From the NCBI GenBank assembly GCA_937863385.1, contig CALMBW010000013.1:1-37473 (forward strand): DNA of 37,473 nucleotides, in the 5' to 3' direction. The translations under genes were made by a program, and so were the position numbers. Of the stretch, positions 1 through 37,473 are shown piece after piece. The stretch is from an uncultured Actinomycetes bacterium. Lineage in GTDB: Bacteria; Actinomycetota; CADDZG01; WHSQ01. Below the pieces are notes generated by a model that was not told the DNA's origin, ran no database searches, and saw nothing but the letters and a program-made list of their open reading frames with translations. How positions within the stretch are numbered: the stretch's first letter is position 1; every line of letters starts with the position of its first letter.

Positions 1-1
1 C

Positions 2-124
2 TCCGGGTCAGACGAAGCTTCCGACGATGACGGTGACGACGAGCCGGGCTCCGGGTCAGACGAAGCTTCCGACGATGACGGTGACGACGAGCCGGGCTCC
101 GGGTCAGACGAAGCTTCCGACGAT
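2..124 (+). repeat. 48-bp tandem repeat, about 2.6 copies
   Basis: Bases 2-49 and 50-97 are identical, and 98-124 repeats the first 27 bases before diverging. The unit is 16 codons, so copy number can change without breaking the reading frame. The array probably extends beyond the left edge of the window. Confidence 0.9.
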
Positions 125-223
125 GTCGATGTCCACGAGCCGCCCGGGGTCGAGGACCCTGCTGATATCGACACCGACGTTGAAGACTCCGACAAGGACA
201 TCGACGACCCGGACGACGACTGA
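2..223 (+). CDS. C-terminal end of an acidic Asp/Ser/Gly-rich repeat protein (5' partial)
   Basis: Reading the plus strand from base 2 gives 73 codons and a TGA at 221-223, with the gene entering from the left edge. The product is extremely acidic. It consists of a 16-residue unit (SGSDEASDDDGDDEPG) present twice in full and once in part, followed by a unique acidic tail ending DIDDPDDD. The reading frame is supported by the repeat unit being 48 bp, a multiple of three, and by the consistent low-complexity acidic composition. No domain can be seen in the visible part. Such tails occur as linkers or cation-binding ends of secreted or surface proteins, but that is only a guess here. The other two frames of the same DNA also stay open for some distance because of the repeat, so the frame call is good but not certain. 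Confidence 0.7.
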   Translation, partial: SGSDEASDDDGDDEPGSGSDEASDDDGDDEPGSGSDEASDDVDVHEPPGVEDPADIDTDVEDSDKDIDDPDDD

Positions 224-254
224 ACCGGGCATCCAGCCCTCGGCCATCCGACCC

Positions 255-986
255 CTACAGCAGTGCCCTAAGGACAACAGCCGCCCCTCCTAGGACCGCC
301 AAGAGCAGCACCGCCGCGCGGAGGGCACCTGGATGGACGCGAGGAAGCAAGAACCCGCTGAGGGCCAGGCCGATCGCCTCTGCCGGAAGCAATACCAGCG
401 CCAGGCGCAGATGCTCCCAGGTGACCATCCCCGCGAACTGCAAGGCAGCCAGAGACAGCGATCCGCCGACCAGGAAAGCCAGAGCCAGAGTCGCTCGGAC
501 CTGCGCAGCCTCTCGGTCCCGGTAGGCCAGCGCCATCGCCGGGCCACCCACGGCCGCAACGGTTGCCATAAGACCCGAGACGCTACCGGCGATCACCATG
601 GTCACCGGCCGAGAGGTGGCACTAGCGCGTGGCGACCGATAGCTCAGCAGCCCGGCGATGACGATGGCCGAACCGGCCAAGACGGCGAGCATCCTGGCTC
701 CGGCGACGGTAAGGACCCAGAAAGCGGCCACCGTGCCCGCGGCCCGGCCCCCCATCATCTGCACGAAGCCGGGACGGTCCACGGCCGCGTGTTCCCTGAT
801 CAACATCCAGATCTCCATCGGGAAGCCGAGGAGCAGGAAAACCACGGGGAGTGCGCTCGGTTCAAGCAGCGCCACCACCGGCCCGGCGGTCAGCACGAGC
901 CCGAAGCCAACCACTCCCTGGATCAACGAACCCACCCCGACCGCGCACAGAGCCACCCCAAGCTCGATCGGACTCAGTGACAACAT
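255..986 (-). CDS. TauE/SafE family sulfite/organosulfonate-type permease
   Basis: This is a 243-residue hydrophobic protein with about eight predicted membrane segments. It has the two-fold pattern of the TauE/SafE (DUF81) family: an N-terminal GSLIQGVVGFG segment and a second half opening with SGLMATVAAVGGPAMAL. Family members are exporters or importers of sulfite, sulfoacetate and other small anions; the substrate here cannot be read from the sequence. The start is placed at the ATG at 986, because the frame further upstream encodes arginine-rich sequence and runs through the 1022-1071 palindromic repeat. No strong ribosome binding site or clear -10 box is visible before it. The upstream neighbour on the same strand ends 90 bases away at 1076. 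The shared repeat with the UDP-sulfoquinovose synthase gene suggests, by inference only, a role with sulfite. Confidence 0.82.
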   Translation of the reverse strand: MLSLSPIELGVALCAVGVGSLIQGVVGFGLVLTAGPVVALLEPSALPVVFLLLGFPMEIWMLIREHAAVDRPGFVQMMGGRAAGTVAAFWVLTVAGARMLAVLAGSAIVIAGLLSYRSPRASATSRPVTMVIAGSVSGLMATVAAVGGPAMALAYRDREAAQVRATLALAFLVGGSLSLAALQFAGMVTWEHLRLALVLLPAEAIGLALSGFLLPRVHPGALRAAVLLLAVLGGAAVVLRALL

Positions 987-1021
987 CACGGTCCGATCTT
1001 CGCATCCGTGACTGCCCCTGC

Positions 1022-1071
1022 TTCTGTTAACAGAACCGGCCAGCTGTTGGCGGTTTCTGTTAACAGAACGG
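1022..1071. repeat. Dispersed 50-bp near-palindromic element, copy 1
   Basis: The outer arms TTCTGTTAAC (1022-1031) and GTTAACAGAA (1059-1068) are inverted repeats, and in this copy each arm extends into its own 14-base palindrome TTCTGTTAACAGAA. The centre holds a shorter inverted repeat (CCAGCTGTTGG). Copy 2 lies at 28766-28815; 40 of 50 bases match with no gaps, the arms and the GTTGGCGG core being fully conserved. The element sits 35 bases upstream of the TauE/SafE start codon and 4 bases beyond the stop of the propeller gene. It may be an operator, or a REP-like repeat. Confidence 0.85.
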
Positions 1072-1075
1072 TGGG

Positions 1076-3160
1076 TTAGTCGAAGTACGGGTAGGGGGCG
1101 GCAACATCTTGGGCGGTTAGATCCAGCGGCTCGATGTTTCCGTCGAGGTCGACCAGCCACACGTCTTGGCCGTCTCCGACCAACCAAGCCGTGATGTCAG
1201 AGGGCACCAAGTCACCGTTGGAGTTCACGCCGTACTCTCCGAGGAAAGCCGTGAAGGCCGCTCCGTCAAAGTCTGCGAGGCCGGAAAGGTCTGCTAGCTC
1301 GCGGCTCTGATAGCCCATCTCGGGATATGGGTCCATCTCATAGAAGCCGAGGCCCTCCCTAGAGACAACACCTTCGACGGTTTCGCAGCAGGCAGCGACG
1401 AAGTTGAGCGTGGTTCCGGTCGACGGCGCCATCAAGCGGGTTCCCAGCCCTTCTGTGGGAACGATCTCCGAAAACACCATCCGTTTCACGATCTGGTCCT
1501 TGTCGAGGATCAGATCGGCAACGCGGATGGAGCGGCCCTCGTACTCGACCTCGATGAACATCGCTTCGCCGCTTTGATCCCACGACAGTTCCGTCACCCT
1601 CATGCCGGGGATCAAGACTTCCTGCGGGAACACGGGGAACGACTCCGCAACCGAACTGCCTATGCGACTGAATGCGATGTAAGGCTGCAACGCGATAGCG
1701 CCGTTGCTGGGCAGGGCCATACCTTCGTCGATGACGTACGCGATCTGACCGTTAGGCCCTATCGCAGGTTCGGCCCCCTCGATGAAGCAACATTCCTGCC
1801 CCGATCGAAGGTCGAGGGTGACGAGTTGTGGAGTGTCGCCGGCTTCGTCACGGCGTTCGAACACCACGTAACGCTCGTCGGCAGAAACAGCCGGCGAGCT
1901 CTCGATCTGGTCGGTGTCGGTCAGGCGCTCGGTGCCACTCTCGTACTCGGCCCACAAGTCGCCGTCGCTCTCGTAAACGAAGATGAGATCGTCCACAATC
2001 GCGTCTGGGGTTGGAGATGGATCGTCGGCGACAACCTCTTGATCTTCGGGGGCGATCTTCAGCACACCGCCATCGGTACCCGGTACCCACACCGATCCCT
2101 CGCCCGCCGATACGTCGGCACCGGCATCGTCGAGCACGAGAGATTCGCCGACCACTTGTCCGGTACGGCCATCCAACTCGTAGAGGACGGAACGATCGGC
2201 GCTCTGGTCTATCGCCAGCACCCACACGGCATCCTGGTCCACATCCACGGTCAGGTCCGCGTACTCGCCGCCGATGGTTTCGGACGAGACCTCTCCCGAG
2301 TCCAGCGCCACGCGGTGTATCTCTCCCTCGGAGCCGGTCGCGATCCATGCTGCACCGAAGCCCAGCGCGAGGTCTGAGTTCTGATCGCCTGTGGGCACGG
2401 AGAAAGTCTCGACGAGCGTCGAAGCCTCGGGGCCGGGGCTCGCTTGAACGGCCAGATCGAGACGCTGTAGCTCCCCGCTTGCAGGGTCGTAGCCCCAGAC
2501 CTCGCCCCCATCAGCCCCTACGTCGGTTGGTTGGAAACCCTCGTCGGATGCGGTGTCTTGAAGGCCACCCCGAAGTGTGAAGACGCTGCCTGATGACGGG
2601 TCGACGGCCCACAGGTCTTCATCGGACAAAGCGAGATCGAGGCGCACGTTGTCGCCATCGGTGAACCGATAGGGCTCGCTTTGAAGTGAGACAGGGTCGA
2701 TCTTGTAGACGCTGCCGCTGGTATCTGAGGCCCACACCGAACCGAGTCCCACAACCACCTCATCGGGGGTCCCTCCCCCTAGGGGAATGGTTGCAAGCAC
2801 CTCGTCGGTAGCCGTATCGATCTTCTGGATCGATCCACTTTGAGCGTCGGTCATCCACACGGCCCCCTCACCCACCGCGACCGCAACGGGCGCGCCACCC
2901 GCCGGGATCGACGCGATGACGCGGGGCCCGCTCGTGCTGAGATCGATACGGGAATCACTGCCAAGGTTCGCCTGGCTGACGAAGAGTCCGATCCCAACGA
3001 ACAACGCGGTCGCGAACACGGCCTCCCCCATCGCGTAGAACCTTCGACGCCGGCGGGCGGCAAGGTAGCGCTCTCGGGCCGCGGCCGGGTCGGTGGGGTG
3101 ATACTCACCTCCAACCTGCTGCAACGCGCTCTTCAGAAGTCTCTCGAGCTCGTCGGTCAC
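1076..3160 (-). CDS. Membrane-anchored beta-propeller protein coupled to an ECF sigma factor (putative anti-sigma/sensor)
   Basis: This 694-residue protein has a short basic cytoplasmic N-terminus (about residues 1-42, with a run of arginines), one membrane segment (about 45-62) and a large external part. Residues from about 80 contain YVTN/Vgb-type propeller repeats of the form AVGEGAVWMTD...IDTATDEVLATIPLGG. From about 390 there are TolB/PD40-like repeats (DLWAEYESG, SPAVSADERYVVFERRD). The GTG start at 3160 lies 4 bases after the sigma-factor stop and is preceded by AAAGGA, so the two are co-transcribed. By position and topology it resembles transmembrane anti-sigma factors whose N-terminus holds the sigma factor, but no zinc-binding anti-sigma motif (HxxxCxxC) is present. 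The anti-sigma role is therefore an inference. It could instead be the sensory or effector protein of the regulon. Confidence 0.75.
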   Translation of the reverse strand: MTDELERLLKSALQQVGGEYHPTDPAAARERYLAARRRRRFYAMGEAVFATALFVGIGLFVSQANLGSDSRIDLSTSGPRVIASIPAGGAPVAVAVGEGAVWMTDAQSGSIQKIDTATDEVLATIPLGGGTPDEVVVGLGSVWASDTSGSVYKIDPVSLQSEPYRFTDGDNVRLDLALSDEDLWAVDPSSGSVFTLRGGLQDTASDEGFQPTDVGADGGEVWGYDPASGELQRLDLAVQASPGPEASTLVETFSVPTGDQNSDLALGFGAAWIATGSEGEIHRVALDSGEVSSETIGGEYADLTVDVDQDAVWVLAIDQSADRSVLYELDGRTGQVVGESLVLDDAGADVSAGEGSVWVPGTDGGVLKIAPEDQEVVADDPSPTPDAIVDDLIFVYESDGDLWAEYESGTERLTDTDQIESSPAVSADERYVVFERRDEAGDTPQLVTLDLRSGQECCFIEGAEPAIGPNGQIAYVIDEGMALPSNGAIALQPYIAFSRIGSSVAESFPVFPQEVLIPGMRVTELSWDQSGEAMFIEVEYEGRSIRVADLILDKDQIVKRMVFSEIVPTEGLGTRLMAPSTGTTLNFVAACCETVEGVVSREGLGFYEMDPYPEMGYQSRELADLSGLADFDGAAFTAFLGEYGVNSNGDLVPSDITAWLVGDGQDVWLVDLDGNIEPLDLTAQDVAAPYPYFD

Positions 3161-3164
3161 TGCC

Positions 3165-3725
3165 TCATCCTTTCCAACTCTGCTGCAGGGCGATCTCGAG
3201 CTTCGCCCTGGCCTTGCTCAATTGCGATTTCACGGTCCCCACCGAGCAGTCGAGGGTCTGAGCGATCTCGGCTTCGGGCAGGTCATTGAAGTAGCGAAGC
3301 ACCACGCACGCTCGCTGCCGTTCGGGAAGGGTCTTCACTGCTTCCCACACGAGTCGCGACGTTTCGTGTCTTTCGGGTTCCCAATCGGGGGCCTTGGTCT
3401 CGTCACGGTGATGGATGACCCGGTTGACGCGGTTCTCGATCACCTTGCGACGGATCTTGCTGCGACATTGGTTGACCACGGCCCGACGCACGTACGCATC
3501 GATCCGCTCCATGTCACGGATACGGCCCCATCCCGAGAAGGTCTTGAGCATCGCTTCCATAACGATCTCCTCTGCCTGCCCGGCGTCGCCCAGGATCACG
3601 TAGGCCAACCTGCACATGGGCGCGTAGTGACGGTCGAACAGCGCTGCGAACTCAGCGTCTCGCTCGGCCTGCGAGCGGTCCAACAGGCGGACCCCCTCTG
3701 CCACCGGTAACTGGACTCCCGTCAT
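3165..3725 (-). CDS. ECF-type RNA polymerase sigma factor
   Basis: This 186-residue sigma-70 family protein has only regions 2 and 4. Region 2 spans about residues 25-95 (ALFDRHYAPMCRLAYVILGD, then AYVRRAVVNQCRSKIRR). Region 4 spans about 124-180 (LPERQRACVVLRYFNDLPEAEIA, then CSVGTVKSQLSKARAKL, the -35 recognition helix). This is the architecture of the extracytoplasmic-function group, probably the SigE-like actinobacterial subfamily. The ATG at 3725 is preceded by a good Shine-Dalgarno sequence, GGAGGA, five bases away. It heads a two-gene operon with the membrane propeller protein and is divergent from the acyl-CoA dehydrogenase at 3859. The 133-bp gap should hold both promoters. Confidence 0.93.
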   Translation of the reverse strand: MTGVQLPVAEGVRLLDRSQAERDAEFAALFDRHYAPMCRLAYVILGDAGQAEEIVMEAMLKTFSGWGRIRDMERIDAYVRRAVVNQCRSKIRRKVIENRVNRVIHHRDETKAPDWEPERHETSRLVWEAVKTLPERQRACVVLRYFNDLPEAEIAQTLDCSVGTVKSQLSKARAKLEIALQQSWKG

Positions 3726-3858
3726 CTAGATCCTCCGTTCGAGGTCAAGACGCACGAGAGAGGGATCGGGTTGCCCTTCCCCAGCCCAGGCTATGCCACG
3801 AACACGCTGGCGATGCTGCCCCCGATAAGGTTGAGCCCCCCGTCCCAAGGAGGATCTG

Positions 3859-5022
3859 GTGGATCTCAACATCCCGGCCGAGTACCAAGAGCTGCAACGC
3901 AACCTGACCGAGTTCGTAGACCGCGAGCTGCGGCCCCTGGAGGAATCCGAGCTGGACAGGAACCGAGACGACGTACCGGTCGAGCTGAGGGACCGCATCC
4001 GGCGCCGGTCGGCCGAGCTAGGTTTCTACGCTGCCGACTTCCCCGAGGATCTCGGCGGGTCGGGACTGCCCCAACTTGGGATGGTGTTGCTTCGAGAGGC
4101 CGCTGCCCGCACGGGTTGCCGGCTTGCCGCTTTCACCACCTACGGGCCCGAGGGTCCGACCGGGCTGCTTCTCAACGGAACCGACGAGCAGAAGAAGACC
4201 TACCTGATGCCGTTGATCTCGGCCGAGAAGTCCATGTGCTTCTGTCTTACCGAGCCCGATGCCGGCTCCGACGCACAGTCGATCCGCACCACCGCGACCC
4301 AAGACGGTGACGAATGGGTGATCAACGGCACCAAGCACTTCATCACCAACGGCAAGCACGCAGATTTCGCTCTCGTATTCGCCGCGAACGATCGCGAGAA
4401 GAAGGCTCAGGGCGGCATCACCGCGTTCATCATCGAGAAGGGAACTCCCGGCTTCAGCGTTGGTAAACCTCAGGTCGGGATGGTCGAAGGTGAAGGCCAG
4501 TTCGAACTGATCTTCGACAACGTGCGTGTTTCCGAAGAACAGATCCTCGGCGGACCCACCCAGGTCGGCATGGGCTTCTACGCCGCGATGCAGTTCCTTG
4601 CGATGGGCCGGTTGTCGATCGCATCCATGTGCAACGGCATCGCGGACTACTGCTTGTCCCTCGGCATCGACTACGCGCGCGAGCGCGTCGCTTTCGACCG
4701 GCCTATCGGCAAGAACCAGTACGTGCAAGGTCACATCGTCGAGAGCCACATCGAGCTCAAAGCGTCCAAGCTGATGACCTACGAGTGTGCGTGGAAGTAC
4801 GACCAGGGCGACCCGGTCATCCAAGAGTCGTCCATCGTCAAGTACTACTCGTCCGAGATGGTCAACCGAGTCGTGGATCGCATGATCCAGGTGCACGGGG
4901 GCATGGGCTGGATGCGCGAGCTCCCTCTCGAGCGCATCTACCGGCTGGTACGGATCTTCACCCTCGTCGAAGGCACGTCAGAGATACAGAAATACATAAT
5001 CGCCAAGACCCTAGGCCTCTAA
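3859..5022 (+). CDS. Acyl-CoA dehydrogenase
   Basis: A flavoprotein of 387 residues, the usual length for this family, which oxidises acyl-CoA to enoyl-CoA and passes electrons to ETF. The FAD/substrate motif CLTEPDAGSDAQS lies near residues 129-141. The C-terminal signature is GGMGWMRELPLERIYR followed by VEGTSEIQ, whose first glutamate occupies the position of the catalytic base in medium-chain enzymes. The GTG at 3859 is chosen because AAGGAGG sits five bases upstream and the N-terminal helix begins directly after. A TAAGGT box at 3826-3831 could be the -10 of a promoter giving a short leader. Substrate chain length cannot be judged. No other beta-oxidation gene is adjacent, though a short-chain dehydrogenase lies at 16611. 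Confidence 0.93.
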   Translation: MDLNIPAEYQELQRNLTEFVDRELRPLEESELDRNRDDVPVELRDRIRRRSAELGFYAADFPEDLGGSGLPQLGMVLLREAAARTGCRLAAFTTYGPEGPTGLLLNGTDEQKKTYLMPLISAEKSMCFCLTEPDAGSDAQSIRTTATQDGDEWVINGTKHFITNGKHADFALVFAANDREKKAQGGITAFIIEKGTPGFSVGKPQVGMVEGEGQFELIFDNVRVSEEQILGGPTQVGMGFYAAMQFLAMGRLSIASMCNGIADYCLSLGIDYARERVAFDRPIGKNQYVQGHIVESHIELKASKLMTYECAWKYDQGDPVIQESSIVKYYSSEMVNRVVDRMIQVHGGMGWMRELPLERIYRLVRIFTLVEGTSEIQKYIIAKTLGL

Positions 5023-5466
5023 CCCGGTGCCCGGAGGCGGGCAGAGGCACGATCCGGCGTCTAGCCCGCCACCTTGGGCGGCAGATAGCAATCGCCCCAG
5101 ATGGCAGCGTGATCACCCGGGCCCTCTCCTGCCAGGGCGTCGTTCACCGTGAGACGGCAGAGAGGACGGTGGTGTGGTGATCGATGCCACCACGGCCTTT
5201 CCCGATTGGGGTGGCGAGCGGGGCAACCTTCGTGATGAGGCATCTCATTTCCTGGGGCAAAGAGACCTCGATCTACGCCGGGCCGAGAAGCAAGAACAGC
5301 AACGGGAGCAAGAACTAGAGCAGAGCGAGAGCGAGGGCCGGGACCCTCCCGACGGCCAAGTGGAATAGCGTCAAGGATCCGGCACCTACCAAGAAGGCGG
5401 CGGGCTACCAGCGAGGCACGAGGGGTACATGCCGGGGATCGGTGGGTTCGATCGCCGACCTCAGTG
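5023..5466. other. 444-bp region without an intact gene; possible decayed membrane-protein gene
   Basis: No frame on either strand looks like a complete protein. On the minus strand, roughly 5415 down to 5275, one frame encodes a strongly hydrophobic stretch (AAFLVGAGSLTLFHLAVG, VPALALALL), a stop, then FLLPLLFLLLGPA and another stop. A different minus frame ends at 5061 with a protein-like tail (DALAGEGPGDHAAIWGD). This could be a relic of a small exported or membrane protein, or chance in GC-rich DNA. No tRNA, terminator or repeat was recognised. Confidence 0.35.
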
Positions 5467-5898
5467 CTATCCGGCCGGGGGTTCCTCGAAGCGTACCCCT
5501 GGGAAACGGGAGAGGTCCCGGTCAAATGACACCACCGTGGCCCCGTGCTCCACGGCGAGGGCCGCTAGATGAGCGTCATTCACGAGGTTGGCCGCGGAAC
5601 CGAAAGGAGCGAGCAATCCAGCGAGCACCTCTAGGTGGCGAGACGTGGGGTGCACCACGGTGGCCAGGGGGGCACCAAGCCACCCTTGGACCACCTCGAG
5701 CGCTTGATCCGTGTTCAGAGGGCGATCGAAAAGGTCCCGGCGCGTACTCAGTCTTAGAAATGCCAGCAGAACGATCCACGCGAACCCGATCGATTCCGCT
5801 TCCCCGAGCGAGGCGTCCAGCCATCTTCGGGCACTTTCGTGCCGAGCCGAATCGCGATTGACCGCATACAGGAGAACGTTGGCATCAACGATCTTCAC
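5467..5898 (-). CDS. vapC: VapC-type PIN-domain ribonuclease toxin
   Basis: This 143-residue PIN-domain protein belongs to the type found in many mycobacterial VapC toxins, which cleave specific RNAs when released from their antitoxin. Acidic metal-binding residues are visible: Asp5 in IVDANVLLYAVN, Asp108 in LVNDAHLAALA, and Asp126 and Asp128 in VVSFDRDLSRFPGVRF. The segment WIVLLAFLRLST at about 41-52 has no glutamate where many VapCs carry one; other members of this subfamily also lack it. The start is taken as the GTG at 5898, 25 bases after the antitoxin stop, with GGACGG upstream. The same frame stays open further upstream but would run into the antitoxin gene. Confidence 0.9.
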   Translation of the reverse strand: MKIVDANVLLYAVNRDSARHESARRWLDASLGEAESIGFAWIVLLAFLRLSTRRDLFDRPLNTDQALEVVQGWLGAPLATVVHPTSRHLEVLAGLLAPFGSAANLVNDAHLAALAVEHGATVVSFDRDLSRFPGVRFEEPPAG

Positions 5899-5923
5899 GA
5901 CCGTCCGTCCGAGTGGAACCCGG

Positions 5924-6181
5924 TCACTTCCGCATCGCCAGTTTGCGGGCCGCCTCTTGGTCCTCAAGCTCGCCGGACTCACGCAGAGCCTTGTCGATCA
6001 GTCCGCTGTGGCCGGGACCCATGTGAAAGGTTGGTGTCTGGAACGGCCGCCTCTCACCGTCGGGGACCAGCCCGGTCCGGATCGCATGGTTGACGGCCTG
6101 CTTGAAGGTCATGGCACGATCCGCCATCAGCTTCCTGACCAGCGCTTCCACGTCGGGCTCTAGAGTGACGGTCGTCCTCAC
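5924..6181 (-). CDS. vapB: VapB-type ribbon-helix-helix antitoxin
   Basis: An 85-residue protein. Its N-terminus (MRTTVTLEPDVEALVRKLM) is a ribbon-helix-helix DNA-binding fold: a beta strand, then helices with FKQAVNHAIRTGL. The C-terminal half (about 40-85) is the flexible, charged part expected to wrap the toxin. It starts with GTG at 6181. A TATGAT box ends six bases before this codon, so the message is probably leaderless. The toxin follows directly on the same strand. Autorepression is likely, because inverted and direct repeats of GATGC/GCATC cover the promoter. Confidence 0.88.
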   Translation of the reverse strand: MRTTVTLEPDVEALVRKLMADRAMTFKQAVNHAIRTGLVPDGERRPFQTPTFHMGPGHSGLIDKALRESGELEDQEAARKLAMRK

Positions 6182-6224
6182 AGATGCATCATAGCATCAC
6201 ATCATCTGATGCTTCTGCATCATC
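6182..6224 (-). promoter_or_regulatory. vapBC leaderless promoter and repeated operator
   Basis: A -10-like TATGAT (minus strand, 6188-6193) ends six bases before the GTG start. The inverted repeat AGCATCA-N7-TGATGCT spans 6193-6213. A palindrome GATGCATC (6183-6190) and another GCATCATC (6217-6224) flank it. Four GATGC/GCATC units over and beside the -10 box are what a ribbon-helix-helix repressor such as VapB would bind. Binding itself is inferred. Confidence 0.7.
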
Positions 6225-6228
6225 CAGG

Positions 6229-6519
6229 TCAGAAGCCTGGTTTCTTGGTGGAGAGTTGTTGGAAGAAGCGGCCGAGTTGAGCGAGGTTGATCGACCAGCC
6301 CACGCCGAAGACCGTGGGTACGAACAGACGGGGGTCACTGGGGTTCCACAAGGCATCCCGGAGCCGCTCGAAGGTTGGCGGCCTGAAGTCGTAGGGAACA
6401 ACTCCACCAACCGTGCCGTGGCCGGTTCTCTCGGCGGGGTCCTTGCTCATCTCTTGGTAGACCGCGGCCCCTAAGAGCCCGAACGAGATGAGTCTGACGA
6501 GTCTGCGCAGCTTGCTCAA
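6229..6519 (-). CDS. Small DUF5808-like protein
   Basis: This 96-residue protein has a basic N-terminus, a short hydrophobic segment (about 9-20, LISFGLLGAAVYQ) and a C-terminal part with DPRLFVPTVFGVGWSINLAQLG. That part matches the pattern I associate with DUF5808, an uncharacterised domain. The start is placed at a TTG at 6519, because GAAGGGA lies eight bases upstream. The longer reading from 6594 would overlap the lipoprotein gene and has no binding site. It follows the lipoprotein by 25 bases on the same strand and is probably co-transcribed. Function is unknown. Confidence 0.65.
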   Translation of the reverse strand: MSKLRRLVRLISFGLLGAAVYQEMSKDPAERTGHGTVGGVVPYDFRPPTFERLRDALWNPSDPRLFVPTVFGVGWSINLAQLGRFFQQLSTKKPGF

Positions 6520-6544
6520 AGAAGCGATCCCTTCGTGATCCGTT

Positions 6545-6937
6545 TCACTCGCTGAGTGTGCCGCCGAGGCTATCGGCAGCCTCTCTGGCCACATCTATGT
6601 CAGAAAAGGTAACGCCCCAGTTCGGACCCGTGACAACGCGGCCCCCGAGTAGAGAACGGAAAGCTCCTGCCCACCTGAGCCTCTGTTGCTCGTCTCCGAA
6701 CAGAGCGAACTGCGTGTGACCGGCACCCTCTAGCGTGCAAGAAACCGACTGAATGTAAAGGGGGTCGCTTCCGGAATCGGCTTCGACCGGCTCGTCATCG
6801 CAAGATTTCTCGGTTGCTCGCTCCACCTCTGCAACCAGAACATCGATGTTGGAGTAGCGCTTGGCGTCGGGCGAGCATGAGACCCCCACCAGCAAGGTTG
6901 CCAGCAGAGCGAGGATCGAACGAGGTCGTGGAACCAT
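6545..6937 (-). CDS. Predicted lipoprotein, function unknown
   Basis: This 130-residue protein begins with a signal peptide (MVPRPRSILALLATLLVGVSC) whose end, LVGVSC, is a lipobox. Cys21 would therefore be lipidated and the mature protein held on the outer face of the membrane. The mature part has two further cysteines (SCDDEP and SVSCTLEG) that could form a disulfide. No known domain was recognised. The ATG at 6937 is chosen because it begins the signal peptide and a TATACC box ends six bases upstream; the frame upstream is unlike protein. It is divergent from the UPF0173 hydrolase. Confidence 0.75.
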   Translation of the reverse strand: MVPRPRSILALLATLLVGVSCSPDAKRYSNIDVLVAEVERATEKSCDDEPVEADSGSDPLYIQSVSCTLEGAGHTQFALFGDEQQRLRWAGAFRSLLGGRVVTGPNWGVTFSDIDVAREAADSLGGTLSE

Positions 6938-6949
6938 CAACCTGGTATA
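6938..6949 (-). promoter_or_regulatory. Leaderless -10 box for the lipoprotein gene
   Basis: TATACC on the minus strand at 6944-6949 ends six bases before the ATG at 6937. Spacing matches the other leaderless-type boxes in this window. Confidence 0.5.
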
Positions 6950-7001
6950 TCCGAGAAGTACCCACGAAGAGGGACGCTCGGATATCGAGGAGGACGCAGA
7001 G

Positions 7002-7715
7002 ATGGGACTACCCGACGGCATCGAGATCACATGGCTGGGCCACTCGACCTTCAAGATCAAGACTTCTGAAGGAAAGCACTTGCTTATCGACCCTTGGGTG
7101 ATGAACAACCCGGCATGCCCAGATGAGCTTAAAGATCCGGGACCCATCGACTCGATGTTGGTGACGCACGGGCATTTCGATCACATCGGAGATGCAGTGG
7201 CACTCGCTTCCGACAAGTCGCCCGAAGTCGTTGCGATCCCCGAAACCGCTCACTGGCTCGGCTCCAAGGGTGTCGAGAACCTGATCGAGATGAACAAGGG
7301 CGGCACCGTCAGTTCGGCCGGGTGCAAGGTGCATATGACGCATGCGGTGCATTCGTGCGGGATAACCGACGGGGATCGCATCATCTACGGAGGCGAAGCC
7401 GCTGGATACGTCGTCGAGCTGCCGAACGGCTACAAGATCTACCACGCAGGCGATACGGCGGCCTTCAGCGACATGACGATCATCGGCAAGCTTTTGCAGC
7501 CTGACGTCGCGCTGTTGCCGATCGGTGACTGGTTCACGATGGGTCCCCGGTCTGCCGCCGAAGCGATCCGCATGCTCAGGGTCAAAGAGGTCATCCCGAT
7601 GCACTACGGGACTTTCCCGATCCTCACCGGGACACCCGATGACCTGAGACGCGAGGCGTCTGACATCGACGGTCTCGTGGTGCACGACCTTAGCCCCGGC
7701 CAGAGCTTGAGCTAG
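7002..7715 (+). CDS. UPF0173 family metal-dependent hydrolase (metallo-beta-lactamase fold)
   Basis: A protein of 237 residues with the metallo-beta-lactamase fold. The metal motif HxHxDH is seen as THGHFDHIGD (His56, His58, Asp60, His61). Further conserved parts are the N-terminal WLGHSTFKI, IYHAGDTAAF around residue 150, and MHYGTFPILTG near the C-terminus, which together define the UPF0173 family. The reaction and substrate are not established for the family. The ATG at 7002 is chosen because GAGGAGGA lies seven bases upstream; the frame is open further upstream but overlaps the divergent lipoprotein gene. Its 3' end overlaps the convergent TPR gene by 26 bases. Confidence 0.92.
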   Translation: MGLPDGIEITWLGHSTFKIKTSEGKHLLIDPWVMNNPACPDELKDPGPIDSMLVTHGHFDHIGDAVALASDKSPEVVAIPETAHWLGSKGVENLIEMNKGGTVSSAGCKVHMTHAVHSCGITDGDRIIYGGEAAGYVVELPNGYKIYHAGDTAAFSDMTIIGKLLQPDVALLPIGDWFTMGPRSAAEAIRMLRVKEVIPMHYGTFPILTGTPDDLRREASDIDGLVVHDLSPGQSLS

Positions 7716-9024
7716 CCGCTTCGCTCAAGCTCTCGAGTTGCTCCTGAGCGAGGCCTGCGTAGCGGTAGGAGAAATAGGGATCGAGCTCCAGGGCGCCTTT
7801 GAGGTATCGCTTGGCCATCGCCTGCTCATCTAGTTCCAGGGCTGCTTGTGCCGCGAAGAAGCGCGTGTGGCTGTCACCACCGTCAGCGACCGACGCCTGC
7901 AACAGCTTCAGCGCGCGCTCGGGATACCCGGATCGGAACAATGCCCATCCCAGCGCCTCTTCGGTAGCAGCGGTTGGACGGGCTCGCTGCAGTCTGGCGG
8001 CCAGGTCGAGGGCGTGGGTGACGCGGCCGGCATCGGTTGAGAACACCGCTAGCTCGGCGTCGGGGAGCGCATCGTTGGCAAGGAACTCCTGCTCCCGCTC
8101 GAACGCCAGGTCGTAATAGCGGCCGGCTTCGGCTTCGTCTCCTTGGATCGTTGCCAACTCGGCCAATGCGCCCATGTAGGCAAGAGATGGGACCGCTTCG
8201 AAAGCTGCTTGGTACCAAGAGCGAGCTCGTTCGATATCGCCATCGACGAAAGCGAGATGGCCCTGACCGGCGAGAGTCAGGTGATCGTTCGGCGCGAGTT
8301 CGACGGCTCGTTGCAGGTGTCGTCGCGCTGCTTCTTCGTTGCCTCGTCGTAGTTCGATCATGAAGAGGTGGTAGCTGCTGTAGGCGATGTCCGCCGGACG
8401 CACGGATGTGCCCAACGCCAACCGCATCCAGCGAACCGCAGCATCGTTGTTGCCAAGGGTCTCGTAGAGATAAGAGATCCGAGAGTAAGCGGCAAGGTCC
8501 GGACGGCGATCGAGCATCTCTTGATAGGCCTCGATCGCAGCGCCATAGCGACCTTGTTCGAAGAGAGCGTCACCCAGAACACCGTACGCGGCTGCGCTTG
8601 CAGGGTTGCTTGCGATCGCTCTGTGCCCGAGTTGCTCCATATCGCCGAAACGATGCCGTGATCCGGCCAGCATGGCGCTGCCGACGAGTGCCCGGTAGTC
8701 ATCTGGATCGGCGGCAAGGGCCGACTCGAAAGAATCACCGGCCAGAGTGAGGTAGGCAGGGTCGGCTGTAGCGCGACCTTGGCGAAGGTAGGCCAGACCG
8801 AGGTCAGAATGGATTGAAGCGGGCGCATCCTCGGTGGCGAGCTGCGTTAGGCGATCGATGTCCGCCTGTGCATCGCGTCGGTCCACGGGGCTGAGTGCAC
8901 TGGCGGCGTCGACGGTAGAGCGGCCCTCATCTTTGTTGTTGCGATCGCCCCGCGCCGGCAACAAGCTGCCTCCCGCAAGGATCCCTGCCACCACAAGTGC
9001 TATCGAGACGACGGCTCTTCTCAT
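7690..9024 (-). CDS. Exported tetratricopeptide-repeat protein
   Basis: This 444-residue protein has an N-terminal hydrophobic segment (MRRAVVSIALVVAGILAGG) that serves as signal peptide or anchor. The rest is alpha-helical TPR repeats, for example AAAYGVLGDALFEQGRYGAA and VELAPNDHLTLAGQGHLAFV, through to about residue 430. It would act as a protein-interaction scaffold outside the membrane. The start is the ATG at 9024, at the head of the signal sequence; AGGAG directly abuts it and GGGGGC lies further upstream. It is the second gene after the DUF4331 protein, separated by a strong hairpin at 9048-9079. Adjacent DUF4331 and TPR genes recur in other genomes as I recall, suggesting a common but unknown function. 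Confidence 0.85.
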   Translation of the reverse strand: MRRAVVSIALVVAGILAGGSLLPARGDRNNKDEGRSTVDAASALSPVDRRDAQADIDRLTQLATEDAPASIHSDLGLAYLRQGRATADPAYLTLAGDSFESALAADPDDYRALVGSAMLAGSRHRFGDMEQLGHRAIASNPASAAAYGVLGDALFEQGRYGAAIEAYQEMLDRRPDLAAYSRISYLYETLGNNDAAVRWMRLALGTSVRPADIAYSSYHLFMIELRRGNEEAARRHLQRAVELAPNDHLTLAGQGHLAFVDGDIERARSWYQAAFEAVPSLAYMGALAELATIQGDEAEAGRYYDLAFEREQEFLANDALPDAELAVFSTDAGRVTHALDLAARLQRARPTAATEEALGWALFRSGYPERALKLLQASVADGGDSHTRFFAAQAALELDEQAMAKRYLKGALELDPYFSYRYAGLAQEQLESLSEAASSSSGRG

Positions 9025-9047
9025 CTCCTGTTGCCCCCTAGGAAACC

Positions 9048-9079
9048 AGGTGCAGCGGGCGTGGATACCCGCTGCACCT
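9048..9079 (-). promoter_or_regulatory. Intercistronic hairpin between DUF4331 and TPR genes
   Basis: AGGTGCAGCGGG (9048-9059) and CCCGCTGCACCT (9068-9079) form a perfect 12-bp stem with an eight-base loop. It begins 9 bases after the DUF4331 stop and ends 23 bases before the TPR start. There is no long T run after it on the minus strand, so it is more likely a partial terminator or an RNA-stability element than a full terminator. Confidence 0.7.
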
Positions 9080-9088
9080 CGATCCGAA

Positions 9089-10480
9089 CTATGGCGTGTG
9101 TGGGTCGGTGTCGGAGCCCGAGAAGGGCAGACCGACGTAAGGGAACGAGTCTCGGAACGGGGCGTCGTTGACCTGAACGCCATCGCTGAGCATCGTGTCC
9201 TGTCCAACCAACGCACCTTCGACCACGCGGAGCGCGATATCGATGATGTCGTCGGCGAGACGGCGGCCGTTCGGGAATCCTGCGTTGTCGCCACCGATCA
9301 CTCCGAACTCCGAGTACTCGGCGCATGAACCTTGCTCGCAGGGAGCGATCGATAGGTTCAGACGCAATTGCTCACTAGGCTGCCCACCTGGGATCTGGTT
9401 CAGACCCTCGACGCCCGTCAGGAACACGGCAACAAGATCGTTGCGCGGGGTCGCGGGGGCCGGGATGCCATAGATCGCTTCGATCAGGGTCGGCAACTCT
9501 GGTTGCGTCACGTAGTCCAGGAACTGCACGTCATCCTTGGGCTCGGACGCATTGAACCGATCCTTGTCACGCAGCGGGATGACGACCTCGTTGACGAGTG
9601 GCATGCCCAGTCGGGACACCTGGACGAACTCGCCCCGGCGCTGGATGCGTCCGTTCTTGGTGACCGTCTTGGTCCGGCGTGAGGCTGTGGTCCAGATCCC
9701 CACGACCGGGTTGTCTGCCGCGTTGCCGGCGGCGGCAACCTCGTCCTTGTCGACCTGAAGTGCCAGATAGTTCACGTTGAAGCCCGCCAGCGTGTCGTCT
9801 CCAGCTTCGGAAAGATCGGCACCGTAGAGGAGGTCGAAAACGCGCAGGTCAAGGAAGAATGGATCCTCACTCTGCCCGGCGATGGTTCGGTTACCCATAC
9901 CAAACGCCTCGATCGCATCTGCTTCAAGGGCTGCGTAGTCCGGCATCGATGCATCGCCAACGAAACTCGGCGCGGCGATAGCGTCATCTACGACGACGGT
10001 GGACTTGCCGTTGCGAACCTTCAGCAGGTCATAGGTCTGATAGAAGTTCAGGTCCATGTCGTCGAGCGACGTCACTTGGCCGGTGTTGTAGAGGAACGTG
10101 TCCTTGTTGCGATAGTGGTTCTTGAACTTCCAGCGGTACACAACGTCGGCTCTCGCGTCACCATCGTTGTCGATGTTGACGTCGTAGTTCACGCCGGTTC
10201 CCCACGGGTAGAAGTTCGGACCACCGGCAGGCTCCTGGAACGGGATCCAGTTCGAGATGATGGTCAGCATCTCTGGATCGTCCGGCGACACGAACGCGTA
10301 GAGATCCGTCGCGTCCACCTGTGGGTCGGCAGCAACGAGCGGGGCCTCTCGGTGACTCGATGCATCACTCGTCCCCGGAGTGAAGCCTCCAACGACCAGC
10401 CCGGCGAGAAGCACCATGGCGGTCATCCCGACGAACAACTTCTTCACCGGGATCATCGCGATGGTTTTGGTTCCACCCAT
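9089..10480 (-). CDS. Secreted DUF4331 domain protein
   Basis: The product has 463 residues. A signal peptide (about 1-40, with VGMTAMVLLAGLVVGG) is followed by the DUF4331 hallmark SSHREAPLVAADPQVDATDLYAF. Also present are NYDVNIDNDGDARADVVY, which may bind calcium, and a C-terminal NDAPFRDSFPYVGLPFSG, close to the family's usual end. The family's biochemical role is not known; members are exported and often sit beside TPR proteins, as here. The ATG at 10480 is chosen because AAGGAGGAGG lies a few bases upstream and the signal peptide begins there. It is the first gene of a likely two-gene operon. Confidence 0.92.
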   Translation of the reverse strand: MGGTKTIAMIPVKKLFVGMTAMVLLAGLVVGGFTPGTSDASSHREAPLVAADPQVDATDLYAFVSPDDPEMLTIISNWIPFQEPAGGPNFYPWGTGVNYDVNIDNDGDARADVVYRWKFKNHYRNKDTFLYNTGQVTSLDDMDLNFYQTYDLLKVRNGKSTVVVDDAIAAPSFVGDASMPDYAALEADAIEAFGMGNRTIAGQSEDPFFLDLRVFDLLYGADLSEAGDDTLAGFNVNYLALQVDKDEVAAAGNAADNPVVGIWTTASRRTKTVTKNGRIQRRGEFVQVSRLGMPLVNEVVIPLRDKDRFNASEPKDDVQFLDYVTQPELPTLIEAIYGIPAPATPRNDLVAVFLTGVEGLNQIPGGQPSEQLRLNLSIAPCEQGSCAEYSEFGVIGGDNAGFPNGRRLADDIIDIALRVVEGALVGQDTMLSDGVQVNDAPFRDSFPYVGLPFSGSDTDPHTP

Positions 10481-10567
10481 CTGTCCCTCCTCCTTGAATG
10501 CCGATCCTGATGACCGGCTCGCGGGCATGGTTCGGAGGAGATGTGGAGCTTGGATTGGAAGTTGAGG

Positions 10568-11203
10568 CTAGGGCCCTCCGGTGCGGGCAAGGGCGAGTTT
10601 GAAGGCCAGGCGAACCTCGTCGTCGGTGACGCGAGCTTCGACCTCTCCGCCCCAGCGCGGAAGCAACCGATGTGCGATCGCGATGGCGCGCATACCCTTT
10701 CGTCCCGATTCGCGGCCCTCGAGGACCGCCGCGAGATCGGCGGAATCGCCGAAGTCGACAAGGATCTCGACCTTCCCGTCCACGAATGTTGCTCGAACGT
10801 GGTGTTCTTCAGCCGGATTGGTCTCCGACGCCGCCTCGTAACACCGAGCCACAAGATCCGAGATCAAGCCCCGGTCGACGTAGACATCGGGCAACCCGGG
10901 GGGTGGTGGCGTGAAGCCATGCCGGAGATCTTCGGATAGCTCCTCGCGCACGGCCAGGAAGAGCTCGCTGATGGTGACGTTCTCCAAGGCCTCGACGGGT
11001 GACCCCACGGCGAGAGCCCGGATCAATTGCAGATCCCTCAAGGCCTCGGCAGCCTTGTCGGCCTCGGTGCTGAGCATCCTGGTCAACTCGTCGATGGCGG
11101 GATGGTCGCGTTGGGTCTCGACGATCTGGGCCAGTCCCTGGACACTCGTCATCATGCCCGCAAGGTCGTGCAGGATGTTCGAGATCAACGCTTCGTCGCT
11201 CAA
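10568..11203 (-). CDS. Histidine-kinase-like protein with degenerate ATPase domain
   Basis: This 211-residue cytoplasmic protein has an H-box-like helix near its start (ISNILHDLAGMMTSVQGLAQIV, His about residue 10), a second long helix (RMLSTEADKAAEALRDLQLI) and a C-terminal domain shaped like a HATPase. The usual N-box asparagine is not seen (ISDLVARCYEAASETNP), and no DxGxG motif is obvious. It resembles histidine phosphotransfer or pseudokinase proteins such as ChpT more than an active kinase. There is no sensor or membrane part. The TTG start at 11203 is chosen because GAGGAAGG precedes it and its TTGA overlaps the stop of the upstream gene, implying translational coupling. No response regulator lies nearby. 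Confidence 0.7.
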   Translation of the reverse strand: MSDEALISNILHDLAGMMTSVQGLAQIVETQRDHPAIDELTRMLSTEADKAAEALRDLQLIRALAVGSPVEALENVTISELFLAVREELSEDLRHGFTPPPPGLPDVYVDRGLISDLVARCYEAASETNPAEEHHVRATFVDGKVEILVDFGDSADLAAVLEGRESGRKGMRAIAIAHRLLPRWGGEVEARVTDDEVRLAFKLALARTGGP

Positions 11204-12186
11204 CCGTCGCCTTCCTCGAGCAGGTCCGTTGCCGCGATCGCAGCGGCCCACCCATCTTGCGGGTCCCTCACCGCCAGCCGAAGGCTCCACCCGTGCTCCG
11301 GGGCTCCCTCGTCCCAGCGGTACCACTCCAGTTGTCTCATGATTCGTGCGAGTTGTTCGGTATCCGGGGGCCAATCGGTGTCACACAGTGCCGAAACCGC
11401 CCGCCATGCAAGCGCCCTGCCCAAGGCTGCTCCCCGCCTCCGGCCATGCGCCCCCCCGCTGGAGGCTGCCCAGGCCATGCGCTGAAGCGCCTCTTGCGGC
11501 TCGACCTCTCCGATCCGGGCCTTTCCGAAACAGAGGGCGGAAACGGCTTCGACATGATCGCCTTCGACCACGGCGCAGCGCGCCACTCCATTGGATTCCG
11601 TGGTCCACGGCATCACGAGATCCAGGAGGATCGCCTCCAGCTCGGGCTCCTCGAGAAGATCGGGTTCGGTGAGTTCGATATCGCTCATCAACTTTTTCGG
11701 TTCCCACGGTTCGCTCACTTCGACCGAGTCCGATCGATAGGTCGCCAGCGCGTAGACGGGCTCGAAATCCAATAGCTTCATCGGAAGCTCGAGCACGCTC
11801 GGATCGGCGCGCACGTCGCCGGTCAGATCCTCGCCGCGCAGGACCCTTTCAGCAGCTACGAACGAGGCGATATGTGGCTCTTCGATGTGGGCGGCCAGAT
11901 CCACCCAGGCATGCGTCGACGCGGCCACCTCCGTCAGGGGGCCGAGGCTGAAGCGCGTCGCATCGGAAGTAAGGACTCCCGCTGCATAGTCCGCAGGTGC
12001 CTGCAGGGCGATCCGGTAATCAACATGAGCTGCTATCGGCCACAACTGTTTCCCGCGCTCGACCGCCTCTTCACACATGTCGGCAAGGTCGAGGAGTTCG
12101 TCCCAGCTCTGTCGCTCGCACAAGGAATCGATCACACGCAGCAGCGCGTTCATATCCTGTGCCTCGATCAGCTCACCGACCTGCAT
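11200..12186 (-). CDS. Conserved-looking cytoplasmic protein of unknown function (328 aa)
   Basis: This 328-residue soluble, acidic protein is mostly helical and rich in Ala, Glu and Leu. I do not recognise its family. The N-terminal part (MQVGELIEAQDMNALLRVID) and repeated helical segments are TPR/HEAT-like in character. The C-terminal part contains GWAAAIAATDLLEEGDG. It overlaps the histidine-kinase-like gene by four bases (TTGA), so the two products are probably made together and may act as a pair. The ATG at 12186 is preceded at six bases by TACTCT, and the promoter is covered by a 9-bp inverted repeat. Confidence 0.7.
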   Translation of the reverse strand: MQVGELIEAQDMNALLRVIDSLCERQSWDELLDLADMCEEAVERGKQLWPIAAHVDYRIALQAPADYAAGVLTSDATRFSLGPLTEVAASTHAWVDLAAHIEEPHIASFVAAERVLRGEDLTGDVRADPSVLELPMKLLDFEPVYALATYRSDSVEVSEPWEPKKLMSDIELTEPDLLEEPELEAILLDLVMPWTTESNGVARCAVVEGDHVEAVSALCFGKARIGEVEPQEALQRMAWAASSGGAHGRRRGAALGRALAWRAVSALCDTDWPPDTEQLARIMRQLEWYRWDEGAPEHGWSLRLAVRDPQDGWAAAIAATDLLEEGDG

Positions 12187-12213
12187 CGCACCAGAGTAAT
12201 GGGGCTCTGGTGC
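12187..12213 (-). promoter_or_regulatory. Leaderless promoter inside a 9-bp inverted repeat
   Basis: GCACCAGAG (12188-12196) and CTCTGGTGC (12205-12213) form a perfect inverted repeat with eight bases between. The -10-like TACTCT (minus strand, 12193-12198) lies partly within one arm and ends six bases before the ATG at 12186. This is a good candidate operator for the two-gene unit of the 328-residue protein and the histidine-kinase-like protein. The same repeat could also act as a hairpin just after the SGNH hydrolase stop at 12215. Confidence 0.6.
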
Positions 12214-12214
12214 A

Positions 12215-12967
12215 TCACCCTGTCGACCTGACCGCCTCGATCAGTACGGGGTAGATGGCTCTGGCCCACGCCGCGTAGCCCCCGTCACCTGGGTGGAAGA
12301 GATCCGACGCGTACGCAGCGTCGGGATCGTCGACGAAAAAGGCAGCTGTGCGTGCTGCCAGAGGCACGACCGGGATGGACCGCTCGTTCGCTTCCCGTTC
12401 GACGACATCGGACAGCTCTCTTCCGCGCCACCCCACGATCGACCGAAGCGGTTCCAAGAACGCCTTGGCCCGCATATCGGGGATACCTGAGCCGACGACC
12501 GTCGCCCCACTTGCACCCAGCTTGTCGTAGACGGCACCGAGATCCCTGCCGAAGGAGTACAGGGTGGTTAGGTGTGTCGCGTCGTTCGCGCCGATCCCCA
12601 CGAAGATGAGATCTGGATCCAGAGCCAGTGCACGATCGACCTGCCCCTCCAGAACGTCGGCAACCGTTGCCCCGGAGAAACCGACACCCGTCATCTCCAC
12701 CCGGAACCCGTCTGCCGCCAGCATCTCGCTAAGGCGAGCGGCGTAGGAGTATCGCGGATCACTCGCTCCCAGTCCGGCGGCGGTCGAATCTCCAAGGACG
12801 ACGAAACGAAGCGGAGCTCCGTCTGGCGGTCCGAACGTGCCGCCGATGGTGTAAGCAGGCTCTGTGGGCAGGAACTCGCGGCGCATCGCGAGAAACGCCT
12901 GAACCACAAGGACGGCTGCGAATAGTCCGAGGGCAGCAGCAAGGACAAGGCCGATCCGTTTCACCAC
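12215..12967 (-). CDS. SGNH/GDSL-type hydrolase, membrane-anchored or secreted
   Basis: A protein of 250 residues with an N-terminal hydrophobic segment (IGLVLAAALGLFAAVLVVQAF) followed by the SGNH fold. Block I is FVVLGDSTAAGLG (nucleophile Ser about residue 62), the Asn block is FVGIGANDATHL, and the catalytic Asp/His pair is in DLFHPGDGGYAAWA. Such enzymes hydrolyse esters of lipids or carbohydrates outside the cell; the substrate is unknown. It starts at one of two adjacent GTG codons (12967 or 12964) and lies 21 bases after the GMC oxidoreductase on the same strand, so a lipid-related joint role is possible. Confidence 0.9.
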   Translation of the reverse strand: MVKRIGLVLAAALGLFAAVLVVQAFLAMRREFLPTEPAYTIGGTFGPPDGAPLRFVVLGDSTAAGLGASDPRYSYAARLSEMLAADGFRVEMTGVGFSGATVADVLEGQVDRALALDPDLIFVGIGANDATHLTTLYSFGRDLGAVYDKLGASGATVVGSGIPDMRAKAFLEPLRSIVGWRGRELSDVVEREANERSIPVVPLAARTAAFFVDDPDAAYASDLFHPGDGGYAAWARAIYPVLIEAVRSTG

Positions 12968-12988
12968 AGATGGATACCAGGTACCGGC

Positions 12989-14905
12989 TTAGGACAGGCG
13001 CTTGGCCATACGACTGGCTGCATAGTGCGCGATGCCGTAGATGGACAGCATCGGATTGACCCCCGAGGCGGTCGGGAAGGTGCTGCCGTCTATCACGTAG
13101 AGGCCTGTGACCTCATGCGTCTGGCAGTTCTCGTCGACCGCAGATGACGACGAACTCGTGCCCATCCGGCACGATCCCATCTGATGGAACGAGAACAACG
13201 TCGTCTGTCCTTTCCCGAAGCCCCGCGCCCTCACCCGTTCGGCCCAACGATCGTGCGCGCCGGACGTGCATCGGTAGGCGATCGGATCGCGGTGATGAAG
13301 TGTGTAGATGTCCTTGGCTCCGGCCGCCTCGAGCACCTGGGCAGCCTTGATCACGCCTTGGGCTGTCCTGCGAACGTCATCCGGGCCGAGCCTGTAGTCG
13401 ACGCGTGGCGAGCCGTCCCGGTTCAGACGTACCCGGCCCCCAGAGGAGTCTCGAAGCAATGGGGCGCAGAACGAGATCTTGGCGAAGTCCGCCATCCGGG
13501 AACGGTGCTCGGCAGCCGAGGTCCACGGCACCGCGGACGCCCCCGTTCCGGGATGGACCGGGACCGTCTCGAAGATGGGTCCGTAGCCCCCGTCCCAGTC
13601 ACGGAACTCCGCGGAGTATCGGGCCTGCAGGGTGCCCTCCCACATCCGTACCTCTTCGTCGAAGTTGCCCCAGGCTGCCGTCGACGGGTGCAGCCGCAGA
13701 TGCCTACCGACCTCGCCCTTCAACCCGGATCGCAACAGCAGCGCCGGCGACTCGATAGCTCCTGCAGAGACGACCACCGCTTTGGCTGCGTTGATGGTTA
13801 AGGCGAAGCCGCCGGCCTTCGCCTCTACACCGGTAGCGCGGTCTCCGTCGATCCGAACCCTGCGAACATCGGCACCCGTGAAGATCCGCGCACCGTCGTC
13901 GCTTGCATCTTGCAGCCAGGTCTTGATCGTCGACTGCTTCGCCCCCGGCCTGCACCCGAATCCACAGTAGCCGCATTGTGCGTCCTGGGAGCAGCCCCGG
14001 ACGCCGCGCGGCATACCTTCAACGTGCCATCCGAGCTTCTCGAATCCTCGTTCGAGGATCTGGTCACGGACCCCCGGCGCGCTCGACTCGGTGTTCACGC
14101 CCTGCCTCTCGGCAGCCACATCCAGATGCTCTTCGATCTCGCCGGACCTGAAGGCGTCGACGCCCGACACGTTGGCCCACTCGCGCAAGACATGCGATGG
14201 GGTCTTGAACGAGGTCGAGTAGTTCACGAGCGACCCTCCACCCAGCACCGAACCGGCGATGATCTGGACGCCGAGATCGGTCGTCGCAAGGTTCATCCGG
14301 TAGAGGTACATCGCGGAAGCCTCTGCCTCTTGGTGATCGAAGTCGGCCTCGGTGAAGTAGTCACCCTTCTCGAGCACCACGACGTCGTAACCCTGGGAGG
14401 AAAGGATGGCAGCCGTACACCCGCCGCCCGGACCGGAACCGACAACAACCACGTCGCAGTTAACGACCGTGTCTCGATCGATGGATATCGGTTCCAAACC
14501 ACGAGGGACATCTGTGGGGGCCGGGCCCATCGGTCCCTGGTAGCCGATCCGCTCCCACTCGGGGCCTGGGTGACCGTAGATCGCAGCGAGTGCCTTCGAC
14601 ATCACGACCAGAAAGAGTTGGCGCTGCGCCGCGAGTTTCGAATCCCGCCACCGACGGAGAACGCGTTCGGCTTCGCGTTGACTCAGCCACGAAACAGGAA
14701 CAGCACGGCCGGTCATCGCAAGTGCCCCGGTGCGGGAGTCCATCGCCTTCAGGACACCAAGAAGCTTCTTGCGCTCTGCAGGCGAAGGCAGATGATCGAA
14801 CGCTGCCAGCATCCGATCCGGCACTTCGGTCGTGTAGCCCTCGCCGAGGATGCCGCGCGCCAATGCGGTCACGACACCTCTGACCTGGCGGGGGGAAACG
14901 GACAT
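12989..14905 (-). CDS. GMC-family oxidoreductase, long-chain alcohol oxidase-like
   Basis: A 638-residue FAD enzyme. About 145 N-terminal residues precede the Rossmann motif VVVGSGPGGG (156-161), as in fatty-alcohol oxidases of plants and yeasts. A cysteine cluster (CSQDAQCGYCGFGC, about 306-319) and the C-terminal HQMGSCRMG and GLYVIDGSTFPTASGVNP are typical of this GMC subgroup, with the histidine in SFHQMGSCRMG near the active site. The likely reaction is oxidation of a long-chain alcohol or steroid-like alcohol. The ATG at 14905 has a TACAAC box ending six bases upstream. It probably forms an operon with the SGNH hydrolase and is divergent from the amidohydrolase. Confidence 0.9.
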   Translation of the reverse strand: MSVSPRQVRGVVTALARGILGEGYTTEVPDRMLAAFDHLPSPAERKKLLGVLKAMDSRTGALAMTGRAVPVSWLSQREAERVLRRWRDSKLAAQRQLFLVVMSKALAAIYGHPGPEWERIGYQGPMGPAPTDVPRGLEPISIDRDTVVNCDVVVVGSGPGGGCTAAILSSQGYDVVVLEKGDYFTEADFDHQEAEASAMYLYRMNLATTDLGVQIIAGSVLGGGSLVNYSTSFKTPSHVLREWANVSGVDAFRSGEIEEHLDVAAERQGVNTESSAPGVRDQILERGFEKLGWHVEGMPRGVRGCSQDAQCGYCGFGCRPGAKQSTIKTWLQDASDDGARIFTGADVRRVRIDGDRATGVEAKAGGFALTINAAKAVVVSAGAIESPALLLRSGLKGEVGRHLRLHPSTAAWGNFDEEVRMWEGTLQARYSAEFRDWDGGYGPIFETVPVHPGTGASAVPWTSAAEHRSRMADFAKISFCAPLLRDSSGGRVRLNRDGSPRVDYRLGPDDVRRTAQGVIKAAQVLEAAGAKDIYTLHHRDPIAYRCTSGAHDRWAERVRARGFGKGQTTLFSFHQMGSCRMGTSSSSSAVDENCQTHEVTGLYVIDGSTFPTASGVNPMLSIYGIAHYAASRMAKRLS

Positions 14906-14917
14906 CCGTCTGTTGTA
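14906..14917 (-). promoter_or_regulatory. Possible leaderless -10 box for the GMC oxidoreductase
   Basis: TACAAC on the minus strand at 14912-14917 ends six bases before the ATG. It is a weaker match than its counterparts. Confidence 0.35.
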
Positions 14918-15011
14918 CCGCGCTTGGTGCCGCTAATCCATCCTCTCCCTCAAAGATGGAGCGGTCTTTGCAGTTACGGATGTCACACTTCTGGACGTCG
15001 TCGGCATGGAC

Positions 15012-15046
15012 TTGCCAACCATGGCCTCACACGTAACCCTGCTCAC
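15012..15046 (+). promoter_or_regulatory. Possible promoter of the amidohydrolase gene
   Basis: TTGCCA (15012-15017), a 16-base spacer and TAACCC (15034-15039) precede the GTG start by seven bases, consistent with a leaderless transcript. The match to a -10 box is partial. Confidence 0.4.
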
Positions 15047-16111
15047 GTGAAGACTTCACCGCTAACCGTCGACGGAGCCACGGTGCTGGCCGGTCCCGAG
15101 ATGGAGGCCTGCGACAAGCCATTGCACATCGCGGGCGGGATGATCACTGCGGTCGGTGGATCGGTGGATGCCGAAGCCCGGGTTATCGATGCCACCGGCC
15201 TCACGCTGCTCCCGGGTTTCATCGATGCCCATGTCCACATCTGCTTCTACGACCCCCTTGAGGTCCTGTTGGGCGGAGTGACCACCGTCAGAGATCTGGC
15301 GTGGCCGCCGGATGAGATCTTCGAACTGTCCAAGCGCTCGAGATCGGCAGACTTCGACGGCCCCGAGATCATCGCGGCCGGTCCGATGTTGACGACGGCC
15401 GGAGGCTATCCGACCACGGCGGGCTGGGCCCCGCCCGGCACCGGCCGCATCGTGACCGACATCGAAGACGCAGAGGTAGCCGTAAGTGAAGCCGCGGGCG
15501 CCGGCGCCTGCATCATCAAGATCGCTCTAAATCCACCCGTGGGACCGACGCTTGACACCCCGACCCTTTCGGCGATCGTTGAAAGTGCACACTCACGCGG
15601 CCTGAAGGTCACCGGGCACGTCTTCGGCCTCGATCAGCTCGACAAGTGCCTCCGAACCGGGGTGGACGAGCTGGCGCACGCGCTGATGAGTGAAGAGCGG
15701 ATCCCCAGCTCCACCATCGAGAAGATGGTGGCCGCTGAGATGGTGGTCGTCCCGACCTTCTCGTGTCGTTTCGGGTCGGACCTCGACAGTGCCATCGACA
15801 ACGTGGCGCGCTTTCGCCGGGCCGGAGGAACGGTGATCTATGGGACGGACCTTGGTAACGAGGGCCCCGTTCCCGGTATCGACGCTAACGAGATCGCATC
15901 GATGGTGAGAGCGGGGATGGCCGGTTCGGACATCGTGAGATCCGCCACGCATGATTCGGCACGATGGCTAGGACTTCACGATCGCGGAGTGATCGAACCG
16001 ATGAAGCGCGCAGATGTCATCGGAGTGCGAGGTGATCCGCTCGACGATCCTGCATCACTTACTTCGGTGGAACTCGTGATCCGGCAGGGCCGGGTCGTCA
16101 GGGCGCCTTAA
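15047..16111 (+). CDS. Amidohydrolase family protein (imidazolonepropionase/prolidase-like)
   Basis: This 354-residue TIM-barrel metal hydrolase has the small N-terminal beta domain (to about 55), then PGFIDAHVHICF with the HxH metal pair (His62, His64). Later metal or catalytic residues appear in KVTGHVFG, DELAHALMS and IYGTDLGNEG. The C-terminal end (RADVIGVRGDPLDDPASL, VELVIRQGRVV) is typical of cyclic-amide or dipeptide-hydrolysing members. The substrate cannot be assigned. The start is the GTG at 15047: the same frame stays open far upstream, but only as antisense of the GMC oxidoreductase. The 3' end overlaps the convergent greA by 14 bases. Confidence 0.9.
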   Translation: MKTSPLTVDGATVLAGPEMEACDKPLHIAGGMITAVGGSVDAEARVIDATGLTLLPGFIDAHVHICFYDPLEVLLGGVTTVRDLAWPPDEIFELSKRSRSADFDGPEIIAAGPMLTTAGGYPTTAGWAPPGTGRIVTDIEDAEVAVSEAAGAGACIIKIALNPPVGPTLDTPTLSAIVESAHSRGLKVTGHVFGLDQLDKCLRTGVDELAHALMSEERIPSSTIEKMVAAEMVVVPTFSCRFGSDLDSAIDNVARFRRAGGTVIYGTDLGNEGPVPGIDANEIASMVRAGMAGSDIVRSATHDSARWLGLHDRGVIEPMKRADVIGVRGDPLDDPASLTSVELVIRQGRVVRAP

Positions 16112-16568
16112 CCTCGATGATCTCGATCTTCATGTCACCCGATGGCACTTGCGCGGTCACGGTATCCCCGGCGCTCTGACCGAGAAGCGCCTGACCGATC
16201 GGTGAGTCGGGCGTGAGCACGTCGTACTCGCCCTTCTCTTCTCTACTGCCCACGTAGTAGGTCTCGGTCTCGTCATCACCTTCGTATCGGATCACCACGA
16301 GCATCCCCAGTTGGACAACTCCATCATCGAAGGTCTGAACGACTTCGGCATTCTCGAGCTTGTAGCGGATCTCCTTGATCTTTGCCTCGTTGTGGGCTTG
16401 CTCCTCCCGAGCAGCGTGGTACTCGGCGTTCTCGCTGAGGTCACCGTGGGCGCGGGCGGTCGCGATCGCCTCGACGATGCGTTCTCTTATGGGGCCCTCA
16501 CGCTCTTCGAGCTGTGCTTTGAGGGTGTCGAATGCCGATTGGGTAAGCCGAACCTTCTCTTGAGTCAT
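16098..16568 (-). CDS. greA: Transcription elongation factor GreA
   Basis: This 156-residue protein has the two GreA domains. The N-terminal coiled coil carries the basic and acidic tip residues (ARAHGDLSENAEYHAAREEQ, about 40-59), and the C-terminal FKBP-like domain includes SPIGQALLGQSAGD. It rescues backtracked RNA polymerase by stimulating transcript cleavage. Length matches the family. The ATG at 16568 is chosen as the family start; a TAACAT box ends seven bases upstream and no Shine-Dalgarno is seen, so the message is probably leaderless. It shares a 42-bp divergent promoter region with the short-chain dehydrogenase. Confidence 0.96.
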   Translation of the reverse strand: MTQEKVRLTQSAFDTLKAQLEEREGPIRERIVEAIATARAHGDLSENAEYHAAREEQAHNEAKIKEIRYKLENAEVVQTFDDGVVQLGMLVVIRYEGDDETETYYVGSREEKGEYDVLTPDSPIGQALLGQSAGDTVTAQVPSGDMKIEIIEVKAP

Positions 16569-16610
16569 GGCAGCGATGTTACCGGGACTCCCGGTACGTA
16601 AGATTCGACG
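16569..16610. promoter_or_regulatory. Divergent greA/dehydrogenase promoter region with 17-bp palindrome
   Basis: The greA -10-like TAACAT (minus, 16576-16581) and the dehydrogenase TAAGAT (plus, 16599-16604) face away from each other, ending seven and six bases before their start codons. Between them TACCGGGA-C-TCCCGGTA is a perfect 17-bp palindrome (16580-16596) touching the greA box and upstream of the other. It is a candidate operator for both genes. Confidence 0.6.
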
Positions 16611-17393
16611 ATGACTTCGAGACTTCAAGATCGCATCTGCATCATCACCGGCGCCGGACGAGGTATCGGCCGCGCCGTAGCACTCGCCTTCGCAGCCGAG
16701 GGAGCTCGCCTCGTGATCAACGATGTCGATGCCTCTGCCGCCAAAGAGGTAGCTGCCGAGGCAGAGTCTATCGGCGCCAGGGCGGTTATCAACGATGCTC
16801 CGATCGGGTCGGTGCAATCTGCCGAGTCCGTCCTCGCAACTGCCCTTGAGACATTCGGAGATGTTGACGTGCTGGTGAACAATGCGGGGATCCTGCGCGA
16901 CAAGATGCTTCACACGATGTCGGAAGAGGATTTCGACCTCGTCATCCAAGTTCACCTGAAGGGAACCTGGGCTTGCGGACGCTCAGTGGTACAGCACTGG
17001 CGACCGGCGGCGAAGAAGGAGAAGGAAGCAGGCGAACTCACCCGGTATAGAAAGATCGTGAATGTCACGTCTCCGTCTGGATTGATCGGTGCCGTCGGGC
17101 AGAGCAACTATGCGGCGGCAAAGATGGGCATCGTTGGCCTGACAAAGACATGGGCCAAGGAGCTCGGTGGGCTGCAGATCAACGTCAATGCGGTTTCTCC
17201 AACGGCACTGACGGCGATGACCGAACCTCTGTTAGAAGATCCAGTCGCAGCAGAGAAGCGCCTTGCCCGCTTCGCTCTTGGCCGCTACGGATCCCCCGAA
17301 GAGATCGCCCCTACCTTCGTCTATCTCGCATCGGCCGACTCGAACTACGTGACGGGCCAGATCGTGTGTGTCGATGGCGGTCTCGTCATCTAA
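16611..17393 (+). CDS. Short-chain dehydrogenase/reductase (FabG/hydroxyacyl-CoA dehydrogenase-like)
   Basis: This 260-residue SDR enzyme has the cofactor motif GAGRGIG (about 14-20), NNAGIL, the catalytic serine in VTSPSGLIG and the Tyr-Lys pair in QSNYAAAKMG. The C-terminal DSNYVTGQIVCVDGG is also typical. NAD(P)-dependent reduction or oxidation of a 3-hydroxyacyl substrate is likely from overall similarity; the exact substrate is unknown. It starts at the ATG at 16611 with a leaderless-type -10 box. The small protein at 17428 follows after 34 bases with its own strong Shine-Dalgarno, so the two form an operon. Confidence 0.92.
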   Translation: MTSRLQDRICIITGAGRGIGRAVALAFAAEGARLVINDVDASAAKEVAAEAESIGARAVINDAPIGSVQSAESVLATALETFGDVDVLVNNAGILRDKMLHTMSEEDFDLVIQVHLKGTWACGRSVVQHWRPAAKKEKEAGELTRYRKIVNVTSPSGLIGAVGQSNYAAAKMGIVGLTKTWAKELGGLQINVNAVSPTALTAMTEPLLEDPVAAEKRLARFALGRYGSPEEIAPTFVYLASADSNYVTGQIVCVDGGLVI

Positions 17394-17427
17394 TCTTCGA
17401 ACAACCGACAAGGAGGAGTCGCCAAAG

Positions 17428-17853
17428 ATGAGCCGGGCGTGGCCGTTCGAGGGTAAGAGCGAGGGCGTCGAAAAGATACGCAGCCCTCAGGACTTCTTGA
17501 AGAAGCTTGGAACCGAGGAGACCGAGGCGGTAGTCATCCGCATCGGCCGCAACGACGCCATGCTGGTTCTAGTGGATGCAGCAGGTCGTTGGGAACGCTG
17601 GGTCTATCACTCACTCGAAGAGGCTCTGGCCGCCGGCCGCAGCCTGGGGGTGACCCTCCACGAAGGCGAGTACCCCGAGGAGCTCCGCGTTCGGATCGGC
17701 AGATTCCAGCCCGGCCCCGAGCACTACGACCGAAGCGCCTACCCCGAGCAGGGTGAGGTCGGCCCCGTTATCCCCTATCCGGAGAATCGTCCCCGTCGGC
17801 TCCCGGCAGAGGCCGAGGCACCTCACGGGGCGAGTTCGTCGGCGAAGGGTTAG
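17428..17853 (+). CDS. Small protein of unknown function downstream of the SDR
   Basis: This 141-residue soluble protein has an alpha/beta central part (AVVIRIGRNDAMLVLVDAAGRWERWVY is in its middle, shown here only as the region about 33-60) and a proline-rich, low-complexity C-terminal tail. I do not recognise a family. The ATG at 17428 is supported by AAGGAGGAG upstream. Its last 86 bases overlap the 3' end of fxsA on the other strand; the overlap falls within the disordered tails of both proteins. Confidence 0.7.
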   Translation: MSRAWPFEGKSEGVEKIRSPQDFLKKLGTEETEAVVIRIGRNDAMLVLVDAAGRWERWVYHSLEEALAAGRSLGVTLHEGEYPEELRVRIGRFQPGPEHYDRSAYPEQGEVGPVIPYPENRPRRLPAEAEAPHGASSSAKG

Positions 17854-18283
17854 CCCGGCGGCGCGATCGGACGACGGTCGCGTCATACACCCTGTAGCCG
17901 GCGTAACCTGCGGGCGTCTTCTTCACGGCCCAGCCACCTGCCATCTTGCGAAAGACCCCTTTGAGCATCGCGCGGGTCGGCGGCAGAACGAATGAGATGC
18001 CAACGATGTCTGTCAGGAACCCCGGCGTAAGTAGCAGCGCCCCTCCGAACATGATCATGGCGCCGTCGGTCACTTCTTTCGTAGGGATCTTTCCCGACTG
18101 GAGCTGCTCGTTGAGTCGCTTCCAGGTCGCCAGGCCCTCACGTTTCAAGAGCCAAGCACCAACGATCGAAACGAGGATCAAGAGACCGATCGTGTTGAAG
18201 AAGCCGATCTCACCGGAAACCTGCACGATCACGTAGAGCTCGGCCAGGGGCACCACTAGCAGGAGAAGGAACAACAAAGGCAT
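17768..18283 (-). CDS. fxsA: FxsA family membrane protein
   Basis: The product has 171 residues. The N-terminal membrane region (PLLFLLLLVVPLAELYVIVQV), the loop GAWLLKREGLATW and the third hydrophobic part GGALLLTPGFLTDIVGISFVLPPTR define FxsA, a cytoplasmic-membrane protein. E. coli FxsA relieves phage T7 exclusion by F plasmid when overproduced; its normal role is unclear. The C-terminal 50 residues are hydrophilic and vary in the family. The ATG at 18283 has a GATACT box ending six bases upstream and no Shine-Dalgarno. It is divergent from the rhodanese gene. Confidence 0.93.
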   Translation of the reverse strand: MPLLFLLLLVVPLAELYVIVQVSGEIGFFNTIGLLILVSIVGAWLLKREGLATWKRLNEQLQSGKIPTKEVTDGAMIMFGGALLLTPGFLTDIVGISFVLPPTRAMLKGVFRKMAGGWAVKKTPAGYAGYRVYDATVVRSRRRANPSPTNSPREVPRPLPGADGDDSPDRG

Positions 18284-18295
18284 GTTCCCAGTATC
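18284..18295 (-). promoter_or_regulatory. Leaderless -10-like box for fxsA
   Basis: GATACT on the minus strand (18290-18295) ends six bases before the ATG. The first base departs from the usual T. Confidence 0.4.
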
Positions 18296-18339
18296 AGGCT
18301 TCAGGATCGCAACGTGGTAACCGCCGCCTAGGGCTTAGC

Positions 18340-18351
18340 TAAGCTCTGGCC
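18340..18351 (+). promoter_or_regulatory. Leaderless -10 box for the rhodanese-like gene
   Basis: TAAGCT (18340-18345) ends six bases before the ATG at 18352; no Shine-Dalgarno sequence precedes the start. Confidence 0.55.
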
Positions 18352-18939
18352 ATGGCCCTCCAACGACCGCCGCTGGCCCAGATCCGTTCCTTGACCCTCG
18401 AACGATCCGTCGCACTGATGACCGGTGGCGCAGTCGCGATCGATATCCGACAGGTCGAGGACTACTTCGACGTTCATATCCCTGGCTCCATATCTCTCCA
18501 GTACGAGTTCGGGCCCGGGATGACGGGGCGGGCGCGAGACTGCCTCCCACTGGATGTCGAACTGGTGCTGCTCGAAGATGGGCGCGGCCTTGCCAGCGAA
18601 GTGGCAGCAGGGCTGCGAGGCAAAGGCTTCTCGGTAGCCGGCGTCTTGACCGACGCCTTCGGGCAGTGGGGCACTAGGCACGAGAACTTCTCCTCTACGC
18701 CCCTGATCGTTGCCCCTAGCCCCCCGGACGGCTACTTATTGAGCGTTGGAGATCCTGGGTCGCCGATGTACGACAACGCAACGTTCATCTCGATCGAAGA
18801 GCTCTGGAACCGGACCGGAGAAGTTCCAAGCGACGAACCGGTGATACTGATCTCCGCCCGCGGGATACGTGCAGCGATGGCCATAGGGATGCTTGAGCGC
18901 AACGGGATCACCGACATCACGGTCTGGAAAAGAGGCTAG
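18352..18939 (+). CDS. Tandem rhodanese-like protein lacking both catalytic cysteines
   Basis: This 195-residue protein has two rhodanese-like halves. The first (about 15-105) has AIDIRQVEDYFDVHIPGSISL, typical of the fold's start, and LVLLEDGRGLASEVAAGLRGKGF where an active rhodanese would have Cys in place of the Glu-Asp pair. The second half ends with VILISARGIRAAMAIGMLERNG, with Ser-Ala-Arg-Gly at the active-site loop. Neither loop has a cysteine, so sulfur transfer is unlikely and a binding or regulatory role is more plausible. Its stop codon directly abuts that of the YgjP-like gene on the other strand. Confidence 0.8.
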   Translation: MALQRPPLAQIRSLTLERSVALMTGGAVAIDIRQVEDYFDVHIPGSISLQYEFGPGMTGRARDCLPLDVELVLLEDGRGLASEVAAGLRGKGFSVAGVLTDAFGQWGTRHENFSSTPLIVAPSPPDGYLLSVGDPGSPMYDNATFISIEELWNRTGEVPSDEPVILISARGIRAAMAIGMLERNGITDITVWKRG

Positions 18940-19476
18940 TTACTCTTCCATCCCCTTTGCGATGAGGAAACCGCGCGCCCTTTCGGTCAGTGGGTAACGC
19001 TCGACGAGCCTCCAGAAGGCGCTCGAGTGATCGGGAACCCTCAGGTGCGCCAACTCGTGCACGATGACGTAGTCACGGACCCAGGCGGGATAGTCCGCCA
19101 GCACGATCGACAACCTGATGACGCCGTCCTCGGGCGAACATGACCCCCATCTGCTCTTCTGGTTGTCCACCCAAGCGATGTCGTTGAAGGTGATGCCGTC
19201 GAGATACTGCTCGGCAAGCTGGCGAGCCCGCCGGGTGAGGTCGCCGTGGGAATTGAGCCGGTCGCGCCGTTTGCGCTCGGACATCCGTTGGGACATCTTC
19301 GAGACCCACTCCAGCTCTTCGGCCCTGGACATGCGCTCTGGGATCGAAACCACCAACGTGTCACCCAGGATCTCGGCAGAGATCGTCTTTCGACGGCGCG
19401 CCGAACGGCGAACCTCGACCCGAGTGAACTCGTCCTCGGCCCCGGGAGCGTCGATCGGCAAGCGGTTCATAACCAT
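18940..19476 (-). CDS. YgjP/M48-like metallopeptidase (DUF45)
   Basis: This 178-residue protein has the DUF45 pattern: an N-terminal beta part with VEVRRSARRRKTISAEI, then SRWGSCSPEDGVIRLSIVLA and the zinc motif VIVHELAHLRVPDHSSAFW (HExxH plus a downstream His). These proteins are thought to be zinc peptidases; substrates are mostly unknown. The ATG at 19476 is preceded by TACTAT ending six bases away; the ATG two codons later is an alternative. Convergent with the rhodanese gene with no bases between their stop codons. Confidence 0.92.
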   Translation of the reverse strand: MVMNRLPIDAPGAEDEFTRVEVRRSARRRKTISAEILGDTLVVSIPERMSRAEELEWVSKMSQRMSERKRRDRLNSHGDLTRRARQLAEQYLDGITFNDIAWVDNQKSRWGSCSPEDGVIRLSIVLADYPAWVRDYVIVHELAHLRVPDHSSAFWRLVERYPLTERARGFLIAKGMEE

Positions 19477-19488
19477 GCGGTCATAGTA
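19477..19488 (-). promoter_or_regulatory. Leaderless -10 box for the YgjP-like gene
   Basis: TACTAT on the minus strand (19483-19488) ends six bases before the ATG at 19476. Confidence 0.55.
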
Positions 19489-19582
19489 GGTGCAGGGACC
19501 GACAAGAGCGGGCTTTGTCCCTCATGAACAATCAGAACCCCCCAAATAGGTCTCTCACCGGGTTGCAGGGTGCTTGCAGATG

Positions 19583-19666
19583 TATAAACATGGCGCCCGT
19601 AGACAACGTTTCACCTAGGGCCCCCTCCGTCATCCGCCCATCCCCCCACGACGGAGGGGGCCTTTT
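19583..19666 (+). ncRNA. Candidate small RNA with its own promoter and terminator
   Basis: A TATAAA box (19583-19588) is followed about 70 bases later by a strong intrinsic terminator (19619-19666) on the same strand. No protein gene on the plus strand ends here: both flanking genes are on the minus strand. The predicted RNA would run from about 19594 to 19666. Its terminator loop contains a run of six C (19642-19647), and another C6 run lies upstream at 19538-19543. C6 runs in hairpin loops are the mark of the actinobacterial 6C RNA family, but the first hairpin of that family is not evident here. Confidence 0.4.
19619..19666 (+). terminator. Rho-independent terminator
   Basis: GGCCCCCTCCGTC (19619-19631) pairs perfectly with GACGGAGGGGGCC (19650-19662) across an 18-base loop and is followed by TTTT (19663-19666). 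The T run is only on the plus-strand side, so it ends a plus-strand transcript. Confidence 0.8.
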
Positions 19667-19685
19667 CCCATCCCTGGCCGGGTTT

Positions 19686-21143
19686 TCAGGGCCCGACGAG
19701 CCCCAGAGACTCGGCCATCAGGGACTCGCTGATCGAGATCAAGCCCCCGATCCATCGGCCCCACCGATCCGAGCTAGAGGTGCAGGCGACTCCGGCATCC
19801 CTCAAGAAGTCGTAGGCCATCGCCCGTGCCTGCTCGGACGCGGTGATGGCGGAGTGACCGGACAGGCTCCATTCGCTGCGCACGGTGCGCGACTCACCTT
19901 CATCCAACTGGGTCACGGTGGCGGGAACCACGATGTCTTCGGGGATGCTTAGCGAGAGATAGCGAGTGCCGAAGGGCGTGGTTCCGGCTGCCAATGCCTC
20001 CATCAGCTCGGATCCAGGCGCCAACTGTGCTACCGCCTCAGAGGTGGGGTCGGGAAGGGCCACCATCCCCCGGCGGGCGGCTCCACCGACCAGCTTCAAG
20101 GCGAGAGATCCGAGGTTGCCGTCGTCCAACATCTCTTTCATCTCACCCGCGAGTGGTGCGCCCTCGTGCGGACTCGAGAAGGTGACAAGATGCTCGATCA
20201 CCGGCAGAGAATCATCGTTGTAGCGATCCATCAACTCTAAGAAGGTACGAGAGACGATCCCGCCCTGGCTGTGTGCGATCAGGTCCACGCCTCGGCCGGG
20301 ATGCAACTGCTTGATCTTTCTAAGTAGCGTGGCCAGCTTCGAAGCGGAACGCCTGATGTCGTCGAACGTGTCGCGAGGGTCGTAGGCACGATGCAGTTCG
20401 GGTGCTTCGATACCCGAATACGAGAACCGGTAGACACGCTCGCTGGGATAGCCCAGAAGCTCGGGCGGGTGCTCGAAGATGTCGGCGCTGTCCGACGAGC
20501 TACCGATCCCCGCTACCGCCACTGCGATGTTGTCGTTCGGCGGCGCGTCGGCTCGCCCGAGGTCGCGTCGCTCGACGCAGGCTGCCGGGGCGGTGAACCT
20601 GCTCTTTGGAGGGGTCACGCCGAACAGGTCCCAAACCTCTTCGGCGTCGCCGACGGGGACGTCGACAAGGCTGATCGCGGCCGACACGTCCTGGGTGACG
20701 AGCCTGTCGCGCGGGTCGATGTAGGCACCGTGGAGTTTCATCCCGAAGTGGAGCCCCTCGCGGCCGCCGGGATGGACCACACCGGCGGTACCCACCGGAG
20801 TCCCGGCCCCCACGCTATCCCCCGCCGCGACCGCGATGCTCGAGAGCATCGAGTAGGTGGTTTCGAGCCCCGAACCATGATCGATCGTGACGACATCGCG
20901 TCCCGCAACAGGACCGGCGAAAGAAACCGTCCCTGCGTCGGAAGCGGCAACGGTCGTGCCCGGCGGCACCGGGAAGTCGACACCACGATGGCCCGGCCCG
21001 AAAACGGTCGATGGCGGTTCGAAACCCCGTTCTATCGACGCTTCCACCGGCGGAAGAAAGACAGGGGGGGTCGCGCCCGCTCGCTCGGACGTTCCCAGGT
21101 TCACCACGAGCGCGGTTGCTGCAACAAGAAGTAGTGGTCGCAT
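19686..21143 (-). CDS. Exported fusion of a degenerate LytM (M23) domain and an alpha/beta hydrolase
   Basis: A 485-residue protein with a signal peptide (about 1-24). Residues about 45-150 form an M23/LytM domain: GHRGVDFPVPPGTTVAASDAG supplies zinc ligands His52 and Asp56, and LHFG supplies His132. The two catalytic histidines appear lost: YSML has Met99 where YAHL is usual, and GLHFG has Gly130 where HLHFE is usual. Residues about 205-450 form a lipase-like alpha/beta hydrolase with oxyanion region AGIGSSSDS, nucleophile Ser292 in IAHSQGGIVSR and a late histidine in SLSGHSAITAS. The hydrolase is probably active. The LytM part more likely binds cell wall. It may be the third gene after the purine permease and carbamate kinase. 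Confidence 0.85.
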   Translation of the reverse strand: MRPLLLVAATALVVNLGTSERAGATPPVFLPPVEASIERGFEPPSTVFGPGHRGVDFPVPPGTTVAASDAGTVSFAGPVAGRDVVTIDHGSGLETTYSMLSSIAVAAGDSVGAGTPVGTAGVVHPGGREGLHFGMKLHGAYIDPRDRLVTQDVSAAISLVDVPVGDAEEVWDLFGVTPPKSRFTAPAACVERRDLGRADAPPNDNIAVAVAGIGSSSDSADIFEHPPELLGYPSERVYRFSYSGIEAPELHRAYDPRDTFDDIRRSASKLATLLRKIKQLHPGRGVDLIAHSQGGIVSRTFLELMDRYNDDSLPVIEHLVTFSSPHEGAPLAGEMKEMLDDGNLGSLALKLVGGAARRGMVALPDPTSEAVAQLAPGSELMEALAAGTTPFGTRYLSLSIPEDIVVPATVTQLDEGESRTVRSEWSLSGHSAITASEQARAMAYDFLRDAGVACTSSSDRWGRWIGGLISISESLMAESLGLVGP

Positions 21144-21181
21144 CCCTCGAGGATGAAGACTAGGGCGGGGTCAGGTGTGCG

Positions 21182-22159
21182 CTAGGGCACGATGCGCGTG
21201 CCGAAGCCCGGTTCCAGCGCCGCCGCCACCTCAGCTAGGGGGCCGATAGATCCGGGGCGGGAGGTTGCTTGGACGTATCGGCAGACGGCTTCGATCTTGG
21301 GACCCATGCTTCCGGGTGGGAACTCGCCGGCGGCGAGGTGCTCACGAGCCTCGGCGACCGATAGCTCTTCGATCGAGCGCTCCTCGGAGGTTCCGAACCC
21401 GAGCTTCACCTTGTCGACGTCGGTGAGGATGACGAAACCGTCGGCCCGCAGATCGATCGCAAGCAGCGCCGAAGCTAGATCCTTGTCAACGACCGCCGAC
21501 ACTCCAGTCAGTGAGATCTCGCCGGCGTCGTGAGCTACCGGTATGCCGCCCCCGCCCGCGGCGATCACCACGATCCCGTCCTCAACCATGGTTGCGATCG
21601 CAGCAGCTTCGACGATCTCCAACGGGTCCGGCGACGCCACGACGCGCCTCCATCCGTCCCGGCGCTTGTCCTCGATCAGAACCCAACCTTGGTCGCGCAG
21701 CTCATCGAGCTTCGAAGCATCGTGGATCACATGACCCACCGGCTTCGAAGGTTGCCCGAACGCCGGGTCATCTCGATCGACGACCGTTTGGGTCACGACT
21801 GTCACTACCGAAACAGCAACACCACGCGCCAGGAACTCCTCACCGAGACATTGCTGCAGCATGTAGCCCATGCCGCCCTGGGTATCGGCGACACAGACAT
21901 CGAGCGGCAACGACGGAAGGTGCCCTGCTTCGTGCGCCACCTCCGCACGCAGAAGATGGTTGCCAACCTGGGGGCCGTTCCCATGCGTGATAACCAACCT
22001 GCACGGCGCGCTCACCGCAAGTTCCACGAGATGGGCAGCCGACTCTGTGGTACGCGCGAAATCGGACGCGACGGTGTCATCCCCATCGGGATCTTGGATC
22101 GCGTTCCCGCCTAGTGCGACAACGACGAGCGGTGGCCTCTCTATCGAGGTTCGACTCAC
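21182..22159 (-). CDS. arcC: Carbamate kinase
   Basis: An enzyme of 325 residues, the usual length. Motifs of carbamate kinase are VVVALGGNAI at the start, VITHGNGPQVGN, ADTQGGMGYMLQQ, VIAAGGGGIPV, VVDKDLASALLA and GSMGPKIEAV. It makes ATP from carbamoyl phosphate at the end of arginine, agmatine or purine/allantoin breakdown. Because the gene next to it encodes a purine permease, a role in purine-derived carbamoyl phosphate use is possible, but no other pathway gene is present. The GTG at 22159 has TAACTT ending six bases upstream, giving it a promoter of its own inside the 18-base gap. Confidence 0.95.
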   Translation of the reverse strand: MSRTSIERPPLVVVALGGNAIQDPDGDDTVASDFARTTESAAHLVELAVSAPCRLVITHGNGPQVGNHLLRAEVAHEAGHLPSLPLDVCVADTQGGMGYMLQQCLGEEFLARGVAVSVVTVVTQTVVDRDDPAFGQPSKPVGHVIHDASKLDELRDQGWVLIEDKRRDGWRRVVASPDPLEIVEAAAIATMVEDGIVVIAAGGGGIPVAHDAGEISLTGVSAVVDKDLASALLAIDLRADGFVILTDVDKVKLGFGTSEERSIEELSVAEAREHLAAGEFPPGSMGPKIEAVCRYVQATSRPGSIGPLAEVAAALEPGFGTRIVP

Positions 22160-22171
22160 CCGCTCAAGTTA
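22160..22171 (-). promoter_or_regulatory. Leaderless -10 box for arcC
   Basis: TAACTT on the minus strand (22166-22171) ends six bases before the GTG at 22159. Confidence 0.55.
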
Positions 22172-22177
22172 GTGCCT

Positions 22178-23593
22178 CTAGGTCAGGAAGTCCCGGACGT
22201 AGAAGATCCCGAAGTAAACGACGAACGCAGCCGCCGCAACCCACATCATCGGCCGGACCTCGTTCGACTTGCCACGACTCAACTTGATGAATGCGTACGA
22301 GACGAAGCCGGCCCCGATCCCGTTCGTGATGGAGTAGGTGAACGGCATGACGATCATCGTCAAGAAGGCCGGGATCGCGATCTCCAGGTCTGCGAAATCG
22401 ATCTCCTTGATGGCCGTCATCATCAAGAAACCGACCAACACTAGGGCCGGTGCAGCAGCTTGGATCGGGATGATCTCGGCCAACGGCGCTAGGAAGATCG
22501 ACAAGAGGAAGAGACCGCCGGTAACGACGGCCGTTAGCCCTGTCCGGCCCCCTGCGGCGATACCGGACGCGCTTTCGATGTAAGTCGTGTTCGACGATGC
22601 CGAGAAGGCACCACCCACGGCAGCAGCCGCCGAATCGACGTACAGAACCCGGTCGATGCCGGGAAGCCTTCCCTGGTCGTCGAGAAGCTCGGCTTCACGT
22701 CCGAGTCCGATCGCGGTGCCCATGGTGTCGAAGAAGTCACTGAGCATCACGGTGAAGACGGCAAGCAGGGCCGGGATGATCCCGAGGGCCGAGAAGAATC
22801 CGAAGGAGAAGTCGCCGATCAACGAGAAGTTGTCGCCGTCGGGGAAATCGACAGGATTCTGCAACCGGGCCGTTTCTCCGAAACCGGTCCCCTCGAGGAA
22901 CAACTCGTTGACGACGATCGCAACAGCAGTCGTCACAAGGATCCCGACCAACAACGACCCGGGTACCTTGCGGATGTAGAGGTAGATGATCAGCAATAGG
23001 CCGATGAGGAAGACACCGACCGGCCATCCAACCAACTCATTGTTCGAGCCCAGTTGCAGCGGAGGAACGGGCAGACCGGTGGTGTTCACGAAACCGGCGT
23101 CCACCAGACCGATGATCGCGATGAAGAGTCCGATCCCGACAGCGATGGCATGTTTCAGGGGGAGTGGGACGGCATCCATCACCGCTTGTCGGAACTTCGT
23201 GAGCACCAATAGGAAGATGACGACACCCTCGACCACGATCACGCCCATGGCCTCTGGCCAGGTCAAGCCTTGAGTGGCAACAAGGGTGAACGCGACGAAC
23301 CCATTGAGACCGAGGCCTGCAGCTATGGCGAAGGGGTAGTTCGACAACGCTCCCATCGCGATCGTCATCAAACCAGCGGCCAGCGCCGTCACCGTTAGGA
23401 CGGCACCTGGAGCAAGAACCGTCCCTTGAGCATCGGGAACCGACAGGATCAAAGGATTGAGGAAGAGGATGTAGGCCATCGTCATGAAAGTGGTGACGCC
23501 TGCCACCACCTCGGTGCGAACTGTCGACCCTCGGTTGCTTATCTGGAAGTAGCCGTCCAGCCCACCCCGCGATGAAGCCATCGACTTCGCCAC
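22178..23593 (-). CDS. NCS2-family purine permease (AzgA/PbuG-like)
   Basis: This 471-residue membrane protein has about 12-14 predicted segments. It begins with GYFQISNRGSTVRTEVVAGVTTFMTMAYILF (spread over residues about 14-45), the AzgA-type N-terminus. GLGLNGFVAFTLV and DFFDTMGTAIGLG are the conserved substrate-site and helix-8 regions, and SSNTTYIESASGIAAGGRTGL is also typical. The family imports guanine, hypoxanthine or adenine with protons. It starts at the GTG at 23593 with GGGGG upstream. The carbamate kinase gene follows after 18 bases. Confidence 0.93.
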   Translation of the reverse strand: MAKSMASSRGGLDGYFQISNRGSTVRTEVVAGVTTFMTMAYILFLNPLILSVPDAQGTVLAPGAVLTVTALAAGLMTIAMGALSNYPFAIAAGLGLNGFVAFTLVATQGLTWPEAMGVIVVEGVVIFLLVLTKFRQAVMDAVPLPLKHAIAVGIGLFIAIIGLVDAGFVNTTGLPVPPLQLGSNNELVGWPVGVFLIGLLLIIYLYIRKVPGSLLVGILVTTAVAIVVNELFLEGTGFGETARLQNPVDFPDGDNFSLIGDFSFGFFSALGIIPALLAVFTVMLSDFFDTMGTAIGLGREAELLDDQGRLPGIDRVLYVDSAAAAVGGAFSASSNTTYIESASGIAAGGRTGLTAVVTGGLFLLSIFLAPLAEIIPIQAAAPALVLVGFLMMTAIKEIDFADLEIAIPAFLTMIVMPFTYSITNGIGAGFVSYAFIKLSRGKSNEVRPMMWVAAAAFVVYFGIFYVRDFLT

Positions 23594-23700
23594 TTGAACC
23601 CCCTATCCGCGAACGAGCACCCGCCCCGAACGGGTGCATCGACTCCAGATTCATACCAAGGCAGGGTCGTCCGGGGAAAGACCGCGGACCGAGAGCGCGA

Positions 23701-23740
23701 GGAAAAGACAGGGGGCCCCGGAAAGACCCAGAGCCCCCTG
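23701..23740 (-). terminator. Rho-independent terminator after the S55 peptidase gene
   Basis: On the minus strand CAGGGGGC (23740-23733) pairs with GCCCCCTG (23716-23709), followed by TCTTTTCC. It begins 15 bases after the peptidase stop at 23756. The rest of 23594-23755 shows no gene. Confidence 0.75.
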
Positions 23741-23755
23741 CCTCATCCCCCCCGG

Positions 23756-25588
23756 CTACCCCTGTGGCGGCTTGCCCTCTTTCACCGGGCCGCTGGTGGC
23801 TGGCCCACCGGAACCCTCGATGATGATCGTGATGTTCCGGCGGCCCGTCACCACCTCGTCCAGGCTCACCAGTTGCTCGGAAAGGAGCCCGCCGCGGCCC
23901 CCATAGAGGTCGACGGACATCTCGTTGCCCTTGGGAGCGGTCTCGAAGCTCTCGATGAGATCGGCGAGGCTTTCGATGTCGTCCTCGCCCGCCGAGCACT
24001 CGGAATACTCGGTGAAACAGTAGTAGTCGTACAAGTAGCGATACTGCTGGCCCGAGATCCGCAGGAAGCCCCGCGTCTTGATCGAGCGGGGCACCTCGAC
24101 CGTGCTTTCGACCACGATGTTAGCGGTCTCGTCGTTGGGCTCGAGTTCGAAGCGCAGGTAGACGGTTCCGCCACGCTCGATGCGCACCCTGCGCCCCGAT
24201 GAATACTCGACACCATCTCCGGAGACTTCGGTCTTGACCAGCTTGTAGCGCTCGATCTCGTCATCCACGGTGGCATCGACATCCACACCCGTGAACTCGA
24301 TATCTTCGAACTGGTTCGCGAACAGGGTGTACAGCTGCAACTCCAGCTCGAAGAGACTTCCGTAAGCGATGTCGTACTCGTCGGCGAAGACATTCGAACG
24401 TTCGAGCTGCCACGGCTCACCGCTTTCCGTCGTCCCAGTGATCGTCCAGCTGAGTGCCGAGCTCCCCGGCCCGATCTCGTCCCAGGTGAAGTCGATGTTG
24501 GCGAGCATGTGGGACATGGCGATCATCGGCACGAATTCGGACCCGACCACATCGCTGCTCCCGTCTCTGCTGGACGAGCCATCGGCGGTCTGAACCGTGG
24601 AGGTGACGGGGATCGTTGCAGGCCCGGCTCCAAGCAGGGCGCGGATCCCTGCGAAGCGGTCCTGATCGACCGTTCCGATAGACCCGGTCACATTCGCAAG
24701 CTTGTAGGACCCGAACGTGGGGTCGTTCACGATAGCGATGGCCGAAGCTCCGCTACCGCCGGCGGTCGTCTCACCTTGAGGGAAGTAGAAGAAGGGGTGG
24801 CCGAAGGCGAGCACCTTGCCTTCACACACATAGGTGGCAGTCCCAACACCGGCGAAAGAAACGTCTCCGTAGGAAAGGACCGCAGCGAAGTTTCCACCCG
24901 CCTCTACCGGTGCAGCGGCCTGCTGTGGGCTGGCCGATGCAGAAGCGCCGGCATACGGGATCAATGGCAGGTTCTCGCGCTCGATCGCTTCCGAGATCTC
25001 CTGCATCACTCGTGGGCCTGCGCCCGAAACCGAGAGCGGTGTGTTCAACCGCTTCATCGTCGAGGACACGCTTGACGATGACGTGGCGCGTTCGATCATC
25101 CTCACCATCTCGCTATCGAGTGAGACCTTGCGGACCTCTCGGGCGGACGTGGTGGGACGCTCGGCGATATCCAACATGTCTTGCGCCGGTGTCATGCCAC
25201 CGATGGTCGAGGGCCCGTAGCTCAATCCGAATGCGATCGCACCCACCAGCTCCCCGTTGACATACACGGGCGAGCCCGACATCCCGGCCCAGATGCCGCC
25301 CGCAGCCCGGATCGCCAAAGAATCCACATCCACGACGATCAGGTCACGCCCAGGACCGATGCCGTTCTCCATGACGCCGAGGATCTCGGCCGTGAATTGC
25401 TCGGGCTCTTCACCCTTGGAAACCGTGTAGCCGATCCCGTTCATGCCCTCTTGGACTTCGTCGACGGGCATCACCGTCGGACAGTCGGCGAGTTGCGCGA
25501 TCGCCGGGGCCGCCGACAGTGCTCCTCCGATGAGGCAAGCCGTCATCACGATCGTTAGCCGCCGATAGACGACCCTTGCATCCTTCAA
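23756..25588 (-). CDS. Exported SpoIVB-type serine peptidase (S55) domain protein
   Basis: A 610-residue protein with a signal peptide (about 1-32, ending APAIAQ). The S55 region follows: MPVDEVQEGMNGIGYTVS, a PDZ-like portion, and GIWAGMSGSPVYVNGELVGA, whose Ser in GMSGSPV (about 104-106) is the nucleophile region in SpoIVB. The remaining two thirds contain VCEGKVLAFGHPFFYFPQGE, also conserved in non-sporulating relatives, and beta-rich sequence to the end. SpoIVB cleaves a sporulation regulator in Bacillus; the actinobacterial relatives have no known target. The TTG start at 25588 is chosen because GAAGGGGG lies upstream and the signal peptide follows directly. Transcription ends at the hairpin at 23701-23740. 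It is divergent from isocitrate dehydrogenase. Confidence 0.85.
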   Translation of the reverse strand: MKDARVVYRRLTIVMTACLIGGALSAAPAIAQLADCPTVMPVDEVQEGMNGIGYTVSKGEEPEQFTAEILGVMENGIGPGRDLIVVDVDSLAIRAAGGIWAGMSGSPVYVNGELVGAIAFGLSYGPSTIGGMTPAQDMLDIAERPTTSAREVRKVSLDSEMVRMIERATSSSSVSSTMKRLNTPLSVSGAGPRVMQEISEAIERENLPLIPYAGASASASPQQAAAPVEAGGNFAAVLSYGDVSFAGVGTATYVCEGKVLAFGHPFFYFPQGETTAGGSGASAIAIVNDPTFGSYKLANVTGSIGTVDQDRFAGIRALLGAGPATIPVTSTVQTADGSSSRDGSSDVVGSEFVPMIAMSHMLANIDFTWDEIGPGSSALSWTITGTTESGEPWQLERSNVFADEYDIAYGSLFELELQLYTLFANQFEDIEFTGVDVDATVDDEIERYKLVKTEVSGDGVEYSSGRRVRIERGGTVYLRFELEPNDETANIVVESTVEVPRSIKTRGFLRISGQQYRYLYDYYCFTEYSECSAGEDDIESLADLIESFETAPKGNEMSVDLYGGRGGLLSEQLVSLDEVVTGRRNITIIIEGSGGPATSGPVKEGKPPQG

Positions 25589-25701
25589 CCTCGTACCCCC
25601 TTCTAGCGCCGGGCGCCGGTGCCCGGACGTCCGCTTCCACTGTTGCATCGTCGTGCTTAAGACGGTCTTCGTCCAGAGAAAGTTGCCGGGAGCCGGGGCG
25701 A

Positions 25702-25713
25702 TATCTTGTTGGC
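25702..25713 (+). promoter_or_regulatory. Leaderless -10 box for isocitrate dehydrogenase
   Basis: TATCTT (25702-25707) ends six bases before the ATG at 25714; no Shine-Dalgarno sequence precedes the start. Confidence 0.6.
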
Positions 25714-26787
25714 ATGACAACCGTGACCCTCATACCAGGAGACGGGATCGGCCCCGAGGTCTCCGAAGCGACCAAGCGCGTGGTCGATTCGCTGGGGGCC
25801 GGGATCGAATGGGAGGAGCACACCGCCGGAGCGGGCGCGATCGAAAGTCACGGTGACCCTCTCCCAGATCACGTCCTCGAATCGATCCGGCGCAACAAAG
25901 TGGCGATCAAGGGTCCCGTGACGACACCGGTAGGGACCGGCTTCAGGTCGATCAACGTCGCCTTGCGGCAAGAGCTCGACCTATTCGCCTCGGTCCGGCC
26001 ATGCCACCTTTTCCCCGGAGTTCCCTCACGTTTCGAGGGCATCGACATCGTCGTCGTACGCGAGAACACCGAGGATCTCTACGAAGGCATCGAGTTCGAG
26101 ATGGGGTCGCCCGAGCTCGAGAAGCTCCGCGGCTATATCAAGTACATGCACAACTTCCCCATCCGGGCCGACGCCGGCGTCTCGGTGAAACCGATCTCCG
26201 TTGGTGCAACAAAGGCCATCACCGAGTTCGCCTTCGAGTACGCCAAACGTCACCGCCGGCGCAAGGTGACCCTCGGGCACAAGGCCAACATCATGAAGCA
26301 CTCCGACGGCGTGTGGTTGGCCTCGGGTCAAGAGATGGCGTCACAGTACAGGGACGTCGGTTTCGAGGAGATGCAGGTCGACGAGATGGCGATGTGGCTG
26401 GCGTGGCATCCCCAAGACCTAGATGTCGTCGTGCTTCCCAACCTCTACGGCGACATCATCTCGGATCTGTGTGCAGGACTGATCGGGGGGCTGGGCGTGG
26501 CACCCGGCATGAACATCGGAAAGGATTACGCCGTTTTCGAACCCACGCACGGCAGCGCACCCGACATCGCCGGGCAGAACATCGCCAACCCGATCGCCAT
26601 GATCCTTTCGGCCGGTTTGATGCTGCGGCACCTCAATCTCGATGCAGCCGCGGACAACCTCGAGGGGGCCGTCGCAGCAGTGCTGGCCGAAGGCAAGGTT
26701 CGCCCTCCCGACCTGAAACCGTACGGCGAGCCCGCAAAGACCTCCGAAGTGGCCGACGCCATCATCGGACAGTTGAGTACTGGTTGA
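25714..26787 (+). CDS. NAD-type isocitrate dehydrogenase (IDH/IMDH family)
   Basis: A 357-residue beta-decarboxylating dehydrogenase. It has LIPGDGIGPEV at the start, KGPVTTPVGTGFRSINVALRQ with the substrate-binding Ser/Asn of isocitrate enzymes, and DLFASVRP, VRENTEDLYEGIE, VLPNLYGDIISDL and EPTHGSAPDIAGQ. The SxN-xx-LR motif separates it from 3-isopropylmalate dehydrogenases. It converts isocitrate to 2-oxoglutarate in the citrate cycle, most like the NAD-dependent homo-oligomeric type. It starts at the ATG at 25714 with a leaderless box. The stop TGA overlaps the TTG start of the next gene. Related dicarboxylic acid dehydrogenases cannot be wholly excluded. Confidence 0.9.
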   Translation: MTTVTLIPGDGIGPEVSEATKRVVDSLGAGIEWEEHTAGAGAIESHGDPLPDHVLESIRRNKVAIKGPVTTPVGTGFRSINVALRQELDLFASVRPCHLFPGVPSRFEGIDIVVVRENTEDLYEGIEFEMGSPELEKLRGYIKYMHNFPIRADAGVSVKPISVGATKAITEFAFEYAKRHRRRKVTLGHKANIMKHSDGVWLASGQEMASQYRDVGFEEMQVDEMAMWLAWHPQDLDVVVLPNLYGDIISDLCAGLIGGLGVAPGMNIGKDYAVFEPTHGSAPDIAGQNIANPIAMILSAGLMLRHLNLDAAADNLEGAVAAVLAEGKVRPPDLKPYGEPAKTSEVADAIIGQLSTG

Positions 26788-27554
26788 GCAACGAACGAAG
26801 AGAGCGCATCCGTTCCTTCGCTACGTACATGGAACACGCGATGGCTCAAGAGACCATCACATGGGAACACGGGGTGGCTCACTTCCATTCGCTCTACCCG
26901 TCCAAGTACGCCTTGAACTACCTCCGTCTCGACGATCCGGGCACCCTGACGGTCGACGAGCTGATCGCCCACTGCGAAGCCATCATGCGACCTCGCAACC
27001 TGGGACACCGGCGTGTGAATGGATGGGGACCGGATGGGGGTCCTTTCTACGAAGAGATGGGTGAGAAGAGCTGGAACCGAGATCGGTTGATCGTGATGGC
27101 TCACGACACTGAGATACGAACCCGGCCCATCGTCGATGTCGTCGAGCTTCCCTTCGACGAGCTCAAGCCGGCGATGGTGGCCTTCGATACCTCCGAGGAT
27201 CGGAACCCGACGGAAGTTGCCGTTGAGCTGGTGGAGAGCCGGACGGCGGTGATCGAAGCGGTCGATACCACCTTCCTTGCTGCTCGGATCGGGGATGCGA
27301 TCGGTGGTTGGTGCGAGCTCTACGTGCGCGACGACGTTGCCCAGGTCGAGAACGTCATGACCTTTCCGGACTACCGCAACCGCGGCGTGGCGTCCTCGGT
27401 AGTCAACGAAGCGTTGCGCCGCGCCTACACCGGTGGGGCCGAGATCGTCTTCCTCTTCGCCGACTCCGACGACTGGCCCAAGGAGCTGTACGAGAAGCTC
27501 GGATTCACCATCGTCGATCACTTCTGGGAGTACACCCAGCCGAACGACTCCTGA
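26784..27554 (+). CDS. GNAT-family acetyltransferase
   Basis: This 256-residue protein ends with a GNAT domain (about 150-250): VENVMTFPDYRNRGVASSVVNEALRRA is its acetyl-CoA binding region (R-N-R-G-V-A loop) and ELYEKLGFTIVDHFWEY is the usual C-terminal strand. The first 140 residues are an N-terminal extension or a second, degenerate GNAT half. The target is unknown. The TTG at 26784 overlaps the isocitrate dehydrogenase stop (TTGA) and gives a plausible N-terminal helix. An ATG at 26829 or 26841 is an alternative start, but none has a good ribosome binding site. Co-transcription with isocitrate dehydrogenase is likely. Confidence 0.8.
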   Translation: MSNERRERIRSFATYMEHAMAQETITWEHGVAHFHSLYPSKYALNYLRLDDPGTLTVDELIAHCEAIMRPRNLGHRRVNGWGPDGGPFYEEMGEKSWNRDRLIVMAHDTEIRTRPIVDVVELPFDELKPAMVAFDTSEDRNPTEVAVELVESRTAVIEAVDTTFLAARIGDAIGGWCELYVRDDVAQVENVMTFPDYRNRGVASSVVNEALRRAYTGGAEIVFLFADSDDWPKELYEKLGFTIVDHFWEYTQPNDS

Positions 27555-27576
27555 GCCGCTTCCGGTTTCGGGTGGG

Positions 27577-28815
<1,239 letters not shown>

Positions 28816-28831
28816 GGGTGGGCGTGGGACG

Positions 28832-29842
28832 ATGGGGCGCATGGCACGCCGCTATCCGGAACTTGTCGATGGTTTCGGCAGGACCGCGAGCGATCTGCGG
28901 ATCTCCATCACCGACCGGTGCAACTTCAGATGCCGCTATTGCATGCCACCCGAGGGTATGCCGTGGATGCCCAAGGATCAGCTTCTCTCCTACGAGGAGC
29001 TAACCCGCCTGACCTCGATCCTCGTGGACTCGGGCGTCAGGTCACTGAAGGTGACCGGGGGTGAGCCGCTCGTCCGCCATGACGTCCCCACCTTCGTGCG
29101 GTTGCTCCGGGCCCTGAGGGCCGATCTGGACATCTCCTTGACGACGAATGGGTACCTTCTCGCACAGCAGGCGGCCGAGCTCGCGTCGGCCGGTCTTGAC
29201 CGTGTAACGGTTTCATGCGACTCCTTGATCAAGCACCGCTTCGCCGAGATGACGCTGCGCGATGCCTTCGATGAAGTCATGAAGGGTCTTCATGTTGCGG
29301 CCGAAGAAGGACTGGGACCGGTCAAGCTCAACACGGTCGTCATCGAAGGCGTCAACGACGACGAGATAACGGCGTTCGCGGAGCTGGCGAGAACCACCGG
29401 ATTCGAGGTCCGTTTCATCGAGTACATGCCGCTCGACGCGCAGCAAGCTTGGGATCGAACAAAGGTCATCGCAGGGGCTGCGATCATCGAGGCGGTCGCC
29501 GAGAGGTACCCTCTGATCGCGGACGCTCACCAAGCCCCCGAACCGGCGACCTCTTTCCGATTCGCCGACGGCGCGCCCGGACGGATCGGGGTCATCCCTT
29601 CGGTTACGCAGCCTTTCTGCTCGACCTGCGACCGGCTGCGCCTGACCGCAGATGGGCAGTTACGGGCGTGTCTGTTCTCTCTAGAAGAGACGGACCTCCG
29701 CGGCCCCCTCAGACAGGGGGCCGCGGACGACGACCTCGCGGAGCTCGCTCGATCGTGCGTTGCAGCGAAATGGGCCGGACACAACATCGGCAGTCCTTCG
29801 TTCCGCCAACCGTCCAGATCGATGTCGATGATCGGCGGCTGA
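28832..29842 (+). CDS. moaA: GTP 3',8-cyclase MoaA (molybdenum cofactor step 1)
   Basis: This 336-residue radical SAM enzyme has the first cluster in SITDRCNFRCRYCMPPEG (CxxxCxxC, about residues 30-37), the SAM motif VTGGEPL and the second cluster's cysteines in FCSTCDRLRLTADGQLRAC. It turns GTP into 3',8-cyclo-GTP, which MoaC converts to cyclic pyranopterin monophosphate. It ends SMSMIGG, with the GG tail used by MoaA. The start is the ATG at 28832 or the ATG at 28841; the upstream GGGGGTGGG could be the ribosome binding site. Its stop overlaps the moaE start (TGATG). No moaC or moaD is seen in this window. Confidence 0.95.
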   Translation: MGRMARRYPELVDGFGRTASDLRISITDRCNFRCRYCMPPEGMPWMPKDQLLSYEELTRLTSILVDSGVRSLKVTGGEPLVRHDVPTFVRLLRALRADLDISLTTNGYLLAQQAAELASAGLDRVTVSCDSLIKHRFAEMTLRDAFDEVMKGLHVAAEEGLGPVKLNTVVIEGVNDDEITAFAELARTTGFEVRFIEYMPLDAQQAWDRTKVIAGAAIIEAVAERYPLIADAHQAPEPATSFRFADGAPGRIGVIPSVTQPFCSTCDRLRLTADGQLRACLFSLEETDLRGPLRQGAADDDLAELARSCVAAKWAGHNIGSPSFRQPSRSMSMIGG

Positions 29843-30267
29843 TGGTCGAGACGAGCTTGAGCTCCGAGCCACTAGACACTGCTGCGCTTGTCGCCCGAGC
29901 TTCCGATCCTTCCTGTGGGGCCGTGGCGGTGTTCCTTGGAACGGTGCGCGAAACCAGCACCACCACCGATGATGCCCTGGTGGTCGCACTCGAATACGAG
30001 GCGGCCGAGGACCTGGCGGCAAGCACGCTGGAGCAGATCTGTGAGCGAGCCACAGAACGATTCGGACTCGTTCGCGCGGTTGCTATCCACCGGGTCGGAC
30101 GCTGTGACCTCGGTGAGCCAACGGTTGCCATCGCCTGCTCGTCGCCCCACCGCGGCCAAGCGCTCGACGGATGCCGCTTCATCATCGAGGCCATCAAGGT
30201 GGAGGTTCCGATCTTCAAGAAGGAGATCTACACGGACGGCTCTACCTGGGTAGGCCAGGGAAGCTAG
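29842..30267 (+). CDS. moaE: Molybdopterin synthase catalytic subunit MoaE
   Basis: The product has 141 residues. Family motifs are AVAVFLGTVRETS, VVALEYEAAED, HRVGRCDLGEPTVAIACSSPHR and the C-terminal EAIKVEVPIFKKEIYTDG, whose lysines take part in catalysis. With the sulfur carrier MoaD it puts the dithiolene sulfurs into the pyranopterin. The ATG at 29842 overlaps the moaA stop by one base, so translation is coupled. The separate small subunit MoaD must be encoded elsewhere. Confidence 0.95.
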   Translation: MVETSLSSEPLDTAALVARASDPSCGAVAVFLGTVRETSTTTDDALVVALEYEAAEDLAASTLEQICERATERFGLVRAVAIHRVGRCDLGEPTVAIACSSPHRGQALDGCRFIIEAIKVEVPIFKKEIYTDGSTWVGQGS

Positions 30268-30330
30268 CGCGGCCGAACCAGCCGGGCGGCGCTAGCCTGG
30301 CAGAAACTGCCCCAGACAGGAGGATCCCCT

Positions 30331-31743
30331 TTGACAGATCTCGCCTTCGTGCCCGCCGTCGAACAAGCGCGGATGGTGCGCGACAAAGAGGTGTCGCCGG
30401 TCGAGCTCGTAGACCTGTACCTGGCGCGCATCGAGAAGTACGACGGCGAGATCAACGCTTACGTCACGGTGGCCGCCGACCAAGCACGCGAACAAGCGGT
30501 TAAGGCCGAACAGCAGGTGATCGACGGTGAAGAGTTGGGACCCTTCCACGGGGTTCCGATCCCGATCAAGGATCTCTTCGAAACCAAAGGGATCAAGACG
30601 ACGTTCTCGTGTCGCGCTCTGGCGGATCTCGTACCCGATCAAGACGACAACGTCGTAGTCAAGATCAAGCAAGCCGGTGCGATCGTCATCGGCAAGACCA
30701 ACACATCTGAGTTCGGTTCCGTGCCGATGACCGAATCCCAACTCAACGGGATCACTCGCAACCCCTGGGATCACGATGTGACCGCAGGGGGATCAAGTGG
30801 TGGAGCAGCGGCGGCCGTCGCGGCCGGGCTTGCGCCGGTAGCGCAAGGCTCCGACGGCGGGGGGTCGATCCGAGTGCCGGCTTCTTGCTGTGGGTTGTTC
30901 GGATTGAAACCATCGCGCGGCCGCATCTCTGCGGGGCCCCGGCTGGGCGAGCATTGGCATGGCTTCTCGACCTCGGGCGCCTTGGGTCACACCGTGACGG
31001 ACGTGGCCGCGTTGATCGATGTGATGTGCGGCTACATGACGGGCGACCCGTATTCGGCCCCCACACCCGATCGCCCGTTCGTGCAAGAGGTGGGAACGGA
31101 TCCGGGAAAGCTTCGGATCGGATTCACGAGCAAGAGCCCGAACGAGCTCGACGTACACCCCGATTGTCTGGAGGCACTCGATTCTGCAGCCAAGCTGCTC
31201 GACAGTCTCGGCCACGAGGTGCTCGAAGCCGAGCCTGCCACCTGGGTCGACCAGTCCCTGCAGCCGCACTTCGTCCAGCTGATCTCGACCGGCACCGCCG
31301 TGCTGGACTTCCTCCCCCACGACCAGCTCGAGCCCCTGAACCGCTACCTCGTCGAAAGCGCTCGCCAGATCGATTCGACAACGCACATCCAAGCACTGCT
31401 GGCCATGCACCAGTGGACGCGACAGGTCTGCTCATGGTGGGAAGATTTCGACATCCTTCTGACTCCGACCACGGCGCTGCCGCCCGTTCGCAACGGCTGG
31501 GTCTTCTCCGACGACGACCCCTTCATGGCACTGGTTCGGTCGGGCCAGTTCATCCCCTTCACCCCAGCACTGAACGTGACCGGCCAGCCCGCGGCCTCGG
31601 TCCCCCTGCACCGCAACGCCCAGGGTTTGCCGATCGGTATCCAGATCGTGGGGGGCCCATACCGCGACGACCTCGTCGTAAGGCTCGCCGCGCAGCTTGA
31701 AGAGGCATCTCCCTGGGCAAGAAGCCACCCAGAGATGCCATGA
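30331..31743 (+). CDS. Amidase signature family enzyme
   Basis: A 470-residue protein with the Ser-cisSer-Lys triad of the family. The lysine is in [10 protein letters not shown], the middle serine in [16 protein letters not shown] and the nucleophile in [22 protein letters not shown]. It hydrolyses a carboxylic amide; glutamyl-tRNA amidotransferase subunit A shares the fold, but no gatB or gatC lies beside it and the N-terminus is that of a free amidase. It starts at the TTG at 30331, with AGGAGGA six bases upstream. The end overlaps the first possible start of mogA (ATGA). Its link to the cofactor genes is positional only. Confidence 0.9.
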
Positions 31744-31760
31744 GCTCCGAAGGAACAGAT

Positions 31761-32264
31761 ATGAAGTTTTCTGCCGCTGTGGTGACGATCAGCGACTCCG
31801 TGACGGCCGGGACCCGGTCCGACGACTCAGGTAGCGTCGCCGAGAAGCTGCTTCGGATGAATGGCTACCACCTGGAGCGACGGCAGGTGGTCGCCGACGA
31901 CTACGCAGCGATCGCTGCCAAGCTGCAAGAGATCTCGCAAGCTCGGATAGATCTGTTGGTTACCACGGGGGGTACCGGGTTCGGCCCCCGGGACATCACG
32001 CCCGAGGCCACACGGTCCATCATCGAACGTGAAGCGCCTGGATTGATGGAGCTAGCCCGGGCCAGTGGTCTGACGAAGACTCCGATGGCCGCTCTATCGC
32101 GCGGCGTCGCCGGGACACTACGCAACACCTTGATCGTCAACCTGCCGGGAAGCCCCAAGGGAGTGAAGGAAAGTCTGGAAGCGCTACTTCCGGTACTCGG
32201 CCATGCCTTGGAGACGATCCAGGGTCACACGGCGCACGAAGGAGACCAACCTCCGAGCAAGTAG
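31761..32264 (+). CDS. mogA: Molybdopterin adenylyltransferase-type protein (MogA/MoaB)
   Basis: This 167-residue MoCF-domain protein has the N-terminal [20 protein letters not shown] and the loop [17 protein letters not shown] that binds molybdopterin, then [19 protein letters not shown]. It adenylates molybdopterin before metal insertion. The start is placed at the ATG at 31761, because GAAGGA lies six bases upstream and the family's first strand begins directly. An in-frame ATG at 31740 overlapping the amidase stop (ATGA) would add seven residues. It reads into acs after 34 bases. Confidence 0.92.
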
Positions 32265-32298
32265 GTTTGAGCTCTCGCCAAACCAAGGGGGGTTCTCA

Positions 32299-34266
32299 GT
32301 GTCATCGAAAGATGTCGAGAAGACGATCGAGGCTCTATTACAAGAGCGTCGTACCTTCGCCCCTCCCAATAGCTTCTCCGAGCAAGCCAACATCCCGGAC
32401 GCCTCCGTCTACGAAGAAGCAACCCGAGACCCCGATACATGGTGGGAGTCCCAGGCCGAGAGACTCGATTGGTTCGAGAAGTGGGACACCGTGCGCGAGG
32501 GCGAGTTCCCAAAACACCGATGGTTCATCGACGGAAAACTCAACGCCTCGCACAATTGTCTCGACCGGCACCTGTCTTCCAGCGGCGACCGGGTCGCATA
32601 CCACTGGATCGGTGAACCCGGAGAGAAACGAAGCATCACCTATTCCGAATTGCATGAAGAGGTTTGCCGCTTTGCCGATGCCCTTAAGTCACTCGGCGTT
32701 CGCAAAGGTGATGTCGTATCGATCTATCTGCCGATGATCGTCGAACTGCCGGTAGCGATGCTCGCGTGCGCGCGTCTCGGTGCGGCACATTCCGTGGTGT
32801 TCGGGGGCTTCGCAGCGGAAGCGCTTCGGGACAGGATCAACGACGCCGGTTGCAAGGTCCTGATCACGGCAGACGGAGGCTATCGGAGGGGCCAGATCGT
32901 TCCACTCAAAGAGAGTGCGGACACCGCGGTGAAAGGCTGTCCAACGATCGAGAAAGTCGTCGTAGTGCGCCGCACGGGTGAGAACGTGAACTGGGTCGAG
33001 GGGCGCGACGTCGACTACCGATCTCTCGTCCAGGATGGCTCGGTGGACTGCGAGGCCGAGCCGATGGATTCCGAAGACATGCTCTTCGTCCTTTACACCT
33101 CGGGAACGACCGGCAAACCGAAAGGGATCGTCCACATCACCGGCGGCTATCTGACAGGTGTTTCGTCTACCCACCGCAACATCTTCGACATCAAGCCCGA
33201 TACCGACGTCTACTGGTGCGCCGCGGACATCGGCTGGGTGACGGGGCACAGCTACATCGTCTACGGCCCCTTAGCCAATGGGTGCACTTCGATCCTCTAC
33301 GAGGGCGCCCCGGATTGGCCGGACAAGGATCGCTGGTGGAGCATCATCGAGGAATACGGCGTGACGATCCTCTACACCGCGCCGACGGCGATCCGCACCT
33401 TCATGAAGTGGGGAACCGAGCACCCGGGCAAACACGACCTGTCGTCCTTGCGCCTCCTCGGCTCGGTCGGCGAGCCCATCAATCCAGAAGCGTGGGTCTG
33501 GTACCAGGAGTTCATCGGAGGAGGCAAGACCCCGGTCGTGGACACCTGGTGGCAAACCGAAACAGGTGCCATCGCCATATCTGCGCTGCCGGGCGTGACC
33601 ACACTGAAGCCGGGATCCGCAACGAAGCCCTACCCCGGTGTGTTCGCCGATGTATTCAACGATGCGGGCGAACCCGTGGGCCGCGGGGGCGGCGGCTACC
33701 TGGTATTGACCCGGCCACTACCTTCGATGTTCAGGACGATCCTCGGGGACGAGCAGCGCTACCTCGACACCTACTTCGCCAAGTATGGAGAGAAGGTCTA
33801 CTTCCCTGGCGACGGAGCCAAGCTCGACGAAGACGGATACTTCTGGCTGTTGGGACGCGTCGACGACGTCATGAACGTCGCGGGCCACCGCATCTCGACC
33901 TACGAGGTCGAATCCGCCCTGGTCGATCACCCCGCCGTGGCCGAGGCTGCCGTAGTGGGCCGCAAGCACCCTCAAGAAGGCGAGACGATCGTTGCGTTCG
34001 TGACCCCTCGGGCCGGCTACGACGGAACAGAGGAGCTGCTTAGCGAGTTACGCGATCACGTTGCTAAGGTCATCGGGAAGATCGCCCGCCCGCGATCGAT
34101 CGTGTTCACAGATGATCTGCCCAAGACCAGGTCTGGCAAGATCATGCGACGCTTGTTAAGAGATGTGGCTGAAGGACGGGAGCTGGGAGACGTCACGACA
34201 CTCCAGAACGCCCCCATCCTGGATGAGATCCGTGAGAAGTCCGCAACACTGACAGATCCTGAGTGA
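32299..34266 (+). CDS. acs: Acetyl-CoA synthetase
   Basis: A 655-residue AMP-forming ligase of the usual length. Motifs are the P-loop-like YTSGTTGKPKGIVH, DTWWQTETGAI, the hinge GRVDDVMNVAGHRIST and the C-terminal PKTRSGKIMRR, whose lysine is acetylated and inactivated in many bacteria. It activates acetate to acetyl-CoA. It starts at the GTG at 32299 with AAGGGGGG six bases upstream; the frame is open upstream but overlaps mogA. The aquaporin follows after 23 bases, so they are likely co-transcribed. Joint passage of a small solute or acetate with the channel is possible but not shown. Confidence 0.95.
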   Translation: MSSKDVEKTIEALLQERRTFAPPNSFSEQANIPDASVYEEATRDPDTWWESQAERLDWFEKWDTVREGEFPKHRWFIDGKLNASHNCLDRHLSSSGDRVAYHWIGEPGEKRSITYSELHEEVCRFADALKSLGVRKGDVVSIYLPMIVELPVAMLACARLGAAHSVVFGGFAAEALRDRINDAGCKVLITADGGYRRGQIVPLKESADTAVKGCPTIEKVVVVRRTGENVNWVEGRDVDYRSLVQDGSVDCEAEPMDSEDMLFVLYTSGTTGKPKGIVHITGGYLTGVSSTHRNIFDIKPDTDVYWCAADIGWVTGHSYIVYGPLANGCTSILYEGAPDWPDKDRWWSIIEEYGVTILYTAPTAIRTFMKWGTEHPGKHDLSSLRLLGSVGEPINPEAWVWYQEFIGGGKTPVVDTWWQTETGAIAISALPGVTTLKPGSATKPYPGVFADVFNDAGEPVGRGGGGYLVLTRPLPSMFRTILGDEQRYLDTYFAKYGEKVYFPGDGAKLDEDGYFWLLGRVDDVMNVAGHRISTYEVESALVDHPAVAEAAVVGRKHPQEGETIVAFVTPRAGYDGTEELLSELRDHVAKVIGKIARPRSIVFTDDLPKTRSGKIMRRLLRDVAEGRELGDVTTLQNAPILDEIREKSATLTDPE

Positions 34267-34289
34267 TGACATAGACACAAGGAGGCGCG

Positions 34290-35270
34290 ATGACTGACGA
34301 TCACACGCACGAGCCGGTGGTGGCCCAAGCAACACTCGGACGCAGACTGCTGGCCGAATTCGTAGGGACCTTGCTATTCGTGGCCGCCGGTGCGGGGGCT
34401 GCTGTAGTCGTGAAACTGATCCCGGCGCAAGCACTGGGGCGGTTGGACGAGTTGTTCGGTGGCCAGCCCGGCCAGACCGATGTCTTCAAGGAGCTACTGG
34501 GCGGAAGCTTCTCCGATGTGCTGGCTGTGGCTCTGACCTTCGCTTTCGCTCTGTCACTGCTCGTCTACGCCTTCGGTGGAGTTTCTGGTGCCCACTTCAA
34601 CCCGGCGGTCACGTTCGGCCTAGCCGTGTCCCGGCGTTTCAAGTGGGGCGAGGTCTTCCCTTACTGGATAGCTCAGTGCATCGGCGCGATAGCGGGTGTG
34701 CTGGTGATCGCCGGCATCTACGGGCAGGGCGACATCAAAGCCGCCGACTTCATGTTCGGTGCAACCACGATCGCCGACGGCGTCAACCAGGCCCAAGCAT
34801 TGTTGGCAGAAGCCTTCATCACCTTCATCCTCATGACCGCGGTGATGGCAGTAGCAGTCGATCCACGGGCCCCGAAAGGATTCTCGGGCATCGGCATCGG
34901 CCTGGCGCTCGCCGCCGGAATCATGGTCACCGCCGCGGCCACGGGGGGCTCAGCGAACTTCGCTCGCAGCCTTGGTCCCTTCGTCGTCTCGATGTTCTAT
35001 GACTTGCCTGAGGGGATGAAGATCCCATGGGGTGATCTGATCATCTACGCGGCCGGGCCTCTGATCGGAGCCGCTGCAGCGGCACTCGTTTACGAGAGCG
35101 TCACCGGTCTAGAGACGGTTTCGCCGGCGCCAACACCTGGGGCCGCTACCGGTTCCTCAGCCGAGCACTTCCACGCCCCCGGCGAGAGCCATGTCCACTC
35201 CCATGGTGCCGACCTGCACAGCCACCCACACGACCACGAGTCGGGTCCGGGACACGATCACGATCACTAG
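34290..35270 (+). CDS. Aquaporin/MIP family channel with histidine-rich tail
   Basis: This 326-residue protein has six membrane segments and the two half-helix loops of the MIP family. The first is SGAHFNPAVTFG with a normal NPA (104-106). The second reads GGSANFARSLGP, so Pro is replaced by Phe (NFA, 223-225), with the selectivity arginine Arg226 kept. Residues about 50-75 form an insert with GGQPGQTD. The C-terminus (about 288-326) carries 12 histidines in HxH and DHDH runs and could bind zinc, nickel or copper. The N-terminus has a further HTH. It is preceded by AAGGAGG and followed by a terminator at 35280. Water, glycerol or another neutral solute is the likely cargo. Confidence 0.9.
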   Translation: MTDDHTHEPVVAQATLGRRLLAEFVGTLLFVAAGAGAAVVVKLIPAQALGRLDELFGGQPGQTDVFKELLGGSFSDVLAVALTFAFALSLLVYAFGGVSGAHFNPAVTFGLAVSRRFKWGEVFPYWIAQCIGAIAGVLVIAGIYGQGDIKAADFMFGATTIADGVNQAQALLAEAFITFILMTAVMAVAVDPRAPKGFSGIGIGLALAAGIMVTAAATGGSANFARSLGPFVVSMFYDLPEGMKIPWGDLIIYAAGPLIGAAAAALVYESVTGLETVSPAPTPGAATGSSAEHFHAPGESHVHSHGADLHSHPHDHESGPGHDHDH

Positions 35271-35279
35271 CGGCACCTG

Positions 35280-35313
35280 ACGAGCGGCCCCGGTAACAGG
35301 GGCCGCTCGTTTC
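35280..35313 (+). terminator. Rho-independent terminator after the aquaporin gene
   Basis: ACGAGCGGCCCC (35280-35291) and GGGGCCGCTCGT (35299-35310) form a perfect 12-bp stem with a seven-base loop, followed by TTT and pyrimidines. It starts 9 bases after the aquaporin stop. The stem is almost symmetrical, but the T run lies on the plus strand. Confidence 0.8.
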
Positions 35314-35319
35314 CCTCCG

Positions 35320-36321
35320 ATGAGCTTCTCGACCGTCAAGATGCCCGTGGATCTCCCCGTGGTGAAGCGTGGCGACGCCTGGGTGGCGCGGGCCGGGGAC
35401 AAAGAGTTGCGGCTGAGCAATCTCGACAAGGTCTACTTCCCCGAGATGGGCTACACCAAGGGCGACCTGCTCGGTTACTACTTCAACATCTCGCCGGTGA
35501 TGCTTCCCCATCTCGTCGACCGGCCTCTCACACTGAAGCGCATGCCCGAAGGCATCCACGGTGGCTTCTTCTACGAGAAGAACGCGCCTAAGTACAAGCC
35601 CGAATGGATCAAGACCATCCCGGTCGCATCCACCAACAAGAAGATCAACTACATGACCGTTTCGGACGCTGCCGACATGCTGTGGCTCGCGAACCTCGGC
35701 TGCATCGAGTTCCACCCGCTGCACGCGAAAGGTCTCGATCAGAAGCACCCCACGTACGCCTTCTTCGATCTCGACCCGATGCACGGAGCGCCTTGGGAAC
35801 AGGTTCGCTACGTAGCGTCGCTGGTCTACGTCGTGCTCGAGCAACTGGGGCTGCGGTCCTATCCGAAGACCTCAGGCTCGACCGGGATACAGATCATGGT
35901 GCCTCTCGATGGATCGCACGACTTCGTCGAGGTACGGCGCTTCGTGGGGGCCGTATCGACCATGGTCAACCAAGCCGACAAAGAGGCCACCACGCTGGAA
36001 TGGGAGGTCAAGAAGCGGCCCAAGGCCGTCTATCTCGACGTCAACATGAACCGCGAGGGTGCCAACATCGCCGCCGCCTACTCCGTTCGACCCGAACCCG
36101 CGGCGAGCGTCTCCACCCCATTCAGCTGGGACGAGATCGAAGACATCACGCCCGAGGACAACACCATCGTCACCATCTTCGAGCGGATCGAGCGGGTGGG
36201 AGATCTATTCGAAGACGTCGCGCAGGGGCCGGGACAGAGCCTCGATGCAGCACTCGAACAACTCGCGCCGGTACTCGAAGCTTTCAAGATCACCGGCAAA
36301 GAACGAGTCGTGAACCGCTAA
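35320..36321 (+). CDS. ligD: LigD-type DNA polymerase/primase domain protein (end joining)
   Basis: This 333-residue protein is the polymerase (AEP-type primase) part of LigD without the ligase or phosphoesterase domains. Visible features are LRLSNLDKVYFPEMGYTKGD at the start, the metal pair in FFDLDPMHGAPWE, KTSGSTGIQIMVPL and KAVYLDVNMNREGANI. The enzyme adds nucleotides at broken DNA ends during Ku-dependent repair. Neither Ku nor a ligase domain is next to it. The ATG at 35320 is only 10 bases past the terminator stem and has no clear ribosome binding site. The ATG at 35341 is also possible, and promoter signals are unclear. Confidence 0.88.
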   Translation: MSFSTVKMPVDLPVVKRGDAWVARAGDKELRLSNLDKVYFPEMGYTKGDLLGYYFNISPVMLPHLVDRPLTLKRMPEGIHGGFFYEKNAPKYKPEWIKTIPVASTNKKINYMTVSDAADMLWLANLGCIEFHPLHAKGLDQKHPTYAFFDLDPMHGAPWEQVRYVASLVYVVLEQLGLRSYPKTSGSTGIQIMVPLDGSHDFVEVRRFVGAVSTMVNQADKEATTLEWEVKKRPKAVYLDVNMNREGANIAAAYSVRPEPAASVSTPFSWDEIEDITPEDNTIVTIFERIERVGDLFEDVAQGPGQSLDAALEQLAPVLEAFKITGKERVVNR

Positions 36322-36340
36322 GAGCCCTAAGCGCTGGCGA

Positions 36341-37021
36341 TCACTTGACCTTGTAGGTAGAGGCCCAGGATGCGGTGTCGATGAGGGTGGAGCTCAGTGA
36401 ACGCTCGGCCGTGTGCGATACCCAGCAGATCGCACAGATACCCGCATTCGAACCGCCACCGGGACCGATCACGGACCCCTTCTTGCCACCGATGCTCTCG
36501 AGGGGAACCACGACGGTGAAAGCCTTGGCCGCGGGGTCGAATGACCCGGACAGGTACTCCAGCGGCGGGCAGTTGACCATGCCAACCGGGAGCGTCTGGT
36601 CCTGCACGCACTCCCCTTCCAGACGGAAGTGTCCTTGCAGGTCGATCCGGCCGCCGCGCTCGGTCGTCTGTCCGCCTGCCACATCGGGCTTGCCGAGATC
36701 GGCACTCTTGATTGTGAACCGGTAGTTCTCGCCGTCAACCGTGAACGCCCACAAGAAGCGTGCGGTCTCCGGCATGCTCCCGATCGGCGGCATGTCCGCG
36801 TGCGTGACGGTGAACTCGAGGTTGGCGCCCTTCTTGACGACCGATGCTTCAGTCAGATCGAAGCCCAGAGGGATCGAAGATCCCGTGCCCTGGCCCACGT
36901 CGGCATCTCCGGACGGGTCTTCCCAAAGCTTCACGGGCCCTGCAGCTTTCTTGGCTTGGCTCATGGCTGGAACCACGAGCACCAATGCGCCCACGGCGAG
37001 AGAAGCGATCAGCTTGCGCAT
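36341..37021 (-). CDS. Secreted protein of unknown function
   Basis: This 226-residue protein begins with a signal peptide (MRKLIASLAVGALVLVVPAM, cleavage after SQA). The mature part is beta-rich, with ANLEFTVTHADMPP, a probable disulfide pair (GECVQ and VNCPP) and GICAICW near the C-terminus, a CxxC motif that may hold a metal or a disulfide. I do not recognise the family. The ATG at 37021 begins the signal peptide. It is convergent with the LigD-type gene, 19 bases apart, and follows the partial CxxCH gene on the same strand after about 275 bases. Confidence 0.8.
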   Translation of the reverse strand: MRKLIASLAVGALVLVVPAMSQAKKAAGPVKLWEDPSGDADVGQGTGSSIPLGFDLTEASVVKKGANLEFTVTHADMPPIGSMPETARFLWAFTVDGENYRFTIKSADLGKPDVAGGQTTERGGRIDLQGHFRLEGECVQDQTLPVGMVNCPPLEYLSGSFDPAAKAFTVVVPLESIGGKKGSVIGPGGGSNAGICAICWVSHTAERSLSSTLIDTASWASTYKVK

Positions 37022-37296
37022 GTCCGGAAACTCCGATCAGTGTTTGTCCGTCTGTCCAGTCCCAACTCCCTCCTATTCGCCGGACCGTGTATCCATCCCT
37101 GCACCCGGGTGGACCCTCATGCCCCGCCTTCATCCAGGGGACCGGGCAGAAGTTGCCGGCGCAGACCGCACAGGCGTGCTCCACCCGCCGAGGCTCCCCC
37201 CGCCGAGAGCGCTCGACGAGCACGAAGACGGGCGCGGCCCGACGCAAGCGGGACTACAACCCCTCAGCAGGGAAGCGAGATGCTCTATCGGGCGTG
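37022..37296. other. Intergenic stretch without a recognised gene
   Basis: About 275 bases between the partial CxxCH gene and the secreted-protein gene. No terminator, repeat or convincing protein was seen. A minus-strand frame with HACAVCAGNFCPVPW crosses it but runs on into the secreted-protein gene. The promoter of that gene should lie near 37025-37075. Confidence 0.4.
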
Positions 37297-37473
37297 CTAT
37301 GGATCGGTTGCTGATCGCGGCCGCCCGGGCCGGGGCCTGCCACTGGACCGGTGATATCTCGGAGGGTCTTTGCCGGGGTGGTTGCCGAACTTGCCGGCCT
37401 TGCGGTCGTCGTCGGTCTTGTCGACGTGACAGGGCCAGCACTTGTGCTCGTTGTTGCCGACGCTGGTAGGGCC
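37297..37473 (-). CDS. C-terminal end of a CxxCH (cytochrome c-like) protein (5' partial)
   Basis: Reading the minus strand from the right edge gives 58 codons and a stop at 37297-37299. The visible part has NNEHKCWPCHVDKTDDDR, where CWPCH is a CxxCH heme-c binding motif, followed by KAGKFGNHPGKDP and a basic, proline- and arginine-rich tail. Most of the protein, including any signal peptide, lies beyond the window. The motif and the sensible composition around it support a real gene. A zinc-binding role for the Cys/His set cannot be excluded. Confidence 0.6.
   Translation of the reverse strand, partial: GPTSVGNNEHKCWPCHVDKTDDDRKAGKFGNHPGKDPPRYHRSSGRPRPGRPRSATDP

Follow-up and report, generated by a model that had tools for sequence, protein, structure and literature searches.

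An M23 domain that lacks both catalytic histidines is fused to a lipase-like hydrolase in Actinomycetota

What could be the role of a peptidase domain that keeps the ligands of its zinc, lacks the histidines of its catalysis and is joined to a lipase-like hydrolase? This question is raised by a gene on the reverse strand (19686..21143) of the window, i.e., the whole stretch of 37,473 nucleotides analysed here. The gene encodes a protein of 485 residues from an ATG start and is kept in relatives; the open reading frame, its coordinates and the residue numbering had been given correctly in an earlier, sequence-only reading of this DNA. From the N-terminus, and always on the same strand, the protein consists of a predicted signal peptide (residues 1-25, 21069..21143; recognised by eye as a hydrophobic run followed by AGA, with residues 2-16 helical in the AlphaFold2 model), a degenerate M23/LytM domain (residues 28-150, 20694..21062), a linker of variable length among relatives (residues 151-203, 20535..20693), an alpha/beta hydrolase domain of lipase fold (residues 204-455, 19779..20534) and a C-terminal helix in the model (residues 457-482, 19698..19775). 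The fusion protein is thus laid out as a probably exported or secreted one. The AlphaFold2 model, built from a 38-row alignment, had a mean pLDDT of 86.8 and a pTM of 0.65, with the linker poorly predicted (pLDDT <50 at residues 157-166 and 178-185).

The N-terminal half belongs to the M23 family by sequence, with a Pfam Peptidase_M23 match (PF01551) at residues 51-144 that scored 71.3 bits against a curated cut-off of 28.7 (E 7.7e-20). As claimed before, H52 (20988..20990), D56 (20976..20978) and H132 (20748..20750) align with the M23 zinc ligands, HxxxD and the final His. These predicted ligands are kept in 39, 41 and 44 of the 44 distinct fused relatives, respectively, and the triple is complete in 38/44. 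The set of 44 proteins was obtained after removal of duplicates, of M23 matches shorter than 90 residues and of proteins with a missing or incomplete M23 domain (including L020/L051, L021/L052 and L075). From the three ligands, we infer that the M23 half binds zinc. The positions of the two catalytic histidines are occupied by M99 (20847..20849) and G130 (20754..20756), which was also part of the sequence-only reading. In the PDB, the M23 half is closest to entries of Campylobacter Pgp3, and in the printed alignments Met99 is paired with the Ala of the Pgp3 mutant H216A (6jn7) and Gly130 with that of H247A (6jmz). At each of the two columns His was found in 0/44 distinct fused relatives, and hence both catalytic histidines are missing in 44/44. 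Peptidases of the M23/LytM type, such as Pgp3 and S. aureus LytM, share the fold and the zinc ligands with the window protein; they differ from it in having His where it has Met99 and Gly130, and in the absence of the fused lipase domain.

The non-fused M23 rows (n=80, canonical and second domains included) showed that this state is not confined to the fusions. H52 and D56 were each present in 80/80 and H132 in 75/80, while position 99 was Pro in 54/80 and His in 7/80, and position 130 was Cys in 43/80 and His in 16/80. Altogether, both histidines were absent in 105/124 distinct M23 rows, which had been sampled for their similarity to the window protein. The degeneration had been called unusual, which holds in comparison with EnvC and NlpD but not within this actinobacterial subfamily. 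When columns 99 and 130 were blanked, an M23 tree of the 124 rows, made by a quick method, required one change for the presence of the first His and seven for the second; this fits a first His that was lost once, early on, and a second that was lost repeatedly, on a tree that leaves the direction of change unset. The same quick M23-only tree gave four changes for the fusion, which is a soft figure.

A disarmed domain in one protein could also be the product of a chance fusion, a frameshift or an assembly error. Such an explanation, for which nothing was found in favour, has a negligible probability and is refuted by the counts in the family, the collection and the phylum and by the conservation of sites. 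The window's family was represented by 16 genomes, of which 13 had one match spanning both domains, two had the hydrolase part with the M23 domain missing or incomplete (one match at a contig edge, one with an N-stretch), and one (83% complete) gave no match at E 1e-30. The sequence-only reading would have been undermined by absence of the fusion in close relatives, and the opposite was observed. The search for the same domain order, which it had proposed, found the fusion also in the phylum sample of 396 genomes and in the named collection. In the phylum sample, 66 genomes had a match at E 1e-42, and in 32/396 the match ran in one frame from profile position <=30 to >=420 (long-linker forms are perhaps undercounted). 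In the named collection, both domains lay in one open reading frame in 19 of 80 loci (the best 80 of 386 relatives), with titles of Nitriliruptoraceae, Acidimicrobiia or Acidimicrobiales, Actinomycetes and unclassified Actinomycetota, and one each of Acidobacteria and Bifidobacterium breve; three of these 19 (L061, L062 and L067) are the same contigs as in genomes of the window's family. The loci titled Acidobacteria and Bifidobacterium breve (L066 and L072) have the rpsB locus of actinobacteria, and their proteins cluster with those of Acidimicrobiales/Actinomycetota; the two records are likely mislabelled MAGs. The fusion is old and widespread.

Purifying selection acts on both halves, and it retains the disarmed M23 domain. 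Of five pairs compared, four (L009/L011 among them, with dS >1) had a dN/dS of about 0.13-0.48 in each half, and the fifth (L069/L072) was saturated. Mean pairwise identity was higher in the M23 half than in the hydrolase half, both among 13 proteins of the window's family (0.559 vs 0.483) and among 15 proteins of a second group (0.581 vs 0.518). Since the M23 half is the more alike of the two and dN/dS is low, the domain has been kept though disarmed. A decaying pseudogene was ruled out by dN/dS and conservation. A phage lysin was not favoured either, as the 13 PHROGs matches cover the M23 half only.

The hydrolase half exceeded the Pfam cut-offs of DUF7379 (271-357), Palm_thioest (272-329) and PGAP1 (272-334), and further alpha/beta-hydrolase families matched within 271-357 below their cut-offs. 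The alpha/beta-hydrolase fold was recovered on the predicted model. In VIA-align, where rows within 1 Z are tied and families absent from the match list are still possible, residues 200-458 matched Legionella PlaB (Z 20.2, rmsd 3.3, 229 aligned), the Streptomyces lipase 5h6g/5h6b (Z 20.1, rmsd 3.3-3.5, 211-217 aligned; 5h6g itself Z 20.1, rmsd 3.5, 217 aligned) and CalB (Z 19.0, rmsd 3.1, 208 aligned). A profile search also gave the Streptomyces lipase entries (5h6g, E 2.6e-10; 5h6b, E 3.6e-10). The nucleophile motif had been judged good, and S292 (20268..20270) in AHSQGG was indeed present in 44/44 fused relatives. The acid D403 (19935..19937; 44/44) and the histidine H430 (19854..19856; 43/44, one row gapped) were assigned by motif order and conservation and would complete a Ser-Asp-His triad with S292 at the nucleophile elbow; the three occur together in 43/44, the remaining row being the gapped one. 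The fold and the triad are shared with secreted alpha/beta-fold lipases (5h6b/5h6g, BlEst2, CalB, and the PGAP1, DUF7379 and palmitoyl-thioesterase Pfam families), from which the window protein differs in being only distant in sequence and in adding an N-terminal M23 module.

What the disarmed half could do is suggested by Pgp3. According to the Pgp3 report, H216 and H247 do not bind the zinc and were exchanged in order to weaken catalysis; the H247A protein still carried zinc, and its structure was determined with penta- and tetra-tri-peptides (PMC6978369). An M23 domain without a catalytic His can therefore bind stem peptides, and by this precedent the N-terminal half is read as a peptide-binding zinc pseudo-peptidase and the C-terminal half as a working lipase or esterase. 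The M23 domain of the window protein is a natural equivalent of Pgp3 H216A/H247A. We therefore read the whole as an exported lipase or esterase with an N-terminal, zinc-keeping M23 pseudo-peptidase that binds peptidoglycan peptides, a reading that we hold to be somewhat likelier to be right than wrong. The M23 groove would retain zinc and capture stem peptides of peptidoglycan without cutting them, as in the H247A crystals with added muramyl peptides; the flexible linker would keep the lipase at the wall; and the lipase would cleave off a lipid or acyl group that is ester-bound in the envelope. The module was also reused before other hydrolases, and in other actinobacteria it is found on its own at the rpsB locus. 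The wall-targeted lipase or esterase of the sequence-only reading accordingly survives as the best reading, being partly supported by the conserved triad, the modelled lipase fold and the occurrence of the M23 domain before other catalytic domains.

A conserved His, H124 (20772..20774), lies in the loop that directly precedes the last zinc ligand and had been overlooked earlier. A loop His was present in 37/38 zinc-complete and in 1/6 zinc-incomplete fused relatives (Fisher p 3e-5, with kinship ignored), and His also stood at the H124 column in 53/80 non-fused rows. When mapped on a 44-row tree built from the hydrolase half, the broken zinc triple of six relatives took three changes. In two separate lineages, L022 of the window's family and the clade L066/L068/L069/L072, H52 was changed to Asn and the loop was shortened or lost, which accounts for five of the six; in the third case, L149, D56 was changed to Ala and the loop His was kept. 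The loop and the metal site thus look coupled: the loop His tracks the zinc triple, and where H52 became Asn the loop was shortened or lost as well. H124 could be a displaced catalytic residue, an extra zinc ligand or a structural lid. An alignment with the catalytic histidines displaced but present would have spoken against the earlier claim of their loss; a conserved His was indeed found nearby, whereas both canonical columns are without His.

The coupling leaves room for residual catalysis, contrary to the reading of a wall-docked lipase with a pseudo-peptidase. The protein could then be a bifunctional enzyme, with H124 as the general base or as a fourth zinc ligand displaced by substrate, the M23 half cutting cross-links and the lipase acting on lipids. 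The association of loop and triple, its parallel loss in the two lineages and the His of the non-fused rows all agree with this. However, loop length and the placement of the His vary among the fused relatives, L081 has a complete zinc triple without a loop His, and L149 has the loop His without D56. Moreover, both Pgp3 histidines are said to contact the position of the hydrolytic water (PMC6978369), and neither is left here. A bifunctional enzyme is considered unlikely. The broken triple in 6/44, on the other hand, counts also against the zinc-keeping pseudo-peptidase preferred here, as zinc would be inessential to some members.

Another alternative is an activator like EnvC, in which the M23 groove would bind and switch on a partner amidase and the lipase would be a second output at the division site. 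The structural modelling and LytM comparison recommended in the sequence-only reading were run, and residues 24-152 of the model matched Csd3 (Z 20.4, rmsd 2.2, 120 aligned) and also the LytM domains of EnvC and DipM (Z 19.6-20.1, rmsd 2.5-3.7, 124-133 aligned; VIA-align), with Z 19.6-20.1 to the EnvC chains 4bh5, 8c0j and 8tzl, i.e., a Z of about 20 throughout. EnvC, NlpD, Csd2 and mammalian LECT2 likewise have an M23 fold without the full catalytic set; in a review of the M23 family, LECT2 lacks a catalytic histidine, and degenerate M23 folds are described as protein-interaction parts that act mostly through protein contacts (PMC9662197). However, EnvC and NlpD are described as degenerate at the zinc-binding motif (PMC8594824), whereas the window protein, like most of its fused relatives, has a complete triple; it further differs from the four in having the hydrolase on the same chain and a conserved loop His. 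The secondary structure of the model is also without a long N-terminal coiled coil. An activator of this kind appears quite improbable.

The preferred reading of a docked lipase gains from the other partners of the module. The same degenerate M23 domain stands N-terminal to PF06259 Abhydrolase_8 in three proteins of a sister family (L026, L059 and L060), and N-terminal to a canonical M23 domain in L086, L098, L117 and L130. One M23 module with several catalytic partners is the pattern expected of a docking or regulatory domain. In three of the four tandem N-terminal copies the last zinc His is replaced, by Asp in L086 and L098 and by Asn in L117. These lost ligands argue that zinc may be dispensable in some settings, and together with the broken triples of the fusions they weigh against a strictly zinc-keeping pseudo-peptidase. 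Both fusion types were observed on one contig of genome G022 (L025 and L060).

The gene order pointed to a recurrent setting of the module. On an Acidimicrobiia contig (L065), the Pfam order was ComM-like (opposite strand), XerC-like integrase, sigma factor, fusion, beta-propeller, rpsB, tsf, amino-acid kinase (pyrH), frr and cytidylyltransferase. The beta-propeller gene between the fusion and rpsB is of PQQ/BamB type (7631-8857, + strand, of L065) and was likewise seen in L077, L079, L082 and L091. The ten L065 proteins were compared by tblastn with 38 loci chosen from 157, of which 37 were those of relatives. In 27/37 relatives' loci examined, rpsB adjoins a degenerate M23 gene, whether fused, tandem or alone, and the usual slot lies between xerC/whiG-type genes and rpsB-tsf-pyrH-frr, with xerC or the sigma factor unmatched in some loci. 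Fusions occupy it in Acidimicrobiia-type and Nitriliruptoraceae loci, tandem M23 genes in L086, L098, L117 and L130, and standalone degenerate M23 genes in Streptomyces (L096), Amycolatopsis (L076 and L108), Blastococcus (L103) and others. The ten relatives' loci without an rpsB match were L061, L062 and L067 of the window's family, L025, L026 and L070 of the sister family, L069 and L074, in which the contig ends near the M23 gene, and L030 and L089. That the M23 domain occurs alone in many actinobacteria, with no lipase on the chain, is a further point against tying its function to a lipase.

In the window's genome, xerC, sigma, rpsB, tsf, pyrH and frr are in place, with the matches of sigma and rpsB 80 bases apart. 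The rpsB slot, which is filled in relatives from other groups, is empty there, and the gene sits at a different place; it has thus moved to its position in the window. Its neighbours after relocation are kept in the window's family, i.e., a gene for a YgjP-like protein and, in several relatives, one for an amino-acid-kinase-family protein, which is carbamate-kinase-like by our own reading. The kinship of the window protein to the rpsB-linked M23 subfamily thus rests on sequence and not on position: the subfamily motifs are the same, and relatives of the window protein share the locus. In the Streptomyces and Amycolatopsis loci that were examined, the rpsB-linked proteins stand alone; the window gene, in contrast, has changed its place and encodes a lipase fusion. 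The recurrence of a disarmed M23 domain at one conserved position suggests an old docking module and not a freak protein, and the window protein is more readily understood as one variant within a long-established M23 subfamily of actinobacteria than as an isolated curiosity. No report of an M23-lipase fusion or of an rpsB-linked M23 family was found in the openly accessible literature. The member of this family in M. tuberculosis would presumably be Rv2891, which we take to lie beside rpsB. The three M23 genes of this species are given as Rv0950c, Rv2891 and Rv3786c in the Rv0950c paper (PMC8594824).

The same gene orders bear on the possibility of a secreted antibacterial toxin, with the M23 half for targeting and the lipase as warhead, like M23 bacteriocins or lipase effectors. 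The Tle3 effector-lipase profile matched the window protein below its cut-off (E 0.0015, 18.5 vs 27 bits), 18/38 aligned relatives matched it at E 0.01, and L072 exceeded the cut-off (31.8 bits). However, the gene is found in 15/16 family genomes (13 full-length, two partial) with conserved neighbours, and at the rpsB locus in other classes. A toxin is therefore very doubtful.

A wider form of the docking reading may be put forward tentatively, though it is itself improbable. These proteins would be rpsB-rooted, ancient zinc pseudo-peptidases with a rebuilt metal site, in which the loop His closes the zinc or replaces the base, and the groove would be a zinc-dependent receptor of peptidoglycan peptides that positions or gates the joined hydrolase (lipase, Abhydrolase_8 or working M23). 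If this is true, hydrolysis of lipids or esters would be linked to the state of the wall. If the domain is simply a binder, it would be a module ready for docking to the wall, and the lipase joined to it would point to an envelope ester in little-studied actinobacteria. In either event, an 'M23 metallopeptidase' annotated at the rpsB locus, from Streptomyces to Acidimicrobiia, probably does not cleave peptidoglycan in the canonical way, and it would be misleading to annotate activity from the zinc ligands alone. For example, in the Rv0950c paper the zinc motif is the mark of activity, and the word 'histidine' is absent from its main text (PMC8594824).

Two other observations concern the window's genome. 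An MlaD/MCE protein (PF02470, PF11887) with a C-terminal M23 domain is encoded by L002 (G000:C18, 1426-3096, minus strand), and this domain keeps the first catalytic His and has Asn at the second. In the window itself, a SpoIVB-type S55 peptidase-like protein (PF05580, E 3.8e-12) is encoded at 23756-25720 on the minus strand.
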